Shown: positions 1 to 64,000 of the stretch, one piece after another
Layout: the number at the start of each line of letters is the position of its first letter
How positions within the stretch are numbered: the first letter of the stretch is position 1
Origin: Candidatus Hydrogenedentota bacterium
Lineage (GTDB): Bacteria; Hydrogenedentota; Hydrogenedentia; Hydrogenedentales; JAEUWI01
NCBI GenBank assembly: GCA_019637335.1
Contig: JAHBVV010000003.1
Location: forward strand, 124,001 to 188,000
Direction of reading: 5' to 3'
Length of the DNA stretch: 64,000 bases
Translations under genes and position numbers: made by a program
Notes under the pieces: model-generated
What the model was told of the DNA's origin: nothing
The model's database searches: none
What the model saw: the letters and a program-made list of their open reading frames with translations, nothing else

Positions 1-1
1 G

Positions 2-562
2 GAGCAGCCCAGCACGCTGCGTGATGCCCTCCTCGCGGCTTCCGCCCTCAACCTCCTCAACGAGCACGCGGGGCGCATCGCCATCGCCTGCATGGCCGAC
101 GCCATCAATTCCAATCACTGCCTGGTGAAGACCCAGGGCCGCGACATGTACCTCACGCCGACCTACCATGTGTTCGACCTCATGGCGCCGCACAAGGGCG
201 CGCGCCTGCTCTATCGCGAGCTGGAATGCCCGAAAATGCCGCTGCCGCGCGACCGGAACGCCGACGTCTCCAGTATTCCCGCGCTCAACGCCAGCGCGTC
301 GCGCGCGCGCAAGCGCCTCTGCATCACCGTCACCAACCAGAGCTACAGCGAGACCGTCCCGCTCTCGGTGGAAATACGCGAGGCGGAAATCGCCACCCTC
401 AGCGGCCGGGTCTTGACCGCGCCGTCCGCCACCGCCGAAAACACGTTCGAGAACCCCAAGACGGTGGCGCCCGCGCGACTCGACCTGACGCCCGACGGCA
501 ACACCTTCCACTACGCGATGCCGCCGCATTCGCTGGCGGCCTTTACCGTCGGCCTGCGCTGA
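2..562 (+). CDS. Alpha-L-arabinofuranosidase, GH51 family, C-terminal fragment
   Basis: This is the 3' end of a gene that begins before the window; 186 residues are visible, ending at TGA 560-562. The visible part reads like the C-terminal beta-sandwich region of GH51 alpha-N-arabinofuranosidases. A 'STLRDALLAASALN' segment is followed by 'EHAGRIAIACMADAIN' and the signature-like 'LTPTYHVFDLMAPHKGA'. GH51 enzymes release terminal arabinofuranose from hemicellulose or pectin side chains. The catalytic TIM barrel lies outside the window, so activity cannot be judged. The next gene starts 27 bases downstream on the same strand, so co-transcription is possible. Confidence 0.8.
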   Translation, partial: EQPSTLRDALLAASALNLLNEHAGRIAIACMADAINSNHCLVKTQGRDMYLTPTYHVFDLMAPHKGARLLYRELECPKMPLPRDRNADVSSIPALNASASRARKRLCITVTNQSYSETVPLSVEIREAEIATLSGRVLTAPSATAENTFENPKTVAPARLDLTPDGNTFHYAMPPHSLAAFTVGLR

Positions 563-588
563 ACCAAACCCGCCGGACCCGCCGCGCC

Positions 589-1590
589 ATGGCCCCGCCA
601 GAAATATCCGCCGTCATGCCTGTGTTCAATGCGCGGGAAACCCTCGCCGAGGCCATCGCCTCGATCCAGGCGCAGGACTACCCGGATTGGGAGCTGATCG
701 TGGTCGACGACGGCTCGACCGACGGCGGCGGCGACCTCGCCATGGACCTCGCGCGCTCGGATCCCCGCATACGAGTGCGCCGGGATCTCCACCGGGGGCT
801 GGTCCCCGCCCTCGCTGCCGGATGCGCTGCCGCCCGCGGCGCGTTCATCGCCCGCATGGACGCTGACGACACATGCGCGCCGGAACGCTTCTCCCGCCAG
901 CTTGCCTGGTTTGCGGACAATCCCGGCGGCGGCCTCTGCGGGACCCGCGTGCGCGCGATCGGTGGGCCGGTCCGCGTCGGGCGGCGCCGCTACATCGATT
1001 GGCTCAACGCCAACACCGATCACGACGCCATCGACCGGGAGCTCTTCATCGAATGCCCCATCGCGCACCCGGCCTTCATGATGCGGCGCGACGCCTTCGA
1101 GGGGCTGGGGGGCTACCGCGAATTCGACGGCCCGGAGGACTACGACCTGGTCTTTCGCTTCTGGCGCGCGGGCTACCGCCTCGGCAATGTCCCGGAGACC
1201 CTGCTCAACTGGCGCGAAACGCCCGGCCGCCATTCCATGGCCTCGTCGCGCTACAGCGAAGCCGCGTTCCGACGCCTCAAGCGCGCGTGGCTCGATCGCG
1301 CGGGCATCGGCCGCGACCGCCCGTGGTTCCAGTGGGGCGCGGGCGAAGTGGGGAAGCGCTGGCTCCGCGAATGGCCCCCGGGCGAAATGGAGGCCGTGGT
1401 CGACATCCGCCCCGGAAAGATCGGGCAGGAAATCCACGGCTGTACGGTCATCCGCCCCGAAGACCTGCCGCCGCCCGGCGCGTGCTTCGTGCTCATCGCC
1501 GTCGGAACGCCCGGCGCCCGCGATATCATCCGCGCCTGGTGCGCCGATCACGGCTACCGCGAGTGCGCGGACTACCGCTTCATCGCCTGA
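589..1590 (+). CDS. Family 2 glycosyltransferase with a C-terminal Rossmann-like extension
   Basis: The 333-residue protein starts with a GT-A fold: 'ISAVMPVFNA' near residue 6, 'LIVVDDGSTDGG' near residue 37, and 'ARMDADDTCAPERF' with the DxD-type nucleotide-sugar/metal motif near residues 88-92. 'GPEDYDLVFRFWRAGY' is the acceptor/base region. About 90 residues after the GT domain contain 'WGAGEVGKRWL', resembling a dinucleotide-binding loop, and may form a small accessory domain. The ATG at 589 was chosen because the GT fold starts right after it; upstream in-frame sequence overlaps the GH51 gene. The sugar and acceptor cannot be named. Confidence 0.85.
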   Translation: MAPPEISAVMPVFNARETLAEAIASIQAQDYPDWELIVVDDGSTDGGGDLAMDLARSDPRIRVRRDLHRGLVPALAAGCAAARGAFIARMDADDTCAPERFSRQLAWFADNPGGGLCGTRVRAIGGPVRVGRRRYIDWLNANTDHDAIDRELFIECPIAHPAFMMRRDAFEGLGGYREFDGPEDYDLVFRFWRAGYRLGNVPETLLNWRETPGRHSMASSRYSEAAFRRLKRAWLDRAGIGRDRPWFQWGAGEVGKRWLREWPPGEMEAVVDIRPGKIGQEIHGCTVIRPEDLPPPGACFVLIAVGTPGARDIIRAWCADHGYRECADYRFIA

Positions 1591-1684
1591 ACGCGCAACG
1601 GTCGGGCGTTGCAGCCCTCCGGGGACACGCGCTACACTACCGCCCCTGCACGCACGCTCCACCCTCCAGATAAAGGATACTTCC

Positions 1685-2788
1685 ATGGGCATACTCGCCG
1701 ATCGCATGAACCGCATTGACGCCAGCGGCATCCGCAAGGTCTTCGCCATGGCCGCCACCATGAAAGATCCGGTTAACCTCAGCATCGGCCAGCCGGACTA
1801 CGACGTCGACGCCGCCGTCAAGGCCGAAGCGATCGCGGCCATCCAGGGCGGCTTCAACGGCTACACCCAGACCTGGGGCACGGAGGAGCTGCGGGACGCC
1901 ATCGCGGGCTATTACGATGCGCGCTTCGGCGCGAAGCTGGAAAACGTCATGGTCACCAGCGGCGTCTCCGGCGGGCTCTACCTGGCGCTCATGGCCACCA
2001 TCAATCCCGGGGACGAGGTCATCTTCGCCGACCCCTATTTCGTGATGTACACCCACCTGGTGAACCTCCTCGGCGGAACCCCCGTGCCGGTCTCCACCTA
2101 TCCCGACTTCAAGCTCACCCCCGAGCGTGTGGAGGCCGCCATCACCCCGAAAACCAAAATGCTCATCGTCAATTCGCCCGCCAACCCCACCGGCGTCACT
2201 CTCAACGGCCAGGAACTCGCCGCCCTCGCCGCCGTGGCGCGCAAGCACAACCTCCTCGTGATCGCGGACGAGATCTACGAGGCCCTCCTCTACGATGAAA
2301 AGGCCGCGACCATGGTCGGGATGTACGAGAACGTCATCCTCCTCAACGGCCTCAGCAAGTCCGCCGGCATGACCGGCTGGCGCCTGGGCTGGGCGGCGGG
2401 CCCGGCGGAAATCATCCAGGCCATGAACACACTCCAGCAGTACACCTTCGTGTGTGCGCCCTCGGTCGCCCAGAAGGCCGCCGTCGTCGCGCTCGGGGCC
2501 GACATGGAGCCCAAAGTCGCCGCCTACCGCGAAAAGCGCGACATTATCTACAACGGCCTGAAAGACCGGTTCAATGTCACCCGGCCCGGCGGCGCCTTCT
2601 ACATCTTCCCCGAGGCCCCCGGCGGGGACGGCGATGCCTTCGTGAAAAAAGCCATCGAGAACAACCTGCTCATCATTCCCGGCTCCGTCTTCAGCGGCGC
2701 GAAAACACACTTCCGGATTTCCTTCGCCGCCACCAACGACACCCTCCGAAAGGGAATCGACATCCTGCACCGGCTCGCAGCCGGTTGA
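1685..2788 (+). CDS. PLP-dependent class I/II aminotransferase (aspartate aminotransferase family)
   Basis: The 367-residue protein is of typical length for fold-type I aminotransferases. It shows 'NLSIGQPDYDV' near the N-terminus, the substrate-loop motif 'NSPANPTGV', 'VIADEIYEALLYD' (Asp/Tyr pair contacting PLP) and the Schiff-base motif 'SKSAGMTGWRLGW', with the lysine in SKS and the phosphate-binding arginine in GWRLGW. It probably transfers amino groups between an amino acid and 2-oxoglutarate in the cytoplasm; exact substrates are not deducible. The ATG follows 'aaaggatacttcc', a reasonable ribosome-binding site. It has its own upstream gap and appears monocistronic. Confidence 0.88.
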   Translation: MGILADRMNRIDASGIRKVFAMAATMKDPVNLSIGQPDYDVDAAVKAEAIAAIQGGFNGYTQTWGTEELRDAIAGYYDARFGAKLENVMVTSGVSGGLYLALMATINPGDEVIFADPYFVMYTHLVNLLGGTPVPVSTYPDFKLTPERVEAAITPKTKMLIVNSPANPTGVTLNGQELAALAAVARKHNLLVIADEIYEALLYDEKAATMVGMYENVILLNGLSKSAGMTGWRLGWAAGPAEIIQAMNTLQQYTFVCAPSVAQKAAVVALGADMEPKVAAYREKRDIIYNGLKDRFNVTRPGGAFYIFPEAPGGDGDAFVKKAIENNLLIIPGSVFSGAKTHFRISFAATNDTLRKGIDILHRLAAG

Positions 2789-3429
2789 CCGCGAAGCGCG
2801 CGGAAATGGCAGGATCGCGGACATTCCTGTCCGCGGCAACGTGAGCCCACTTCCAATAAATTCCCCTGACCCACCAAAACCACCTCGAAAAGAAAGTGGC
2901 ACAGGCGTCTCGCCTGTGTTCAGCGCCGCAAGGCGCAAATGCAGGATAGCCGTCCCGGCTGTCCACCGCGCCAAAGGCGCAAAGGATCGCGGACATTCCG
3001 TGGCAGGCTGAGCGCAGGACTTCAAATAATGGTTGCGCCTGTGAAATGGCCCCGGTGCTCGTTGGTTGCATTGCCGCTTTCGCGGACGCGGGGAATCCAT
3101 ACCAGAGCAGCCGCTCATGGCGCGTAGCGTCACCCATTCAGGATGAGAATCGACGGCGGCTTCGCCGCCTGCGCTCCCAGCCTTTGCCGCTTCCTTTTTT
3201 GGGGATACTGTGATCTGGTTTGTATGAGGCCATTGTGGTGATGATATGGCGCTCGATAGTCGGAGCGGGCGTTGCCGCAGTCAGGCCGACGGTCCGCCGG
3301 TGCGGATATGTTCGCGATCCTTCTCCGCGCGTTGCTGCTCCAGACGGCTGAACTGATACGGGAAACAGAAGCCCCGCGCGGCGATGATGCCGCGCGGGGC
3401 TTCGTATAAATTGATTGACTTATCCCGTA
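2789..3429. repeat. Gene-free spacer filled with short palindromic repeats
   Basis: No convincing gene is present between the aminotransferase and the convergent PEP-CTERM gene. The spacer holds a chain of hairpin-forming modules. Near 2812-2840 is 'ggatcgcggacattcctgtc' followed by 'cgcgg'. At 2901-2918 is ACAGGCGTCTCGCCTGTG. Around 2930-3004 are gccgtcccggctg and a second ggatcgcggacattcc, and near 3151-3168 is cggcggcttcgccgcctg. The same modules recur at 10964-11116, 41734-41770, 56954-56971 and 60861-60878. They look like REP/BIME-type remnants. Confidence 0.6.
3368..3403 (-). terminator. Hairpin terminator downstream of the PEP-CTERM gene
   Basis: A perfect 15-bp stem (GAAGCCCCGCGCGGC at 3368-3382, partner at 3389-3403) closes a 6-base loop. 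It lies 27 bases beyond the stop of the leftward PEP-CTERM gene. On the minus strand it is followed by a short T-containing tract (TGTTTCC), so it is a plausible, if not U-rich, terminator. Confidence 0.6.
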
Positions 3430-4131
3430 TCAGACCTTCCGGAAACGCGCGCGGGCGCCCAGCGCAAGCGCGCCCAGGCCCATCAGCGTGACCGTGGCCG
3501 GTTCCGGAATCGGCGCGTGGCTTGTCTGGCCGAAGCGGATGTTGTCAATGCCGACGTTGTCCGAACTGCCGCCCAGACCCGTCTGGTCAATCTCGATCCG
3601 GAGGGATTCCGCCGTAAGCGGGCCATTGAAGTCAAACGACGTATGCGTGCTGGCCAGGATGACGTCCGCCAGGCTTTCGAAGAGCACCGCGTTGTTCTGA
3701 TCGTACACGCGAATCGTGCGCACCGCCGAGTTGCTCAGCCACGAACCGACATCGAAGCCATACAGCTGCACTTCGTACCCGGCATCCGCCGTGAAAAGCA
3801 CCTCCAGCGGGCCCTGGCCGACGCCCGGAATGTAGATGACATTCGTCAGGTCGCTGTAGGCGGTACTCCAGAACGCCGGATTCGGAACGCCGTAGTCGAC
3901 GACCACATTGGGGGTGAAGCCTTCACTCCCGACTCCATAACTGCCCGTCGCGTCAATCAGCCCCGTCACCCGATCACCGTAATCCTGATCGATCAGCTGA
4001 CCATTGCCAATCGGATTTCCGCCCACATTGAGCAGGTCATCAAACGTCAGAATGGTGGCGCCGGCGCTGCCCGCCAGTGTCGATACAGCCAGCGCAGCCA
4101 GCGCCGACACAACAATACCCGATTTCTTCAT
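3430..4131 (-). CDS. PEP-CTERM sorting domain protein
   Basis: A 233-residue exported protein. Residues 1-25 form a signal peptide (MKKSG..., then an Ala/Leu core ending in GSAGA). The middle is Gly/Asp/Asn-rich and beta-like, as in secreted surface proteins. The C-terminus carries the tripartite sorting signal: 'PIPEPATVTL', a short hydrophobic helix 'LMGLGALALGA', and the basic tail 'RARFRKV'. Known PEP-CTERM proteins are recognised by an exosortase and released or anchored at the surface, often with exopolysaccharide. The ATG at 4131 was chosen because an AGAGGAG ribosome-binding site precedes it and the signal peptide starts there. No exosortase is in the window. Confidence 0.85.
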   Translation of the reverse strand: MKKSGIVVSALAALAVSTLAGSAGATILTFDDLLNVGGNPIGNGQLIDQDYGDRVTGLIDATGSYGVGSEGFTPNVVVDYGVPNPAFWSTAYSDLTNVIYIPGVGQGPLEVLFTADAGYEVQLYGFDVGSWLSNSAVRTIRVYDQNNAVLFESLADVILASTHTSFDFNGPLTAESLRIEIDQTGLGGSSDNVGIDNIRFGQTSHAPIPEPATVTLMGLGALALGARARFRKV

Positions 4132-4854
4132 GAACGTACTCCTCTGGTTACTGCCTAACTTAACCCGGGTTCGCCGCCCATTGCCGCTGCCCGGGGGCAT
4201 TGGCATGCACAGTCGTCTAACCCATAAACCAGTCCTTGAGCAAATTCCGTGCCTTTTTGGAGCGCTGCGAAAAATTGCGCGTATGCCGTTGGCTTTATTG
4301 CCGTTCCCCGGTAACCGATCTCCTGAAAAACCCGCTCAATGGTTCCAATACGACTCCAGAGTTGAAATAATTTATCAATCGTGAGTAATGCTTGTCGGTT
4401 AAGGGATCCGGGATGCGCCATGGTGCGCTCGCAATGGGCGCGAGCCCGTACGCGGCGCGTTCACTTCGCCTGGGCTTGCATGCGGAGACAACTGGGGTTG
4501 CGGCTGCGGTTGCGGGTGTATTCTGGCGAATTACACTGCCGACCGTCTCTAAAGGGGGGTCACATTTCAGCCGTCTGACGCAGCAGCGCGCAGGAATCGC
4601 ATCAGACGCTCCGGTATATCAAGAGGAAGCGGGGCAAAGGATCGCGGAAGGGAGTGTCCGCCAACCTGCGATTCAGGCCCGTCTCGATCAGGACACGCTT
4701 TCACCCCGGTGGGGGCTTCTTTCGGCTGAAGTGTTACCAAAGGCGCTATTGCCCGCGGGATAGCTCGTGCGAGATTTCGCTTCCCCAAGGGCGCGCTCTG
4801 GTATGATGAGGCCCGCTATGGTTGTTTAATGCTGGTTGAGGGCGCGCTAATCCC
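4132..4854. other. Divergent intergenic region without a recognisable gene
   Basis: This 723-bp gap separates the leftward PEP-CTERM gene from the rightward giant secreted protein, so it should hold both promoters. Short open frames exist on both strands but none has a ribosome-binding site, family resemblance or normal codon pattern. G+C content dips around 4250-4400. One copy of the 'aaaggatcgcgg' repeat core occurs near 4636. No operator or riboswitch was recognised. Confidence 0.4.
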
Positions 4855-7800
4855 ATGAATTTCATACACCGGACTTGCCTGGTCGTCGCATGTTCTACCG
4901 CATGGTGCGCCGCGAGCGCGCAGCCGCTGCCGTTCCACGACGCGGTCTCCAGCGCGGGCGCCAACACGGCGCCCGTTCCGTGGGCGCAACCGCTCGCTGG
5001 CGGGGCGATCCGCGCGCTGGCCATCGCGCCCTTCAACACGCTCGGCGATTTCGCCACGCTTCAGGCGCACCTGGCCCTGGATCTCGAAGCCGTCGCGCTC
5101 TGGGATCGGGACCACCTCGGCTACGATCCCCTTTTCCCCGAGCCGCGCTATCCCGACGCCGCGCGCGACCAGGTCGAGGCCCGGCTCATGCGCGCGCTGG
5201 ACCGGAAACAGGTCGGCGTCATCGTGATCGCGCAGTGCAATCCGGCCGCGCTGCCCGAAGGCGTTCAGCGGCGGATCATCGAGCGCGTGGAGGGGGGGGC
5301 AAGCCTGCTTTTCGTGGGCGACCCCACCCGGGCGTCCGGGCCGCTCGCCGCGTTTCTTCGGGACGCCGGTGCGCCGGAGGATACGCGTGATTTCACGCGC
5401 GGGGTTGGGCCGCTGGGCCTGACCCGCAGCCAGGCGGATAACCTCGTCACGCGGCGCGCCGCCGGCGCCGGGCGGATGGTGATCCTCCGCTTCGACCTGG
5501 ATCCGGCCTCCAACCACGGCCTCATTCCCGCGCCGGCGAGCCCCTACGATCTCACCCCGGAATATGAAACCAACGCCTACTCCCTCGTTTGTCGCGCCAT
5601 GCTGTGGCTCGCGAATCGGGATTCCGGAGAGGAAATCGTCGAGGTGGCCGACATATCGCCGAAGGGCCCGGACGACGAAGAGATCCCGCCCGGATATCCG
5701 CGGGAATTCGTCGAGGCGGTTCGCCAGAACGCCTTCAACCAGCCTGTCCGGCCATTTGCGCTTCGCCTGGCCGAGCCCGCGCGCGACACCTACGGCGTGC
5801 TCTACCGCCTGCGCGTTCCCGGCGCGTTCGCCGCGCCCCCCGTGGTGGATGCCGGCGCCGTCTTGCGCAAGGGCGCCTCCGAGTGCGCGCTCGACATCCT
5901 CGCCGCGCCGGGGGATTATCTACTCGACATCTGGCTCATGAAGCGCCGGGGCGTCGCCGCGTGGCACACCGCCGAAATCAACATCTCGGGCTGGCCGCGA
6001 TTCCGAGATATCTCCATCCAGCGCGGCGGCGAAAAGGCCGTCTGGGTGCTCCCGAACGACTCCCTCGATCTCAGGATCAACGTCGAGCCCGGCGCGCTGC
6101 TCGCCGCCGGCGACACCGCCGCGGTAGTCGCGCGCGCGGTCGACAGCCTCGATCGCCTCGTCGCCACCGCAACCGCCGCCGTGGATGCGAGCGGGGGCCA
6201 CGTGAACCTGCGGCTGGAACTCGCCGACCTCATCGCCCCCGTTATCCGCGTCGAGGTCCTGGCGCTGCCCGGCGCCCTTGCCGCCGACGCCACAAGCCCG
6301 GCCCACCCCGCCCGCGCTACCTACTTCTTCCCCGTTCGCCTGCCCGATCCGCCCCTCCAACCCGAGGTGATTCTGTCCACGCCCGGCCCCTTCGACTACG
6401 CCGCCATCCGGCAGATGACCGCCCTCCGGAAGGCCCTCGGCGCCCGCCTCGCGCATGCCCCCGCGACTGTCGAGGCCCTGTTGGCCACAAGCGCGGCCGG
6501 ACTCAACCGGATCGCCCGCGTGGGCAGCCTCGACGCCGGCGTGGGAGGGACCAGCAGCGTCCGGACGCCGTGCTTGTCCAGCGATGACTTCTGGGCGCGT
6601 GAGACCGAACAGATCAAGGCCGGCGCGCTTTCCGCCTGGGCCGGCGGCGCCGCCACCTATTCCCTCGGCGCCGGCCTCGCCCTGACCACCACCGACGCCC
6701 AGGTCTGCCAGAGCCCCGCGTGTCTGGCGCGTTTTCGCGATACCCTCAAGGCAAGCTACGGCGGGGTGGATGCGCTCAATGCCGCCTGGGGAAGCGATTT
6801 CCGGACCTGGAGCGATATCGCGCCGCTCCCGCTGGACCAGTGCCAGCAAACGCGGCAGTGGGCGCCCTGGCTGGATTTTCGGCTGGAGATGAATGGCGTT
6901 CTGGCAGACGCCCTGCGCCGCGCGCGAAAGACTGTCCTCGAAATCCCGGGCACGGGCCGTACCGGTTTCCAGACCGCCACCGGACCCGTAACCCCCGTGA
7001 TGGGCTACGACTGGCCGCAGATAACAACCGCCGTGGACTACATCGCCGCGCCCCCGGATCCCTACATCGTCCGCCGCCTGCAATCCTACCAGCCCGCCCG
7101 GCCCCTCACCGGCGTTGTGCTCGGCTACCGGGACCTGCGCGATCGCGGGGAATGGGCGCGCTGGATGGCCTGGGACGCCACGTTCCGACAGACCCCCGCG
7201 ATCTGGCTGGAACAACCCCTCAGCCGGGGGCCGCAAAACCTGATCGGCCCGGACGGAACCCTGATGCCCGAACTGGCCAGGCTCCGCGACGCGCTCGACG
7301 CCATTCAGGACGGCCCCGGCGATCTGCTGCTCCGCGCAACGCCCCGCTGGACCGGCATCGCCCTGGCCGACAGCACCGCGTCGCGCTACCTCGACCAGGC
7401 CGACCCCGAACCCGGGCGCACGGCGGAGGAAGCGGAGACCTGGTTCGAACACGCGCTCAACCAGATGGGCTTCGCCGCCCGGATACAGCCGCTTGAAGGG
7501 ACGCTGGAGAACATCAACACGATCATCCTGAGCCGAATTCGCGTGCTTTCGGATGCCGAGGTCGAGGCGCTCAAACGTTTTCACGACCGCGGCGGGCTCA
7601 TCCTCTCGGACGGGCGCGCCGGGCGATTCGACATTCACGGGACGCCCCGCGCCGCGAACCCGCTGCCCTTTTTGCACCCGCTGCACCCCGAATCCCCGGA
7701 CGACGCCTTCGCCCTCTGGAGCAACCGGCCCGTCTGGGTGAGCCAGGCGGGGGAGGGGGCCGCCAACCGCGAGATCCTGGCCCACCTGCTCGCGCGCGCG

Positions 7801-8361
7801 GGCAATGAACCAAGCCTGCCGGTTCAACTCCCCGAGAAGCAGGATGGCGCCGTGTCCCTCTTCCAGTTCGCGTACGGCGCCGCGACCATCGTGGCCTGCC
7901 TGCCGGATCGCGACGCGCCCACCACCGTCCGCCGGGCCAGCCTGAAGCTCCCCGACGATACCCACGCCTTCAGCCTGCTCGACGCCGAGGCGTCCGCCGT
8001 GTCACGCCGGATCCAGTGGACCATCGCGCCCGGCGTCCCCAATATCTACGCCATCCTGCCGTACCGCGTGAAGAAGCTCGCGATTGAGACGCCCGCGCTT
8101 GCCCCGGCGGGGTCCCGGCTGCACCTGTCGGTCGCACTCGACACCGGCGACGTTCGGCCCGGCACGCACGGGCTGGCCATCCAACTGGCCGATCCAACCG
8201 GCCAGGAATTGCGGCACTACCGCCGGTTTATCGAGACGGAGGACGGGCGCGCATCGGCCTATATTCCCCTCGCGCACAACGAACTGTCCGGGCGATACAC
8301 CCTGACGGTCCGCGACGTGCTTACCCGCCAGACCGCAACGGCCTACATCGACGTGAAGTGA
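4855..8361 (+). CDS. Very large secreted protein with GH42-like barrel and glutamine-amidotransferase-like domains
   Basis: A 1168-residue protein with a signal peptide (residues 1-22, ending in CAASAQ). Residues ~45-230 look like a flavodoxin/GATase-like domain ('VGVIVIAQCNPAALPEGVQ', 'GGASLLFVGD'). Residues ~250-500 are beta-sandwich-like. Residues ~570-830 resemble the TIM barrel of GH42-type beta-galactosidases ('FRDTLKASYGGVDALNAAWG' is typical of that family). Residues ~880-1000 repeat a GATase-like fold ('NTIILSRIRVLSDAEVEALK', 'RGGLILSDG'), like the trimerisation domain of GH42. The C-terminus is a beta domain. It is probably a periplasmic or secreted carbohydrate-active protein. Catalytic glutamates were not located with confidence, so activity is uncertain. 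Confidence 0.6.
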   Translation: MNFIHRTCLVVACSTAWCAASAQPLPFHDAVSSAGANTAPVPWAQPLAGGAIRALAIAPFNTLGDFATLQAHLALDLEAVALWDRDHLGYDPLFPEPRYPDAARDQVEARLMRALDRKQVGVIVIAQCNPAALPEGVQRRIIERVEGGASLLFVGDPTRASGPLAAFLRDAGAPEDTRDFTRGVGPLGLTRSQADNLVTRRAAGAGRMVILRFDLDPASNHGLIPAPASPYDLTPEYETNAYSLVCRAMLWLANRDSGEEIVEVADISPKGPDDEEIPPGYPREFVEAVRQNAFNQPVRPFALRLAEPARDTYGVLYRLRVPGAFAAPPVVDAGAVLRKGASECALDILAAPGDYLLDIWLMKRRGVAAWHTAEINISGWPRFRDISIQRGGEKAVWVLPNDSLDLRINVEPGALLAAGDTAAVVARAVDSLDRLVATATAAVDASGGHVNLRLELADLIAPVIRVEVLALPGALAADATSPAHPARATYFFPVRLPDPPLQPEVILSTPGPFDYAAIRQMTALRKALGARLAHAPATVEALLATSAAGLNRIARVGSLDAGVGGTSSVRTPCLSSDDFWARETEQIKAGALSAWAGGAATYSLGAGLALTTTDAQVCQSPACLARFRDTLKASYGGVDALNAAWGSDFRTWSDIAPLPLDQCQQTRQWAPWLDFRLEMNGVLADALRRARKTVLEIPGTGRTGFQTATGPVTPVMGYDWPQITTAVDYIAAPPDPYIVRRLQSYQPARPLTGVVLGYRDLRDRGEWARWMAWDATFRQTPAIWLEQPLSRGPQNLIGPDGTLMPELARLRDALDAIQDGPGDLLLRATPRWTGIALADSTASRYLDQADPEPGRTAEEAETWFEHALNQMGFAARIQPLEGTLENINTIILSRIRVLSDAEVEALKRFHDRGGLILSDGRAGRFDIHGTPRAANPLPFLHPLHPESPDDAFALWSNRPVWVSQAGEGAANREILAHLLARAGNEPSLPVQLPEKQDGAVSLFQFAYGAATIVACLPDRDAPTTVRRASLKLPDDTHAFSLLDAEASAVSRRIQWTIAPGVPNIYAILPYRVKKLAIETPALAPAGSRLHLSVALDTGDVRPGTHGLAIQLADPTGQELRHYRRFIETEDGRASAYIPLAHNELSGRYTLTVRDVLTRQTATAYIDVK

Positions 8362-8373
8362 CGGGGCGCGCCG

Positions 8374-8772
8374 CTAGAACAGCGAGAGCACCCGGAGTTC
8401 GTCCGTTATTCGCGCTTTTTCATACGGCTTCACAAGATACCCATCGCACCGGGCGTCAAAGGCCTCCAGCACGGACTTCGAGTCGTCCAGCGCGCTCGTA
8501 ATCACGATACGCGCCCCCTCCTCGCGCGCGATCCCGTGCGCCTCCTCCAGGCCGCGCATGGCCCGGAGCGCCTCGTGCCCGTCCATCCCCGGCATCATAA
8601 TATCCAGGCACACCAGGTCGTAGCGGTGCTCCACCTCAATCGCAAGCCGGAACATCGCCACGGCCGTCTCCCCGTCCCCGGCAACCTCGCAGCGGCCATA
8701 CTCCCCCAGAAAATGCGCCAGAAGGCGCTGGCTGGTCACGTCATCCTCAACAATCAAGATCCGCAGGCTCAC
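8374..8772 (-). CDS. Single-domain CheY-like response regulator
   Basis: The 132-residue protein is a stand-alone receiver domain: acidic pair in 'VEDD' (residues 9-11), phosphoacceptor Asp57 in 'VCLDIMMPGMDG', Thr in 'VITSA' and Lys in 'LVKPYE'. There is no output domain, so it must act by protein contact or as a phosphorelay intermediate. The start is GTG at 8772, supported by GGAGG seven bases upstream; the usual 'RILIVEDD' follows directly. It converges with the large secreted protein (13 bases between stops). No histidine kinase is adjacent. Confidence 0.88.
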   Translation of the reverse strand: MSLRILIVEDDVTSQRLLAHFLGEYGRCEVAGDGETAVAMFRLAIEVEHRYDLVCLDIMMPGMDGHEALRAMRGLEEAHGIAREEGARIVITSALDDSKSVLEAFDARCDGYLVKPYEKARITDELRVLSLF

Positions 8773-8799
8773 GGTTCACCCTCCTGCCCCGGCAACGGC

Positions 8800-8831
8800 A
8801 AAAAAAAAGGCCCCAGCGAGTCGGACGGGGC
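8800..8831 (-). terminator. Rho-independent terminator
   Basis: Read on the minus strand, GCCCC (8831-8827) pairs with GGGGC (8814-8810) across a 12-base loop. It is followed immediately by a run of nine T residues (complement of A8800-8808). It lies downstream of ytxJ and just upstream of the CheY-like gene, so it probably ends the ytxJ transcript and insulates the regulator. Confidence 0.65.
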
Positions 8832-8993
8832 GTATGAAAAGCAAATAAGCGGGTCGGCGCAAGCGCCAGATGTATATGGTATGAAACTCGCCGTCCAATC
8901 CGTTGGGGCGGCGCATGTGTTTACCACAGCAGCCATCCATATGGTGCCACACTTCAATTCGCTTGTCAACTGAAAAAAATGGACAGTTCCGGC

Positions 8994-9338
8994 TTACCCG
9001 CCCGCCTCCGACAGCGCCCGCGTAAGCGCCGCCGGACGGATCGCCCCGTGCGACGTGTGCCACAATGCCGACCCGCCCGACACCAGCAATATCTGCGGCG
9101 AGGCGTGCCGCACCCCCAACACATCCGCAATCACATTGGACACCGGGCGCGACTCCACCACGTAGTTGATATACACGGGCGCGGGCGGCTCGCTTGCGCC
9201 ATCGATCCAGGCGCGCACCTCGCTCAGGGCGCCCGAAGAAACCGGGCAGCGCGTGCTGTGCTTGAAAATGAACACCGGCCGCGCTTCGCTCTCCGCCAGG
9301 CACGCGTCCAGCGCGTCCAGGGTATCCAGCTTGGTCAT
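8994..9338 (-). CDS. ytxJ: YtxJ-type bacillithiol-system redox-active protein
   Basis: The 114-residue thioredoxin-fold protein carries 'VFIFKHSTRCPVSSGAL'. This matches the single-cysteine FKHSTRCPxS motif of YtxJ, a monothiol bacilliredoxin-like family tied to bacillithiol chemistry. A cis-Pro segment 'HASPQILLV' follows. The ATG at 9338 is chosen over a longer start because GGAGG lies five bases upstream and the known family begins there. The cysteine most likely forms or resolves mixed disulfides with a low-molecular-weight thiol. No bacillithiol biosynthesis gene is visible in the window. Confidence 0.75.
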   Translation of the reverse strand: MTKLDTLDALDACLAESEARPVFIFKHSTRCPVSSGALSEVRAWIDGASEPPAPVYINYVVESRPVSNVIADVLGVRHASPQILLVSGGSALWHTSHGAIRPAALTRALSEAGG

Positions 9339-9535
9339 GCCCGCCTCCGTTCCGGGCTGCCCCGCCCCGGCGAGGCCCCCCAGCAGTGTCTTGAGAATGG
9401 TCCACACGGCCGTCTGCGCAACTTTCCTGTTTTTGACCCATTTCCGGGCCGGGTGCTATACTAGGCGACCTTGCGCACAAAACGCAAGCCGTTTTCAAGG
9501 CACGAGTTACCCATCCCAAGCGCCCGAGAGCACCC

Positions 9536-10882
9536 ATGCCGGACAAAGCCTACATCAAGACCTTCGGCTGCCAGATGAACGAGCACGACAGCTTCCAGAT
9601 GCGCGGCGTGCTCGAACGCGAAGGCTACGAAATCACCGAAGATCACAACGACGCCTCCCTCATCGTCGTCAACACCTGCTCCGTGCGCCACAACCCCGAG
9701 AACAAGGTCTACAGCCTCGTCGGCCAGTTGCGCGATCGCAAACAGCAGGATCCCAACCTCATCATCGCCGTTGCCGGATGCGTCGCACAGCAGGAAGGCG
9801 AAAAGATCCTCAAGCGCGACAAATCCGTCGACATGGTCTTCGGTCCCGACAACTTCTTCAAGCTCCCGGAGATGATCCAGCAGGTCAAGGCCGGCGAGCG
9901 CGTCTGCAACACCAAATGGCAGCCCCGCGACCGCAAAATCCAGAACTTCATCCCCGAGGAATGGGTCGAAAACGGCCACGTCGAAGGCGTCAAGGCCTAC
10001 ATCGCGATTACGAAGGGCTGCAACAACATGTGCACCTTCTGCATCGTGCCCTTCACCCGCGGCCGCGAGGTCTCCCGCGAGAAGGACAACATCCTCCGCG
10101 AGGCCCGCGCACTCATCCGCAACGGCGCGAAGGAAATCTGGCTCCTCGGCCAGAACGTCAACTCCTACCAGGCCGCGGCGGACTACCGCTTCTATGAACT
10201 GCTCGATGAATTGTCGCGCCTCGAAGGCCTCCAGCGCATCCGCTTCACCTCGCCCCACCCCAAGGACTGGAACAACGCCCTCTCCGACCTCATGGCCGAG
10301 CGCAAGTCCATCGCGAACCAGTTGCACCTGCCCTTCCAGGCCGGCAGCGACCGTATCCTCCACGCGATGCGCCGCAACCACACGCTCGACGAGTACCTGG
10401 CAAAGGTGAAGTACCTCCAGCAGGTCAACCCCGGCGTCGAGCTCAGCACCGACCTCATCGTCGGCTTCCCCGGCGAGACCGACGAGGACTTCGAGCAAAC
10501 CATGCACTGCCTGCGCGAAGTGCGCTTCGGCCAGGTCTTCGCCTTCAAATACTCCCCCCGCCCCGGCACCGTCGCCGAGGCGCTCGAAGACGATGTGCCC
10601 CGCGAAGTGAAGGAAGCGCGCCTCGCCCGTGTCCTCGAACTGCAGCAGCGGATCAACAACGAGCAGCTCGCCGCCTACCACGGGTCCGTGCAGGAGGTCC
10701 TCATCGACCACGCCCACACCCGCAAGCGCGGCTGGCTCAACGGTCGCACCGACAACTACCGCCCCATCACCTTCCCCGCGCCCGACCACGAAATCGGCGA
10801 CATGGTCCAGGTCGAGGTCACGGGCTACAAAGGCCACTGGCTCGAAGGCGAATTGGTGGGAGCGACGGCGGCCACGGCCTGA
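9536..10882 (+). CDS. miaB: tRNA-2-methylthio-N6-dimethylallyladenosine synthase MiaB
   Basis: A full-length 448-residue radical-SAM methylthiotransferase. The N-terminal UPF0004 domain has its three cluster cysteines in 'TFGCQMNEHDS', 'VNTCSVRH' and 'VAGCVAQQ'. The radical-SAM CxxxCxxC motif is in 'KGCNNMCTFCIVPF', and 'LPFQAGSDRIL' and 'DLIVGFPGETDEDF' are typical. A C-terminal TRAM domain (~residues 375-445) follows. The 'GCQMNEHDS' start and 'KGCNNMCTFC' separate it from the MtaB-type paralogue at 13083. It adds the 2-methylthio group to i6A37 of tRNAs. Confidence 0.93.
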   Translation: MPDKAYIKTFGCQMNEHDSFQMRGVLEREGYEITEDHNDASLIVVNTCSVRHNPENKVYSLVGQLRDRKQQDPNLIIAVAGCVAQQEGEKILKRDKSVDMVFGPDNFFKLPEMIQQVKAGERVCNTKWQPRDRKIQNFIPEEWVENGHVEGVKAYIAITKGCNNMCTFCIVPFTRGREVSREKDNILREARALIRNGAKEIWLLGQNVNSYQAAADYRFYELLDELSRLEGLQRIRFTSPHPKDWNNALSDLMAERKSIANQLHLPFQAGSDRILHAMRRNHTLDEYLAKVKYLQQVNPGVELSTDLIVGFPGETDEDFEQTMHCLREVRFGQVFAFKYSPRPGTVAEALEDDVPREVKEARLARVLELQQRINNEQLAAYHGSVQEVLIDHAHTRKRGWLNGRTDNYRPITFPAPDHEIGDMVQVEVTGYKGHWLEGELVGATAATA

Positions 10883-11484
10883 TGCGTGATGGGCCGGCAA
10901 AAGGGCGTTTCGGGTGTGTCGCCAGGCCCCGACCAAGGCCGCTTGAAATGCCAACTGAAGCGCGCAGGGCTGGGAGCGCAGGCGTCCCCGCCTGCTTCAC
11001 GCACCGCAGGTGCAGCAAGGATCGCGGACATTCCCCGGCAAATGTAGGATAGCCGTCCCGGCTGTCCCCCGCGCCAACGGCGTGCAAAGGATCGCGGGCA
11101 TTCCTGCCCGCGGCAAAGGGGGCTCGGGCCTTCAATGGCCGCCGTGGGTTTGGAATGAAAACCTGCCTTTTGCCAAGACCGGAACGCGACGGGAACCGGG
11201 GCCTCTCAAAAAGCGCAGCGATCAGGGTCCGTCTCGGGCGAACCCTGCCGCAGGCACGAATGCCCGCGATCCTGTGATGCCTACCCTCGGAATTCGAGGC
11301 TGCGGAACAGACGCGTCTTCACGTTCCCGGGCGGCCCGCAAACATTGCCCCGTATCCCCGCAGACAAGTAAAATACACGTTACGGGCGCCGCGATTGCAT
11401 TTCCGGACTTCCGAGAACGCCCCAGGCGCCGGCGCGGCAGTGACCGCCTCTTCCCAGCAAAAGCCCCGATAGGAACAGCCCTTC
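10883..11484. repeat. Intergenic region with a chain of palindromic repeats
   Basis: No gene is supported here. Between about 10964 and 11116 lie, in order, gggagcgcaggcgtccccgc, caccgcaggtgc, ggatcgcggacattccccgg, gccgtcccggctg and ggatcgcgggcattcctgcc. These are the same modules found at 2805-3004 and inside the MITE-like elements near 35 and 38 kb. The remaining ~370 bp up to pepA shows nothing recognisable beyond a ribosome-binding site (aggaacag) before 11485. Confidence 0.55.
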
Positions 11485-12978
11485 ATGAACGTAGAAGTCG
11501 TACCCTTTGACGCCTGCAAGGTCGTCGAGGAAGAATCCTGCCTCGTCATTCCCCTGTTTGAGAAGGCCTTCCCCCTCGACAGCAGCCTCCTTAATGACAA
11601 GGACGAGGAATTCCTCCAGACCCTCGCCGACAAGAACATCATCACTGGCAAGGCCCAGACCTGCTACTACGCGGCCACGCCGCGCAGCACCTACCAGGGC
11701 GTGCTTGTGGTCGGGCTTGGGCCCCGCGACGACTACGACGACGAAACCTGGCGGCGTACCGGCGGCAAGGCCGTGGAACTGCTCCAGCTCCACCGCGTGA
11801 GCCACGTCTACCTCGACCTCTCCCGCCACGACAACGTGCCGCCGCTCCCCTTCCTGGAGGGCCTCGTCCTCGGGCAGTACAACTTCGAGGTGTACAAGAA
11901 GGCCCCGGAGCCCGGCGACGCGCCCGTGAAGATCCAGACGGCCACCGTGATCACCGACGACAAGACCGAGCCGACGGCCCTGCTCTCCAGCATCCAGCTC
12001 GGCGTGCTTGCGTGCCTCAGCGCGAACGGCGCCCGGCACCTGGCCAACACCGCGCCCAACGAAATGACGCCCCGCGCCCTGGCCGACTTCGCCCAGGGCA
12101 TCGCGGATGAATCCGGCTGCAAATGCACCATCATGGAGCCCGAGGAAATGGAGCGCCTCGGCATGAACGCGCTCCTCGGTGTCGCCCGCGGCAGCGCCCA
12201 GCCCCCGCGCCTCATCTTCCTCGAACACCACCACAGCGACAACGTCAAGACCCTCGCCATCGTGGGCAAGGGTATCACCTTCGACACGGGCGGCATCAGC
12301 ATCAAGCCCGCCGCCGGCATGCACGAAATGAAGTACGACATGTGCGGCGCCGCGGCGGTCCTCTGCGCCTTCATGACCATCGCCGAGCTCAAGCCCGCCA
12401 TCAACGTGGTCGCCGTCGTGCCCGCCGCCGAGAACATGACCGGCGACGCCGCCCAGCGCCCCGGCGACATCGTCAAGGCGTACAACGGCAAGACCATCGA
12501 AGTGCACAACACCGACGCCGAGGGCCGCCTCGTCCTCGCCGACGCCATGGCCTACACCGTCGACAAGTACAAGCCCCACGCCATGGTCGACGCCGCCACC
12601 CTCACCGGCGCCTGCGTCGTCGCCCTGGGCCACTGCGCCGCCGGCCTCTTCAGCAACAACCCGTCCCTCGCCAGCGCCCTTATCGCCGCCGGCGAAGCCA
12701 CCGGCGAGCGGCTCTGGCAGCTCCCCCTCTGGAAAGACTACGACAAGCTCATCGAAGGCACGCACGCCGACATCTGCAACGTCGGCCCGCGCGAAGGCGG
12801 CGCCATCACCGCCGCCGCCTTCCTCAAGAACTTCGTGGGCGATACCCCCTGGGCCCACATCGACATCGCCGGCACCGCCTGGGACGTCAAAAACACCCCC
12901 TACTGGAACACCAACCACGCCACCGGATTCGGCGTAAGGCTCCTGACCAAATGGATCTTGGACCAGGTGGAGGAATAG
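11485..12978 (+). CDS. pepA: Leucyl aminopeptidase, M17 family
   Basis: The 497-residue protein has the M17 two-domain layout. A variable N-terminal macro-like domain (to ~170) is followed by a catalytic domain with the metal ligands in 'VGKGITFDTGGISIKPA' and 'MKYDMCGAAAV', and the hallmark octapeptide 'NTDAEGRL'. 'ATLTGACVVALG' and a 'GREGGAITAAAFL'-like segment near the C-terminus complete the two-zinc active site. It is a cytoplasmic hexameric aminopeptidase. Its TAG stop codon (12976-12978) is the first unit of a heptanucleotide tandem repeat, which places that repeat wholly downstream of the protein. Confidence 0.92.
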   Translation: MNVEVVPFDACKVVEEESCLVIPLFEKAFPLDSSLLNDKDEEFLQTLADKNIITGKAQTCYYAATPRSTYQGVLVVGLGPRDDYDDETWRRTGGKAVELLQLHRVSHVYLDLSRHDNVPPLPFLEGLVLGQYNFEVYKKAPEPGDAPVKIQTATVITDDKTEPTALLSSIQLGVLACLSANGARHLANTAPNEMTPRALADFAQGIADESGCKCTIMEPEEMERLGMNALLGVARGSAQPPRLIFLEHHHSDNVKTLAIVGKGITFDTGGISIKPAAGMHEMKYDMCGAAAVLCAFMTIAELKPAINVVAVVPAAENMTGDAAQRPGDIVKAYNGKTIEVHNTDAEGRLVLADAMAYTVDKYKPHAMVDAATLTGACVVALGHCAAGLFSNNPSLASALIAAGEATGERLWQLPLWKDYDKLIEGTHADICNVGPREGGAITAAAFLKNFVGDTPWAHIDIAGTAWDVKNTPYWNTNHATGFGVRLLTKWILDQVEE

Positions 12979-13034
12979 GCTTTAGGCTTTAGGCTTTAGG
13001 CTGTAGGCTGTAGGCTGTAGGCTGTAGGCTGTAG
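12976..13034 (+). repeat. Heptanucleotide tandem repeat (TAGGCTT/TAGGCTG)
   Basis: Eight 7-bp units, three TAGGCTT then five TAGGCTG, followed by a partial TAG. The array starts on the pepA stop codon. The clean switch from one unit type to the other suggests expansion by slippage after a point change. Similar 7-bp arrays with a different unit occur at 13084 and 22433. Confidence 0.9.
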
Positions 13035-13082
13035 ATTTCAGGCCCGAATAGACCCACTTCAACCCGAGCCCGCTCAAACGCC

Positions 13083-14435
13083 ATGTCAACTGTCAACTGT
13101 CAACTGTCAACTGAAAAACGCGCGACGGTCCACACCCTCGGCTGCCGCCTCAATCAGTCCGAGTCCGCCATCCTGGAGGAAAAACTCCGGGCGGATGGCT
13201 ATACCCTCGTGCCCTTCGGCCAACCCGCCGACCTCGCCATCGTCAACACCTGCACCGTCACGAACGAAGCCGACGCCAAATCGCGTAAGCTCGTCCGCCA
13301 GTTCATCCGCAACAATCCCGGCGCCTACACCGCCGTCATCGGCTGCTACGCGCAGATGGGCGCCAAAACCCTCGCCAGCATCCCCGGCGTCGACCTCATC
13401 ATCGGCAACCAGGAAAAGCTCAACGTCCTCGACTACGTCAAGGCCGGAAAAAACGAAACCCCCCTCGTCATCCGCGACCGCATCGACCGCGACGACTTCT
13501 TGATAGAATTCGGCGACGAAAACACCCCCCTCAGCCGCCGCGCCAACCTCAAGGTGCAGGACGGCTGCGACTTCATGTGCAGCTTCTGCATCATCCCCTT
13601 CGCCCGCGGACGCGCACGCGCCCGGGAGTGGGGGAACCTCCTCGACGAAGCCCGCAGCCTCGTCGATCGCGGCGCAAAGGAAATCATCCTCACCGGCGTC
13701 AACATCGGCACCTACAACCTCGAAGGCCGCAACATCCTCCACATCGTCGACGCCCTCAACGAGATCGAAGGCCTCCACCGCATCCGCATCAGCTCCATCG
13801 AGCCCACCACCATCCCCGGCGAACTCTTCGACCGCATGAACGACCCGGCCCACGCCCTCCTCCCCTACCTCCACATCCCCCTCCAGGCCGGCTCCGACAA
13901 CATCCTCACCGCCATGCGCCGCAAATACACCCGCCAGGAATTCCTCGACTTCATCTTCCACGCCCACGACGCCGTCCCCGGCATCGGCATCGGCACCGAC
14001 ATCCTCGTGGGCTTCCCCGGCGAAGCCGACCAGGACTTCGAACACACCTGCGACGCCCTCTGGAAAAGTCCCCTCGTCTACGCCCACGTCTTCAAATACT
14101 CCGAACGCCACGGCGCCGCCTCCACCCGAATCCCCCACAAAGTCCCCCCGCAGACCATCAACGAACGCGCCGCCCGCCTCCGCAAGCTCAGCGCCGACAA
14201 GACCCGCATGTTCTGCGAGCACCAAATCGGCCAGACCCAAGAAGTCCTCTTCGAACAGGCGCAGGATGGATTCTGGACGGGATATACGGGGAACTACACC
14301 CGCGTGGCGGCGGAGAGCGGAGAGGACCTGACGAACGAGATGCGGAGGGTAAAGCTGGAGGAAGTCCGCGGGGACTTGGTGTTTGGACAACTAAACTTCC
14401 AGCGTCCTCAGATTCTGATACCGCAAGTGAGTTAG
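13083..14435 (+). CDS. mtaB: tRNA t6A37 methylthiotransferase MtaB
   Basis: The 450-residue radical-SAM methylthiotransferase has cluster cysteines in 'TLGCRLNQSES', 'VNTCTVTNEAD' and 'VIGCYAQMG', the CxxxCxxC motif in 'QDGCDFMCSFCIIPF', 'HIPLQAGSD' and 'DILVGFPGE'. The GCRLNQSES and NTCTVTNEADAKSR segments are MtaB hallmarks that distinguish it from MiaB. It converts t6A37 to ms2t6A37 in tRNA. The first ten codons (MSTVNCQLST) are not family sequence; they are encoded by a 7-bp tandem repeat that begins at the start codon. No other ATG is available before the first motif. The end of the gene borders the low-G+C Argonaute island. Confidence 0.9.
   Translation: MSTVNCQLSTEKRATVHTLGCRLNQSESAILEEKLRADGYTLVPFGQPADLAIVNTCTVTNEADAKSRKLVRQFIRNNPGAYTAVIGCYAQMGAKTLASIPGVDLIIGNQEKLNVLDYVKAGKNETPLVIRDRIDRDDFLIEFGDENTPLSRRANLKVQDGCDFMCSFCIIPFARGRARAREWGNLLDEARSLVDRGAKEIILTGVNIGTYNLEGRNILHIVDALNEIEGLHRIRISSIEPTTIPGELFDRMNDPAHALLPYLHIPLQAGSDNILTAMRRKYTRQEFLDFIFHAHDAVPGIGIGTDILVGFPGEADQDFEHTCDALWKSPLVYAHVFKYSERHGAASTRIPHKVPPQTINERAARLRKLSADKTRMFCEHQIGQTQEVLFEQAQDGFWTGYTGNYTRVAAESGEDLTNEMRRVKLEEVRGDLVFGQLNFQRPQILIPQVS
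13084..13113 (+). repeat. Heptanucleotide repeat at the mtaB start codon
   Basis: Four units of TGTCAAC plus TG. The first TG is part of the ATG start codon (13083-13085). Because a unit is 7 bp, loss or gain of one unit shifts the downstream reading frame. In the present state (four units) the frame is open. Confidence 0.85.
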
Positions 14436-14442
14436 CTAGCAA

Positions 14443-15591
14443 ATGCCACGATATGTACCGGACCCAACTAGTCAAGCTGATCATTTACTTCAGTTGATCG
14501 GTCAATTTTACGATTCGACCCCTCTCTCACCAATAGGGGAAAGGCTCAATGAGGCTATACAAGCATTGCTCGACTGCCGGGTTGATGCCGACCTCGGACG
14601 GGCTTTCACCGATATTCACAGACTGCTGGAGAGACTCCCGCACGGGAATAACCTCGGTGATCGTTTCTGCTTCGACGCTGAGTTGATCGCTTCGATACGT
14701 GACGACTGGTCTGGGTGTTCACAGTATCTGGGTTCGATGATCATCCCAAAGTACGGAGACGAATGGGGGCATCATTCAATGAACCTACCAAATTTCAAAG
14801 ATAGCGGTTTGCCTCGAGTCGATCTCGTAGTGTTTTGCGGGGGAGATAGCCTCGACTGCGTTTCTCTCCTTAATTACCCGTGGTTGATACATGAGCTTGC
14901 ACACAATCTCTTCATCCCTCAAGACTCCATCGGGTGCGCAAACCTGACGATAGAAATCAATAGATTTGTTCGAGGCTGTAAGCTGCGCTCATTCTCGGCC
15001 TCAGCGCACCAACAGACTGCCCAAAATGCGAAGTACGACTCGCTAGAAAAGGCATGGCTAGGATATGGCAGTGGAGGGCATTGGCTACACGAACTTGCGG
15101 CTGATGCAGTGACGGTTTGGACACTGGGACCAGCGTTCCTGGCGGCGTTTATCGATACCGTTGAGAACCCTCACCCGTTTCATACCAACGCGAAGCACCC
15201 ATCATACGAAATGCGGACGATGTCGTTACTTAACTTGGCGGAGAAACTTGGCTGGAGTTCGCACGTCGAAGAGATGAAGAATCTGCTAGAGAAATGGACT
15301 CACTTGTACGGCAGTACCGTAACAAACGATTACCTCCAGCAGCGAAGGGCATCTATTCTAGATGCAGCCGCAATCGATACGTTCAATCTGTGCGAACGGC
15401 TTCAGCTACCTTTGTGCGACCAATCGATGATTACTCAGGTGACCAGAGACTTTGAATCCTCGGCCAAACTAGAGTTCAACTCCAAGTTACTTCTGTTTGC
15501 ATGGCAAGCGGAACGTTCACTTACTAAGAGCGAGTATCGTGATTGGGAACGCTCTGCACTGCATCAACTTACTATGACTCCTATGCAGTAA
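14443..15591 (+). CDS. Putative zinc metallopeptidase (HExxH) of unknown family
   Basis: A 382-residue protein of no recognised family. It has a zincin-like HELAH (His150, Glu151, His154) followed 62 residues later by 'HELAADAVTVW' (His216, Glu217, Asp221). These could supply the third ligand and a second-shell acid, as in gluzincin-type peptidases. There is no signal peptide or membrane segment, so it is probably cytoplasmic. The codons are much more A/T-rich than in flanking genes, suggesting recent acquisition. It starts 7 bases after mtaB but reads like part of the adjacent island. Its 3' end overlaps the end of the convergent Argonaute gene by 11 bases. A functional link with the Argonaute is inference only. 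Confidence 0.6.
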   Translation: MPRYVPDPTSQADHLLQLIGQFYDSTPLSPIGERLNEAIQALLDCRVDADLGRAFTDIHRLLERLPHGNNLGDRFCFDAELIASIRDDWSGCSQYLGSMIIPKYGDEWGHHSMNLPNFKDSGLPRVDLVVFCGGDSLDCVSLLNYPWLIHELAHNLFIPQDSIGCANLTIEINRFVRGCKLRSFSASAHQQTAQNAKYDSLEKAWLGYGSGGHWLHELAADAVTVWTLGPAFLAAFIDTVENPHPFHTNAKHPSYEMRTMSLLNLAEKLGWSSHVEEMKNLLEKWTHLYGSTVTNDYLQQRRASILDAAAIDTFNLCERLQLPLCDQSMITQVTRDFESSAKLEFNSKLLLFAWQAERSLTKSEYRDWERSALHQLTMTPMQ

Positions 15592-17956
15592 TTCCTGTAA
15601 TCTGATATCCCTGTGAAGCTTGTAGCGCACCCTCGTCTGCGATATGAAGAATCCAGGGCAAGCTACGTCCCATGTCCGGTTTCGTGTACCCCATATCCGC
15701 TTCCCATACGATGTCACGCACGATGTCATCGACTGACAGCTCCCCTAGCAAAGTATCACAACGAAGAATCAACGGACTCGCGGTACCTTGCGTTAGCGTG
15801 GGTCGTCCCGTCGTACAGGCCAACACCTTCGAATCTTCATCGAACGGCTTCACAATCTGTCCAACAAGGGGATTATCGGTTCCCTCAGGACCGACAGTAA
15901 ACAACTTCCAATTCTCCGCACGCTTATGCACTTCCACTGTAGCCCAAGTGGCTTCAGAGGAAATCCAGCCTTTCGACCGACACGTGCTCGCAAGTCGAGA
16001 GAGGGCCAGCTTCTCGTCAATATCGTCTTTCTGCCCCAGCAGACTGCCATCTCTCACGAACAGGACTCGCTCAAGGTCCGGCTCGACTCCAACCGAGGCG
16101 AGTTTCTCACGGAGATTCTTAAGAATAGATAGTATCCCATCATGAAGTGACTCGCTGGGTATCGGCTCCGCTTTTGTATGTGGAATGTGAAGACGATCGG
16201 CAAATACGCACAAGATTGCATCTGAATTTCCTAGTGAAGAAAATCCGTACCCCACACTAATGAATGCCGTGTGATTGTGCGCTCCGCCAACGTCGATTCC
16301 TATATGCACATTGAAATTCATGGGACTTGCAGGAAGGAATGGAATCCAGCATGCTTTGATTAACAGATTGTCGATACACAAGACGTATCTATTATTGATC
16401 CGTCTCACCAACTTGATATCGTGAGTCTTCAAGGCTTCCCAGGATGTAGAAGTCCACTTCTCGGGCAGTATGGAGTCGCTGTACATGCACTGCGAGGGAA
16501 CGTGAAGTTCCCTCTTGAGAAGGTCATGGGTGTCATTTGCCCGGGCACCCATTTTCGAATTTTCGGGAAGCACAACAAGGGCGGCTCCGAACTCACCTTG
16601 TTGGATCTTGTCACTTAGCTCGGAAACACTGTCGTACTGAAGCAAGTCGAATTTAAGCGGCAAGGACCGCCTCACACAAAGGAGGTTTACATCGTCAAGT
16701 AACCTACTCGCCCTTTCATCTCCTAGCTTTGTGGTTACCGCAAGAGCTGGCTTGAGCATTGCCTCCTGCAAGAATCCGTTTTTCTCAATAGCTAACTTTC
16801 TCTTCTGGTAACGCTCCCGCAACGCGTCCGCGCTATGAGAGGACGGTGCAAGGATTCGATCTTGTTGCGCCCCCTGGCCTTTTACACGGATATCTGGAAG
16901 CGATACGAAGGAAGCCCAGATTCGACTGACATCTATTTCGCTCGTGGCCAGTTCAAGCGTCTGACCGCCAATTAGATCAATACCCGAAAAATAATCCCGA
17001 AGCAGATTTATATACGCTCGCCGGTCCTCGGGCAGTATTATCGTCTCTCGGTGCATCTCGCCAGTATTCTGTGTTCCAAGAATTAAATGTATCTCGTCCA
17101 TGGGTACAGGTAACGCCCCAGAGCCAAACTTAATACACGAAACGTTCGCTGACTTTCTTGCCCTCTGTTCTGTAGTGCTCAATTCAGCAGATTCTTTGAT
17201 ATAGTCGATCTGGTTGAAATCAAGGACCGCAATCTGACCGCGCGGCGGGCAATGTAGCAATCGTGCTGCGATCTTTTCGCCCGAACGTTTTAGGCGATTC
17301 TCCCGCTTGGCATCAACCATTGAGAGCAGTTCCTCTACACGTCCTTCCTTAAAGTAGTCTCCGAAGGAGCGTCGATCAATCCCAGTTGTGGTGACTACAA
17401 ACTGTAGAACGGGGAGGCCGCCTCGTAACATCTCTGGATTGACGAGGAACCTCCGACAAAACACCACGTCAGACCGCCCTCCAAACTCTGGTACTTGACA
17501 GAACGAATTGTAGTCTTGCCAAAAATCTCCGAGTTTTTCACTGCGATTCTCTTTTCGATGCTTTTTGAGCGATTCTCGAATTATTCCAGCGACAATCGGC
17601 CAGTCTCGACCGTTCGAACAAGATACTGTTCGGGCCCCGTCTTTCGTAACTAGATACCCTTCGAATTCGATATCACTTGCAAGGTTCCAGGAATTGGGTA
17701 CTGCCACAAACTCTGGGGAGAAATCGACGACGAAACCAAATCCCCTGCAGGAGCTCGACGGATGTTTCTTCAGATTCCAAACAACTGACTTGACATCGCC
17801 TCGGGATTCATGAGTCGATTTAGAATGGCCGCAAGGTCGGAGCCGATATATATTCACATTCCAGGTCAATGCCGAAGAATTCTGGATTTCAACTGCGTTT
17901 AGACGCACGGTCTCCCGTTCGCCGCTGGTGTCGTTGAGGCCTTGCCCCCTCTTCAT
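15581..17956 (-). CDS. Long prokaryotic Argonaute (pAgo) with intact-looking PIWI tetrad
   Basis: A 791-residue protein. The C-terminal third is a MID-PIWI module. Its MID-like 5'-end pocket residues are His477/Lys481 in 'THDLLKRE', Gln489 in 'VPSQC' and Lys534 in 'LLIKACWIPFLP'. PIWI catalytic candidates are Asp555 ('HIGIDVGG'), Glu602 ('PIPSESL'), Asp636 ('LFVRDGS') and Asp774 ('LHIADEGA'), giving a DEDD set. The N-terminal ~450 residues would hold N, L1, PAZ-like and L2 regions but show no clear motif. Known pAgos use short guides to bind or cut invading nucleic acids. The start ATG overlaps the TGA of the upstream membrane-protein gene (ATGA), which fixes the start and implies translational coupling. 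Base composition is far lower in G+C than the surroundings. The alternative PIWI-RE family is less likely because its helicase/nuclease partners are absent. Confidence 0.82.
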   Translation of the reverse strand: MKRGQGLNDTSGERETVRLNAVEIQNSSALTWNVNIYRLRPCGHSKSTHESRGDVKSVVWNLKKHPSSSCRGFGFVVDFSPEFVAVPNSWNLASDIEFEGYLVTKDGARTVSCSNGRDWPIVAGIIRESLKKHRKENRSEKLGDFWQDYNSFCQVPEFGGRSDVVFCRRFLVNPEMLRGGLPVLQFVVTTTGIDRRSFGDYFKEGRVEELLSMVDAKRENRLKRSGEKIAARLLHCPPRGQIAVLDFNQIDYIKESAELSTTEQRARKSANVSCIKFGSGALPVPMDEIHLILGTQNTGEMHRETIILPEDRRAYINLLRDYFSGIDLIGGQTLELATSEIDVSRIWASFVSLPDIRVKGQGAQQDRILAPSSHSADALRERYQKRKLAIEKNGFLQEAMLKPALAVTTKLGDERASRLLDDVNLLCVRRSLPLKFDLLQYDSVSELSDKIQQGEFGAALVVLPENSKMGARANDTHDLLKRELHVPSQCMYSDSILPEKWTSTSWEALKTHDIKLVRRINNRYVLCIDNLLIKACWIPFLPASPMNFNVHIGIDVGGAHNHTAFISVGYGFSSLGNSDAILCVFADRLHIPHTKAEPIPSESLHDGILSILKNLREKLASVGVEPDLERVLFVRDGSLLGQKDDIDEKLALSRLASTCRSKGWISSEATWATVEVHKRAENWKLFTVGPEGTDNPLVGQIVKPFDEDSKVLACTTGRPTLTQGTASPLILRCDTLLGELSVDDIVRDIVWEADMGYTKPDMGRSLPWILHIADEGALQASQGYQITGITA

Positions 17957-18375
17957 CGTTTCTTCTCCCGCGTGAAATAGTAGGTTGCCGCTGCGCCGAA
18001 GAAACTCGACACCAGCGGCAACCAAGTGTTAAAGACATCGGATAGGCGTTCGACGATATCCGGTTTCTCCAGCCAGGCAAAGAGCGTTACCGTCGCATAT
18101 TGAGTAACGAACGTCCCCGCCAGGAGCCAGAAGAGCATATAGGCCAGAGTGCTCGCGGTCTCCGCGTCGTGCTTGACCGATTCGAACTTAACTTCCTGGT
18201 CGGTACTGACGACTTCGCCGCCCTCTCTGACGTCCTCCCCAGGGAGGAGAGGCTGCCCCTCCACTGACACGCTCGGATTCGCCGTCTCTGCGTCTTCAAT
18301 CACCTCAACGGAGACTTCCGACGCACCTGACTCCGCGACGGCCTCGTTTTCCCCGCTTCTGACTTCCTCACCCAT
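17953..18375 (-). CDS. Small two-helix membrane protein coupled to the Argonaute gene
   Basis: A 140-residue protein with no recognised family. Residues 1-70 are very acidic and probably disordered (many Glu, Ser, Val). Residues ~75-95 ('LAYMLFWLLAGTFVTQYATV') and ~115-132 ('WLPLVSSFFGAAATYYF') are predicted membrane helices, followed by the basic tail 'TREKKR'. An AGGAG site lies upstream of the ATG. The stop codon overlaps the pAgo start (ATGA). Membrane proteins are known partners of some pAgos (for example Aga2 with SiAgo and the BPAM group), where they act as membrane-damaging effectors. By analogy this could be an effector or anchor, but there is no sequence proof. Confidence 0.75.
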   Translation of the reverse strand: MGEEVRSGENEAVAESGASEVSVEVIEDAETANPSVSVEGQPLLPGEDVREGGEVVSTDQEVKFESVKHDAETASTLAYMLFWLLAGTFVTQYATVTLFAWLEKPDIVERLSDVFNTWLPLVSSFFGAAATYYFTREKKR

Positions 18376-18385
18376 GGCCCTGCTC

Positions 18386-18619
18386 CTATTTGCTGTGCAA
18401 TGACGGAATCACCATGACTCGTTCTTCACCCGTTTTCGGGTTACGCACGACCACTTCTGAAAAGCCCTGCTGATCTTGGTTCTGCAGCGCGCGACTAATC
18501 TGCAACGATTCACGCACGGCATCGGCCAATGAATTGAACTTACCTCTACGCTGCACATCTTCCAGACTGTCATAGCTTCTTTCATCGAAGGAAAATACGA
18601 CTCGTTTCGACTTACCCAT
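18386..18619 (-). CDS. Ribbon-helix-helix type small protein, first gene of the Argonaute operon
   Basis: A 77-residue protein. 'KRVVFSFDERSYDSLEDVQ' followed by 'NSLADAVRESLQISRAL' has the strand-helix-helix pattern of MetJ/Arc/CopG-type DNA-binding proteins; the C-terminal 30 residues form a short extra strand pair. It most likely acts as a dimeric autoregulator. The start at 18619 has a perfect GGAGG eight bases upstream. Ten bases separate its stop from the membrane-protein gene. A near-consensus promoter with an internal palindrome lies about 70 bases upstream. Confidence 0.65.
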   Translation of the reverse strand: MGKSKRVVFSFDERSYDSLEDVQRRGKFNSLADAVRESLQISRALQNQDQQGFSEVVVRNPKTGEERVMVIPSLHSK

Positions 18620-18687
18620 CTCAAGTTCCTCCAAAGGCCAAGCCAAGCAAAGCCAATATCCAAGGAATGGACACAAAATACACTCTT

Positions 18688-18716
18688 TTTATATCATTTA
18701 TGATGTCGCTTGTCAA
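18688..18716 (-). promoter_or_regulatory. Sigma-70 promoter of the Argonaute operon with a palindromic operator candidate
   Basis: On the minus strand a perfect -35 TTGACA (18716-18711) is followed after exactly 17 bases by -10 TATAAA (18693-18688). The spacer contains the inverted repeat ATCAT-AA-ATGAT, an attractive binding site for the ribbon-helix-helix protein encoded first in the operon. The surrounding ~100 bp is strongly A/T-rich. The transcript start would fall near 18681, some 60 bases before the first gene. Confidence 0.7.
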
Positions 18717-18960
18717 TGTAATTGTCTCGATTTTACATACATATTCATACTAAGAGTGATAGCATATTGACGAATCGGAGCACTAAGTTGTTGTGTAGAA
18801 ATGGTTTACACATCCCGAAACGGAGTGGCAAAAGACGCTACTAATAGTAGGGATTAGGAAACATTGCTGGCCAATCCACCTAGGCGCTCCGTAATTCCCC
18901 TCCAGCCGCTCAAACTTCCGAATCAACCTACCAAAATGCGTCCCCTTCCCGTCATATGCC

Positions 18961-19205
18961 CATACCCCCCTCCACGATGCCCGGCGTCACGCCCAACTGC
19001 CCCGGTTGCGCCTTATCCTGGGCCGTTTGAATGTGTCCGTCAGCCCCCGGGACATGAATTCGCCGGGCCTGCACCGGCTCGAGGGCGCGCGCCGGGGGAC
19101 GTGGTCCGTTCGGGTAATCGGAAACTGGCGGATCACGTTCCAGTTCGCCGGCGAAGATGCGATTCAGGTTGACTCCGAAGTCGACCACTGTGGTGACGCC
19201 ATGCT
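18961..19205 (+). pseudogene. Degenerate HigB-like toxin remnant
   Basis: One frame encodes 'HAQLPRLRLILGRLNVS', then 'GLHRLEGARRGTWSVRVIGN' and 'WRITFQFAGEDAIQVD'. This is the central and C-terminal part of HigB (RelE superfamily) mRNA interferases, with the usual 'WSVRV.GNWRI.F.F' core. The N-terminal ~25 residues of the family and a clean start codon are missing, and the normal 'DYH' terminus is altered ('EVDHCGDAM'). It lies directly before a frameshifted HigA. A non-functional remnant is the best reading. Confidence 0.6.
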
Positions 19206-19478
19206 GATGCACAACCTGCCCCACCCGGCGAAGTTCTCGGGGACCTCTGCCTCGAATCCCTCCGCCTCAGCGTCACCGACGCCGCGAAGGCCCTCGGCGT
19301 GAGCCGCAAGACCCTCTCCAGTATCCTCAACGGCCACGCGGGCATCGGCCCGGAGATGGCCGTGCGCCTTTCCATCGCTCTTCCGCCTACGGCGGACGCT
19401 TCGCCCCGTGGTGGCGCGGTGCGACGAGCCGAGCAGCGCCGGGGTGCGTTGAAGGTGGCGCCGTTGACGCTGGGGTAG
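19201..19478 (+). pseudogene. Frameshifted HigA-like XRE antitoxin
   Basis: The start 'MLMHNLPHP' runs into the wrong frame. If one G is added at about 19227, the frame continues '[20 protein letters not shown]' then '[20 protein letters not shown]', the usual HigA helix-turn-helix. After '[11 protein letters not shown]'-type sequence the family C-terminus is replaced by a palindromic stretch (tccgcctacggcgga) and unrelated residues up to TAG 19476. So the gene is doubly damaged, by a 1-base deletion and a replaced 3' end. A second copy of the damaged 3' half is at 21756-21910. Confidence 0.65.
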
Positions 19479-19587
19479 GCTCAGTCCGCGGTCCACACGC
19501 ATCGGGCGCAGTAGGCCGCTACCGTAGGAACCGGCTCCCCGGCGCTATGGACAGGCGGGACGCCTATCCTACTTTTCGTCGGTCACC

Positions 19588-19628
19588 CCTCAGACCACCT
19601 TGTCGTCCGCCGCGACCAGCACTTCCTC
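19588..19628 (-). repeat. Detached copy of the nucleoside transporter 3' end
   Basis: These 41 bp match 22521-22564, the last codons of the transporter gene, with few differences (both encode ...EEVLVAADDKVV). The copy lies 2.9 kb away in the same orientation, beyond the rloAB region. It is best read as a duplication mark left by insertion of that region. Confidence 0.8.
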
Positions 19629-19734
19629 AACCCCGCCGTTCCTGGGCTCCGGAGGAACAGCAAGAACGTCGCCGAAAGCACGGGAGACCGTAATGAACTC
19701 AGGTCCACGTGCCCGCAATGTGCGATACGCTTTC

Positions 19735-20337
19735 TCATCCACCTCTGTCATCTTCTTCCAATAACCTCTCTGCCAGCCGGTACAAGGTCGTCCCCGCTTT
19801 CCGCGGCCAGTCCGGCGCGGGCGGAGTATCCCGTTTTCTTGCGCGCTCCACGGCGACCGCGATTCCCGGTTCGAGCGTGGCAATGTCCAGGTTGCCCTTG
19901 TCGTAGTGGGGCATGTGTTTTCGCAGGCGCGCGGCGGAGGCTTTCCGGTCCGGCGCGCCTTTCGCCGGCTCGAAGTGCAAGAGCAGCCAGTACTCGAAAC
20001 ACGGGTTGCTTACCGCCAATCCATACCGAGGTTCGGATTTGCTCCATTCGTGCAGGGAGTTAAGGTCTTCCTCCCGCCAGTGGTCCGTATCCACTACGAG
20101 CCAGGCCTCGTCCCCGGCGAGCAGATCGTTCTTTTCGATGTGTTCCCGCATGCGCTTCAAGACCTACCCGGGCGCGCTCTTGTCCTTCCCCTTAATGCAT
20201 TTCACATTGACCGCGTAGGCCGCTGAGTTGAAGAGCTTGAAGTAGGTCGGTTCCGTCTTCGATCCTTCTGTTGCGATAACGAAAAGTTTCTTGACGCGGC
20301 GTGTCCGGGCCGGACGATTGAATTTGCGCCGCGCCAT
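19735..20337 (-). pseudogene. rloB: RloB-like protein interrupted by an in-frame stop codon
   Basis: The reading frame from ATG 20337 encodes 'ARRKFNRPARTRRVKKLFVI', then 'ATEGSKTEPTYFKLFN', the classic RloB N-terminus. It then hits TAG at 20166-20164 (codon 58) and continues in the same frame with 'WLVVDTDHWREEDL', 'SNPCFEYWLLLHF' and a C-terminal helix. A full RloB is about 200 residues, exactly the length obtained when the TAG is read through. Six bases separate it from the upstream ATPase gene. RloA/RloB pairs (AbiL-like) are associated with phage defence. A single-base change (for example CAG to TAG) or a sequencing error would explain the stop. Confidence 0.8.
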
Positions 20338-20343
20338 GCCCCG

Positions 20344-21687
20344 TCAAACCCCGTCGTTCACGGGCGCACTGGCCGCCAATTCACCGGAAAGGAGGATTCG
20401 GGGCACCCCGCCCAGCCGCCCCTGGAGGTAGCGCTTCCGGATGTCCGTATCATTGCGCAACTCCTTGTATTCTGCGAAGGAGAACAGTTGCGACTGGCCA
20501 CCGGCATCCCGCTCCGCGACCCACATCTCGTCCCGGCGCAGCAAGTCCTGGTCCATGAGGAAGACGTCGTGGGTGGTGAAGACCAACTGCGACCGCGACG
20601 CCGCGTTACAGGAATCCAGGTACGCCTCGAGCAACCGCCGCGTCAGGAGCGTGTGCATGCTGCGGTCCAGTTCGTCGATCACGTAGACCTTGTCACATTG
20701 GGCGCTGGATGCCTCTATAAAGGCGGGAAGCAGATCAATCACCCGCTGGGTCCCCGATGACTCCTGATTCAAGTCAAACTTGATTCTGGAACCGTCGGAG
20801 CGGTTGTGATTGGACACCAGCTTTCGAACCCTAATCCCGCCGTCTGCCCTGGCTGTGAGTACAAACCGTTCATTCGTGTCTCTATTGTGAATGCGGTGAA
20901 TCCCACCCGACTTTATGACGTGATTTACGACAGCAATCAGGTTGTCGGGTAGTGGCAGGTTTTCCAGCGGAATCTCTTCGGCGCCCAGGTGCGCAATCCC
21001 GGTGTCTAACTGAGCGAGAGAAGAACTCATAACGCCGTATAGAGGCTGGTCCTCTTCCAGGTGATCTTCGAAATTCTCCACACGGAAATCCGGGGCGATC
21101 AGCACCAGGCTGCTCTTGAACCAGTCGTAGACGGGCCGAAAGTCGGTCACGTTCTGGGACACCGCGTTAGTGAGGTACAGCTGATTCTCTTTGGTGCCCT
21201 GAAAAGCGAATCGATAAAAGTCTTTCGGCTTCAATGAGCCATGAAGCGCTTCCAGTTTCTGTGCTTTGCGGTCATAGAGCACTGTTTCACTGGAACTGTT
21301 GATGCGGACCAGCCGCTCCTCGGTCACGGACTTTGCCGTGAGCGAAAAGCTGTAATCGTAGACCATATCGCCAATCAGCAGTTCAAAATGAAAGGTGCAA
21401 GGCTCGTTCTCCGCCCCGGGATCCAGGAGGAAGGGTGTAACGGGAATGGGCGCGTCAGGATGCACTCCTCGGACCACGAAACTCTTGGCAAAGGCCAGTG
21501 ACTTCACGAAATTGGTCTTGCCAGACGCATTCCCACCGTAGATCGCCGCAACGGGCAGCAGGCGCAAGTCGAACTTGTTGACCCGAGCCACGCGGTCATT
21601 GTGCTGGAGTTCCTTGCTCGCGATCATCGAGAATGCGGCTTCTTGGTAAAAAGAAAGCCAATTCTGGAACGAATACCGGATCAGCAT
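20344..21687 (-). CDS. rloA: RloA/AbiLi-like AAA family ATPase
   Basis: The 447-residue protein is an OLD/SMC-like ABC ATPase of the AAA_15/21 type. The start 'MLIRYSFQNWLSFYQEAAFS' is typical; the Walker A is 'AAIYGGNASGKTNFVKSL'. The signature region is 'NQESSGTQRVIDLLPAF', the Walker B 'KVYVIDELDRSMH', and the H-loop 'LVFTTHDVFL'. All catalytic elements look intact. It is followed after six bases by rloB, the usual partner in AbiL/RloAB abortive-infection systems, where the ATPase is thought to control the partner nuclease-like protein. Because rloB carries a stop codon, the pair may now be inactive. Confidence 0.82.
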   Translation of the reverse strand: MLIRYSFQNWLSFYQEAAFSMIASKELQHNDRVARVNKFDLRLLPVAAIYGGNASGKTNFVKSLAFAKSFVVRGVHPDAPIPVTPFLLDPGAENEPCTFHFELLIGDMVYDYSFSLTAKSVTEERLVRINSSSETVLYDRKAQKLEALHGSLKPKDFYRFAFQGTKENQLYLTNAVSQNVTDFRPVYDWFKSSLVLIAPDFRVENFEDHLEEDQPLYGVMSSSLAQLDTGIAHLGAEEIPLENLPLPDNLIAVVNHVIKSGGIHRIHNRDTNERFVLTARADGGIRVRKLVSNHNRSDGSRIKFDLNQESSGTQRVIDLLPAFIEASSAQCDKVYVIDELDRSMHTLLTRRLLEAYLDSCNAASRSQLVFTTHDVFLMDQDLLRRDEMWVAERDAGGQSQLFSFAEYKELRNDTDIRKRYLQGRLGGVPRILLSGELAASAPVNDGV

Positions 21688-21755
21688 TTTGCGGCTCCTG
21701 CGAGATTTTTTCTCTCCCCAGCTAGATTATAGCATAGGAATCGTCAAAATGTCGT

Positions 21756-21910
21756 GTTGTATGAGAAAAACCCTCCCCAGCATCCTCAACGGCCACGCCC
21801 GCATCAGCCCGGAGATGGCCGTGCGCCTTTCCACCAGCTTTCCGCCTACGGCGGACGCTTCGCGCCGTGGTGGCGCGGTGCGACGATCCGAACAGCGGCG
21901 GGTGCGTTGA
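21756..21910 (+). pseudogene. Truncated second copy of the HigA-like gene
   Basis: The frame 'MRKTLPSILNGHARISPEMA' followed by 'VRLSTSFPPTADASRRGGAV' matches the 3' half of the broken higA at 19310-19463, including its abnormal palindrome-derived tail. The 5' half is missing. Since both copies share the same replaced C-terminus, the copy was made after higA was already damaged. Confidence 0.7.
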
Positions 21911-21932
21911 AGGTGACGACGTTGCCGCACGT

Positions 21933-22201
21933 TCAGTAGTGATTCCGGCAAGCGATGACGCGAATACGGTCCTCGGAAACTTTGTAGACAATACGTGTTC
22001 GGTGTAGATTCGCCGCGACCAGCATCCGGTAAGCTCGAATTTAAGCGGTTCCGGCTTGCCTATCCCCTCGAAGGGGTTCGCCCGAGTTTCTTCCAAAATC
22101 CGGAGAATCCGCAGCGCGTTCTTCCGGTCATGGTTCACCCACCACGCAAGATCTTCGAAGGCGACGGGCTCAAATTCCAAGTTTCGCGCGTGCGTCATCA
22201 A
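21933..22201 (-). pseudogene. yoeB: Frameshifted YoeB/Txe-type mRNA interferase
   Basis: Reading leftwards from 22201, 'EFEPVAFEDLAWWVNHDRKN' and 'NPFEGIGKPEPLKFELTGCW' are diagnostic of YoeB. After 'SRRIYTEH' one base is missing near 21995. Restoring it gives 'RIVYKVSEDRIRVIACRNHY' and a stop at 21935-21933, exactly the family ending with its catalytic His/Tyr. The intact family is 85-90 residues. The start overlaps the upstream antitoxin gene by about 32 bases, normal for this pair. Confidence 0.8.
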
Positions 22202-22391
22202 GTGAAATGCACCCCTCGGATCGATTCAATGCCCCAAGCAGCCGCTTCCGCATTACGGGATTGCTTAGCAAGTATGCCGTCTCGCGCTCCGAAGCGATCT
22301 CCCGCCAGATTTCAATAGGAACGATAACGCCCACTTCCTGCCCGTCCGCGTCGGTAATGTATAGAATTTCGTTCTCGCTCATTGGTATCAC
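22170..22391 (-). CDS. Phd/YefM-like antitoxin partner of the broken YoeB
   Basis: A ~70-residue protein ('EILYITDADGQEVGVIVPIE', then 'IWREIASERETAYLLSNPVM' and 'KLGI' at the end). It resembles the short Phd-like antitoxins found next to YoeB/RelE toxins. The start is either 22391 (MIPMSEN) or, better, 22382 (MSEN). It overlaps the following toxin frame. A paralogue with the same 'TDADG.E..VIVPI.VWR.I' core is encoded at 25898. A 12-unit heptanucleotide array lies ~40 bases upstream, where its promoter would be expected. Confidence 0.65.
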   Translation of the reverse strand: MIPMSENEILYITDADGQEVGVIVPIEIWREIASERETAYLLSNPVMRKRLLGALNRSEGCISLDDARAKLGI

Positions 22392-22432
22392 CTCCCATCG
22401 ATCCTAACACAAGGGCTGGAATGGCGCCACAA

Positions 22433-22516
22433 CCGTCCACCGTCCACCGTCCACCGTCCACCGTCAACCGTCAACCGTCAACCGTCAACCGTCAACTGTC
22501 AACTGTCAACTGTCAA
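22433..22516 (+). repeat. Twelve-unit heptanucleotide tandem repeat
   Basis: Four CCGTCCA, five CCGTCAA and three CTGTCAA units in sequence, followed by CTG. Each unit differs from its neighbour block by one base, a record of stepwise mutation and expansion. The last block is the same heptamer that sits at the mtaB start (13084). It lies between the antitoxin 5' end and the 3' end of the transporter gene. Confidence 0.9.
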
Positions 22517-22522
22517 CTGCCC

Positions 22523-23785
22523 TCAAACCACCTTATCGTCCGCCGCGACCAGCACCTCTTCCTCGGCAATCTCCACCGCCGCCTTGCCCGGACCCCGGAA
22601 GAACAGCAGGAACACCGCAAGCACCGCGACCGCGCCCCAGGCGGGCAGGCGCCAGATGGCGTCCCAGTCGTGGGCGAAGCCGTTGACCGGCTCGGCGAGT
22701 CTGTGGGCTTCCATCACCTTCCCGGCCAGGAGCGTGCCCACGAAGGCGCCGACGCCCCAGAGGATAAACGCGATGAAGCCCTGGGCCGCGCCGCGCATGC
22801 GTTCGTTGCATTCTTCGTCGACGTAGAGCTGCCCGGCGATGAAGAGGAAGTCGTAGCAGACGCCGTGGAGCAGGATGGCGCTGACGATGAGCATCGTGGC
22901 GAGGGTGGTCGCGTCCACGCTCTGGGCGAGGAGGAAATAGCGGGCGGCCCACGCGATGATGCCGATGGCGATGGTCTTCTTGTAGCCCAGCTTATTCAGC
23001 ATGGGCGGCAGGAGGAGGAGAAAGACGACGTCGGATACCTGGGCGAGGGTGAGGGTGCCGGCGAAGTTCTCCCAGCCCCGCTCGGTGAGGTAAATGCCGA
23101 TGTTGACGAAGTAGAAGTACAGCGGGATGCAGATGAGGAACATGCAGGCGATGAAGATGGCGAAGGAGGGTTTCTTCAGCATGCCGAGGGCGTCGAGGCC
23201 GAGGATCTCGCGCAGGGGGACGTTCTCCCCCACTTTCATCGGCGGCGTGTGGGGCAGGGTCAGCGAATAGAGCCCGAGGGCGAAGGAACTGGCGCCGGCG
23301 ATGTAGAACTGGAGGGCCACCTGCTCCGCGCGGAACGCGGTGACGACGAGGCCGGCGGCGACCCAGCCCACGGCGGAAAGCACCTTCACGTGGGGGAAGT
23401 CTTTTTTCGCGTCGGGGAGTTGGTGCAGCGACAGGGAATTGCCCAGCGCGAGCGTGGGCACGTAGGTGGCGCAGTAGACGATGAGCAGGATGTAGAAGGG
23501 CGTGAAGTCCGCCATCTGCGGCAAGAGACAGAGCAGGAGCCCGCCGGCGATCCCGAGGACCCCGAGCATCTTCTCCGAGGCGAAATAACGATCCGCGATG
23601 AGGCCCACGAAGAACGGCGAGATCATCGCGCCCACGGCGAAGGCCCCATAGGCCAGTCCGATCTGGCCGCCGGTGAATTCCAGGGTGGTGGAAAGGTAGG
23701 CCCCCATGCTCGCATACCACGAACCCCAGGTGAAATACTGGAGAAACATAAAAACCGACAGGCGAATCTTGATGTTCGATGGCAT
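22523..23785 (-). CDS. Nucleoside:H+ symporter family MFS transporter
   Basis: The 420-residue integral membrane protein has about twelve hydrophobic helices. The N-terminus 'IKIRLSVFMFLQYFTWGSWY' and 'GLIADRYFASEKMLGVLGI' are typical of the NupG/XapB-like nucleoside:H+ symporter branch of the MFS. 'CYDFLFIAGQLYVDEECNER' then 'MRGAAQGFIAF' is a strong family mark in the second half. It likely imports nucleosides. The last 13 codons (...EEVLVAADDKVV) are duplicated 2.9 kb downstream at 19588-19628. Confidence 0.85.
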   Translation of the reverse strand: MPSNIKIRLSVFMFLQYFTWGSWYASMGAYLSTTLEFTGGQIGLAYGAFAVGAMISPFFVGLIADRYFASEKMLGVLGIAGGLLLCLLPQMADFTPFYILLIVYCATYVPTLALGNSLSLHQLPDAKKDFPHVKVLSAVGWVAAGLVVTAFRAEQVALQFYIAGASSFALGLYSLTLPHTPPMKVGENVPLREILGLDALGMLKKPSFAIFIACMFLICIPLYFYFVNIGIYLTERGWENFAGTLTLAQVSDVVFLLLLPPMLNKLGYKKTIAIGIIAWAARYFLLAQSVDATTLATMLIVSAILLHGVCYDFLFIAGQLYVDEECNERMRGAAQGFIAFILWGVGAFVGTLLAGKVMEAHRLAEPVNGFAHDWDAIWRLPAWGAVAVLAVFLLFFRGPGKAAVEIAEEEVLVAADDKVV

Positions 23786-24073
23786 GATAATCCTCGGGTG
23801 GGGGCTGGGGACTCTACCAGTGGCGTTCCGTGGGGGTGATTAGAGCCCAAAGCACGCCGCGATAGCAATCGTGGCGCCTTGAGGCCAGTCGTGCCCCTGT
23901 CCTGGTGGGGTATGGGTTTGCAGGACCTCGGTATGGCGCCCCCGTCCCAGGCCGCCGCCCCAACTTGAGGCGCGGCTTCCCAATCCCCTATCCTGCCCGT
24001 GCGCGGGGCGCCGGTGGCAGGCGGCGTCCGCGGCGCGTTTTGTCTGGTTTTTCCTGCCTCGAACAGGTTCCCC

Positions 24074-25606
24074 ATGATGATTCGATCCGCCCTTCTTTCC
24101 ATGCTCATCGTATTCCTGGCCAGCGCCGCACCGGGCGCGGAACACTCCGCGCTCTGGGGCGCGAATGGCGAGGCGTGGTCGCCTTCCAGCCGCCTGCCCG
24201 ATTTCTCCTTCGCGGGCTACCGCCGCGGCGAGGCCGCGATTCCCGATCTCCCCGTGCGCCACAACGTCCGCGATTTCGGCGCGAAGGGCGACGGCGAACA
24301 CGACGACACCGTGGCGTTCAAGGCGGCGATTGCGGCCGCCGTATCCGGCGCGGTGTTCGTCCCCGAGGGGCGCTACATCATCACCGATCTGATCGTAATC
24401 GACAAGCCCGGCGTGGTCCTGCGCGGCGCGGGGCCCGACAAGACCACCCTCTATTTCCCTACCCCGCTGAACGACATCAAGCCGAACTGGGGCGCGACCA
24501 CGGGCGGGCGCCGGACGTCGAACTACTCCTGGTCCGGCGGCTTCATCACGATCCGCGGCGATTTCCAGTCCGAGCGCCTCGCGGGCATCGCGGCCCCGGC
24601 CCGGCGCGGCGACTACCAGGTGACGGTGGACGACGCGGCGCCCTTTTCCGCCGGGCAGGAGGTGGACATCCGCGTGAAGGATCAGGAGGACAACGCCCTG
24701 GCGATCCACCTCTACGACGGCGACCCGCGCATCGGGGTGGACAAGATCAACGGGCGCACCCAGGCCTCCATTGTCGCGCGCATTGTCGCGATTGACGGAA
24801 ACACCCTCACGATCGACCGCCCGCTCCGCTTCGACATCGAGGCGCGCTGGAGCCCGTCGGTGCACCGCCACGAGCCCACCGTGACCGAGAGCGGCATCGA
24901 GGGCATCCGCTTCGAATTCCCCAACACCCCCTACGAGGGCCACTTCACCGAGGTGGGCTACAACGCCTTCGCGATCACCGGGGCGGCGCACTGCTGGGTG
25001 CGCAACGTCCACATCCACAATGCCGACAGCGGCGGCTTCGTGTCCGGGCGCTTCAACACGATCGATGGCATCGGCTTCACCTCGGAGCGCCGTCCCGAAC
25101 CCGAGACGAGAGCCATCGAAGGGCGCGGCGCGCAGGGCCACCACGGGATCATCCTGCGGGACGACAACCTGTGCACCAACTTCAACCTGGAGAGCAAGTT
25201 CATCCACGATCTCTGCGTCAGCGGCAGCGCCGGCAACGTCTACTCCAACGGACGCGGCCGCAATCTCTCCTTCGATCACCACCGCCGCGCGCCCCACGAA
25301 AACCTCTTCACCAACATCCATGTCGGCGCGGGCACGGAAATCTGGCGTTCCGGCGGCGGCGCGGACCTCGGCGCGCACTGCGGCGCCCGGGGAACCTTCT
25401 GGAACATCCGCTCGGACAAGCCCGTGCCCCTGCCCTCCGAAAACTGGGGCCCCTGGTCGATGAACTTCGTCGGTCTGCATACAGACGCCGAGGCGTCAAG
25501 CGGAGAGCGCGCGCGCTGGAACGAGCCCATCCCACCGGCCGACCTGGCGCCCGCCAACCTCCACGAGGCCCAGCTCCAGCGACGCCTGGAGCAGGGCGGC
25601 GGCTGA
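24074..25606 (+). CDS. Secreted pectate-lyase-like right-handed beta-helix protein
   Basis: A 510-residue protein with a signal peptide (MMIRSALLSMLIVFLASAAPGA). 'VRHNVRDFGAKGDGEHDDTV' followed by 'AFKAAIAAA' is the classic start of the Pectate_lyase_3 beta-helix. 'VFVPEGRYIITDLIVIDKPG' and 'VVLRGAGPDKTTLYF' are the first coils; later 'WVRNVHIHNADSGGFVSGRF' repeats follow. It is probably an extracellular polysaccharide-processing enzyme; substrate and catalytic residues are unknown. The start at 24074 gives the signal peptide. The stop codon lies inside the 9-bp direct repeat created by the adjacent MITE-like element. Confidence 0.8.
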   Translation: MMIRSALLSMLIVFLASAAPGAEHSALWGANGEAWSPSSRLPDFSFAGYRRGEAAIPDLPVRHNVRDFGAKGDGEHDDTVAFKAAIAAAVSGAVFVPEGRYIITDLIVIDKPGVVLRGAGPDKTTLYFPTPLNDIKPNWGATTGGRRTSNYSWSGGFITIRGDFQSERLAGIAAPARRGDYQVTVDDAAPFSAGQEVDIRVKDQEDNALAIHLYDGDPRIGVDKINGRTQASIVARIVAIDGNTLTIDRPLRFDIEARWSPSVHRHEPTVTESGIEGIRFEFPNTPYEGHFTEVGYNAFAITGAAHCWVRNVHIHNADSGGFVSGRFNTIDGIGFTSERRPEPETRAIEGRGAQGHHGIILRDDNLCTNFNLESKFIHDLCVSGSAGNVYSNGRGRNLSFDHHRRAPHENLFTNIHVGAGTEIWRSGGGADLGAHCGARGTFWNIRSDKPVPLPSENWGPWSMNFVGLHTDAEASSGERARWNEPIPPADLAPANLHEAQLQRRLEQGGG

Positions 25607-25847
25607 GGGACTGGGCAATCGCATTTAAACCCGATCACGGTATTTGGGCGTAAACTTGAGTTGATTTGGAGCCTTGAATCAATGAAAGTGAGCGTATTGG
25701 AGCGCTGGCATCTCTGCCGGCAAGGTCCGGGATTCGCCGCAGGCGAAATGCCAGCGCTCCAACACGCGCCCTTCTTTACATTTCAGGTGGTTCGTATGGC
25801 GCTCGGCTCGGACAGGAAGTTTAAATGCGATTGCCCTGGGCTGAGGG
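25601..25847. mobile_element. MITE-like element, family 1 copy A, with flanking direct repeats
   Basis: A 229-bp non-coding unit (25610-25838) has terminal inverted repeats GGGCAATCGCATTTA (25613-25627) and TAAATGCGATTGCCC (25822-25836). The 9-bp direct repeats GGCTGAGGG (25601-25609 and 25839-25847) flank it, as expected for a target-site duplication. Inside lies a perfect 15-bp inverted repeat starting TTGGAGCGCTGGCAT (25697-25711 with 25748-25762). An inverted, diverged copy is at 59189-59392. It encodes no transposase, so mobilisation must have been in trans. Confidence 0.85.
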
Positions 25848-25897
25848 CGTGAGAGGGGGGGCTTGCGATATGCTAGAATGGGAAGAAAGGAGACCCG

Positions 25898-26185
25898 ATG
25901 TCGAGCACCAGTGTAAAAGTCGTCACGGATGCCGATGGCCGGGAAATTGAGGTCATTGTTCCCATTGCGGTGTGGCGACAAATCACTTCCTCGCGCGAAG
26001 TCGCGGCGCTTCTGGAGCGGGCCGTCGGCGCCCCGGGGGCCGCGGCATCCGGCGAGAGGCTGGCGCGCCGCTCCCGCGCCCGGATAGGCGCCGATGAACT
26101 CACCGGCCTCCCCGTCTTCCTTACGCCCCCGGATTCACCCACGTTGACGCTGGAAGACGTCAAGCGCCTCGAGGACGAGTGGTGA
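25898..26185 (+). CDS. Orphan Phd-like antitoxin-type small protein
   Basis: A 95-residue protein whose N-terminus 'VVTDADGREIEVIVPIAVWR' is closely related to the antitoxin at 22170-22391. The middle is Ala/Arg-rich and the end 'LTLEDVKRLEDEW' is acidic, as in toxin-binding tails. AAAGGAG lies six bases before the ATG. No toxin follows; the next gene is convergent. It could be a solitary antitoxin or a DNA-binding remnant. Confidence 0.55.
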   Translation: MSSTSVKVVTDADGREIEVIVPIAVWRQITSSREVAALLERAVGAPGAAASGERLARRSRARIGADELTGLPVFLTPPDSPTLTLEDVKRLEDEW

Positions 26186-26269
26186 AGGTCGGCCGACTGG
26201 TAGCCGACCCGCCGCCGCCATCGCCAGAGCCTTCCGGCAAGTGCAGTGAAGTACACGTGTAACGCCATC

Positions 26270-27724
26270 CTATTTCAGCCGCGCGATGAGTTCGTTCGCG
26301 GCGTTGCGCTGGTTCTCGTTGGGGTTCAACTCGAACACCTCCCGGGCCAGCCGCAACGCCTCCTCGCGGTTCCCCGATTTCTCGGCCACTTCGGCCAGGC
26401 GGTACGTGCTCCAGGCGTAGGAGCGGTCGGCCTCCCGCGATCGCTCGAAGTGCTTTCGCGCGAGGTCAAGCTCGCCATCTTCCAGCAGTTCCTTGCCGTA
26501 GAAGTAGTTGGTGTAATAGTGGTTCGGCGCCACCTCCACCGCCTCTATCGCGCGCTGGCGCCGCTCCGGACCGCGGGGCAGCTCATACGCCACCGCCGCA
26601 TACGTGTTCCCCCGAAAGTTGTTGTACTGTACGAGGTGTTCAAAATTCGTTCCCTCGTAATACACGTCGCCCAGCTCCCGGAAGATGCGCTCCGCCGCCG
26701 GATAATCGTTTCCCTCCGCCAGAAAATACGCCAGGTTCGTGCGCAGCAGCGGATCGCCCGGATTGTGCTCCAGTTGCCGCTTGTACGGCTCCGTGTAGTC
26801 CAGGTTGGCCTCCCTGGATTCGGCGTAGGCGGCGTGCTCCGGGCTCCGCCGGTCGGAGTTCGCCGCCGCAACGCGCCGGATAACGCCCAGCACCGGAAAG
26901 GACTGGCTTGCCTGATCCGCCTCGCGCACGATGGCGTCGATTTCCTCCCAGGAACCGCCCCACTGCGGGAGCGAGGCAAACAGTTTGCGGTAACGCGCCA
27001 TGAAGTTCAGCGGATCCGCCTGAAGCGCGCGCGCGTAGAGGCGGTCCACCTCGGCGTATTCGCCGCGCCCCATCGCGATCGTCATCATGCTGACGGAAGC
27101 GTTCGGATCCTCCGGCGCCATGCCGTGCGCCGTTTCCAGGTCCAGTTCCGCAAGCGTCAAGTAATGCTCGAACGATTCCCACGATGATCGCGACACCGTA
27201 TTCGCGTACCCCGTCCCGCGATAGTACCAGGCGTACTCGATGAAGAAGCGACCGCGCGCCAGAAGGGCGCGGTGGGAGTCCGGATACGCCGCGACCCACG
27301 CATCCAACACCGCGCGCATGGCCTCTGGATCGTCGCCGGGCCGAAAATCCACCAGATCCCCCACGCAGCGCCCATACTGAAAGCGTTCGTGTTGGTCCGC
27401 CTTCGCCCACTGCTCCGCGAGCAGCCGCTCCACGGTGGCGAAATCCTGGTTCCGGTAAAGCACATTTCGGATGTCGCCGCAGAACGGGACCACCGTGTAG
27501 CGGTCCCACAACCCGTATTCGCTCGCGATCGCGTCGCGCTCCAACTTGAGTTCGAGGCGGCGCGCCATGCGATCCTGAAACTGTATCTCGCCGTCCACTT
27601 TCTCCGTGAACAGGCCCAGCGAACCGTTCTTGAACAAGTAGACCACCGGCCCCAGCGCCAGAAGTATCGTACAAGCCGCGCCCAACAACCCCACGGCCAG
27701 CGCAAGCCACGCATCCCGATCCAT
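26270..27724 (-). CDS. Membrane-anchored TPR-repeat protein
   Basis: A 484-residue protein with one N-terminal membrane helix (residues ~6-28, 'LALAVGLLGAACTILLALG') and a large, probably periplasmic, helical region. Several TPR-like pairs are visible, for example 'ALLARGRFFIEYAWYYRG', 'ADPLNFMARYRKLFASLPQW', 'NPGDPLLRTNLAYFLAEGND' and 'AWSTYRLAEVAEKSGNREEA'. No catalytic motif was found; it likely scaffolds protein contacts. The ATG at 27724 is preferred because a GGGAGCAGGG site precedes it. It converges with the antitoxin-like gene. Confidence 0.65.
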   Translation of the reverse strand: MDRDAWLALAVGLLGAACTILLALGPVVYLFKNGSLGLFTEKVDGEIQFQDRMARRLELKLERDAIASEYGLWDRYTVVPFCGDIRNVLYRNQDFATVERLLAEQWAKADQHERFQYGRCVGDLVDFRPGDDPEAMRAVLDAWVAAYPDSHRALLARGRFFIEYAWYYRGTGYANTVSRSSWESFEHYLTLAELDLETAHGMAPEDPNASVSMMTIAMGRGEYAEVDRLYARALQADPLNFMARYRKLFASLPQWGGSWEEIDAIVREADQASQSFPVLGVIRRVAAANSDRRSPEHAAYAESREANLDYTEPYKRQLEHNPGDPLLRTNLAYFLAEGNDYPAAERIFRELGDVYYEGTNFEHLVQYNNFRGNTYAAVAYELPRGPERRQRAIEAVEVAPNHYYTNYFYGKELLEDGELDLARKHFERSREADRSYAWSTYRLAEVAEKSGNREEALRLAREVFELNPNENQRNAANELIARLK

Positions 27725-27908
27725 ACCCTGCTCCCTGTGTGTCACCCTGAAGGTGTACCCCTGTAGTCCTCAATGCCTGTCACCAGCGTAGCGGATAGGC
27801 CTCTGCTTGTCAATGGCGCATTTTATCGCGGTTGACTCCCGCGCGGCCCCTTGGCACAATGGCGTCCTACCGGTCGGTAGGGCCGGTCGCAGCCCAGGAG
27901 CCCACACC

Positions 27909-29048
27909 ATGAGTTTCCCCGTGTCCGAAGAAGTCCAGCTCTTTCGAGAGGCCGCGCGACGCTTTGCGGAGGAACAGATCGCGCCGCACGCGCGCGATTG
28001 GGACCGCGCCGGACGCTTCCCGGACGAACTCATCGCCGAACTCGGCGCCGGGGGCTTCATGGGCATTCTCGTGCCCGAGGAATACGGCGGGGCCGGCGCG
28101 AATTACCAGGCCTTCGCCGCCGTCCTGGAAGAATTGGCCCGGCACGACGGCGGCCTCGCCCTCGCCGTGGAGGCGCACAACGGCCTCGCCTGCCAGCACA
28201 TCCTCATCGCCGGCACGGAGGCGCAGAAGAAGCAATATCTTCCGCCGCTCGCCGCCGGTGAACACATCGGGAGCTGGTGCCTCTCCGAGCCGAACTCCGG
28301 CTCCGACGCCATCGCCATGGAGACGATCGCCGTCCGCGATGGCGACGGCTGGATCCTGAACGGCGGCAAGCAATTCATCACCAATGGCGATCGTGCGGGG
28401 ATCTATGTCGTCATGGCGGTCACCGATCCGGATGCGAGCCCGCGCGGCATCACCGCCTTCATCGTCGAGCGCGACGCGACCGGCCTCACGCGCGGCAAGC
28501 CCGAGGAAAAACTCGGCATGCGATCCTCCGATACGGTCGCGCTGCACTTCGAAAACCTGCGCATCCCCGACGCCTGCCGCCTCGGCGAGGTGAATCGCGG
28601 CTTCGAGGACGTGAAACGCGTCCTGGAGCACGGCCGCGTGATGATCTCCGCGCTGTCCGTCGGCTTCGCGCGCGGCGCCCTCGAAGACGCCAGCCGATAC
28701 GCGCACGAACGCAAGGCTTTCGGAAGAACCCTCGCCGAGTTTCAGCTTATCCAGCAGAAACTCGCCGACATGGCCACGCAACTTGCCGCCGGCAGCCTCA
28801 TGCTTCACCACGCGGCCGCCCTGCTCGATCAGGGCCGCTGCACCGTCCAGCAGGCCGCCATGACCAAGCTCTTCACCTCCGAAATGGCCACACGCGCCTG
28901 CCTCGACGCCATCCAGATCCTCGGCGGCTACGGCTACCTCCGCGAGTACAACGTGGAGCGCTACCTGCGCGACGCCAAACTTTGCGAAATTGGGGAGGGC
29001 ACGAGCGAAGTCATGCGCATCCTGATCGCCCGGGAACTTGGCCGGTGA
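27909..29048 (+). CDS. Acyl-CoA dehydrogenase
   Basis: The 379-residue FAD enzyme shows the family signatures: 'EEYGGAGANYQAFAAVLEEL', 'GSWCLSEPNSGSDAIAMETI' (signature 1), 'YAHERKAFGRTLAEFQLIQQ', and 'AIQILGGYGYLREYNVERYL' followed by 'RDAKLCEIGEGTSEV' (signature 2). The catalytic glutamate should lie in the C-terminal 'YLRDAKLCEIGEGTSE' or the ~residue-245 region. It oxidises an acyl-CoA to the enoyl-CoA, passing electrons to ETF. Pairing with an MCC-like carboxylase 13 bases downstream suggests branched-chain acyl-CoA (isovaleryl-type) catabolism, an inference from context. Confidence 0.9.
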   Translation: MSFPVSEEVQLFREAARRFAEEQIAPHARDWDRAGRFPDELIAELGAGGFMGILVPEEYGGAGANYQAFAAVLEELARHDGGLALAVEAHNGLACQHILIAGTEAQKKQYLPPLAAGEHIGSWCLSEPNSGSDAIAMETIAVRDGDGWILNGGKQFITNGDRAGIYVVMAVTDPDASPRGITAFIVERDATGLTRGKPEEKLGMRSSDTVALHFENLRIPDACRLGEVNRGFEDVKRVLEHGRVMISALSVGFARGALEDASRYAHERKAFGRTLAEFQLIQQKLADMATQLAAGSLMLHHAAALLDQGRCTVQQAAMTKLFTSEMATRACLDAIQILGGYGYLREYNVERYLRDAKLCEIGEGTSEVMRILIARELGR

Positions 29049-29061
29049 TCGGGGGCCGGAC

Positions 29062-30684
29062 ATGAACACTCCAGCCTCACCGCTCCGCGCTATGGCCGAA
29101 TCCATCCACGCGCAGGAAGAAACCCTGCGCCAGGGCGGCGGCCCGCGCGGCCAGGAGCGGCAGCACCGGCTCGGACGCCTCCTCGCCCGCGAGCGCATCG
29201 CCCGCCTGCTGGACCGTCCGGAGGACTTCTTCGAAATCGGGCTGTGGGCCGCCTGGGAGATGTACCCCGAAGTGGGGCCCGTCGCCGCCGCCGGCGTGAT
29301 CGCCGGTATCGGACGCATCCACAACCGCCCCTGCATGATCATCGCCAACGACGCCACCGTGAAGGCCGGCGCCTTCTTTCCGCAGACCTGCAAGAAGCTC
29401 CTGCGCGCCCAGCGCATCGCCTTCGAAAACGCGCTGCCGATTATCTACCTGGTGGATTCTTCCGGCGTCTACCTGCCCATGCAGGACGAGATCTTCCCCG
29501 ATGAAGACGACTTCGGGCGCATATTTCGAAACAATGCGGTCCTTTCCGCCGCCGGACTCCCGCAGTTCGCCGCGATCATGGGCAATTGCATCGCCGGCGG
29601 CGCCTACCTGCCCGTCCTGTGCGACAAGATCCTCATGACCGAGGGCAGCGGGCTCTATCTCGCCGGTCCCGCCCTCGTGAAGGCCGCCATTGGCCAGACC
29701 GCCGATCCCGAGGATCTCGGCGGCGCCGCCATGCACGCGGCCATCAGCGGCACGGTCGATTTTCGCGAGCCGGACGACGACGCCTGCCTCGCGCGGATCC
29801 GCGCGCTCGTGGAACTGCTCCCCGCGGAACGCTGGGAAGCGCGCGACGTTGCCGCCGTGGCGCCCGAGTTGGATCCGGAGTCCATATACGGCCTCGTGGA
29901 GCCCCACGGCCGAAAAGAGTACGACGCGCGCAAGCTGATCGCGGCCATCGCCGACGCGGGCTCGATAAACGAATACAAGGCCGAGTATGGCCAGTCGCTG
30001 ATCACGGTCTATGCGAAGATCGGCGGGTGCCCGGCCGGGATAGTGGCCAACCAGCGCATGCGCACCCAATCCGCCCGCGGCGAAGTGCAGATCGGCGGCG
30101 TGATCTACCCCGACAGCGCGGATAAGGCCGCCCGCTTCGTGATGGACTGCAACCAGATGGGCCTGCCGCTCGTCTTCCTGCAGGATGTGACCGGGTTCAT
30201 GGTCGGGCGCGACGCCGAACAAGCCGGCATCATCAAGTGCGGCGCCAAGCTGGTCAACGCCCTGAGCAACGCGATCGTGCCGAAGATTACCGTGGTGGTG
30301 GGCGGTAGTTTCGGCGCGGGGAACTATGCGCTCTGCGGCAAGGCCTACGACCCACGCTTCATCTTCGCCTGGCCCAACGCCCAATACGCCGTCATGGGCG
30401 CCGCCCAGGCCGCCGGCGTCATCTTCGACATCTCCCGCAAGGCCGCCGAAGCCGATGCCCACCGCGCCGGCGCCGAACTCGACCACGACGCCCTGGAAAC
30501 CCTGCGAAAACAGGTGCACGCCGACTACACCCACAAGACCGACATCCGCTACGGCGCCGCCCGCGGCTGGGTCGACGCCATCATCGCGCCCCACGAGACG
30601 CGGGAGGTGCTCTGCGCGTGCCTCGGGCTCGTCTCCCGCGAGACGCCAACCGGCGCCTACAAAACCGGCGTAATCCAGACCTGA
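29062..30684 (+). CDS. Acyl-CoA carboxylase carboxyltransferase subunit (methylcrotonyl-CoA-like)
   Basis: A 540-residue biotin-dependent carboxyltransferase with N- and C-terminal crotonase-like halves ('CMIIANDATVKAGAFFPQTC'; 'PLVFLQDVTGFMVGRDAEQA'; 'VVVGGSFGAGNYALCGKAYD' followed by 'PRFIFAWPNAQ'). The 'GAGNYALCGKAYDPRF.F.WPN' block is typical of MCC beta subunits. It carboxylates an acyl-CoA using carboxybiotin; the biotin carboxylase subunit is not in the window. ATG 29062 is preferred over an upstream TTG overlapping the dehydrogenase. The final 134 bp of this gene are duplicated at 34030-34163, and the last 40 bp plus downstream sequence at 35918. Confidence 0.9.
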   Translation: MNTPASPLRAMAESIHAQEETLRQGGGPRGQERQHRLGRLLARERIARLLDRPEDFFEIGLWAAWEMYPEVGPVAAAGVIAGIGRIHNRPCMIIANDATVKAGAFFPQTCKKLLRAQRIAFENALPIIYLVDSSGVYLPMQDEIFPDEDDFGRIFRNNAVLSAAGLPQFAAIMGNCIAGGAYLPVLCDKILMTEGSGLYLAGPALVKAAIGQTADPEDLGGAAMHAAISGTVDFREPDDDACLARIRALVELLPAERWEARDVAAVAPELDPESIYGLVEPHGRKEYDARKLIAAIADAGSINEYKAEYGQSLITVYAKIGGCPAGIVANQRMRTQSARGEVQIGGVIYPDSADKAARFVMDCNQMGLPLVFLQDVTGFMVGRDAEQAGIIKCGAKLVNALSNAIVPKITVVVGGSFGAGNYALCGKAYDPRFIFAWPNAQYAVMGAAQAAGVIFDISRKAAEADAHRAGAELDHDALETLRKQVHADYTHKTDIRYGAARGWVDAIIAPHETREVLCACLGLVSRETPTGAYKTGVIQT

Positions 30685-30740
30685 CGGGCTATTCCAGCCC
30701 GCACCGCTGATCCACCTCGACCAGCACGCCGCGGAGTTCG
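30645..30740 (+). repeat. 96-bp direct repeat, left copy (carboxylase tail plus LRR-gene tail)
   Basis: Matches 35918-36013 with about three differences. It comprises the last 13 codons of the carboxylase, a 5-base spacer and, in reverse, the last ~17 codons of the LRR/PKD lipoprotein gene. The LRR part here is a detached stub: the intact LRR gene lies 5.2 kb to the right. This marks the left edge of a large insertion between two formerly adjacent convergent genes. Confidence 0.9.
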
Positions 30741-30925
30741 TCGACTGTGTGCACCCGACCTCGCGGCGGGAGCGTTCCACTACGACCCATTGATCGGTAT
30801 GGGTCTTCTCGGCTGTCCACTTTGTCATTCCGGCGGCGTCTAAGGGGCGAATCGCGTTGACGCGCGGGCCGGGCGGGTGTTACACCAACACCCCGGCCCC
30901 ATCTATGGCCTCTGGAGAAATGCCG

Positions 30926-33900
30926 ATGCAGCCCCCATCCGATCTCGCCTTGTTGCAGCAGTGGCAGCTTCACCGGGACGCGCACGCGTTCAAGGCGTTG
31001 ACCCAGCGCTATGGCGGGCTGGTTTTCGGAATCTGCAACCGGGTGCTGAAGAATCAGGCCGACGCGGAGGAAATTACGCAAGAGTGCTTCCTGAAGCTGG
31101 CGCAGCACCCCACACCGCCGGAGCGCTCGGTAGGCGCCTGGCTCCATTCCGTGGCCGTGAATGCCGCGATCAACCGCATCCGCGCGGAGCAGCGTCGGCG
31201 CGCGCGAGAGGCCGTCCACGAAAGTGCGCGCCCCGTGACCAGCGAATATAGCGCGGGTGACGTCCTCGAACATGTGGATGAAGCTATCGGCCAATTGTCC
31301 GTCGCACAACGGCATTGCGTGGTGGGCTATTTTCTGGAGGGCAAGCCGCGCAGCGAGGTGGCGGCGGAACTGGGCGTCTCCACGAAGACGGTGCAACGGA
31401 AAACGGATGAGGCCATCGAACGCATACGGGAGACCCTCGCGCGGCGCGGCATCACGACGAGCGCCGGAGCGCTGGCGGTTACGATGGCGGGATTGAGCGC
31501 GGAAGCGCTCCCGGCGGGACTGGGCATTGCATTGGGCAAAATCGCGGTGGCGGGCAGTGCCCGCGCGGCAACACGGGCTGTGGCAGGAAAATCGATCAAC
31601 ACAGGGGGCGCCATGATGATGAAGGCAGCGGCATTGGCAATAGCAGGATTGGTATTGGTGTCGGGGGCGATCTGGTGGCGTGCGGGCGTCAGCGATTGGG
31701 GAACGGCTTCGGTCGCCGCCCCGGCCCCGCCCCCCGCGGCGCTCAATGCGGCCACTTCGCCGGACGCGCCTGCGGATTCGGCGGTACCGCCGGTGGAGGT
31801 AGCGGCGATACCGGAGACCTCCCCCGCGCTCTCCCCGGCAGATAGCGCCCCCGCGCTGGTCTCGCTGGACGCAATCGCACCGATTGCAAACCCGACGCGC
31901 TATGCGGCGCTGGCGGGCACGGTGGTGGATGACGCCCAACGCCCAATTCCCGGCGCGACGGTCACGCTGCTGGTGGCGGGCTTCTCCAACGAGGCCGCGT
32001 CAACCATCCATCTGGAGGGTTTTCCGCCCGCCGCGCCCTTGGCCAACCAACGACTGGAGAATCGGCGCAGGATGGAGGCGCAACTAGCGGCCTATTCGCT
32101 GCCGGGCCACCGGTACACGGCGAAGGCGGACGAATCGGGGCAGTTTCTGATTGAGGGCATCCAATACCAGGGCACGGCGGTCGTTGCAGCGGAGGCGGAA
32201 GGGTTTACGCTAATCCAGCAGTCGCTCGAAATAGCGGAAAACACCGTAGCAGACGTGAAGTTCTCCCTGGCCCCGGCCCGGACGATTGTGGGCCGGATCG
32301 TGACGCCTTCGGGCGAACCCATCGCCGATGCGCGGGTCGCCACCTTCTCGGTGACCGTTCGGAGCGGGAATTTTTCCGGTGAATCGGTCCCTTCGGAGCC
32401 CAATCGCCCGCGCAAGCGCATGAGTGGTGGCAGCGGTGGTGGATCCGGCGGCGGCGGATTTGGCGGCGGCGGAATTGGTGGCGGCGGCGTTGCTGGCGGT
32501 AGCGGATTTGCCGGCGGCGGTGGCGGCGTGGCAACAGGCGGCGCGAGCCGCTCGCCGGTTGTCCCGCCGTTGCAGGTGCGGACGGATAAGGACGGCTTCT
32601 TCGCGCTTGCCGTGGCGCACGCGACTTCGGCGGGGCTGTATGTCGAGAGCGATACCCAGGGGACGGCGGCCTTCACGGAGGTGCCCGTGGGCGCGGAGGA
32701 CGTGGTCACGCTGACGTGGCGGAACGAAATGGCCGCGCTGGATGGGCAGATCCTGCTGGACACGGGCGAGGCCGCATCCGGGCGCTACGTGTATATCGCC
32801 GGGCGCTTCGAGGCGCCGCCGCAGGCCGGGTCCGGCGCCTCCATCACGCAGGTCGAAGGAACCCAGCGTCACATCGCCACCGATGCGCAAGGCCGCTTCC
32901 GCTGCGATGCCCTGCCCGCGCACGAGATTTACACGGCCACGATCTACGATGCCTCCGGGCGCAAGCGCGGCGCGGCGGAACTCCCGGCACTGGCGCCCGG
33001 CAGCGCTACCCCTTGGACACATCGCCTCGCGCCGCCGTTGCAGGTTGCCGGCGTTGTCGTGGGGCAGCCTTCTGGAAAGCCCGTACAGGGTGCGAAAGTC
33101 TGGGGATTGCCCTCAAATGCCGCTGGCGGACCCGCCTCGGAAATGGAACAGACCACGACGGATCCGGACGGGCGTTTCTCCTTCGACTTTGTCGGGGAAG
33201 AAGGTGCGTACACGCTGGCCGCTTCGGTTTCCCCGTGGTGGGACGACAGCAATGGCACACCGGTGGATCTTGCCTATGGCGCAGCGAGCGAGGTAAGACT
33301 GGAAATCCCGGATCCGTGGGTGCGGCCGTTCCGAGTGGTTGACCCGGAGGGGCGTCCCGTGGCGGGCGCCGCAATCCGACTCCGACAGGAAAGTGGCCAC
33401 GGCAACCATCTTCAGGAGATACCGGGCCTATCGACGGACCGCAACGGGCGCGCCACCGTGCGCAATCTTGGCGAAGGCGTGACGGCCCAGGCCCTCTTCC
33501 GCCGCGAGGGCTATATTGAAGCCGTGAGCACGGCCTACCGTGGCACGACCGGGGAGCGTTGTGCGGAGGAGACGGTCACGATGTATCCCACTGCGGACCT
33601 GGTTGCACGGCTGGTGGATAACGCGGGAACGCCGATCGCCGATGGCGAGATCCTCATCCACGTGCGCTTCGGCGTCGGGGAGCGGCTACACCAGGTGGCG
33701 ACGGATGAAGGCGGTTGGCTGGTGCTGGACCAAGCCCTCCCCGCGACCGTCGTCGATATCGAGATCCGCCTGTCGCCCACCGAGTCGGACAACGCGCAGC
33801 TCTCTATGGCCAGTTTCGGTAATATTCCTGAAGACATGCGTCAGAGAATGCTGTCGCATGCCCTGGCCCAGGCCGCGCGCTCCGGCAGCCCCCATGCGAT

Positions 33901-33988
33901 GCTCAACGGCGTCACGCTGCACGCGGCGGGTGACAACGACCTGGGCGACCTTACACTGGCCGGGGAGCCGGAAGCCGTGGAGCCCTGA
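30926..33988 (+). CDS. ECF sigma factor fused to a membrane helix and carboxypeptidase-regulatory-like repeats
   Basis: A 1020-residue chimera. Residues 1-175 are a sigma-70-like ECF factor: region 2 ('HAFKALTQRYGGLVFGICNR', 'ADAEEITQECFLKLA', 'VGAWLHSVAVNAAINRIRAE') and region 4 ('QLSVAQRHCVVGYFLEGKPR' then 'SEVAAELGVSTKTVQRKTDE'). A membrane helix lies at ~229-252 ('AAALAIAGLVLVSGAIWW'). Residues 260-1020 are exported-type: a Pro/Ala linker, CarboxypepD_reg-like beta domains ('LAGTVVDDAQRPIPGATVTL', 'TIVGRIVTPSGEPIADARVA') and a Gly-rich stretch at ~497-540. The ATG at 30926 has GGAGA eight bases upstream; 30920 is an alternative. The sigma domain would be held at the membrane, so release or conformational coupling is implied. 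It sits in a duplication-bounded insert. Confidence 0.75.
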   Translation: MQPPSDLALLQQWQLHRDAHAFKALTQRYGGLVFGICNRVLKNQADAEEITQECFLKLAQHPTPPERSVGAWLHSVAVNAAINRIRAEQRRRAREAVHESARPVTSEYSAGDVLEHVDEAIGQLSVAQRHCVVGYFLEGKPRSEVAAELGVSTKTVQRKTDEAIERIRETLARRGITTSAGALAVTMAGLSAEALPAGLGIALGKIAVAGSARAATRAVAGKSINTGGAMMMKAAALAIAGLVLVSGAIWWRAGVSDWGTASVAAPAPPPAALNAATSPDAPADSAVPPVEVAAIPETSPALSPADSAPALVSLDAIAPIANPTRYAALAGTVVDDAQRPIPGATVTLLVAGFSNEAASTIHLEGFPPAAPLANQRLENRRRMEAQLAAYSLPGHRYTAKADESGQFLIEGIQYQGTAVVAAEAEGFTLIQQSLEIAENTVADVKFSLAPARTIVGRIVTPSGEPIADARVATFSVTVRSGNFSGESVPSEPNRPRKRMSGGSGGGSGGGGFGGGGIGGGGVAGGSGFAGGGGGVATGGASRSPVVPPLQVRTDKDGFFALAVAHATSAGLYVESDTQGTAAFTEVPVGAEDVVTLTWRNEMAALDGQILLDTGEAASGRYVYIAGRFEAPPQAGSGASITQVEGTQRHIATDAQGRFRCDALPAHEIYTATIYDASGRKRGAAELPALAPGSATPWTHRLAPPLQVAGVVVGQPSGKPVQGAKVWGLPSNAAGGPASEMEQTTTDPDGRFSFDFVGEEGAYTLAASVSPWWDDSNGTPVDLAYGAASEVRLEIPDPWVRPFRVVDPEGRPVAGAAIRLRQESGHGNHLQEIPGLSTDRNGRATVRNLGEGVTAQALFRREGYIEAVSTAYRGTTGERCAEETVTMYPTADLVARLVDNAGTPIADGEILIHVRFGVGERLHQVATDEGGWLVLDQALPATVVDIEIRLSPTESDNAQLSMASFGNIPEDMRQRMLSHALAQAARSGSPHAMLNGVTLHAAGDNDLGDLTLAGEPEAVEP

Positions 33989-34029
33989 GGCGCCCCCGGC
34001 CTGCTGCCCGTATCGCACGGTGGGATCCC

Positions 34030-34163
34030 GCCGCCCGCGGCTGGGTCGACGCCATCATCGCGCCCCACGAGACGCGGGAGGTGCTCTGCGCGTGCCTCGG
34101 GCTCGCGTCCCGCGAGACGCCAACAGGCTCCTACAAAACCGGCGTAATCCAGACCTGACGGGC
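34030..34163 (+). repeat. Detached 134-bp copy of the carboxylase gene 3' end
   Basis: Identical to 30556-30689 except for about four bases, including the stop codon. It starts 41 bases after the sigma-fusion stop codon and encodes only the last ~43 codons of the carboxylase, with no start. High identity indicates a recent duplication. Confidence 0.92.
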
Positions 34164-34194
34164 CAGGGGAAAGCGCGCAGCAAACCAACCGATT

Positions 34195-34647
34195 TCAATC
34201 CCAGATGTAGGCTTCATCAAACGAGATCCCATACTTGCGTAGAAATGTGCGCAGCTCATCCTGAAAGGAACGGGACTTGTGGTGGGTTTCCTGGGCGTCG
34301 ATGTAGGCGAGCAATGCCCTGAGATCGCTGGGACCAACCGAGAAACACGCATATCCCCGCTGCCAGGTGAAACCGGCTATTCCGACACCGTCGGTTTTTG
34401 CCCAGCGCGACGAGGCGGTCTTGATCTCTTCAACAAGCGTTGCGATTGTAATGGTGCGGGAAAGCCGAATTGCCAGGTGGACGTGATCCGCCGCGCCGCT
34501 AGCGCGATAACATTCGCATCCGAGATCGCGCGCGATGGTCGCCAGGTAGGCGTGCATGCGTGGGCGCACGGGTTCGGATAACAAGGGAGCACGATTCTTC
34601 GTGCTGAAGATCAGGTGTACGAGAATCATACTCAGCGACTGTGGCAT
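34195..34647 (-). CDS. IS200/IS605-type Y1 transposase (TnpA / REP-associated)
   Basis: A 150-residue single-domain HUH endonuclease. 'MILVHLIFSTKNRAPLL' is the usual N-terminus, the metal-binding HUH is 'ADHVHLAIRLS' (His55, His57) and the catalytic tyrosine is Tyr115 in 'ALLAYIDAQETHH'. Length is normal for the family. The ATG at 34647 matches the family start. No TnpB accompanies it. REP-like doublets occur 90 bp upstream (34736-34830) and at 35568-35668 and 35775-35876, so it may serve as a domesticated REP-mobilising transposase, though a simple IS200 remnant is possible. Confidence 0.85.
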   Translation of the reverse strand: MPQSLSMILVHLIFSTKNRAPLLSEPVRPRMHAYLATIARDLGCECYRASGAADHVHLAIRLSRTITIATLVEEIKTASSRWAKTDGVGIAGFTWQRGYACFSVGPSDLRALLAYIDAQETHHKSRSFQDELRTFLRKYGISFDEAYIWD

Positions 34648-34735
34648 GGGAACACTCCTTGGAAGGTTTGGGTTCGTGGTATTGTGCCCTAAGTATCGTG
34701 ATTTGCCCGAATGTGGTGATGTTGGACCATAGCAG

Positions 34736-34830
34736 ATTATGAAGCGGGCTTTCAGCCCTTGTGGTGTTTGGCGCCGCATACGTGGGCCGTTGGCCCAGGC
34801 TGGTATGATCGGGCGCCTTCGGCGCTGCGG
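34736..34830 (-). repeat. REP-like doublet next to the Y1 transposase
   Basis: Contains gggccgttggccc, ggctggtatgatc and gcgccttcggcgc hairpin modules. It is the reverse complement of the units at 35568-35668 and 35775-35876. It lies 90 bp upstream of the transposase start. Confidence 0.75.
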
Positions 34831-34900
34831 TGTCCGCGTGCTCTTAGGAAGAAATCAATTCTTGTCTTTGAATTGCCGGCACCCTTGGAGCGGGCTTTTG

Positions 34901-35225
34901 CAGGACTCGTAACACCTTAGCGGAATGAAGTTGACTTGATTCCTCGACGACACAAACCTGCCCCGCAACGGAAGGGCGGACCAATGGGAGCGCGGGCGGC
35001 CCGCCCGCACCCCGCCGAAGGCTCGAATTTGATCAACGGCGGTGGTCCGGGTCCAGTCTTCCTCCCGATCAAATGTGCCGATATTGCGAACACGCTTTGC
35101 ACCTCCGGTGCATTGCAGGCGGGGACGCCTGCGCTCCCAGCCTTGCGCGCTCTCCTCGTAGTGTCGCGGCAAGCTAGCAAAAAGACTGACTCAACTTCAG
35201 ACGGCTAAAGTATTACCAGGACTCG
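34901..35225. mobile_element. MITE-like element, family 2 copy 1, with 8-bp target duplication
   Basis: A 308-bp non-coding unit (34909-35216) bounded by inverted ends GTAACACCTTAGC and GTATTAC read on the other strand (complement GTAATACTTTAGCC). The direct repeat CAGGACTC flanks it (34901-34908 and 35217-35224). Inside, TGGGAGCGCGGGCG (34985-34998) faces CGCCTGCGCTCCCA (35126-35139), making a nested hairpin. It is an inverted copy of the element at 38067-38373, clearly alignable along its whole length. It has open frames but no coding signature. Confidence 0.85.
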
Positions 35226-35567
35226 AACACGGGATGAGAACGCTGCACTTATGCGAAACAGGTGTTGTGACGATGGTAAATGGCCGTGTAGCCCACCGAT
35301 TGGCGCCCGGCTTTTGTTCCGAAACCCTCGTTCTCGTCATCACGCGAGTTTTTAATTCGATTGGTGAGCGCGGGACAAAAGGTGAAGTGTCGGCCCGTGA
35401 GACCCTCCGAAACGGCGCCCGCATGGACAATCAACTCTTAATGGGCTCGAATGCGCCGCGGAGGAGGAGTGCGTATCACTTAACGAGGGGCTCTTGTTTC
35501 GGGAACATCGGGGAAGTGCGGCTTGGAAGGAGGATTGGGAAACGGATATGAGCGAGTGAATCGAAAC
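35226..35567. other. Unassigned sequence between MITE and REP doublets
   Basis: An open frame of about 100 codons exists on the plus strand (35234-35551), but it lacks a ribosome-binding site and any family resemblance. The stretch is less G+C-rich than its surroundings. No function can be assigned. Confidence 0.3.
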
Positions 35568-35668
35568 TGCGCCAACGGCGCACGATCATACCAGCCTGGG
35601 CCATCGGCCCACGCGCCATTCGACCGCCCTCACATTCAGGGCCGTACGCCCGTTTCGTATGAAACGGA
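35568..35668 (+). repeat. REP-like doublet, second copy
   Basis: Modules in order: gcgccaacggcgc, acgatcataccagcctgggc, catcggcccacg, and gggccgtacgcccgtttcgt. It is shared with 35775-35876 and, inverted, with 34736-34830. Each doublet has three potential hairpins. Confidence 0.75.
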
Positions 35669-35774
35669 GTTGGCAGGGTTACGATTTCGTTGGAAGGGCG
35701 TCAATGTTTTCGAAGTTCGCACCGTATTTCCGGTCTTGAGGCAAGAATACCACGAGGTGGAAGGCGGCTTTCCG

Positions 35775-35876
35775 CTGCGCCAACGGCGCACGATCATACC
35801 AGCCTGGGCCATCGGCCCAGGTAACATGCGTCCCTCCTCAGCTCCAGGGCCGAAGGCCCGCTTCATATGAAACGGA
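35775..35876 (+). repeat. REP-like doublet, third copy
   Basis: Same modules as the copy at 35568 with a different central linker: gcgccaacggcgc, ataccagcctgggccatcgg, then gggccgaaggcccgcttcat. It is in the same orientation, 207 bp apart from the previous copy. Confidence 0.75.
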
Positions 35877-35917
35877 AGAAGCGCCGCAACAGAGTCTCCA
35901 GCGACCGCTCGACGCCC

Positions 35918-36013
35918 GCCAACCGGCGCCTACAAGACCGGCGTAATCCAGACCTGACGGGTTATTCCAGCCCGCACCGCTGGTCCACCTCGACCAGCAC
36001 GCCGCGGAGTTCG
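35918..36013 (+). repeat. 96-bp direct repeat, right copy
   Basis: Partner of 30645-30740. Here the carboxylase part is the detached stub and the LRR part is the intact gene end. Together the two copies bracket 5.2 kb. Confidence 0.9.
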
Positions 36014-37200
36014 AGCGTTGGGATTGCGTTGCACAGCGACACCGTGTTCAACGGGTTTCCCGTGAGGCGCAGGATATCGTTGCGCCCGAGGCCCGCATTT
36101 CGCACGAGGGGGGAGATGTTCTGAATCTGGTTTCGCTGGAGCGTGAGCAACTGCAACCGCTCCAATCCCGCCAGCGCGTCCACGGTCACGATCTGATTCG
36201 CCGAGAGCTGAAGCGCGCGCAGGTTCACCAGTTCCGCCAGGGGACCGATGTTCTGAATCAGGCATTCGAATAGCACCAGCTCCTCCAGATTTGTGAGCCC
36301 CGCGAGCGATCGCAACTCGTAAATGTCCGTCGCGGCCAGATCGAGAAACACCAGCCCGGTGAGCCCCGCGATCGCCACGAGCGCATCGCCATTCCCGGCC
36401 CCGTCGATCACCTCGCTCTGGCGGATACCCGTAAACGCCAGGGACAGCTCGCGCAGCGCCGTCAGGTGGCGCAGCGTGCGGATGTCCTCCAGGTCCGGGT
36501 TCTGCTCCAGATTGAGCAGGGCCAACCGCGCCAGGGGCTCCAGCGGGCGGATGTTGCTCACCGCGTTCACCCCCAGATCCAGCGTATGCAGGTTGGTGAG
36601 GTTCGCGATCGGGCTCAAATTGCGCACGTTGTTGTTGCGCAGGTTCAGCGCTTCCAGGCCGCGCAGCGATGCCAGCGGGCCAATGTCCGTTATCGCGTTC
36701 GATTCCAGTATCAGCGTCTTCAAATTCGTGGCGTGTTCCAGGCCCGACAGGTTGGAGATTCCCGCGCCCGTGGCGTCAAACGCCGTCAGCCGCTCCAGAT
36801 CCGCCACGCGAATGCTTGCCGAAGGTATCCCAAGCGCCCCCCGCAGCGCCGCGTCCAACCGCGTATCCGGAAACCGCACGATCTGACGCACCTGGATGTA
36901 GTCCTGGCGAAAACGGATGCCCGTCCCGCGCACCGTCTCGATGCGCAACGTGACGCTGTACGTCCCGCGGTTCTGGTAGGTGTACACCGGGTTGCGCGCC
37001 GTGCTCGTGCCCCCATCGCCAAAGGTCCAGTTCCAGCTCAGGATCTGGTCGCCCAGCGTGTCGCTCCGGTCCTGAAACGTCACCGTGAGCGGCAGGTCGC
37101 CCTCCGTCACCGCCGCCTCGAAATCCGCAACCGGACCGAAGAGGCTGCAACTCCCCAGCATCAGGGCCAGGCCCGCCATGACTAAGATCTGTAGACGCAT
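35962..37200 (-). CDS. Leucine-rich-repeat lipoprotein with an N-terminal PKD domain
   Basis: The 412-residue protein has a lipoprotein signal peptide with lipobox L-G-S-Cys18. Residues ~25-105 form a PKD domain ('LSWNWTFGDGGTSTARNPVY' is the hallmark 'WxFGDG'). Residues ~135-395 are ~22-residue leucine-rich repeats of the internalin type ('NLKTLILESNAITDIGPLAS', 'LEALNLRNNNVRNLSPIANL', and so on). It is probably surface- or periplasm-anchored and binds proteins or polysaccharides. Its last 17 codons are duplicated at 30690-30740. Confidence 0.85.
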   Translation of the reverse strand: MRLQILVMAGLALMLGSCSLFGPVADFEAAVTEGDLPLTVTFQDRSDTLGDQILSWNWTFGDGGTSTARNPVYTYQNRGTYSVTLRIETVRGTGIRFRQDYIQVRQIVRFPDTRLDAALRGALGIPSASIRVADLERLTAFDATGAGISNLSGLEHATNLKTLILESNAITDIGPLASLRGLEALNLRNNNVRNLSPIANLTNLHTLDLGVNAVSNIRPLEPLARLALLNLEQNPDLEDIRTLRHLTALRELSLAFTGIRQSEVIDGAGNGDALVAIAGLTGLVFLDLAATDIYELRSLAGLTNLEELVLFECLIQNIGPLAELVNLRALQLSANQIVTVDALAGLERLQLLTLQRNQIQNISPLVRNAGLGRNDILRLTGNPLNTVSLCNAIPTLELRGVLVEVDQRCGLE

Positions 37201-37299
37201 CGCCAGTACGCTTCCTTTACCTGTCCCTGCCTCACACCGGACGCCAACCCGGTCCGGCGGCGGCCACGCGCCTCAGTATAGGGCATTGCGCCCCGCAAT

Positions 37300-38028
37300 T
37301 CACCCCGCAAGCGGACCGAGCCGCCCCAAATGATGCTGGATCAGCGTCAACCCCGTCAGCGCCGCCATTTCCGACCGCAGCGTGTAGGCGCCCAGCGAGA
37401 TCCCGCATGCGCCCCGCGTTCGCGCCAGCGCCAGCTCTTCCGCGCTGAAGTCGCCCTCGGGCCCCACGATATACGCCAGGTCCCGGGTCTGCGACAACGC
37501 CGAGAGCGGCTGGTGGGGGCCTTCCATCGCGGCGATCGCCAGCGCCGCCTCCGGAAGCGCGTCAAGCGCTTCCGCCAGCGATTCCGCGATCGCGAACGCG
37601 GGTGTCCAAACGCGCCCGCACTGCTTGCAGGCCTCAATCGCCAGTCGCTCCCACTTCTCGTGCGGGCGCGGCTTCTTCTCCGAATGTTCCGCGCGAAAAA
37701 ACACAATGCGATCCACGCCCAGCACCGTAGCCTCGCGCACCAGGTCGTCCAGCACCTTGTCCCGGTGGAGCCACGCCTGAACCAGTGTGACTCGCGGCGT
37801 TGCGCGCGGCGTAAAGCGCGAACCCGTTACGCGCACCCGCACCTCGTTGCGGTTTACCTCCGAAACGACGCCGCTCCAGCCGTTGCCCTGCCCGTCGAAC
37901 AGCTCCACCGGCGCGCCGCAACGGATGCGGAGCACCCGCGTCGCATGGTGGGATTCCTCGCGCGTGAGTACGGCATCCTCCCCCTCGGGAACGCCGCCGG
38001 GCTGGTAAAAACGGTGCAAATGGGCCAT
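37300..38028 (-). CDS. rsmE: 16S rRNA (uracil-1498-N3)-methyltransferase RsmE
   Basis: A 242-residue SPOUT methyltransferase. An N-terminal PUA-like part ('HLHRFYQPGG', 'ESHHATRVLRIRCGAPVELF') precedes the knotted SAM domain ('KWERLAIEACKQCGRVWTPA', 'AYIVGPEGDFSAEELALART' and 'ISLGAYTLRSEMAALTGLTL'). The 'GPEGDFS.EE' and 'LG..iLR.ETA'-like motifs define RsmE; here ETA is replaced by EMA. It methylates U1498 in 16S rRNA. The start at 38028 gives the standard 'MAHLHRFY' N-terminus; the longer frame runs through a MITE. Confidence 0.88.
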   Translation of the reverse strand: MAHLHRFYQPGGVPEGEDAVLTREESHHATRVLRIRCGAPVELFDGQGNGWSGVVSEVNRNEVRVRVTGSRFTPRATPRVTLVQAWLHRDKVLDDLVREATVLGVDRIVFFRAEHSEKKPRPHEKWERLAIEACKQCGRVWTPAFAIAESLAEALDALPEAALAIAAMEGPHQPLSALSQTRDLAYIVGPEGDFSAEELALARTRGACGISLGAYTLRSEMAALTGLTLIQHHLGRLGPLAG

Positions 38029-38058
38029 AGCGCATGATACCGTATGCGTCCGGAGTAA

Positions 38059-38381
38059 GTACATCGGTGACACTTTAGCCGTATGAAGTAGCGTCAGCCC
38101 TTTATCGTCATGCCGCGAATCTACGACATGAGTGCGCAAGGCTGGGAGCGCAGGCGTCCCCGCCTGCAATGCACCGGAGGTGCATGGAGTGTTTCCGACA
38201 TGGGCACATTTGAAGGGGGAGCAGGTTGGACCTGGGCTACCGCCGTTTATAAGATTCGCGCCTTCGGCGCGGTGCAGGCGGGCCGCCTGCGCTCCCATTG
38301 GTCCGCACTTCCGTTGCGGCGCGGGATGCTGTCGTCCAGGAATCAAGTCAGCTTCATATCGGTAAGGTAATACGTACATCG
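38059..38381. mobile_element. MITE-like element, family 2 copy 2, with perfect 8-bp target duplication
   Basis: A 307-bp unit (38067-38373) with inverted ends GTGACACTTTAGCC and, on the other strand, GTATTACCTTACC. GTACATCG flanks it at 38059-38066 and 38374-38381. The nested internal inverted repeat TGGGAGCGCAGGCG (38143-38156) and CGCCTGCGCTCCCA (38284-38297) is perfect. It aligns over its full length with the reverse complement of 34909-35216. It lies between rsmE and the lipoprotein gene, whose ribosome-binding site begins right after the right target duplication. Confidence 0.88.
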
Positions 38382-38397
38382 CAGGGAGTAGCCACCA

Positions 38398-38994
38398 ATG
38401 CGCCGCAACGGCAGGACGTTATTTGCATATTGCGGGGTCATCCTCGCCGCGGCGCTCTTCGCGGGATGCGGCGCCGATCAAGGCGCGACCGCGCCCGGCC
38501 CGGAAGATGCCGCGCCCGCCCCCGAGGCGCCCGCCGCGCCGGATGGACCGGATCCCGCGCCCGACACCGACGCCGACAATCCGGTCGACACACCCGTTGA
38601 AGAGGTGGCGGACGGGGACTTCGAGTTCACCGTGCGCCAGTCCGCGCCCGCCTATTCCCCCGGGAAAACCCTCACCGTTACCGTGACCATGGCCTATTCC
38701 GGCGCGGAACCCGTGACCGCGCTCGCCCTCGAAACCGCGCTGCCGCCCGGCTGGCAATACGCCGGGGTGGCGGGGGAATTGCGCCCTTCTGTCGAGCCCC
38801 CCGCCGGCATGCGGCGCGAGCTTACCTTCGTGTGGATCAACGTCCCGGAATTCCCCGCCACCTTCGAATTCGCCCTCGATGCACCGGATACCGCAACGGA
38901 TCCCGCGCCTCTCGTGACCCGGGCCCGCTACCGCGGTTTGGGCAGCGAAAAACAGTCAAATTCCGATACACTCCACGTCGATCCCGCCCCGTAA
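38398..38994 (+). CDS. Small lipoprotein with Pro/Ala-rich linker and beta-sandwich domain
   Basis: The 198-residue protein has a lipobox (LFAG-Cys24), then a ~45-residue low-complexity linker rich in Pro, Ala and Asp. A ~120-residue beta domain ('FEFTVRQSAPAYSPGKTLTV', 'LALETALPPGWQYAGVAGEL') resembles the DUF11/CARDB-type Ig folds of surface proteins. No enzyme motif was found. A GGGAG site precedes the ATG. Function is unknown; envelope location is likely. Confidence 0.7.
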   Translation: MRRNGRTLFAYCGVILAAALFAGCGADQGATAPGPEDAAPAPEAPAAPDGPDPAPDTDADNPVDTPVEEVADGDFEFTVRQSAPAYSPGKTLTVTVTMAYSGAEPVTALALETALPPGWQYAGVAGELRPSVEPPAGMRRELTFVWINVPEFPATFEFALDAPDTATDPAPLVTRARYRGLGSEKQSNSDTLHVDPAP

Positions 38995-39115
38995 TCCGTT
39001 GCGCCGCAAACCCGCTTTTTGACACCCGCCGGCCCCAGTGCCTATGATCACGCATTCCCGCCCGACCCCGTTGGGCTGAATTCCCCCACATGTTCTTCGG
39101 AAGGCCCGCATTGCC

Positions 39116-40396
39116 ATGAAACTCCTCGTCGAAGGCGCGCCGCTGCGCGGCGAAGCCGTTATCCCCGGTTCCAAATCCCACAGTATTCGCGCCGTCGCCA
39201 TCGCCTCGCTCGCGCCCGGCGAAAGCCTGATCCGGGAGCCTCTCGATTCCGCCGACGCCCGCGCCGCCTTTCGCGCCTACCGCCTCCTCGGCGCCCAGAT
39301 CACCGACGAAGGCGATGTGTGGCGCGTCCAGGGCACGGGCGGCCGCCCGAAAACCCCCGAGGACGTCATCGACGTCGCCAATTCCGGAACCACCATGCGC
39401 ATCGCCCTGGCCAGCGCGGCGCTCAATCCGGACGGCATCACCGTACTGACCGGCGACAAGCAGGTCCGCAGCCGTCCCTGTGGCCCGCTTGCGCAATCGC
39501 TCAACGACCTCGGCGCCCGCGTGCGCGCCACGCGCGGCGGCAGCAACCCGCCTTTCGTCGTCGAGGGCACGCTGCGCGGCGGCGAAACCTCCATTGAAGC
39601 CGTCACCAGCCAATACGTCAGCGCCCTGCTCATCAACGCCCCGCTCGCCGAGGGTGACACGCACCTGCGCGTTCCCCTGCTCAACGAGCGCCCCTATGTC
39701 GGCATCACGCTCGACTGGGTCGCGCGCCAGGGCATCCGGGTCGACGCCGCCGACGACTGGAGCGAGTTCCACATCCCCGGCGGCCAGACCTACCAGCCCG
39801 TCGATCGCCGCATCCCGGGGGATTTCTCCTCCGCCACCTTTTTCCTCGCCGCCGGCGCACTGCAGGACAACGAAATCTTCTGCGCCGGCCTCGACATGAC
39901 CGACACCCAGGGCGACAAGGCCGTCGTCGACTACCTCAAGCAGATGGGCGCCGAGGTGCGCATAGAGGAAGGGGGTATAAACGTCCGCGCGAAGTCCCTC
40001 GTGGGTTGCGAGATCGACATGAACGCCACGCCCGACGCGCTACCCATGATGGCCGTGCTCGGCTGCTTCGCGCGGGGTGAAACCCGCCTCGTGAACGTGC
40101 CGCAGGCGCGCCTCAAGGAGACCGACCGCATCGCCGTGATGCGCGAGGAGCTCTCCAAGATGGGCGCGAAGATTACCGAGCTGCCCGACGGGCTCGTCAT
40201 CGAGGAAAGCGCGCTGTATCCCGCCGAAGTCGAGGGACACGACGACCACCGCGTGGTAATGTCCCTGGCCATCGCGGGCGCGATGTTGCCCGGTACGACC
40301 ACCATTAACGGATACGAAGCGGTTAATATTACGTTCCCGACCTTCTGCGATGTCATGCGGGGCCTCGGCGGCCACACGCGTATCGTGGGCGACTGA
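39116..40396 (+). CDS. aroA: 3-phosphoshikimate 1-carboxyvinyltransferase (EPSP synthase)
   Basis: The 426-residue enzyme shows 'VIPGSKSHSIRAVAIASLAP' (S3P-binding Lys), 'DVANSGTTMRIALASAAL' (signature 1), 'TGDKQVRSRPCGPLAQSLND', 'DFSSATFFLAAGAL' and 'RLKETDRIAVMREELSKMGA' (signature 2), plus a C-terminal 'GHDDHRVVMSLAIAGAM'. It catalyses the sixth step of the shikimate pathway. The 'NSGTTMR' form differs slightly from the common NAGTAMR and is closer to alternative-class AroA enzymes. The gene stands alone here. Confidence 0.92.
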   Translation: MKLLVEGAPLRGEAVIPGSKSHSIRAVAIASLAPGESLIREPLDSADARAAFRAYRLLGAQITDEGDVWRVQGTGGRPKTPEDVIDVANSGTTMRIALASAALNPDGITVLTGDKQVRSRPCGPLAQSLNDLGARVRATRGGSNPPFVVEGTLRGGETSIEAVTSQYVSALLINAPLAEGDTHLRVPLLNERPYVGITLDWVARQGIRVDAADDWSEFHIPGGQTYQPVDRRIPGDFSSATFFLAAGALQDNEIFCAGLDMTDTQGDKAVVDYLKQMGAEVRIEEGGINVRAKSLVGCEIDMNATPDALPMMAVLGCFARGETRLVNVPQARLKETDRIAVMREELSKMGAKITELPDGLVIEESALYPAEVEGHDDHRVVMSLAIAGAMLPGTTTINGYEAVNITFPTFCDVMRGLGGHTRIVGD

Positions 40397-40456
40397 TCCA
40401 GGCGCGCGCCCGCGCCGGCCCCGGTGCGTCCTGAACCACACACAGGAGATCTCCCG

Positions 40457-41695
40457 GTGGAATGGCGCTACTTTGATCCCGGCCAGGACCTCGACGCTGC
40501 CATCCGGCTCTGGCACGACATCGGCTGGATGAACCGGGAAGCGGCCGGCGCACGGCCGGGCATGGAGGCCTACACCGCCGCCTGCACCGGCTACGTCGCG
40601 CTCGTGCACGGCCTGCCGGAGTGCTTTGTCTTTCAGACGCCCGGAAATCTTCGCCACGGTCACGCGGAACTGCCCCTCTGCGCGGTCGCCGGCGTGGCCA
40701 CCAGCCGAAACGCGCGCAAGCAGGGGCTTGCCCTCCGCCTCACCGCGCGCGCCATCGCCGAGGCCGCCGTCCAGGGCGCCGCCATCGCCGGCCTCAGCAC
40801 CTTCGAGCAGGGCTTCTACAACCGCATCGGCTTCGGCAGCGCGGCCTATGAACATACGTGGAGCCTCGACCCCGCGCGCCTGACCGTCACCGGCGCGGTC
40901 CGCCCGCCGCACCGCCTGGAGAACCTGCCCGCCGAGGCCCTGCACGAAGCCCGGCGCAATCGACACCGCGCGCACGGCAGCGTAACGCTCGATTCCCCGC
41001 TCATGACCCGCGCCACCATGTTGCGCACGCCCAACGGCTTCGGGCTCGGTTATTCTGACGACCCCAAGGAAACGCCCAGCCACGGCCTCTGGTGCGGAAC
41101 CGCCAACCCGGGACACGGCCCCTACACCATCGAATTCCTGGCCTGGAAGACCCCGGCGCAGTTTCGCGAACTCCTGGGCCTCATCCGCCAGTGGGGCGAT
41201 CAGGTGCGCCTCGTGGTCCTGCCCGAACCCGCCGGCATCCAGCTCCAGGACCTCATCGATCGCCCCACGCAGCACTACTGGAGCACCGAAGGCGGCAATT
41301 TCGCCAGCGGAAACCGCGCCCACGCCTATTATCAGTACCGCATCCTCGATCTCGGCGCCTGCGTCCGCGCAACGCGCCTCGCCACGCCGCCGCTCGATTT
41401 CAACCTCCAGCTCCACGACCCCATGCAGGCGCATCCCGTGCCCGGCGTGGACTGGAACGGGATTGCCGGCGGCTACACCGTCCGTCTCGGCCCCGAGAGC
41501 GACCTCCGCGACGGGCACGACCCCGCCCTGCCCGTCCTCACCGCCTCCGCCGGCGCATTCACCCGGCTCTGGCTCGGCGTACGCCCCGCCACCGGCCTCG
41601 CCGTCACCGACGAGCTCGCCGGCCCGCCCGAACTCCTCGCCGCACTCGACGAAACCCTCCGACTCCCCGCCCCCGTAACCGACTGGCGCTTCTGA
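40457..41695 (+). CDS. Eis-like GNAT N-acetyltransferase
   Basis: A 412-residue protein, the length of Eis-type multi-acetylating enzymes rather than single GNAT domains. The first GNAT domain has the acetyl-CoA loop 'VAGVATSRNARKQGLALRLT' and 'STFEQGFYNRIGFGSAAYEH'. The middle is a second GNAT-like fold and the C-terminal ~100 residues resemble the SCP2-like domain. Substrate is unknown (known Eis enzymes acetylate aminoglycosides or protein lysines). The start is GTG 40457, with AGGAGA seven bases upstream. Confidence 0.75.
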   Translation: MEWRYFDPGQDLDAAIRLWHDIGWMNREAAGARPGMEAYTAACTGYVALVHGLPECFVFQTPGNLRHGHAELPLCAVAGVATSRNARKQGLALRLTARAIAEAAVQGAAIAGLSTFEQGFYNRIGFGSAAYEHTWSLDPARLTVTGAVRPPHRLENLPAEALHEARRNRHRAHGSVTLDSPLMTRATMLRTPNGFGLGYSDDPKETPSHGLWCGTANPGHGPYTIEFLAWKTPAQFRELLGLIRQWGDQVRLVVLPEPAGIQLQDLIDRPTQHYWSTEGGNFASGNRAHAYYQYRILDLGACVRATRLATPPLDFNLQLHDPMQAHPVPGVDWNGIAGGYTVRLGPESDLRDGHDPALPVLTASAGAFTRLWLGVRPATGLAVTDELAGPPELLAALDETLRLPAPVTDWRF

Positions 41696-42054
41696 CCCAC
41701 CGCCCCACAACCACCGCAATCCTCCAGCGGGCGCCGAGCAAGGATCGCGGGCATTCCTGCCCGCGGCAACGACCGCTTCGATTTCCACAACACCACACCC
41801 CCCTTAATCCACCGTACATCAATCCCGTGCCACGCGATCGCGCCCCAGCGCGTTCGTGTGCCTGGAGCAACGCACACTTGGGGCCGCTAACACCACCCCG
41901 CACGAGCGGCTCAACAGGAGCATTTGAACATTCGCACCCTGCGAAACCACCCGCAACCACCCCAAACCACCCCACACCCCCTTGAACCGCTCCACAACAC
42001 GCGGGCATACTCGCCTTGCCCCATACTCCTTTCCAAGCCCCGGAGCTTCAACCC
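41696..42054. other. Intergenic spacer with one palindromic repeat and a C-rich tract
   Basis: A single ggatcgcgggcattcctgcc/cgcgg repeat lies at 41737-41767, a family member of the modules at 2.8 and 11 kb. 41940-41985 is an A/C-only low-complexity tract (ccaccccaaaccacc-like). No gene is supported. Confidence 0.45.
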
Positions 42055-43908
42055 ATGACCCGCCAGCCCTTCGCAGCCGCCGTCGCAATACTGCTTCCGA
42101 TCCTCTGCGCCATCCCAGCCGCCGCCACCGCCTCCCCCGATCACGAATGGCGTTTCTACGGCCAGGATCCCGGTGGCGCCCGCTATTCCACCCTCGACCA
42201 GATCAACCGCGAAAACGTCACCCGCCTCGAACGCGCCTGGGTCTACCGAACCGGCGACATCGCCGAGGGCCGCGCGCACTACGCCGAATGCACCCCGCTC
42301 GTCGTCGACGGCGTCCTCTACGTCATCACGCCCTTCTCGCGCCTCATCGCAATCGACGCCCGCACCGGCCAGGAGCAATTCCGCTTCACGCCCGATCCGC
42401 CCCTCGACCTCCGCGAAACCGACGGCGGCGGCCTCGCCAGCCGGGGCGTGACCTACTGGGCCGCCGGCGACAAACGCCGCATCTTTCTGCCCGTGCGTGA
42501 CGGTCGCGTCTTTTCCATCGACCTCGACACCCGCCAGCCCGACCCCGCCTTCGGCGATAACGGCTGCCTCGACCTCCGCGCGGGGCTTCCCGGAGAGGGC
42601 CGCCACTTCTTCCTCAGCTCGCCGCCCGCCGTCTGCCAGGACATCCTGCTCCAGCCCTACGGCATCTCCGATTCCTCCCGCATCACCCGGAACTACGTCC
42701 CCCTCCGCGCATTCGACGCCCACACCGGCGCCCTCGCGTGGACCTTCGACACCGTGCCGCGTCCCGGGTCGTTTGGCTACGACACCTGGGCCGCCGGAAG
42801 CGCCGAAAACCGCGCCGGCTGCAACCCCTGGGCCCCGGTCAGCGCCGATCTCGAACGCGGCATCTTCTACGTCGCCACCGGCGCGCCGAACAGCGACAAG
42901 TACGGCGGCGACCGCCACGGCGACAACCTCTTTGCAAATAGCATCCTCGCCCTTGACGCGCGGACCGGCGCGCTGCGGTGGCACTTTCAGACCGTGCGCC
43001 ACGATCTCTGGGATTACGACCTGCCCGCCATGCCCGCGCTTTTCGAGGTGGAGCGTGGGGGAGAGGCCATACCCGCCGTCGCCGTCGTCGGGAAGACCGG
43101 GCTGACTTATACGTTCAACCGCGTGACCGGCGAGCCGCTCTTTCCCATTGAAGACCAGCCCGTCCCCGGGAGCGACGTGCCCGGAGAACAGGCCGCGGCC
43201 ACGCAGCCCGTGCCCGTGAAACCGCCCGCCTTCGCCCGCCGATCCATGACGCGGGGCGACCTCCATTCCACGGATCCGGATGCGCTGGAAGCCCTCCAGG
43301 CGGAGTTTGATACCTATCGCAATGAAGGCCCCTTCACACCACCCTCGCAACAGGGGACCATCGTGCTGCCCGGCCAGCTCGGCGGCGCGAACTGGTCCGG
43401 CGCCGCCATTGCCCCCGGCGGCATGCTCTACGTAACCGCCAACGAACTCCCCTACATCACCACGGTCGCCGAGAGCGATTGGCCGCTCGGCGTAACCCCC
43501 TCGGCCCGCCACTTCCTCGATTCGAAAGGTTACCCCGCCATCAAGCCGCCCTGGGGCACTGTCACGAAGCTCGATCTCGCAAAGGGCGACCTCGTGTGGC
43601 AGCGCCCCCTCGGGAATCACGAAGGCGTGGACTGGGCCGGCCCAACCGGTACGATGAATTTCGGCGGCGCCACCGTCACGGCCGGCGGACTCCTCTTCGT
43701 GGCCGCCGCGCTCGACGCGAAGCTCCGCGCATTCGACACCGACACCGGCGATCTCCTCGCCGAGTTCCCGCTCGACTCCGCCGGCCAGGGCGCGCCCGTC
43801 ACGTACCTCGGCGCGGATGGAACGCAATTCGTCGCCGTATTCGCGGGTGGCGGCGGCAAGGGCGCGGCGCCCCCCGGGGACTATGTGATCGCGTTTCGCC
43901 TGAAATAG
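42055..43908 (+). CDS. PQQ-dependent (quinoprotein) dehydrogenase
   Basis: A 617-residue exported protein with a signal peptide (to about residue 26) and an eight-bladed quinoprotein propeller. 'WRFYGQDPGGARYSTLDQIN' is the standard opening; 'TPLVVDGVLYVITPFSRLIA', 'ALDARTGALRWHFQTVRHDL' then 'WDYDLPAMPAL', 'LPGQLGGANWSGAAIAPGGM' and 'GTMNFGGATVTAGGLLFVAA' are tryptophan-docking repeats as in membrane glucose dehydrogenase-type enzymes. It should oxidise a sugar or alcohol in the periplasm with PQQ. There is no N-terminal membrane domain and no cytochrome c motif. Confidence 0.85.
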   Translation: MTRQPFAAAVAILLPILCAIPAAATASPDHEWRFYGQDPGGARYSTLDQINRENVTRLERAWVYRTGDIAEGRAHYAECTPLVVDGVLYVITPFSRLIAIDARTGQEQFRFTPDPPLDLRETDGGGLASRGVTYWAAGDKRRIFLPVRDGRVFSIDLDTRQPDPAFGDNGCLDLRAGLPGEGRHFFLSSPPAVCQDILLQPYGISDSSRITRNYVPLRAFDAHTGALAWTFDTVPRPGSFGYDTWAAGSAENRAGCNPWAPVSADLERGIFYVATGAPNSDKYGGDRHGDNLFANSILALDARTGALRWHFQTVRHDLWDYDLPAMPALFEVERGGEAIPAVAVVGKTGLTYTFNRVTGEPLFPIEDQPVPGSDVPGEQAAATQPVPVKPPAFARRSMTRGDLHSTDPDALEALQAEFDTYRNEGPFTPPSQQGTIVLPGQLGGANWSGAAIAPGGMLYVTANELPYITTVAESDWPLGVTPSARHFLDSKGYPAIKPPWGTVTKLDLAKGDLVWQRPLGNHEGVDWAGPTGTMNFGGATVTAGGLLFVAAALDAKLRAFDTDTGDLLAEFPLDSAGQGAPVTYLGADGTQFVAVFAGGGGKGAAPPGDYVIAFRLK

Positions 43909-44030
43909 CGGGCGATCGCGTGGGACGGTCTGGGACGTATTGCTTTCGGGGGCATCGACAATGTATTGTCCTGCCCCGCCGCGGGGCATTGTACTCAGCC
44001 CGCGGGATTTCCCCCCGGAGGGCTGTTTCC

Positions 44031-45479
44031 ATGCGTTTCAATGCTGTCGTTCCGATCATGAGTTTTCTTCTGGCGCTTTCGGCCCTGGCCGATATCCCGA
44101 TCGAGATCGGCAGCGGCAAACAGCTCTTCATCGACTATCGATTCGTCGCGCGAAGCGAGAATGTCTCCATGTCAATGAACCAGGCGCAGAAACTGGGCAT
44201 GATTCAAATGGAGGATGGCAGCCATGTCGCGGCCTATCCGAGCCGCGCCATCGACGCCGGGGGCCGCATTCGCCTATACGCCGGAGCCGATGGCGTTTCG
44301 ATACTTGAAAGCGAGGATGGGATCCGCTTTCGACATACTGGCCAGAGCATTGCCCGCGGCATTTTCACTACCATCTTTCTGGACGAGCACGATCCCGATC
44401 CGTCTCGGCGCTACAAGCTTTTCTGGACGCTGTTCGATGAGCCGTTTGACCCGTCGGAGCACGGGGTCTTCGCTGCGTATTCGGCGGATGGCCTCGACTT
44501 TACGGACGTTGGGCAGGTCCTCCCGTTCTTTATCGACAACCCGGCCATCGTTATGTGGGATCCGCGTATCGGAAAGTACGTCATCTATACCCGTGCGTTC
44601 AATTACGGCGGGGAGAACCAGCGGCAGGTCGGGCGTATCGAAACGGACGATGTGCTCAAGCCCTGGCCCTATATACAGCGCGCCGAGCGCCGCGATCGCC
44701 TGTCGCTGCACGATGTGCCGGTCGTGCTTTCGGCCGATGCCGAGGACGATCCCCACTCCGACATCTACTTCAACGCTGCGTTCATATACCCCTGGGCGCA
44801 GGATGTCTACTTGATGTTTACATCGCAATTCCGGCATTTTTCCCCGGATCGGCAGCCGTTTATCCGGCCCCGGGCCGAAGGATCCTGGGAGGACTACGGC
44901 CTGCTTGAGGTACAAGTCGCTGTAAGCCGGGACGGTATCCACTGGTCCAGGCCGCGCCGTGAACCGTTGTTTCCCACAGGGCTCGCCGACGAGTGGGATC
45001 GGTGGTATGCCGTAATGGGGCCCGGCGTTGTCCGCCGTGGAAACTACCTCTACCAGTACTACACGTCGAGCGGGCGCACGCACGATTCGGTGGTGCTCCG
45101 CCCCGAGTATGACGAGTCGCCTACCCCCGGCGGCATCGGCGTTTTGCGCCAGCGGCTGGACGGGTATTTCTCGATGGACACGGACCATCTCGGCGGGTGG
45201 CTGGAGACGCCTCCAATAGTCTTTCAAGGCAATCGATTGCGCCTCAACATTGATACCGGATCGATGGGCTCGGCCTTTGTGGAGTTGCGCGACGTGGACG
45301 GAAATCCCATTCCAGGCTATTCCCTCGGCGAGTGCGAGGAAATCGGTGGCAATTTCATTGACCAGACGGTCTACTGGGGCGGGCGCCACGATGTCTCCGC
45401 GCTCGCCGGAATGCCCGTGCGCATGTACATCGTGCTCGTGCGCGGGAAGCTGTACGCGTTCCAATTCACACGGGACTAG
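44031..45479 (+). CDS. Exported five-bladed beta-propeller protein (GH32/GH43-like)
   Basis: The 482-residue protein has a short signal peptide (MRFNAVVPIMSFLLALSALA). 'GKQLFIDYRFVARSENV' and repeated 'YSADGLDFTDVG', 'VSRDGIHWSRPRREPLFPTG' blades are typical of glycosidase-like propellers abundant in polysaccharide-degrading planctomycete-type bacteria. The C-terminal ~100 residues form a beta-sandwich ('GNRLRLNIDTGSMGSAFVEL'). No certain catalytic triad was assigned. GGAGG lies nine bases before the ATG. Confidence 0.65.
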   Translation: MRFNAVVPIMSFLLALSALADIPIEIGSGKQLFIDYRFVARSENVSMSMNQAQKLGMIQMEDGSHVAAYPSRAIDAGGRIRLYAGADGVSILESEDGIRFRHTGQSIARGIFTTIFLDEHDPDPSRRYKLFWTLFDEPFDPSEHGVFAAYSADGLDFTDVGQVLPFFIDNPAIVMWDPRIGKYVIYTRAFNYGGENQRQVGRIETDDVLKPWPYIQRAERRDRLSLHDVPVVLSADAEDDPHSDIYFNAAFIYPWAQDVYLMFTSQFRHFSPDRQPFIRPRAEGSWEDYGLLEVQVAVSRDGIHWSRPRREPLFPTGLADEWDRWYAVMGPGVVRRGNYLYQYYTSSGRTHDSVVLRPEYDESPTPGGIGVLRQRLDGYFSMDTDHLGGWLETPPIVFQGNRLRLNIDTGSMGSAFVELRDVDGNPIPGYSLGECEEIGGNFIDQTVYWGGRHDVSALAGMPVRMYIVLVRGKLYAFQFTRD

Positions 45480-45595
45480 GCCCTCCCGGGCAGCGCGCCT
45501 TCCTTTCCTTCGGCGAACTTTTCCCGCCCACGCGGGATCAAGCAACTGGTAGAACGCCGGTGCTACAATAGCCGGAGATCAAGCCGGGTGACTGC

Positions 45596-47878
45596 ATGAA
45601 GAAAAGCAGAAAAAGTTTGATGCGGCGATCACGTTGGGCCATCGTGGTTTCCGGCGCCGCCTTCACAGCCGTGCTGTTCCTTGGCGCGGCGGCCGGGCTC
45701 GCCTGGGCCCTGCTTCCGCCTCTGGATCCCGCCCCCTACCTCCGCGCCGTCGCTTCGGGGCAGCTTCTTGATCGCGGCGGAAAGACGCTCTATGTCGCGC
45801 TGAACCGGGAAGGAAACTGGTCGCTGCCCGGCGCCGCCGATGACTTCAGCCCCTACCTCCGCCAGGCCACCATCGCCGCGGAAGACCAGCGCTTTCACGC
45901 GCATCCCGGCGTCGATCCCATCGCCGTGCTTCGCGCCGCCTGGCAAAACATCCGGCAGGGCGGCGTAGCGTCCGGCGCCTCCACGCTCACCATGCAGCTC
46001 GTGAAGCTCGAAGGCTTGGACAGCCGCCGTCCGGCGGGAAAACTCGCCCAGGCCGTTTACGCACTCCGCCTCGAAAAAGCCGCCGAAAAGGACGCCATCC
46101 TCGACGCCTACCTCAACCGCGCGCCCTACGGCATGAATCTCATTGGGGCGGACGCCGCGGCCTGGCGCTACTTCGGAAAGCGCGCGCAAACCCTGAACCT
46201 GCCCGAGGCCGCCCTCCTCGCGGGCCTGCCGCGCGCGCCGAGCCGGCTGAACCCGCTCGCGCACCCGGAACGCGCCAGGGAACGCCGCGATTACGTCCTG
46301 CGCCGGATGCACGCCGAGGGCTTCATCGACGCCACGCAACGCGATCAGGCGCTCGCGGCGCCCGTGAACGCGGCCTGGCGAGATTTCCCGCGCCACGCCC
46401 CGCACCTGGCCGTGCCCCTGGCGGCGCCGCTCGCGGCGGGGGAGAGGGTCACGCTTACCCTCGACCAGGCCCTGCAGGCGCGACTCGAAACCCTGTTGCC
46501 CCACTACCTCAAACGCTTCAACGGGAGCATCTCCAACGGCGCGCTCCTGGTCGTTGATGTGGAGACCGGCGATCTCCTCGCGCGCGTCGGATCCGCCGGT
46601 TTCTTCGCCACGCCCGGCGGCGGCCAGGTGGACAGCTGCCTGGCGCCCCGATCCCCCGGCTCCACACTCAAGCCCTTCCTCTTCGGCTGGGCCATGGAGC
46701 GGCAACTGCTCTATCCGAGCGAGGTCCTCCTCGACGAAGTCCTGGATTACGGCGGCTACAACCCCGGGAATTTCGACGGGCTCTTCAATGGCCCCGTCAC
46801 GGCCACAGAAGCGCTCCGCTACTCGCTGAACGTGCCCTCGGTCGCCCTGCTGGGCCGGAGCGGCGTGGCGGGCTTCCACGATTGGCTCGGGAAGGCGGGC
46901 ATGACCACCTTGCACCGCACCCCGGAGGAATACGGCCTGGGCCTCGTCCTGGGCAACTGCGAGGCGCGCCTGGAAGAGCTCGCGCGCCTCTACCTGTCCA
47001 TCGCCAGCCTCGGCGAACGCAATGAACTCCGCCTGACCGGCGCCGAGCCCCCACAACCCGCCATTTTCAGTCCGGAGGTCTGCCGCATGCTCTACGCCAT
47101 GCTCGCGCAGCCCTTCCCGGAGGAGCTGTCCCCGGGCCTCACCCGGACCGGCGGAAACGCACTGCCCGTATGCTGGAAGACCGGCACCTCCACGGGCTAC
47201 CACGACGCCTGGACCTTCGCCTTCAACCGCCACTACCTCGTCGCGGTCTGGCTCGGCAACAATTCCGGCGCCACGGCCCGCCAACTCATCGGCGCGCGCG
47301 CGGCCCTGCCCCTCGCCTCGCGGATCTTCCGGGAACTCCCGCCGAAGAACGGCCCCGCGTGGCCCGCGCCCGAAGCATCGGACAAGGAGGTCGCCATGTG
47401 CGCGCTCTCGGGACTTCCCGCCACGGAAGGGTGCCCCGAAACCGCCCGCTGGCGCCTGCCCGCATCCTTCTGGCGGAGCCGCGTCTGCGCCCTGCACCCC
47501 GTGTCGCGCCTCGGCATCGCCGCCCGCGCCGAACGCCCCGCCGGCCCCGCATCGTGGGATCTCGCCACGCTTGCGGCGCGTCCCACCGGGGAGGTCGCCG
47601 CCACCCCGATTCGCGCGCTTGGCATTACCGTCCCCGCGAATGGCGCCGAATTTCTGCTCACCGGCGTGGATGGGGGGGACCAAGTACGGTTGCAATCGAC
47701 GCTCGGCGAATCGGAAGCCGTGCACTGGTACGTGGATGATCGCTATCTGGGCGCCTCCGGACCGGATGCGCCCATCTTCTGGGCGCTCACCTCCGGTGCG
47801 CACAGGGTCACGTGCGTGGCGCACGACGGGCGGACGGCAAGCGCCCGTTTTACCGTCGCGCGGCCCGGAAACACGTGA
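45596..47878 (+). CDS. pbpC: Penicillin-binding protein 1C
   Basis: A 760-residue bifunctional peptidoglycan synthase. An N-terminal membrane anchor (~15-40) is followed by a GT51 glycosyltransferase domain ('ATIAAEDQRFHAHPGVDPIA', 'GASTLTMQLVKL', 'YLNRAPYGMNLIGADAAAWR'). The transpeptidase has Ser in 'SPGSTLKPFLFG', SxN in 'YSLNVPSV' and KTG in 'CWKTGTSTGYHDAW'. The C-terminal ~100 residues match the PBP1C-specific BiPBP_C domain. All catalytic residues are present. It heads a four-gene operon: its stop overlaps the next start (TGATG). Confidence 0.92.
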   Translation: MKKSRKSLMRRSRWAIVVSGAAFTAVLFLGAAAGLAWALLPPLDPAPYLRAVASGQLLDRGGKTLYVALNREGNWSLPGAADDFSPYLRQATIAAEDQRFHAHPGVDPIAVLRAAWQNIRQGGVASGASTLTMQLVKLEGLDSRRPAGKLAQAVYALRLEKAAEKDAILDAYLNRAPYGMNLIGADAAAWRYFGKRAQTLNLPEAALLAGLPRAPSRLNPLAHPERARERRDYVLRRMHAEGFIDATQRDQALAAPVNAAWRDFPRHAPHLAVPLAAPLAAGERVTLTLDQALQARLETLLPHYLKRFNGSISNGALLVVDVETGDLLARVGSAGFFATPGGGQVDSCLAPRSPGSTLKPFLFGWAMERQLLYPSEVLLDEVLDYGGYNPGNFDGLFNGPVTATEALRYSLNVPSVALLGRSGVAGFHDWLGKAGMTTLHRTPEEYGLGLVLGNCEARLEELARLYLSIASLGERNELRLTGAEPPQPAIFSPEVCRMLYAMLAQPFPEELSPGLTRTGGNALPVCWKTGTSTGYHDAWTFAFNRHYLVAVWLGNNSGATARQLIGARAALPLASRIFRELPPKNGPAWPAPEASDKEVAMCALSGLPATEGCPETARWRLPASFWRSRVCALHPVSRLGIAARAERPAGPASWDLATLAARPTGEVAATPIRALGITVPANGAEFLLTGVDGGDQVRLQSTLGESEAVHWYVDDRYLGASGPDAPIFWALTSGAHRVTCVAHDGRTASARFTVARPGNT

Positions 47879-49599
47879 TGGCGGATTCCGCCGGGGAGGG
47901 AGTCGAGGCGTACGAGTCACACCCGCGCCTGCGCGATGCCGCAAGGGTGCTGGCGGTGCTGTGTTTCGTCTGTACGGCCTTCACCGCGGCGGGCGCCATC
48001 GTGCTCATCGGCTACACCCGCGCCAATCCCGATCTCGACGCCATCCAGCTGCCGGGCGGGCTCCTCGTCCGCGCCGTGCTCTTCTCCCTGGCGACCGCCG
48101 CCGCGGCCGCAGCTGTCTGGGCGTTGCGCGGTCCCGAAACCGCGCCCCGGGACGCCAGGCCGGAGTACCGCGCGCCAGGCGCCTGGGGCCGTCCCGGGCT
48201 GGCGCTCGTCGCCGTCCTAGTCGCTACCGCCGTACTGCTGTCGGCGCGCGTTTCGATCTACCCCTGGGCCGCGCCGGATGAGGTGCACCACCTCGTCGTG
48301 GCCCGAAACCTGGCCCTTCACGGAAGCTACGCCTCCGGCCATCCCGACGCCGGCTTCCTCTATTTTGACTCCTTCGACTCCGTCGGCCCCACCGTGATCG
48401 CGCCGATCGCCCTGGCCTTTCGCGCGTTCGGGCTCGATCTCGCTGTCGCCCGCCATGTCATGGTCGCGTTTTTCCTGCTGCTCTGCCTCGCGCAGTACTT
48501 TCTCGCCCGGCGGCTCTTTGCTCCCTGGACCGCGGTCGCCAGCGTCGCGCTGCTCGTGGGAACGGTGTCGTCGACCTATCTCGGCCGCACGCTTTACGGG
48601 GAGGTCCCGGCCTACGCCTTCCTGCTCCTCGGCCTGCTCGCCTGGGGCGCCGCACTCGAACGGCCGCGCGCCATGGGATACGGCCTGCTCGCCGGTTTCC
48701 TCGTGGCCGCCGCCGTCCTCACCAAAACTATCCTCGCGCTCGTCGCCTTCAGCTTCCTGGGGGCCTGGCTCTACGACCGCGCGACCGATCGCGCCATCCG
48801 CTGGCCTCACGTGCTCTGGCCTGTCGCCGGTGGCCTGGCCACAATGGGGGCCTGGGCCCTCATCCAGCGGTGGCACGCGCCCGCCAACGCCGATCCCGGC
48901 GGCGTGCTCGCGATCTACCAGCACTACCTCCTCTTCGGCGTCGGCAGTGCGGGGCGCGCGTTCCAGCACGCCATCCTGCCCCACCCGGTGACCCACCTCG
49001 CCATGCTGGCCGTGCTCGCGCTTGCCATCGCGTCGGGCTTTCGTGGGCCCCGCCGCCTGCCCGCGCTCGTGCTCCTCCTTTTCGCGGTGTTCATGGGCTA
49101 CTGGTGGTTCTTCTTCACCCCGGGCCACCTGCACCGCTACCTCTGGAACAGCTACGCCATCCTCGCCCTGTTCGCGGCCCCGTGGCTCTGCCGCGCCCTG
49201 GCCGAACTGGCCCGACCGGAATTTCCCGCAAGGCGGCGGATCGCGGCGCTCGCCTGCGCCATCCTCCTCGCCGCTCCACAGGCGCGCTGGATCGCGTTCC
49301 AGGCCCGCGAAATCGCCACAAATTCCGAAATGCATCCAGAGTATGCGCTGATTGGCGCGGTCGAGGCCCTGCCCGCCGATCAGCGGATTGCCACCGACGT
49401 GGAACGCCTCCCGGGCCTGCTCCATTTCTTCGCCGGCAGGCGCGTGGAGACCGGCGAAGATCCGGTGGCCCTGCTCGCGGCGTACGACACCGTGATCGCG
49501 CGCGATTCCCCCGCGCTGCGCGGCGTGCTCCACGATGGGATCCGTGTGCAACCGGCGGGCGCCTTTGTGCTACTGTCTATCGCTGAAAACCCGGAGTAA
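47878..49599 (+). CDS. GT39-type membrane glycosyltransferase
   Basis: The 573-residue polytopic protein has about 11-12 helices. The first periplasmic loop contains the acidic 'WAAPDEVHHLVVARNLALHG' characteristic of polyprenyl-phosphate-sugar-using PMT/ArnT-like enzymes. It would transfer a sugar from a lipid carrier to an acceptor outside the membrane. The start codon overlaps the pbpC stop (TGATG). The adjacent downstream gene encodes the matching carrier-charging GT2. Confidence 0.8.
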   Translation: MADSAGEGVEAYESHPRLRDAARVLAVLCFVCTAFTAAGAIVLIGYTRANPDLDAIQLPGGLLVRAVLFSLATAAAAAAVWALRGPETAPRDARPEYRAPGAWGRPGLALVAVLVATAVLLSARVSIYPWAAPDEVHHLVVARNLALHGSYASGHPDAGFLYFDSFDSVGPTVIAPIALAFRAFGLDLAVARHVMVAFFLLLCLAQYFLARRLFAPWTAVASVALLVGTVSSTYLGRTLYGEVPAYAFLLLGLLAWGAALERPRAMGYGLLAGFLVAAAVLTKTILALVAFSFLGAWLYDRATDRAIRWPHVLWPVAGGLATMGAWALIQRWHAPANADPGGVLAIYQHYLLFGVGSAGRAFQHAILPHPVTHLAMLAVLALAIASGFRGPRRLPALVLLLFAVFMGYWWFFFTPGHLHRYLWNSYAILALFAAPWLCRALAELARPEFPARRRIAALACAILLAAPQARWIAFQAREIATNSEMHPEYALIGAVEALPADQRIATDVERLPGLLHFFAGRRVETGEDPVALLAAYDTVIARDSPALRGVLHDGIRVQPAGAFVLLSIAENPE

Positions 49600-49601
49600 A
49601 C

Positions 49602-50315
49602 ATGGCCCGATTACGCGTTTCCATCTTCTATCCCTGCTACAACGACTGGGGGACCATGGGCAGCATGGTCATGCTCTCCCGCCAGACCGCCGAGCGCCTG
49701 GATCTCGACTACGACCTGACCATCGTGGACGACGGAAGCGCCGATCAGACCCAGGCCCTGCTCGACGAGATAGAGAAGACCTTCCCGGACGTCAATATCA
49801 TCCGCCACGAGAAGAACCGCGGCTACGGCGGCGCGCTGCGCAGCGGTTTCGCGGCGGCGACGGGCGACTGGATCTTCTACACCGACGGCGACGCGCAGTA
49901 CGATGTCCGGGAGTTGGATCGCCTCGTCGCCCTGGCGGGTGACGGCGTGGACGTCGTCCAGGGCTACAAAATAACCCGCCACGACCCCCTGCACCGCATC
50001 GTGATCGGGCGCATCTACCACCACATCGTGAAGCTCGCCTTCGGCCTGAAAATACGCGACGTTGACTGCGACTTCCGGCTGATCCGGAGAACCGTTTTTG
50101 ATACGGTGGCCCTCAAAAGCGACAGCGGCGTGATCTGCGCCGAAATGATGGTCAAAATACAGCGCGCCGGATTTCGCGTCGTCGAGGCCCCTGTGCACCA
50201 CTACGAACGCCACCACGGAAAGTCGCAGTTCTTCAATGTGCCGCGTATTCTTCGGGTGGCGCGCAACCTGACTGGACTATGGATCCGCATGGTTGTGCTG
50301 CGGAGGGATGGCTAG
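49602..50315 (+). CDS. Dolichyl-phosphate-mannose-synthase-like GT2
   Basis: The 237-residue GT-A enzyme has 'SIFYPCYNDWGTMGSM', 'DLTIVDDGSADQTQALLDEI', 'HEKNRGYGGALRSGFAAATG', 'FYTDGDAQYDVRELDRLV' (DxD) and 'CDFRLIRRTVFD', as in DPM1/polyprenyl-phosphate glycosyltransferases. There is no C-terminal membrane helix. It probably loads a sugar onto undecaprenyl phosphate for the GT39 enzyme. Only two bases separate it from the previous stop. Confidence 0.85.
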   Translation: MARLRVSIFYPCYNDWGTMGSMVMLSRQTAERLDLDYDLTIVDDGSADQTQALLDEIEKTFPDVNIIRHEKNRGYGGALRSGFAAATGDWIFYTDGDAQYDVRELDRLVALAGDGVDVVQGYKITRHDPLHRIVIGRIYHHIVKLAFGLKIRDVDCDFRLIRRTVFDTVALKSDSGVICAEMMVKIQRAGFRVVEAPVHHYERHHGKSQFFNVPRILRVARNLTGLWIRMVVLRRDG

Positions 50316-50317
50316 CC

Positions 50318-51415
50318 GTGATACCATTCGTCGAACTCCAGACGCAGTTTCGCGAACTGGAAGGCGAGATCCGCGCCGCCATCGACCGCGTCCTCGCAAG
50401 AGGATGGTTCGTTCTCGGCGAGGAGTGCGCGGCCTTCGAGCGGGAGTTTGCCGACGCCATCGGCGTCGCGCATGCCGTGGGGGTCGGTTCCGGCACCGAC
50501 GCCATCCAGCTCGCCCTGCGCGCAGCCGGCGCCGGGCCCGGGTGCGAGGTCATCACCGCCGCCAACACCTGCGTCCCCACCATTACCGCCATTGCCGCCT
50601 GCGGCGCGCGCCCCGTGCTCGTGGACGCGCATCCCGACACCCTCACAATGGACCCGGTGAAGCTCCCCGGGGCCATTTCCGCCTCCACGCGCGCCATTGT
50701 CCCGGTGCACCTCTACGGGCATCCGTGCGACATGGACCCGATTTGTGAAATTGCCGGCGCGCACGGCATCGCCGTCGTGGAGGACTGCGCGCAGGCCCAC
50801 GGATCCCGCTACAAGGGAAGGCCATGCGGCACGCTGGGCCACTTCGCCGCCTTCAGCTTCTACCCCTCCAAGAACCTCGGCGCTATGGGCGACGCCGGCG
50901 CCGTCACGGTCCAGGATCCGGAGCAGGCCGCCCTCCTCAAAAAGCTGCGCAATTACGGCGAGGAAACCCGCTATTTACATACGGTGCAGGGGATCAACAG
51001 CCGCCTCGATGAAGTACAGGCCGCCATCTTGCGCGCGAAGTTGCCCCATCTGGACGCCTGGAACACGTCGCGCCGAGAGATTGCGGCCCGATACGACCAG
51101 GCGCTTGCCGATCTTCCCATCGACCTGCCGCCCCGCGCGCCCTGGGCCGAATCGAACCGCCATCTGTACCCCATTCGCACGAGCGATCGGGATGCGCTCC
51201 AGGCCCGCCTCCGCGACGCCGGAATTCAGACGCTCATTCACTATCCCGTGCCGGTTCACCTCCAACCGGCCTACGCGGGTCTGGGCTACGGCCCCGGCGC
51301 CTTTCCCCGGGCCGAGGCCGCCTGCGCGCGGGTGCTGTCCCTGCCGCTGTATCCCGAACTCCCCGCGGATCACCAGGATCGCGTGGTCGCCGCACTACGC
51401 CAATTCTTCGCGTAA
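50318..51415 (+). CDS. DegT/DnrJ/EryC1/StrS-family sugar aminotransferase
   Basis: The 365-residue PLP enzyme carries 'MIPFVELQTQFRELEGEIRA'-like N-terminus, 'GVGSGTDAIQLALRAAGAGP', 'VVEDCAQAHGSRYKGRPCGT', the Schiff-base lysine in 'FSFYPSKNLGAMGDAGAV' and 'YGEETRYLHTVQGINSRLDE'. It converts a 3- or 4-keto nucleotide sugar to the amino sugar. The start is GTG 50318, two bases after the GT2 stop, with GGAGGG upstream. With pbpC, GT39 and GT2 it suggests an amino-sugar modification of an envelope glycan. Confidence 0.9.
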   Translation: MIPFVELQTQFRELEGEIRAAIDRVLARGWFVLGEECAAFEREFADAIGVAHAVGVGSGTDAIQLALRAAGAGPGCEVITAANTCVPTITAIAACGARPVLVDAHPDTLTMDPVKLPGAISASTRAIVPVHLYGHPCDMDPICEIAGAHGIAVVEDCAQAHGSRYKGRPCGTLGHFAAFSFYPSKNLGAMGDAGAVTVQDPEQAALLKKLRNYGEETRYLHTVQGINSRLDEVQAAILRAKLPHLDAWNTSRREIAARYDQALADLPIDLPPRAPWAESNRHLYPIRTSDRDALQARLRDAGIQTLIHYPVPVHLQPAYAGLGYGPGAFPRAEAACARVLSLPLYPELPADHQDRVVAALRQFFA

Positions 51416-51508
51416 AACCGCAAAAGCGGCGTTGCGTTTTTCCCGGCCAGGTGCTATCCTCAACCTCAGTGAGCACAAATCCAAAGGTTCTGACTGGAGG
51501 GCTATTGC

Positions 51509-52354
51509 ATGCGGCAGCCGCGCGGATTCACACTCCTCGAATTACTCGTCGTCATTTCCATCATCAGTATCCTCGCCGCCATGCTCCTGCCCGGACTCTC
51601 CCGGGCCCGCGAGGCGGCGCGCCGGGCCAGTTGCTCGAACAACCTGCGCCAGATGGGGCTCGCATTCACCATGTACGCCAGCGAATCCCAGGGAGAGTAC
51701 CCCACAATCCAGCGCTACATCGGCGACCAATGCGATATCAAGAACAAGCGGGTGCTTATGTTCGACGGGAAGTCGATCTATCCCGAGTACCTGGCCGATG
51801 CGCGCGTCCTGGTGTGCCCGTCCGGCCTGGACGCCGTTCAGGAGCAGCGCGTCGGGCGATGGAGTCGCCCCGACGGCCCCGGGGGGTCCCGTGAGGGCGG
51901 CTCCGCAAACCCCTGCCTGTTCGACCAGCTCTCCTATTTCTACCTGGGCTGGATCGTCACGACTCGGATGATCGAGGAGGTGGGTACCAAGGACGTCAGC
52001 CCCGCGTTTCGCGACGCCTTCCGCGAGGTACTCGAAGGCGATTCCCCGGAGGCCTTCGGGCAGTCCTGGAGTTTTACGGATGAATTCGGCGAGCAACGCC
52101 AGGTGCTCCGGCTGAAGGAGGGCATCGAACGCTTCCAGATCACGGATATCAACAACCCGTCCACCGCGAATATCTCGCAGAGTATCGTTGCGGTAATGTA
52201 CGACCGCATCGATCTCGACCCCAGGGGCTTCAACCACGTTCCCGGCGGAACGAATGTCCTCTTTATGGATGGGCACGTCGAGTGGGTGAAGTATCCGGGC
52301 CCCTTCCCGACCAACCGCGCCTGGGCCACACTCGTGGACGAGCTGAACGTGTAA
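51509..52354 (+). CDS. Prepilin-type N-terminal methylation protein with H...DG C-terminal motif
   Basis: The 281-residue protein begins with the prepilin-peptidase site '[20 protein letters not shown]' followed by an amphipathic helix. It belongs to the huge pseudopilin-like class in planctomycete-like phyla. Near the C-terminus '[19 protein letters not shown]' gives the H-x(n)-DG signature, with ten rather than nine intervening residues. It is probably assembled in a type II secretion or pseudopilus-like apparatus. Confidence 0.85.
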
Positions 52355-52361
52355 GCGCGTT

Positions 52362-53159
52362 CTACTGGCGTCCGCCGGCCTGCCAGATCAGCTCCGCGAC
52401 CGCCATTTGTTGCGCCTCTACCGCCACACCCAGCGGCGTCAGGCGCGCCCGGTTACGCGCGTTGGGGTCGGCCCCCGCCGTCAGTAGCGCGCGCACCGCA
52501 TCCAGGTCGTCATGGCGCGCCGCGAGGTGCAGCGCCGTATTGCCTTCGCCGTCCGCAAGTTCGGGCTTCGCCCCCCGCTGCACCAGGAAACTTGTGACGG
52601 TGGGATGCCCCTTCTGGAGCGCCAGGAGCAGGGGCGTGAGGCCTTCCTGGTCCAGCGTGTTGGGATCCGGCTTCCCGGAGGGGCCATGTCCCGACCAGTC
52701 GCGGTAGATGGTGTCCAGGATGGGGAGGTTCCCCTTGAACGCCGCCAGGTGCACGGGCGTCCAGCCCTCCGGCGTCGCCCGGGAAGCCGCCGCACCATAA
52801 CTCATCAGCGTCTCCACCATCTTCTGGTGGCCCCGCCATACCGCCAGGTGAATCGCTTCCCACCCATCGCTCGTCGTCATCGACGGATCCGCATGGTTGC
52901 GGAGGAGCAGCGTCGCAAGCTCGATGTCGTTGTTCTTCGCCGCCGTGTGGAGCGGCGTGATACCGTCCAGATCCGGCGCGTTAACCTTGGCCCCGTTCTC
53001 GATGAGCTTGCGCACCGCCTCGATATCGCCATCCCGCGCCGCCTTGTGAATTTCCAGGAAACCCATGTGATCGCGCTGGCGGTTGACGCGCGCCTCGCAC
53101 CCGGCAAGCGCAACCACCACACATACCGCCGCAAGCCATGCCGCAAGATAGCTTCTCAT
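52362..53159 (-). CDS. Ankyrin-repeat lipoprotein
   Basis: The 265-residue protein has a lipobox (LAG-Cys21) and then about six ankyrin repeats ('DGDIEAVRKLIENGAKVNAP', 'DGITPLHTAAKNNDIELATL', 'GWTPVHLAAFKGNLPILDTI', 'GNTALHLAARHDDLDAVRAL'). It is likely a periplasmic protein-binding lipoprotein. The start at 53159 places the signal peptide at the N-terminus. It converges with the prepilin-like gene, 7 bases apart. Confidence 0.85.
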   Translation of the reverse strand: MRSYLAAWLAAVCVVVALAGCEARVNRQRDHMGFLEIHKAARDGDIEAVRKLIENGAKVNAPDLDGITPLHTAAKNNDIELATLLLRNHADPSMTTSDGWEAIHLAVWRGHQKMVETLMSYGAAASRATPEGWTPVHLAAFKGNLPILDTIYRDWSGHGPSGKPDPNTLDQEGLTPLLLALQKGHPTVTSFLVQRGAKPELADGEGNTALHLAARHDDLDAVRALLTAGADPNARNRARLTPLGVAVEAQQMAVAELIWQAGGRQ

Positions 53160-53251
53160 ATCGACTCGCCCTTGAATCCCGGTTTTCCCGGCGCGACAAT
53201 ACGCCCCGCAACAAACCCATCCTACCATGGCCATGCCGGGAGCGCAAAACC

Positions 53252-54016
53252 GTGAATACGGAAGAGTACAGGCGCATGCACCACGCCGAAACCCGACATT
53301 GGTGGTACCGCGCCCTCCATGCGCGCGTACTCCACGCCTGTGAACGTTTCGCGCCGCGCGCCCGAACGATACTCGACGTCGGCTGTGGGACAGGCGGGAT
53401 GCTGGCGCGCCTACCGGCCGAAATCCGCGCCGCCGGCGTCGACCTGGCGCCCGAGGCCGTGGCCCGGTGTCGTGAGCGCGGGCTGCCCATGATCACCCGC
53501 GCATCGGCGGACGCGATCCCGTTCGAAGCCACTTCGGCGGACGCCGTCCTGCTGTTGGACCTGCTCTACCACCGCAATGTGCTCGATCCGGCCCGTGTCC
53601 TCCACGAGGTGCGTCGCGTGCTGTCGCCGGAAGGTGTGGCGATCATTAACGCGCCCGCCTATGCGTGGCTGCGCTCTTCCCACGACGACGCCGTCCACAC
53701 GGGCCGCCGTTTCACCCGCAGGGAACTCATCCAGTTGCTGGAGGGCGCGGGTTTCGAGGTGTGCTATGCGAGCTACTGGAACACCATCCTGTTTCCGCCC
53801 ATCGCCCTCCTCCGTGTCTTGCGGCGCTGGTATCCGCCGTCGGGCTCGGATGTGTCGGAAACCGGTCCCGCCTGGGCAAACACCCTGCTCGGCGTGGTGC
53901 TGGCCCTGGAGGCCGCCGTCATGTGGCGCGTCCCGCTGCCTTTCGGCGTCTCCATATTCGCGGTGGCGCGTCCCGCACGACCGCCGATTCAACCCGTGCG
54001 CGTCACGGAGACGTAG
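53252..54016 (+). CDS. SAM-dependent class I methyltransferase
   Basis: The 254-residue protein has motif I '[16 protein letters not shown]', '[20 protein letters not shown]', '[12 protein letters not shown]' and '[20 protein letters not shown]'. A C-terminal extension with a hydrophobic segment (~215-240) is present. The '[20 protein letters not shown]' start is common in methyltransferases linked to glycan or lipid modification. The start is GTG 53252 with GGGAG upstream. Its 3' end overlaps the convergent sulfatase gene by 28 bases. Confidence 0.82.
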
Positions 54017-55746
54017 TACGCGCCCCGCTCCACGCCGGCCTCGTCAATAAACGCCGTCTCGAGCCGGGTTTCGCCCTTTTCCAACCGGAGCGTGAAGTCC
54101 GCTGCAACGTCGCCCTCGTTCACGGGACTCGACGCCTCCTGGCCGCCAATTCGAATGCGCGCCTCCACGATCGCCAGGGCCGCGCCGCCATCCACCGCCG
54201 CGCGAATGGGCGCGTTGGCCTCCCGGGGCCAGCGGCGGAGCGCGAAGTGGTATTCGCCCGCTTCCGCAACCTCCACCGCCCAGAATCCGTTCCCCGCAAG
54301 CCCGGCCAGAATGTGTTTCTGATGCCACGGGATCTGCTCGATCGGGGTATGCCAGTCGTGCCCGTTCAGGTGCGTCGCCCCCTGGCCCGCCGCGCCGATA
54401 ACCAGCGGGCAATAGCGGTCAAAGGTCCGGGAAACATCCGCCCACCAGCGCTCGTAGACCTCCCGCAAGTGCGCGGCGAGGGCGGGCTCTTCCGCGGCGC
54501 GATCCTGCTCCTGCCCGGGGTCGCGCGACAGATCGTAAAGCTCCGTCCCGTTAATCAGCCGCCAGCGGCCTTCAAGCACCGCGCTCTTGCGCCATTTCTC
54601 CGGGTGCTCGATGCGCTGGGAGTCCACCACGATCGCGCGTTCGGGCGCGGGCGTTTCGGGCGCGTTAAGCCACGGCGCCAGGGACACGCCATCAAAGGGC
54701 GGGCCACCTTCCGGGGAAATGCCGCAGTAGCCGAGCAGCGTGGGGAGGAGGTCAATGTGGGCCGAGAGCACGGGGATGTCCGCGCCCCGCGCAACCGGCC
54801 CCGCGGGCCAGCGCACGAAACACGGCACGCGGTGGCCCCCTTCGTATTCGCTTCCCTTGGCCCCGCGCATCCCCGCCCGATCGCCCGCCGATGTGCCGTT
54901 GTCGGTCATGAAGATCAAGATCGTGTCTTCCGCGATCCCCTGTTCGTCCAGCGTCTGGAGCAGCCGGCCCATATTCTCGTCGAGATTCGCGATCATCCCG
55001 TAGAAGTTGGCCTGATCGTCGCTCAGCCCCTGCGCCTTGAACGGCTCGCTGTATTCCGGGGGCACGATATACGGATGGTGCGGCGCGTTCGTCGGCAGGT
55101 AGCAGAAAAATGGCGCATCCCGGTGCTCCGTGATGAAACGCCGGGCCGCGTCAAACCACACATCGGTGCAATACGCTTCGAAGCTCTCCGGTTCGCCGTT
55201 GTGGAAGTACGTGTCGTTGATGTATTCGTTGCCCCAGTAGTCCGGCGTCTGGCCGATGCCGCCGCCGCCATGCGCCAGTACCTCCTGAAACCCGCGATCC
55301 CGCGGGCGGTACGGGTAGTCGTCGCCCAGGTGCCACTTCCCGAAAAGGCCCGTGCGGTACCCCGCCCCCGCGAAGTAGTCCGCCATCGTCTTTTCGTCGC
55401 GCGCCAGCAGCGATCGCCCCATCACCGTATGCCACACCCCGCTCCGGTTGTTGTAGCGCCCCGTCAGCAGCGCCGCGCGCGTCGGCGCGCACGTCGGGCT
55501 CACGTGGAAATCCGTCAGGCGCGCGCTCTCCGCATGCAACCGGTCCAGGTGCGGTGTCTTCAACACGGGATTCCCCAGACAACCCAGATCCCCGTAGCCC
55601 TGATCGTCGGTCATCACCAGAACGACATTCGGACGCCGGGATGCGCGCGCCGGCACCGCCGCCCCGCAGGCCAGCGCCCCAACAGCGGCCCCGCATAGAA
55701 ACGCGCGGCGGGAAAAACGGGGCTGGGCGACAAAGTCAGCGGGCAT
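53989..55746 (-). CDS. Tat-exported Cys-type sulfatase
   Basis: The 585-residue protein begins with a twin-arginine signal ('[20 protein letters not shown]'). '[20 protein letters not shown]' supplies two metal-binding aspartates. '[16 protein letters not shown]' is the CxPxR site whose Cys86 becomes formylglycine. 'LFGKWHLGD' and '[20 protein letters not shown]' complete the active site. The C-terminal ~130 residues form an extra beta domain. It hydrolyses sulfate esters, probably on sulfated polysaccharides, in the periplasm. A strong GGAAGGAG site precedes ATG 55746. No maturase is in the window. Confidence 0.92.
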
Positions 55747-55889
55747 GATACAACTCCTTCCAGGAATGGCGTGCGTGCCGTATACTCTTGCCCATTTCAG
55801 AAAGGATGTCAAGTTGGGCGCGCGCCCCCGGGTCAGGCATACTGGGCGCGCTCGCACAACGAAGACCAGGTCAATTTGGAGGATATACC

Positions 55890-56906
55890 ATGCGCCGCGC
55901 CGCCCGTTTGCTGCCAATCCTGCTTGTCGCGATCGGCGGCGGCCTCGTCCATCCGGCGGGCGCCTCCACCGGGGACAATTGGGAAGTCCACCGCGTGATT
56001 CCCGGCGGGCGAATTGACGCCGTCGCCAGCCTGGGCAACGGCATAGTACTCGCCGGGTCCCGCAATCCCAAACCCGGCCACATTTTCCGCAGCACCGACT
56101 GCGGCGAAACCTGGACCGACCTCGGCAACCTGCTGGGCGAGGGCCTTCATACGGGCAGCGTCACATGCATCGCCTCCGCCGGCGAGGGCGTCGCCTACCT
56201 CGTCACGGGAGACGCGCACGTCTGGAAATCGGCGGACTGGGGGCTGACCTGGACGCCCCTGGGCCAGGTATCGGACATGCCCCGCCTCGAGCCCTACCAC
56301 TTCAGCTACAGTATCACCGTGCTACCCTCGGGCACGGTATTGATCAGCAACACCAACCCGGACGGCGGCCACGTCTTCCGCTCTGAGGATGGCGGCGCGA
56401 CCTGGGACGATGTGGGGGCCATATCGCCGAAGGCGCTGTACCGCTTCGAAAAAACGTCGGATGGCGTCCTCGTCAATGGCTGGGCCGGACACGTATACAA
56501 GAGCGCCGACGACGGCAAGACCTGGGCTGATCTCGGCAAGCTCAGCGACCAGGCGCTGTACGCCACGGAATACCTGGAGGACGGCGTGGTGCTGCAGGGC
56601 GGCGAAGACGGGCGCATCTTCCGGAGCGACGACTTCGGCGCAACGTGGACCGAAGTCGCCCGTTTCCCCGATTCCGCCGACGATTTCGTCTACCTGGGGA
56701 ACGGCGTCGTTCTGTACAGCACCTACACGGGCGAGCGAAACGTCTACCGGTCAACCGACGCCGGCCGCACCTGGGCCTCCATCGGGCCCGTACCCGCCGG
56801 CGCCGAAGGCGACACCCTCGACCACGCCGTGGCCGTACCCTGCGGCGACGCCGCAGTCAGCGTGGGGGGAACGGCCCGAGGCAACATCCTGCGCTACCGC
56901 CCGTAG
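55890..56906 (+). CDS. Secreted BNR/Asp-box beta-propeller protein
   Basis: The 338-residue protein has a signal peptide (to about residue 26). At least six Asp-box repeats of the form 'S.D.G.TW' are visible ('[20 protein letters not shown]', '[20 protein letters not shown]', '[14 protein letters not shown]', '[14 protein letters not shown]', '[20 protein letters not shown]', '[14 protein letters not shown]'). This is the sialidase/photosystem-assembly-like propeller fold. No sialidase arginine triad was found. GGAGG precedes the ATG. It is probably an exported binding protein or glycosidase-like. Confidence 0.8.
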
Positions 56907-57254
56907 CGCCGCAACGCCCGACGCCACGGTAACCACCCCGAAAAGAACGTGGCACAGGCGTCCCGCCTGTGTTCCGCGCCGAAGGTGCGGCAGGGACTCC
57001 GACATTCCTGAGTGGATCACCCAATAACCGCCGCATATCGGCACGCCGCCACGATCATTCAACGCGCGCCAACGTGGCCTGGCCTTCCAGGTTGAGACTG
57101 CGTGAGCGGAGGGTTCGAACAGCCCATTGAGGTCGTGAACACAGCCTCGGATTTCCAAAGCGAGACGGTCCTTTCTTCATTCGTGTCCATTCGCGTTAAT
57201 TCGCGGTTCAACTTTTTGGTTGTGGCAGGCGACTGCCCTGCGTCCACTCGTGGT
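56907..57254. repeat. Convergent intergenic region with palindrome and 10-bp triple repeat
   Basis: ACAGGCGTCCCGCCTGTG (56954-56971) is the same hairpin found at 2901 and 60861. Three 10-bp units, ATTCGTGTCC, ATTCGCGTTA and ATTCGCGGTT, run from 57179 to 57208. This ATTCGNGT-type repeat is familiar from intergenic DNA of several planctomycete- and verrucomicrobia-like genomes. No gene is supported. Confidence 0.55.
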
Positions 57255-58448
57255 TCACTCGTCTTCCGTCGCGTCCAACGGCTGCTCCACACCCCCCTCC
57301 GCATCCTCCCGCCGGAATTCATACCATGCCCCGTCAAGCGCCACGATAACCGGCTCCGCGACATCACACAGGTGGTGCAGGTCATTGTGCCGGTCCAACA
57401 TCGCGTTCCAGGCGGCGGACGGAATCGCAATCACCGTGCGCGGCTCCGCGCCATAGCCCGCCTCGCGCCAGGTCCCATCCTCCAGGCGGAATTCGCGATC
57501 GCGCCACTGCCGGACCGTCACCGCGACGGCGTCCGCCGGCCCCTCGGCCAGATCGGGCGCCGGTGGCGCCATCTTAAGTTGGAAAGCGGCCTCGGGGGCC
57601 TCTGAACTCTCTTTCGCCGCACCGGGCCCGGCGGGCGCAACCGGTTCCTCGGCCGGCTGAGACGCGGCCCGCGCGCCCGCAGCCCGACCCAACGCGGCGC
57701 CGCCGCCAAATCCACCACCTGCCAAACCGCCGCCGCCGAAGCCGCCACCTCCACCCCCAAGCCCGACGCCCCGCGCGCCGTCATCCGCCGCCGCCGATTC
57801 GGCCTCCAGAGGCTCCGACGCCATGGCGGTTTCCGCGGCAGTGGCGCCGGCGGCCAGATCCTCCCGCCCAATCGCGCGGGCGGGCGCGGGTGGTGACGCA
57901 GGTGGCGCCGGAGCGGGTGGGGGCGCGGCTCCTGCGCTCTCCGAGAACGCGGCCACGTCTTCATCCGACATCGCGGGCGCCGATCGCAGCGCCAGCGTTT
58001 CGCCCGAGAGCGGGGCGGCGGGCGGCGCCTCGGCCATCGGCATCGCCTCGTTCGCCATGTGGGCTTCGGGCGCAGCCGCACTCGGCGCCGCCTCGTACCG
58101 CGCCATATCCAGCGCGCTCTGGCCCGACTGGGCCCCGCGCCATACCACCAGACCGCCGACCAGCGCGATTGACGCCGCCGCCAGCCCATAGCGCCACCAG
58201 AACGCGCCCGGCAGCCGCCGGGACGCGGGCCGGAGCGCTTCCCGCACGCGCGCTTCGAAATCCGCCGGCGCCTTCACCGGATGGTGATACCGGTACGCTT
58301 CCGTGACCTGCTTGTAGCCGTGCAGCTCACGGAGGCAGTCGGAGCATTCCGAAAGGTGCTCTTCCACCAGCTCGCGGTCTTCCGCGTTAAGCTCGTCATC
58401 GAGCAGCGCCGAGAATTCGGTCCGTATGTGTTCGCAATTCAAGGCCAT
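57255..58448 (-). CDS. Zinc-finger anti-sigma factor with transmembrane helix and glycine-rich linker
   Basis: The 397-residue protein starts with an anti-sigma zinc-binding domain ('EEHLSECSDCLRE', giving His31-x3-Cys35-x2-Cys38). A membrane helix lies at ~88-106 ('YGLAAASIALVGGLVVW'). The exported part is rich in Ala/Pro, then a Gly-rich stretch (~225-255), then a folded domain of ~110 residues ('RQWRDREFRLEDGTWREAGY', 'VIAIPSAAWNAMLDRHNDLH'). It should hold the ECF factor encoded 28 bases upstream. The ATG at 58448 follows the sigma stop at 58477. The signal sensed is unknown. Confidence 0.85.
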   Translation of the reverse strand: MALNCEHIRTEFSALLDDELNAEDRELVEEHLSECSDCLRELHGYKQVTEAYRYHHPVKAPADFEARVREALRPASRRLPGAFWWRYGLAAASIALVGGLVVWRGAQSGQSALDMARYEAAPSAAAPEAHMANEAMPMAEAPPAAPLSGETLALRSAPAMSDEDVAAFSESAGAAPPPAPAPPASPPAPARAIGREDLAAGATAAETAMASEPLEAESAAADDGARGVGLGGGGGGFGGGGLAGGGFGGGAALGRAAGARAASQPAEEPVAPAGPGAAKESSEAPEAAFQLKMAPPAPDLAEGPADAVAVTVRQWRDREFRLEDGTWREAGYGAEPRTVIAIPSAAWNAMLDRHNDLHHLCDVAEPVIVALDGAWYEFRREDAEGGVEQPLDATEDE

Positions 58449-58476
58449 AATCAATGGGGACGGGGCGAGGGCTTCC

Positions 58477-59079
58477 TTAGAGCAGCCCGCGCCGCGTCAG
58501 GCACTCCTTCAGCAGCTTGCGCGCCTGGTTCAAACGCGATTTCACCGTGCCCTCCGGGCAATCGGCGGATCGGGCGATGTCGCTGTAGCCAAGGTTGTCA
58601 AACGTGCGCAGCACAAATACCAGCCGGTACGTGTCCGGCAGGCCTTCCAGGCACGCCTTGAGCCCCTCGTCGAGCTCGCGCTTCTCCGCCAGATGGCTCG
58701 GCGTCACGTCCGTCGAGGTCGCCCGCTGCGCCACCGAAGGCGCGCTCTCGGAAAGCGCCTCGAACGATACCCCCATGTTCCGGCCCTTCCGGTTGCGATC
58801 GCGCAGCCGGTTGCGGCATGTGTTCGCGGCGATGCTGTACAGCCACGTGTACACCTGCGAATCGCCCTGGAACGTGCTCAAACTCCGGTACGCCCGCACA
58901 AACACCTCCAGCGCCACGTCCAGGCTGTCTTCATGGTTGCCAAGATAGCGGTACACCACGTTGTACACCCGGTCCTTGTAACGGCGGACCAGTTCGTCGA
59001 ACGCCGTCTCATCGCCGTTCAGGCAGGCCTCCACCAGATCAATATCCGGGGTCTTTCGGACAGCTTCCAGCAATTCCAC
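58477..59079 (-). CDS. RpoE-type ECF sigma factor
   Basis: A 200-residue ECF sigma. Region 2 ('AFDELVRRYKDRVYNVVYRY', 'SLDVALEVFVRAYRSLSTFQ', 'TWLYSIAANTCRNRLRDRNR') and region 4 ('CLEGLPDTYRLVFVLRTFDN' then 'LGYSDIARSADCPEGTVKSR') are complete. The start is GTG 59079. It is co-transcribed with its anti-sigma. The usual 'D.aQEvF' core is 'DVALEVF' here. A self-recognised promoter upstream was not identified with confidence. Confidence 0.9.
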   Translation of the reverse strand: MELLEAVRKTPDIDLVEACLNGDETAFDELVRRYKDRVYNVVYRYLGNHEDSLDVALEVFVRAYRSLSTFQGDSQVYTWLYSIAANTCRNRLRDRNRKGRNMGVSFEALSESAPSVAQRATSTDVTPSHLAEKRELDEGLKACLEGLPDTYRLVFVLRTFDNLGYSDIARSADCPEGTVKSRLNQARKLLKECLTRRGLL

Positions 59080-59175
59080 GCGTGGCGACGCTCCAACTAT
59101 TTCCTGCTACCTTGGACACCAAAACCCCGTCCGGGTTCGGACGCCGTATTGTACCCCGGCCCGCTCGGAATCCGC

Positions 59176-59404
59176 TAATCCCCCGGGCCAGGGCAATCGC
59201 ATTTAGACTTCCAACTCGAGCCGAGCGCCATACGAACCACCTTCAATGTTCAAAAGGGCGCGTGTTGGAGCGCTGGCATCCTTGCCGGCACAGATGCCGG
59301 CGCTCCAAAACGCTCACTTTCGTTTATTCAAGGTTCCAAATCGACTCAAAATTACGCCCAAATACCGAGATCGATTATAAATGCGATTGCCCTAATCCCC
59401 GGGC
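59176..59404. mobile_element. MITE-like element, family 1 copy B (inverted relative to copy A)
   Basis: A 204-bp unit (59189-59392) has ends CAGGGCAATCGCATTTA and TAAATGCGATTGCCC and a nested inverted repeat TTGGAGCGCTGGCAT / ATGCCGGCGCTCCAA. It is flanked by TAATCCCCCGGGC (59176-59188) and TAATCCCCGGGC (59393-59404), a direct repeat with one C difference. It aligns with the reverse complement of 25610-25838 but is shorter inside. It lies between the ECF sigma gene and the M20 peptidase gene. Confidence 0.85.
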
Positions 59405-59471
59405 GTTTGCCATCCGCCGGGGACGATACGGTATGCTATGCGCTCAACCCCCCTCTGGAGAACCTCGACTC

Positions 59472-60845
59472 ATGTCCCAAATGGAACAGGCCCTCGCCCA
59501 GGCCCGGCGCGATCGCGAGCGGCACCTCGCCGAATACCGCGAAGTCCTGGCGATTCCCAGCATTTCCACCTTGTCCGAGCACAAGGGCGACGTCCTGCGC
59601 ACGGCGGAGTGGCTCGCGGCACAGCTCCGCGCGCTGCGCATGGACAACGTGGAAATCATCCCGACCGCCGGCCATCCCATCGTTTATGGCGAGTGGCTGC
59701 ATGCCCCGGACAAGCCGACCATCCTGATCTACGGCCACTACGACGTCCAGCCCGTCGACCCCGTCAACGAATGGGATTCCCCGCCCTTTGGCGGCGACAT
59801 CCGCGGCGACTTTCTCTACGGGCGCGGCGCTTCGGACATGAAAGGACAGATCTTCGCGCAGATCAAGGCCATGGAATGCCTCGCCGCGCACGGGGACTAC
59901 CCCGTGAACGTCAAGTATCTCCTGGAAGGCGAAGAGGAAATCGGCTCGCCAAGCCTGCCGGGCTTCATCGCCGAAAACCGGGATCGGCTTGCCTGCGACG
60001 CCGTCCTGAACTGCGACGCCGGCATCCACGACAAGGACACCCCCGCAATCACCTACTCCCTGCGCGGGCTCGCCTATTTCGAGCTCGAAATCCGCACCGC
60101 AAAGAAGGATCTCCACAGCGGCCTCTTCGGTGGCTCCGTGCGCAACCCGCTCCATGTGCTCGCAGACGTGATTTCCGCCATGCACGACGCCGACGGCCGC
60201 GTGACCCTGCCCGGCTTCTACGACAACGTGCGGGCGCTGAGCGACGAGGAGCGTGAATTGCTCCGCCAGGTGCCCTACTCCGACGCGGACTGGACCGCCA
60301 TGGCGGGGACCCAGCGCTGCTTTGGCGAGGCGGGCTTCACCACCGTCGAGCGCATCGGCGCACGCCCGACCCTCGAGGTTAACGGCGTCTGGGGCGGATT
60401 CACCGGCGAAGGCGCGAAAACCGTTCTCCCCGCGCGCGCCCACGCCAAAATCAGCGCGCGCCTCGTCGCCGATCAGGATCCCGACGCCGTCGAGGGGCAG
60501 TTGCGCGCCTTTCTGGAGGCGCATGTGCCGGCGGATGTCGCCTGGAGCCTGCACAAGCACTCCAGCGGCCCCGGCTCGACCATGGATCGCAAGTCCCCCT
60601 ATATGAAGGCCGCCGAAGAGGCCCTCAAGACCGTCTTCGGAAAAGCGCCCCTCTTCAAGCGCGAAGGGGGGAGCGTGCCCATCGTCGGCCTCCTGCAGAA
60701 GCAGCTCGGCGTCGACACCGTGATGCTGGGGTTTGCGCTCCCAGACGACGGCATCCACGGCCCGAACGAGCGCCAGTACCTGCCGAACTTCTACCGCGGC
60801 ATCGAAACCTACATCCACTACCTGTGCGCGCTCGGGACAAAATAG
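59472..60845 (+). CDS. M20-family metallo-dipeptidase
   Basis: The 457-residue protein matches the M20/CPG2-like dipeptidases. The zinc-site motifs are 'PTILIYGHYDVQPVDP' (His, Asp), 'LYGRGASDMKGQIFAQIKAM' (bridging Asp) and 'VKYLLEGEEEIGSPSLPGFI' (Glu-Glu base and ligand). 'NCDAGIHDKDTPAITYSLRG' and the C-terminal 'DDGIHGPNERQYLPNFYRGI' supply further ligands. A dimerisation insert (~190-310) is present. It is cytoplasmic and probably hydrolyses dipeptides. Confidence 0.9.
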   Translation: MSQMEQALAQARRDRERHLAEYREVLAIPSISTLSEHKGDVLRTAEWLAAQLRALRMDNVEIIPTAGHPIVYGEWLHAPDKPTILIYGHYDVQPVDPVNEWDSPPFGGDIRGDFLYGRGASDMKGQIFAQIKAMECLAAHGDYPVNVKYLLEGEEEIGSPSLPGFIAENRDRLACDAVLNCDAGIHDKDTPAITYSLRGLAYFELEIRTAKKDLHSGLFGGSVRNPLHVLADVISAMHDADGRVTLPGFYDNVRALSDEERELLRQVPYSDADWTAMAGTQRCFGEAGFTTVERIGARPTLEVNGVWGGFTGEGAKTVLPARAHAKISARLVADQDPDAVEGQLRAFLEAHVPADVAWSLHKHSSGPGSTMDRKSPYMKAAEEALKTVFGKAPLFKREGGSVPIVGLLQKQLGVDTVMLGFALPDDGIHGPNERQYLPNFYRGIETYIHYLCALGTK

Positions 60846-60853
60846 TCCGAAAA

Positions 60854-60902
60854 GCCCATCACAGGCGTCTCGCCTGTGTATCCGCGCCGTAAGGCGCGCC
60901 AA
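60854..60902. repeat. Short palindromic repeat
   Basis: ACAGGCGTCTCGCCTGTG at 60861-60878, followed by gcgccgtaaggcgc. It is identical in the first hairpin to the copy at 2901-2918 and lies just after the peptidase stop codon. Confidence 0.7.
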
Positions 60903-60982
60903 CCCTCGAGTTAAGCCGGGTTGCTCAAACCCGGACCGGGCGCTCGCCTCCGACGCCCGGCGTTCAGATGGAAGGGAAGAAC

Positions 60983-62302
60983 ATGTCCACGCGACAACGC
61001 TGGGCCGACCTGATTCGGCTCGAAGACTGGTGGGCCATCTGGCTCGGATTCATCGTGCTCGCGGCGGCCTCCGCCGGCTGGATCGCCGACATCCCCAAAA
61101 TGCCGAAATGGACCTGGGGCGAGTTCGGCGCCCTCGCGGAAAGCATCCCCTACGGCGGCGCGGTCCTGCTCGCCATCGGGCTCTACGTGCTGTTCGGCGC
61201 CGCGATCGCCATCATGCAGCGCGGGGGAGCCGCCGCGCGGTTCGCGCCCGGTTTCTTCTTCATCTTCGCGCTGGCCGCCGTCTCCAGTATCCTCTCGAAC
61301 GAAACCATCGTTCGATACTACGGCATCAACTATGCCTTCTGGGCTGTTGGCATCGGCCTGCTGCTGGCGAATAGCTTCGGAACGCCCGCCTGGCTTCGGC
61401 CCGCGATCCGAACCGAGTTCTACATCAAAACCGGGCTCGTCCTCATGGGCGCCGAAATCCTCTTCGGCAATATCCTCCGCTTCGGGGCCTACGGCCTGAT
61501 CATCGCCTGGGGCGTCACGCCCGTGGTCATTGTGTTCATGTGGCTCTTCGGCACGCGCGTCCTCAAAATGGTCAACAAGCCGCTTGTCATTGTAATTGCC
61601 ACGGCCACCTCCGTTTGCGGCGTTTCCGCCGCCATCGCCGCCGCCGCCGCCTCGCGCGCCAAAAAAGAAGACCTCACCATCGCCGTCGGCATGACGCTCA
61701 TCTTCACCGTGCTCATGATGCTCGCCATGCCGCTCCTCGCGCAGGCCCTCGGCCTCTCGCCGCTCATCGGCGGCGCCTGGCTCGGCGGCACCATCGACGC
61801 CACCGGCGCCGTCGGCGCGGCGGGGGCCGCGCTCGGGCCCGAAGCCGAGGCCGCCGCCATCATCGTCAAGATGATTCAGAACATCCTGATCGGCGTGGCC
61901 GCGTTCTGCATCGCCGTGTACTGGGTTACCTGCATTGAAGAAAACCCCGGCGGACGCCGGCTCGGCGTGGGGGAGATCTGGATCCGCTTCCCGAAGTTCA
62001 TCCTCGGCTTTATCGCGGCCTCCCTGCTCGCCTCCTTCGCGCTCCTGCCGGCGCTCGGCGAGGACGCCGTCGAAGGCATCCTCAAAAACACCGACGCCGT
62101 CCGGAACTGGCTCTTCGCCATGGCATTCCTATCCATTGGGCTGGAGTCCAACTTCCGCGAAATGGCCACACAGATGCGCGGCGGAAAGCCGATGATACTG
62201 TATGGCGTCGGGCAGACCTTCAACATCGTGCTCACCCTCTTCGTGGCGTGGCTCGCCCTCAGCGGCGTCCTCCTGCCGGAACCGCCGGCCCTTACCCAAT
62301 GA
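60983..62302 (+). CDS. YeiH/UPF0324-type putative sulfate exporter family permease
   Basis: A 439-residue membrane protein with ~11 helices. 'YYGINYAFWAVGIGLLLANS', 'EFYIKTGLVLMGAEILFGNI', 'VIATATSVCGVSAAIAAAAA' and 'LSPLIGGAWLGGTIDATGAV' then 'GAAGAALGPEA' are characteristic blocks of the YeiH (Cons_hypoth698) family. The 'CGVSAAIA' and 'GGTIDATG' segments are its signature. The family is annotated as putative sulfate or sulfur-compound exporters; direction and substrate are not proven. ATG 60983 is favoured by GGAAGGGAAG upstream. Its stop overlaps the next start (ATGA). Confidence 0.85.
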   Translation: MSTRQRWADLIRLEDWWAIWLGFIVLAAASAGWIADIPKMPKWTWGEFGALAESIPYGGAVLLAIGLYVLFGAAIAIMQRGGAAARFAPGFFFIFALAAVSSILSNETIVRYYGINYAFWAVGIGLLLANSFGTPAWLRPAIRTEFYIKTGLVLMGAEILFGNILRFGAYGLIIAWGVTPVVIVFMWLFGTRVLKMVNKPLVIVIATATSVCGVSAAIAAAAASRAKKEDLTIAVGMTLIFTVLMMLAMPLLAQALGLSPLIGGAWLGGTIDATGAVGAAGAALGPEAEAAAIIVKMIQNILIGVAAFCIAVYWVTCIEENPGGRRLGVGEIWIRFPKFILGFIAASLLASFALLPALGEDAVEGILKNTDAVRNWLFAMAFLSIGLESNFREMATQMRGGKPMILYGVGQTFNIVLTLFVAWLALSGVLLPEPPALTQ

Positions 62303-62541
62303 GCAGCCGTCCCCCGATAGCGGTCGCCGCGGCGCGCCTCGCGATCGCCCTCGTATCCGTCTGGTTTCTCCTCGGGACCGCCCTGCCGTGGCTCGCGCGA
62401 AGCGGCTATGCCGGTCCCGTCATGCGCGAGAACATCCGACACGACCGAGACGCGACGGCGCTCTTCTACGCCGAACACGATCGGACCTGGGAACTGCTCC
62501 GGGAAACCCGGGGGGAAGACCGCCATGCGACCGCACCGTAG
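62299..62541 (+). CDS. Small single-helix membrane protein
   Basis: An 80-residue protein translationally coupled to the permease gene (ATGA overlap). One membrane helix (~10-32, 'ARLAIALVSVWFLLGTALPW') is followed by a charged tail ('FYAEHDRTWELLRETRGEDR'). No family was recognised. Position between a permease and an ATPase-like gene suggests an accessory subunit. Confidence 0.65.
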   Translation: MSSRPPIAVAAARLAIALVSVWFLLGTALPWLARSGYAGPVMRENIRHDRDATALFYAEHDRTWELLRETRGEDRHATAP

Positions 62542-62580
62542 ATCGCAACGGGAGCGCGCGCTCCTGTCACGGAACAGATC

Positions 62581-64000
62581 ATGAGTGGCGATCCCGCCTC
62601 CCCGCCGCGGCGCCAGACGTACGTCTACCGCATCGGCGGCATGACCGGCGCCGGCAACGCGCGCCATCTGGAGACCGTCCTCGCCGCCCTGGAAGGCGTG
62701 GCCTCCGCGCGCGCCAGCTTCATGACGGGCCAGCTCGTGCTCACAGGCGACCCGGCGCACCTCGGCGGCGAGACCGTCGTATCGGCCGTTTCGCGCCTGG
62801 GACTCGTGGCGCGCCCGGCGTCCGAATTCGACCGGGAGGCGGTCTTGAAACAACTCGCCGACGACGCGCGGGATGCCTTCCGGCGCCTGAAGCGCGCCGC
62901 CGCCATTGCGCTTCCTATCCTGCTGCTGGCCGTGGCCCGCGAGACTGGGCTGTTCCCGCACCTCCCGGCCCTGTGGCTGGAGGCCGCCCTCGCCCTCGCG
63001 ATCCTCCTCGGGCCGGGACGCCGTATCGTTTCGACGGGCTGGCGCATGCTGCGGGACCGCGCGGCGGGGCGCGAGAGCTTCGTTGCCATCGGCGCCCTCA
63101 TTTGCTGGGTTGCCGGGCTTCCGGATCTGGCCGGTATCCGGCTCTCCGGCTTCGCGGGCGTGGCGGGCGTGCTGATGGCCTTCCATCTCGCCGGCGCCTT
63201 CGCTCAATTGCGGGCGCGGGCCCGGGCGGCTACAGCCATGATGTCGGGCGGCGATCGCGATGCGGCCGTCTGGGCCGGCCAGTGTGCGCAGCCACCCATT
63301 CACGCCTTCGCGGGCCAGATACTCGCCGTGTTCTTGCTGCTCGTTCCGGGCGCCGCCGCGCTGAGCGCCTTCATCTGGCTGACAATCCCGGACCTGATGG
63401 ATGCGCTGGGCGGCTGGGCGCGCCCCTGGATACCCTGGCGTGTTCCCGCGGATGCCGGCGGCGTCGCGGCGGCGATCGGATCCGCTGTCGCCGTCTTGAT
63501 GGCATCCGCCCCCTGCGCGCTCGCCCTCGCGGCCCCGGCCCCCGCACTCGCGGCCGGTGGCGAGGGGCTCCGGCGCGGAATGGCCCTTCGCACGGGCGCC
63601 GCCGTGGAAAAGCTTAGTAATCTCAGCATCCTGTGCTTTGAAAAAACCGGTGTGCTCACCCGAGGAGAGCCCAGAGTACTCGAAGTGGTCGCCGCGCCGG
63701 GCTATGCCGCCGGAGACGCTCTCGCCTGGGCCGCCGCGCTGGAAAGTGACGTCGATCACCCGCTGGCCCGCGCAATCGTGGCCCGCGCCGCGGAGGAGGA
63801 CGCGCACGCCGCCGATGTCCTGGAATCCGTCGAGCTGGTCCCGGGAGAGGGCGTCCAGGGCCTCGTCGATGGCGCATTCGTGCTGGTGGGACGCCCGGAT
63901 TGGCTCGCTGGCCAAGGCGTCAACCTTCGAGCTCTGGAGCACGCCATATACCGCATCGAACACGAGGGGCGGACCCCGATACTGATTGCCCATGCGGGAA
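62581..64000 (+). CDS. Degenerate P1B-type ATPase-like protein (3' end outside the window)
   Basis: At least 473 residues, cut by the window end. An HMA-like domain (1-80) has the metal motif GMTCxxC changed to GMTGAGN (residues 20-26). Membrane helices lie at ~105-200 and ~240-320. The ion-site CPC is APC (310-312, 'MASAPCALALAAPAPAL'). The phosphorylation motif DKTGTLT is EKTGVLT (Glu354). The actuator domain with its TGE loop, normally between the two helix blocks, appears absent: only ~35 residues separate them. The N-domain His-Pro pair is kept ('SDVDHPLARAIV'). The frame is long and clean, so it is not simply decayed. Catalytic phosphorylation seems impossible as read. Confidence 0.8.
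   Translation, partial: MSGDPASPPRRQTYVYRIGGMTGAGNARHLETVLAALEGVASARASFMTGQLVLTGDPAHLGGETVVSAVSRLGLVARPASEFDREAVLKQLADDARDAFRRLKRAAAIALPILLLAVARETGLFPHLPALWLEAALALAILLGPGRRIVSTGWRMLRDRAAGRESFVAIGALICWVAGLPDLAGIRLSGFAGVAGVLMAFHLAGAFAQLRARARAATAMMSGGDRDAAVWAGQCAQPPIHAFAGQILAVFLLLVPGAAALSAFIWLTIPDLMDALGGWARPWIPWRVPADAGGVAAAIGSAVAVLMASAPCALALAAPAPALAAGGEGLRRGMALRTGAAVEKLSNLSILCFEKTGVLTRGEPRVLEVVAAPGYAAGDALAWAAALESDVDHPLARAIVARAAEEDAHAADVLESVELVPGEGVQGLVDGAFVLVGRPDWLAGQGVNLRALEHAIYRIEHEGRTPILIAHAG

Follow-up and report, generated by a model that had tools for sequence, protein, structure and literature searches.

A putative membrane-anchored ECF sigma factor with a CarboxypepD_reg array in a Hydrogenedentota bacterium and its fused relatives

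Known membrane-fused ECF sigma factors are few, and most carry a recognisable anti-sigma domain. The ECF57 group comprises ECFs of the Planctomycetes, with WD40 as the reported extension. IutY of Pseudomonas putida (ECF243) is a sigma/anti-sigma fusion that Prc and RseP release by cleavage (PMC5411451, PMC8999054), its outside portion being trimmed to about 50 residues before the RseP cut is made (PMC5411451). In the Actinobacteria, ECF52, ECF53 and ECF48 (e.g. SCO4117) have C-terminal membrane-helix fusions, accompanied in ECF52 by a stretch rich in Pro and by an outer domain (PMC5826349, PMC8999054). The gene described here, at 30926-33988 of the window (the whole 64,000-nucleotide stretch that was analysed), has a layout of this general kind, with a sigma factor, a membrane helix and a predicted exported domain in one frame and without a separate anti-sigma.

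Layout of the fused gene and its surroundings

The gene is a single stop-free frame of 1020 amino acids, for which the following features were recorded.

30926..33988 (+): ECF sigma, linker, membrane helix and CarboxypepD_reg array in one ORF of 1020 aa (reading frame, Pfam, AlphaFold)
30913..30916 (+): Shine-Dalgarno GGAG, about 9 nt 5' of ATG 30926, duplex -6.4 kcal/mol
30926..31450 (+): ECF sigma domain, residues 1-175, with sigma2 at 26-91 and sigma4 at 117-169 (Pfam, NCBIfam and PDB matches; fold)
31451..31612 (+): conserved linker, residues 176-229 (alignment of 104 members)
31616..31684 (+): single transmembrane helix, residues 231-253 (hydropathy; AlphaFold helix at 234-254 or 231-253)
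31685..31900 (+): Pro/Ala low-complexity spacer, residues ~254-325, predicted disordered (AlphaFold pLDDT <50)
31901..33775 (+): CarboxypepD_reg / Ig-CnaB-like beta-sandwich array, residues ~326-950, predicted exported (Pfam, AlphaFold strands, Foldseek)
32417..32560 (+): Gly-rich insert within the array, residues ~498-545 (translation; pLDDT ~30)

Residues 1-175 had been taken for a full ECF sigma factor in a sequence-only reading of the window, and sequence and structure comparisons agree on this. Pfam searches of the translated gene returned Sigma70_r2 at residues 26-91 (7.5e-14) and Sigma70_r4 (3.1e-7) together with r4_2 (4.8e-7) at residues 117-169, NCBIfam sigma70-ECF TIGR02937 was matched over residues 20-170 (1.2e-22), and sequence matches to solved structures in the PDB were found for SigK (5.5e-11) and SigL (1.3e-10). 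Modelled with AlphaFold, residues 1-260 showed pLDDT values mostly of 90-97 over the sigma part and a helix at 234-254; Foldseek aligned the sigma2 half with E. coli sigmaE region 2 (TMt 0.79) and the sigma4 half with 3hug_K (TMt 0.88). As in other ECF factors, sigma2 and sigma4 are joined by a short linker and sigma3 is lacking. A loss of core-binding residues, which had been named as grounds for abandoning the reading, was looked for, and the region 2 core-binding motif DAEEITQECFLKL proved to be intact. Further in-frame starts are present upstream of ATG 30926.

The most hydrophobic window of the protein, MMKAAALAIAGLVLVSGAI, starts at residue 231 (KD 1.99). A membrane helix had been expected after the sigma domain; the helix itself is found (residues 231-253), but it does not adjoin the sigma domain directly, as a conserved linker of about 55 residues separates the two. 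Beyond the helix, CarboxypepD_reg-like and Gly-rich sequence is present as described earlier, with six stretches matching PF13620 (3.8e-33), additional matches of the array to PF13715 and Big_1 in Pfam, the Gly-rich insert at ~498-545, and export predicted. The full AlphaFold model consists here of beta-sandwich strings that resemble surface pilins and adhesins in Foldseek. The order of membrane helix, Pro-rich stretch and outer domain is that of ECF52/53/48, with a different outer domain.

The linker contains the motif P..L...LG[KR].A, which reads L183..P196..L199...L203-G204-K205.A207..G210 in the window protein (numbered as alignment position plus 3). In an alignment of 104 family members, the conserved residues are L183 (87/104), P196 (94/104), L199 (91/104), L203 (80/104), G204 (79/104), K or R at 205 (97/104) and A207 (91/104), and across phyla the motif is as strongly conserved as many positions of the sigma domain. 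Residues 176-229 contain no Cys/His zinc site and no Pfam match, and AlphaFold does not dock the linker confidently on the sigma domain (pLDDT drops to 40-60). Such strong conservation suggests a regulated element, and the linker would be the best candidate for an inhibitory or protease-recognition element.

A search for a hidden zinc-finger anti-sigma had a negative outcome, with neither zf-HC2 nor another anti-sigma domain detected by Pfam in the protein, and with the zf-HC2 domains of the source genome adjoining six ordinary ECFs and none of the fusion genes. The proposal that the protein acts without an anti-sigma accords with both results. An ordinary ECF sigma gene beside a zf-HC2 anti-sigma gene can be seen elsewhere in the window, at 57255-59079 on the minus strand, in contrast with the fusion. 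Among 46 ORFs neighbouring the relatives, no family occurred more than twice, which speaks against a common neighbour or target gene, and the matches listed for them included no anti-sigma family. Promoter-like dyad counts in the upstream regions (n=64) barely exceed those of shuffles; autoregulation is thus unsupported.

Upstream of the fusion gene is a carboxyltransferase gene whose 3' end recurs in direct repeats, at 30555-30689 and 34029-34163, with a partial third copy at 35917-36013. Two of these repeats, which are 97% identical, bracket the fusion gene exactly, and the segment between them looks as if it had been duplicated or inserted. A search of the genome found just the three copies. 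Beside the repeats is an IS200-like Y1 transposase (34195-34779, minus strand), with inverted repeats nearby at 34779-34830, 35772-35823 and 35569-35613. A PKD and leucine-rich-repeat lipoprotein-like ORF (35962-37200, minus strand) has its C-terminal end in the repeated segment, which has a further copy at 30689-30740.

The fusion family

To survey homologous fusions, the named genomes and 60 relatives were scanned and near-copies were removed, leaving 104 distinct fused members, a large family that the sequence-only reading had not foreseen. Within the source genome, four paralogues match the sigma domain, linker and helix (37-41% identity) and then continue into CarboxypepD_reg arrays, giving five close copies with the window gene included; a fifth paralogue is a distant ECF of the same layout. 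Members come from the Hydrogenedentota, the Planctomycetota, one Armatimonadetes MAG and one Kiritimatiellota MAG. At E<1e-40, 28 of 60 Hydrogenedentota genomes were positive (own genome included), some with at least 11 copies, as were 19 of 99 Planctomycetota genomes, in which all matches extend into the linker or helix. The helix lies at about 215-255 in those members that were inspected. Conserved cysteines that link sigma2 and sigma4 are a mark of ECF57; in the fusion family C54 is invariant, partly by construction since the scan of genome contigs demanded the peptide QEC, and C130 of sigma4 is not conserved in A1/A3.

An assembly or sequencing error joining two genes would produce a similar frame, and indels do occur in MAG assemblies, with a few relatives frame-broken (L070, L137) and the window gene itself sitting between short direct repeats of its upstream gene's 3' end. 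Against this stands the same fusion in five paralogues and about 100 relatives from many independent assemblies, with the linker conserved, so that an artefact is scarcely credible for this locus and is rejected for the family as a whole. The open frame and the recurrence of the fusion in the paralogues and homologues likewise bear out the earlier claim of one polypeptide with no hidden frameshift. It is confirmed that 30926-33988 encodes a single sigma-membrane-anchor fusion and that fusion is the rule in the family. Relatives that appear as short, sigma-only sequences are contig ends (L133, L134), a sequence that stops after the linker (L135), a broken frame (L137) and one true split (L136).

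The outer parts are more varied. Of 50 members scanned, 29 have CarboxypepD_reg, two ankyrin repeats, one STN with FecR_C and one a SecDF head, and many have an outer part of unknown type; relatives from Schlesneria have several helices in this region, and L046 has a weak PD40 match. A constant sigma-linker-helix unit, combined with outer parts that can be swapped, is consistent with a signalling module. The member with STN and FecR_C (L036:4998-7082) ties the family to TonB-type cell-surface signalling. Fusion genes are found side by side in tandem in G001, G055 and G049 (L138, L144, L146, L155). One planctomycete genome encodes several ECFs with only distant kinship to the family (L207-L211), each of which has a helix and a CarboxypepD_reg array, and the layout has thus arisen or persisted in several ECF lines.

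Tethering, release and a candidate internal start

The tethering proposed earlier is supported by the single polypeptide, its one conserved helix, the higher average positive charge on the sigma side and the exported-type beta-sandwiches beyond. Across the 104 members, net positive charge is higher before the helix than after it (0.92 versus 0.16, p=1e-4), a bias that is individually present in only 56 of them. Some relatives with several helices or with cytoplasmic-type repeats (ankyrin) past the first helix argue against a single topology, and not all family members may fit one.

The reading favoured here, and judged rather probable, is that of a membrane-anchored one-component ECF that is silent while tethered and freed by proteolysis. 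Its topology, inhibition, proteolysis, signal and regulon are what we infer for the fusion, as follows. Given the charge bias and the task of a sigma factor, the sigma2-sigma4 N-terminus would lie on the cytoplasmic face, anchored to the membrane by the conserved linker and one helix, with the CarboxypepD_reg array on the outside, where it would act as sensor or anchor. The tethered sigma would be kept away from RNA polymerase or from its promoters until a change in the surface array led to trimming on the outside and then to site-2 (RseP-type) cleavage in the helix, after which the freed sigma domain would drive its regulon, as in IutY. By analogy, a need for proteolytic release of the window protein, as raised in the sequence-only reading, seems reasonable. 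Site-2 protease homologues (PF02163) are present in the source genome, and also in 14 of 14 control genomes; being universal, their presence proves little.

The tether might instead not silence the sigma factor at all, and serve to have envelope genes transcribed close to the membrane, with the array mainly a surface anchor. The architecture by itself does not demand cleavage, sigma2 and sigma4 are complete, and several ECFs of Tuwongella immobilis have been recovered in detergent-soluble fractions (PMC8567305). However, the experimental precedent, IutY, requires release (PMC5411451), and the conservation of the linker speaks for a regulated element, which makes action within the membrane improbable. 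A separate question is raised by the sequence at the start of the helix, where a further feature was recorded.

31603..31621 (+): candidate internal ribosome-binding site AGGGGG (31603-31608) and in-frame ATG ATG ATG (31613/31616/31619), followed by Lys (sequence; enrichment at the corresponding position of relatives)

A start at 31613-31619 is a possible candidate and would give a signal-anchored protein of about 791 aa without the sigma part. One gene might then have two products, the full fusion and an internally started, signal-anchored CarboxypepD_reg protein, and the latter might compete with the tethered sigma or modulate it. At 4-10 nt 5' of the ATG triplet, AGGGGG forms a duplex of -9.4 kcal/mol, stronger than that of the sigma start (-6.4). 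In the family, Met with K or R at the helix start is found in 35 of 104 members versus 9% of control windows, Gly-Gly before the helix is coded GGAGG in 14/34 cases versus 64/557 elsewhere (p=2.5e-5), and the density of ATG or GTG with a Shine-Dalgarno sequence is 0.96% at the helix start versus 0.15% elsewhere, or six times as high, although these pooled tests are inflated by kinship among the sequences. Both nearest relatives (L024, L139) retain the start and its Shine-Dalgarno sequence. The naturally split L136 (reverse complement 811-3500), which lacks the linker motif, is divided at exactly this place, its sigma gene stopping and, 44 nt on, AAGGGGG and an ATG leading in another frame into an 880-aa helix-CarboxypepD_reg protein.

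On the other side, the signal is found in only 16 of 104 members and is absent from 88, shuffles of synonymous codons reach significance for just 3 of 35 when taken singly (p 0.32 for the window gene), and Lys and Met ahead of the helix are also consistent with simple membrane insertion. Mapped on the family tree, the internal start needs 11 changes. A second, sigma-less product from some family genes, the window gene included, is possible on this sequence evidence, but two products as the explanation of the locus are rather unlikely. Slightly more doubtful still is the fuller idea of a nested gene, in which one frame would yield both a tethered sigma and a free membrane sensor, a switch with its own competitor, the start being kept in part of the family and the split relative representing the two-gene counterpart. 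A separate internal start had been named beforehand as a sign of two proteins; a plausible signal for one does exist, but with 88 of 104 members lacking it the fusion stands as the family rule.

Comparison with known systems

The tethered and released ECF favoured above belongs to a large and little-studied family in which the linker is no known anti-sigma domain and the outer parts (CarboxypepD_reg, ankyrin, STN/FecR, multi-helix) are interchangeable. The family would lend itself to studying how a tether can silence the sigma factor that it carries, and it readily explains why many ECFs of these uncultured phyla lack a neighbouring anti-sigma gene. The family probably lets uncultured bacteria sense their own surface with one molecule. 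A literature search for CarboxypepD_reg-fused sigma factors found no paper, although an earlier description elsewhere is possible.

Like IutY, which is activated by release (PMC5411451, PMC8999054), the window protein combines an ECF sigma, a membrane helix and an extracytoplasmic part in one polypeptide. The outer part of IutY is a FecR-type cell-surface-signalling anti-sigma domain, whereas that of the window protein consists of CarboxypepD_reg beads, and Pfam searches for FecR and STN gave no match in it. With ECF52/53/48 it shares the C-terminal fusion with a membrane helix and, in the case of ECF52, the Pro-rich stretch and outer domain. Those groups, however, have a zinc-finger anti-sigma between sigma and membrane, and ECF52 also a carbohydrate-binding module; the window protein differs in having no zf-HC2, another linker motif and a CarboxypepD_reg array, and in coming from other phyla. 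Judged by sequence, it would appear to resemble both the IutY and the ECF52/53 type, yet to lack the defining features looked for in each (FecR/STN and the zinc finger, respectively).

The classical pair of ECF and zf-HC2 genes, as at 57255-59079, similarly has a sigma factor that is restrained, usually at the membrane, but uses two genes and a zinc-finger inhibitor in place of one fused protein. ECF57, with its large C-terminal extensions in related phyla, is the nearest reported group there, and the fusion-family profile also picks up long fused planctomycete ECFs, with matches that run through the linker and helix. WD40, for which Pfam gave no match in the window protein, is likewise absent from most relatives, which sets them apart from ECF57 as described. 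ECFs with fused membrane or sensor extensions have thus already been published (IutY, ECF52/53, ECF57), a general concept that the sequence-only reading had overlooked, and the window protein, which introduces no new principle, is a variation on this known theme.
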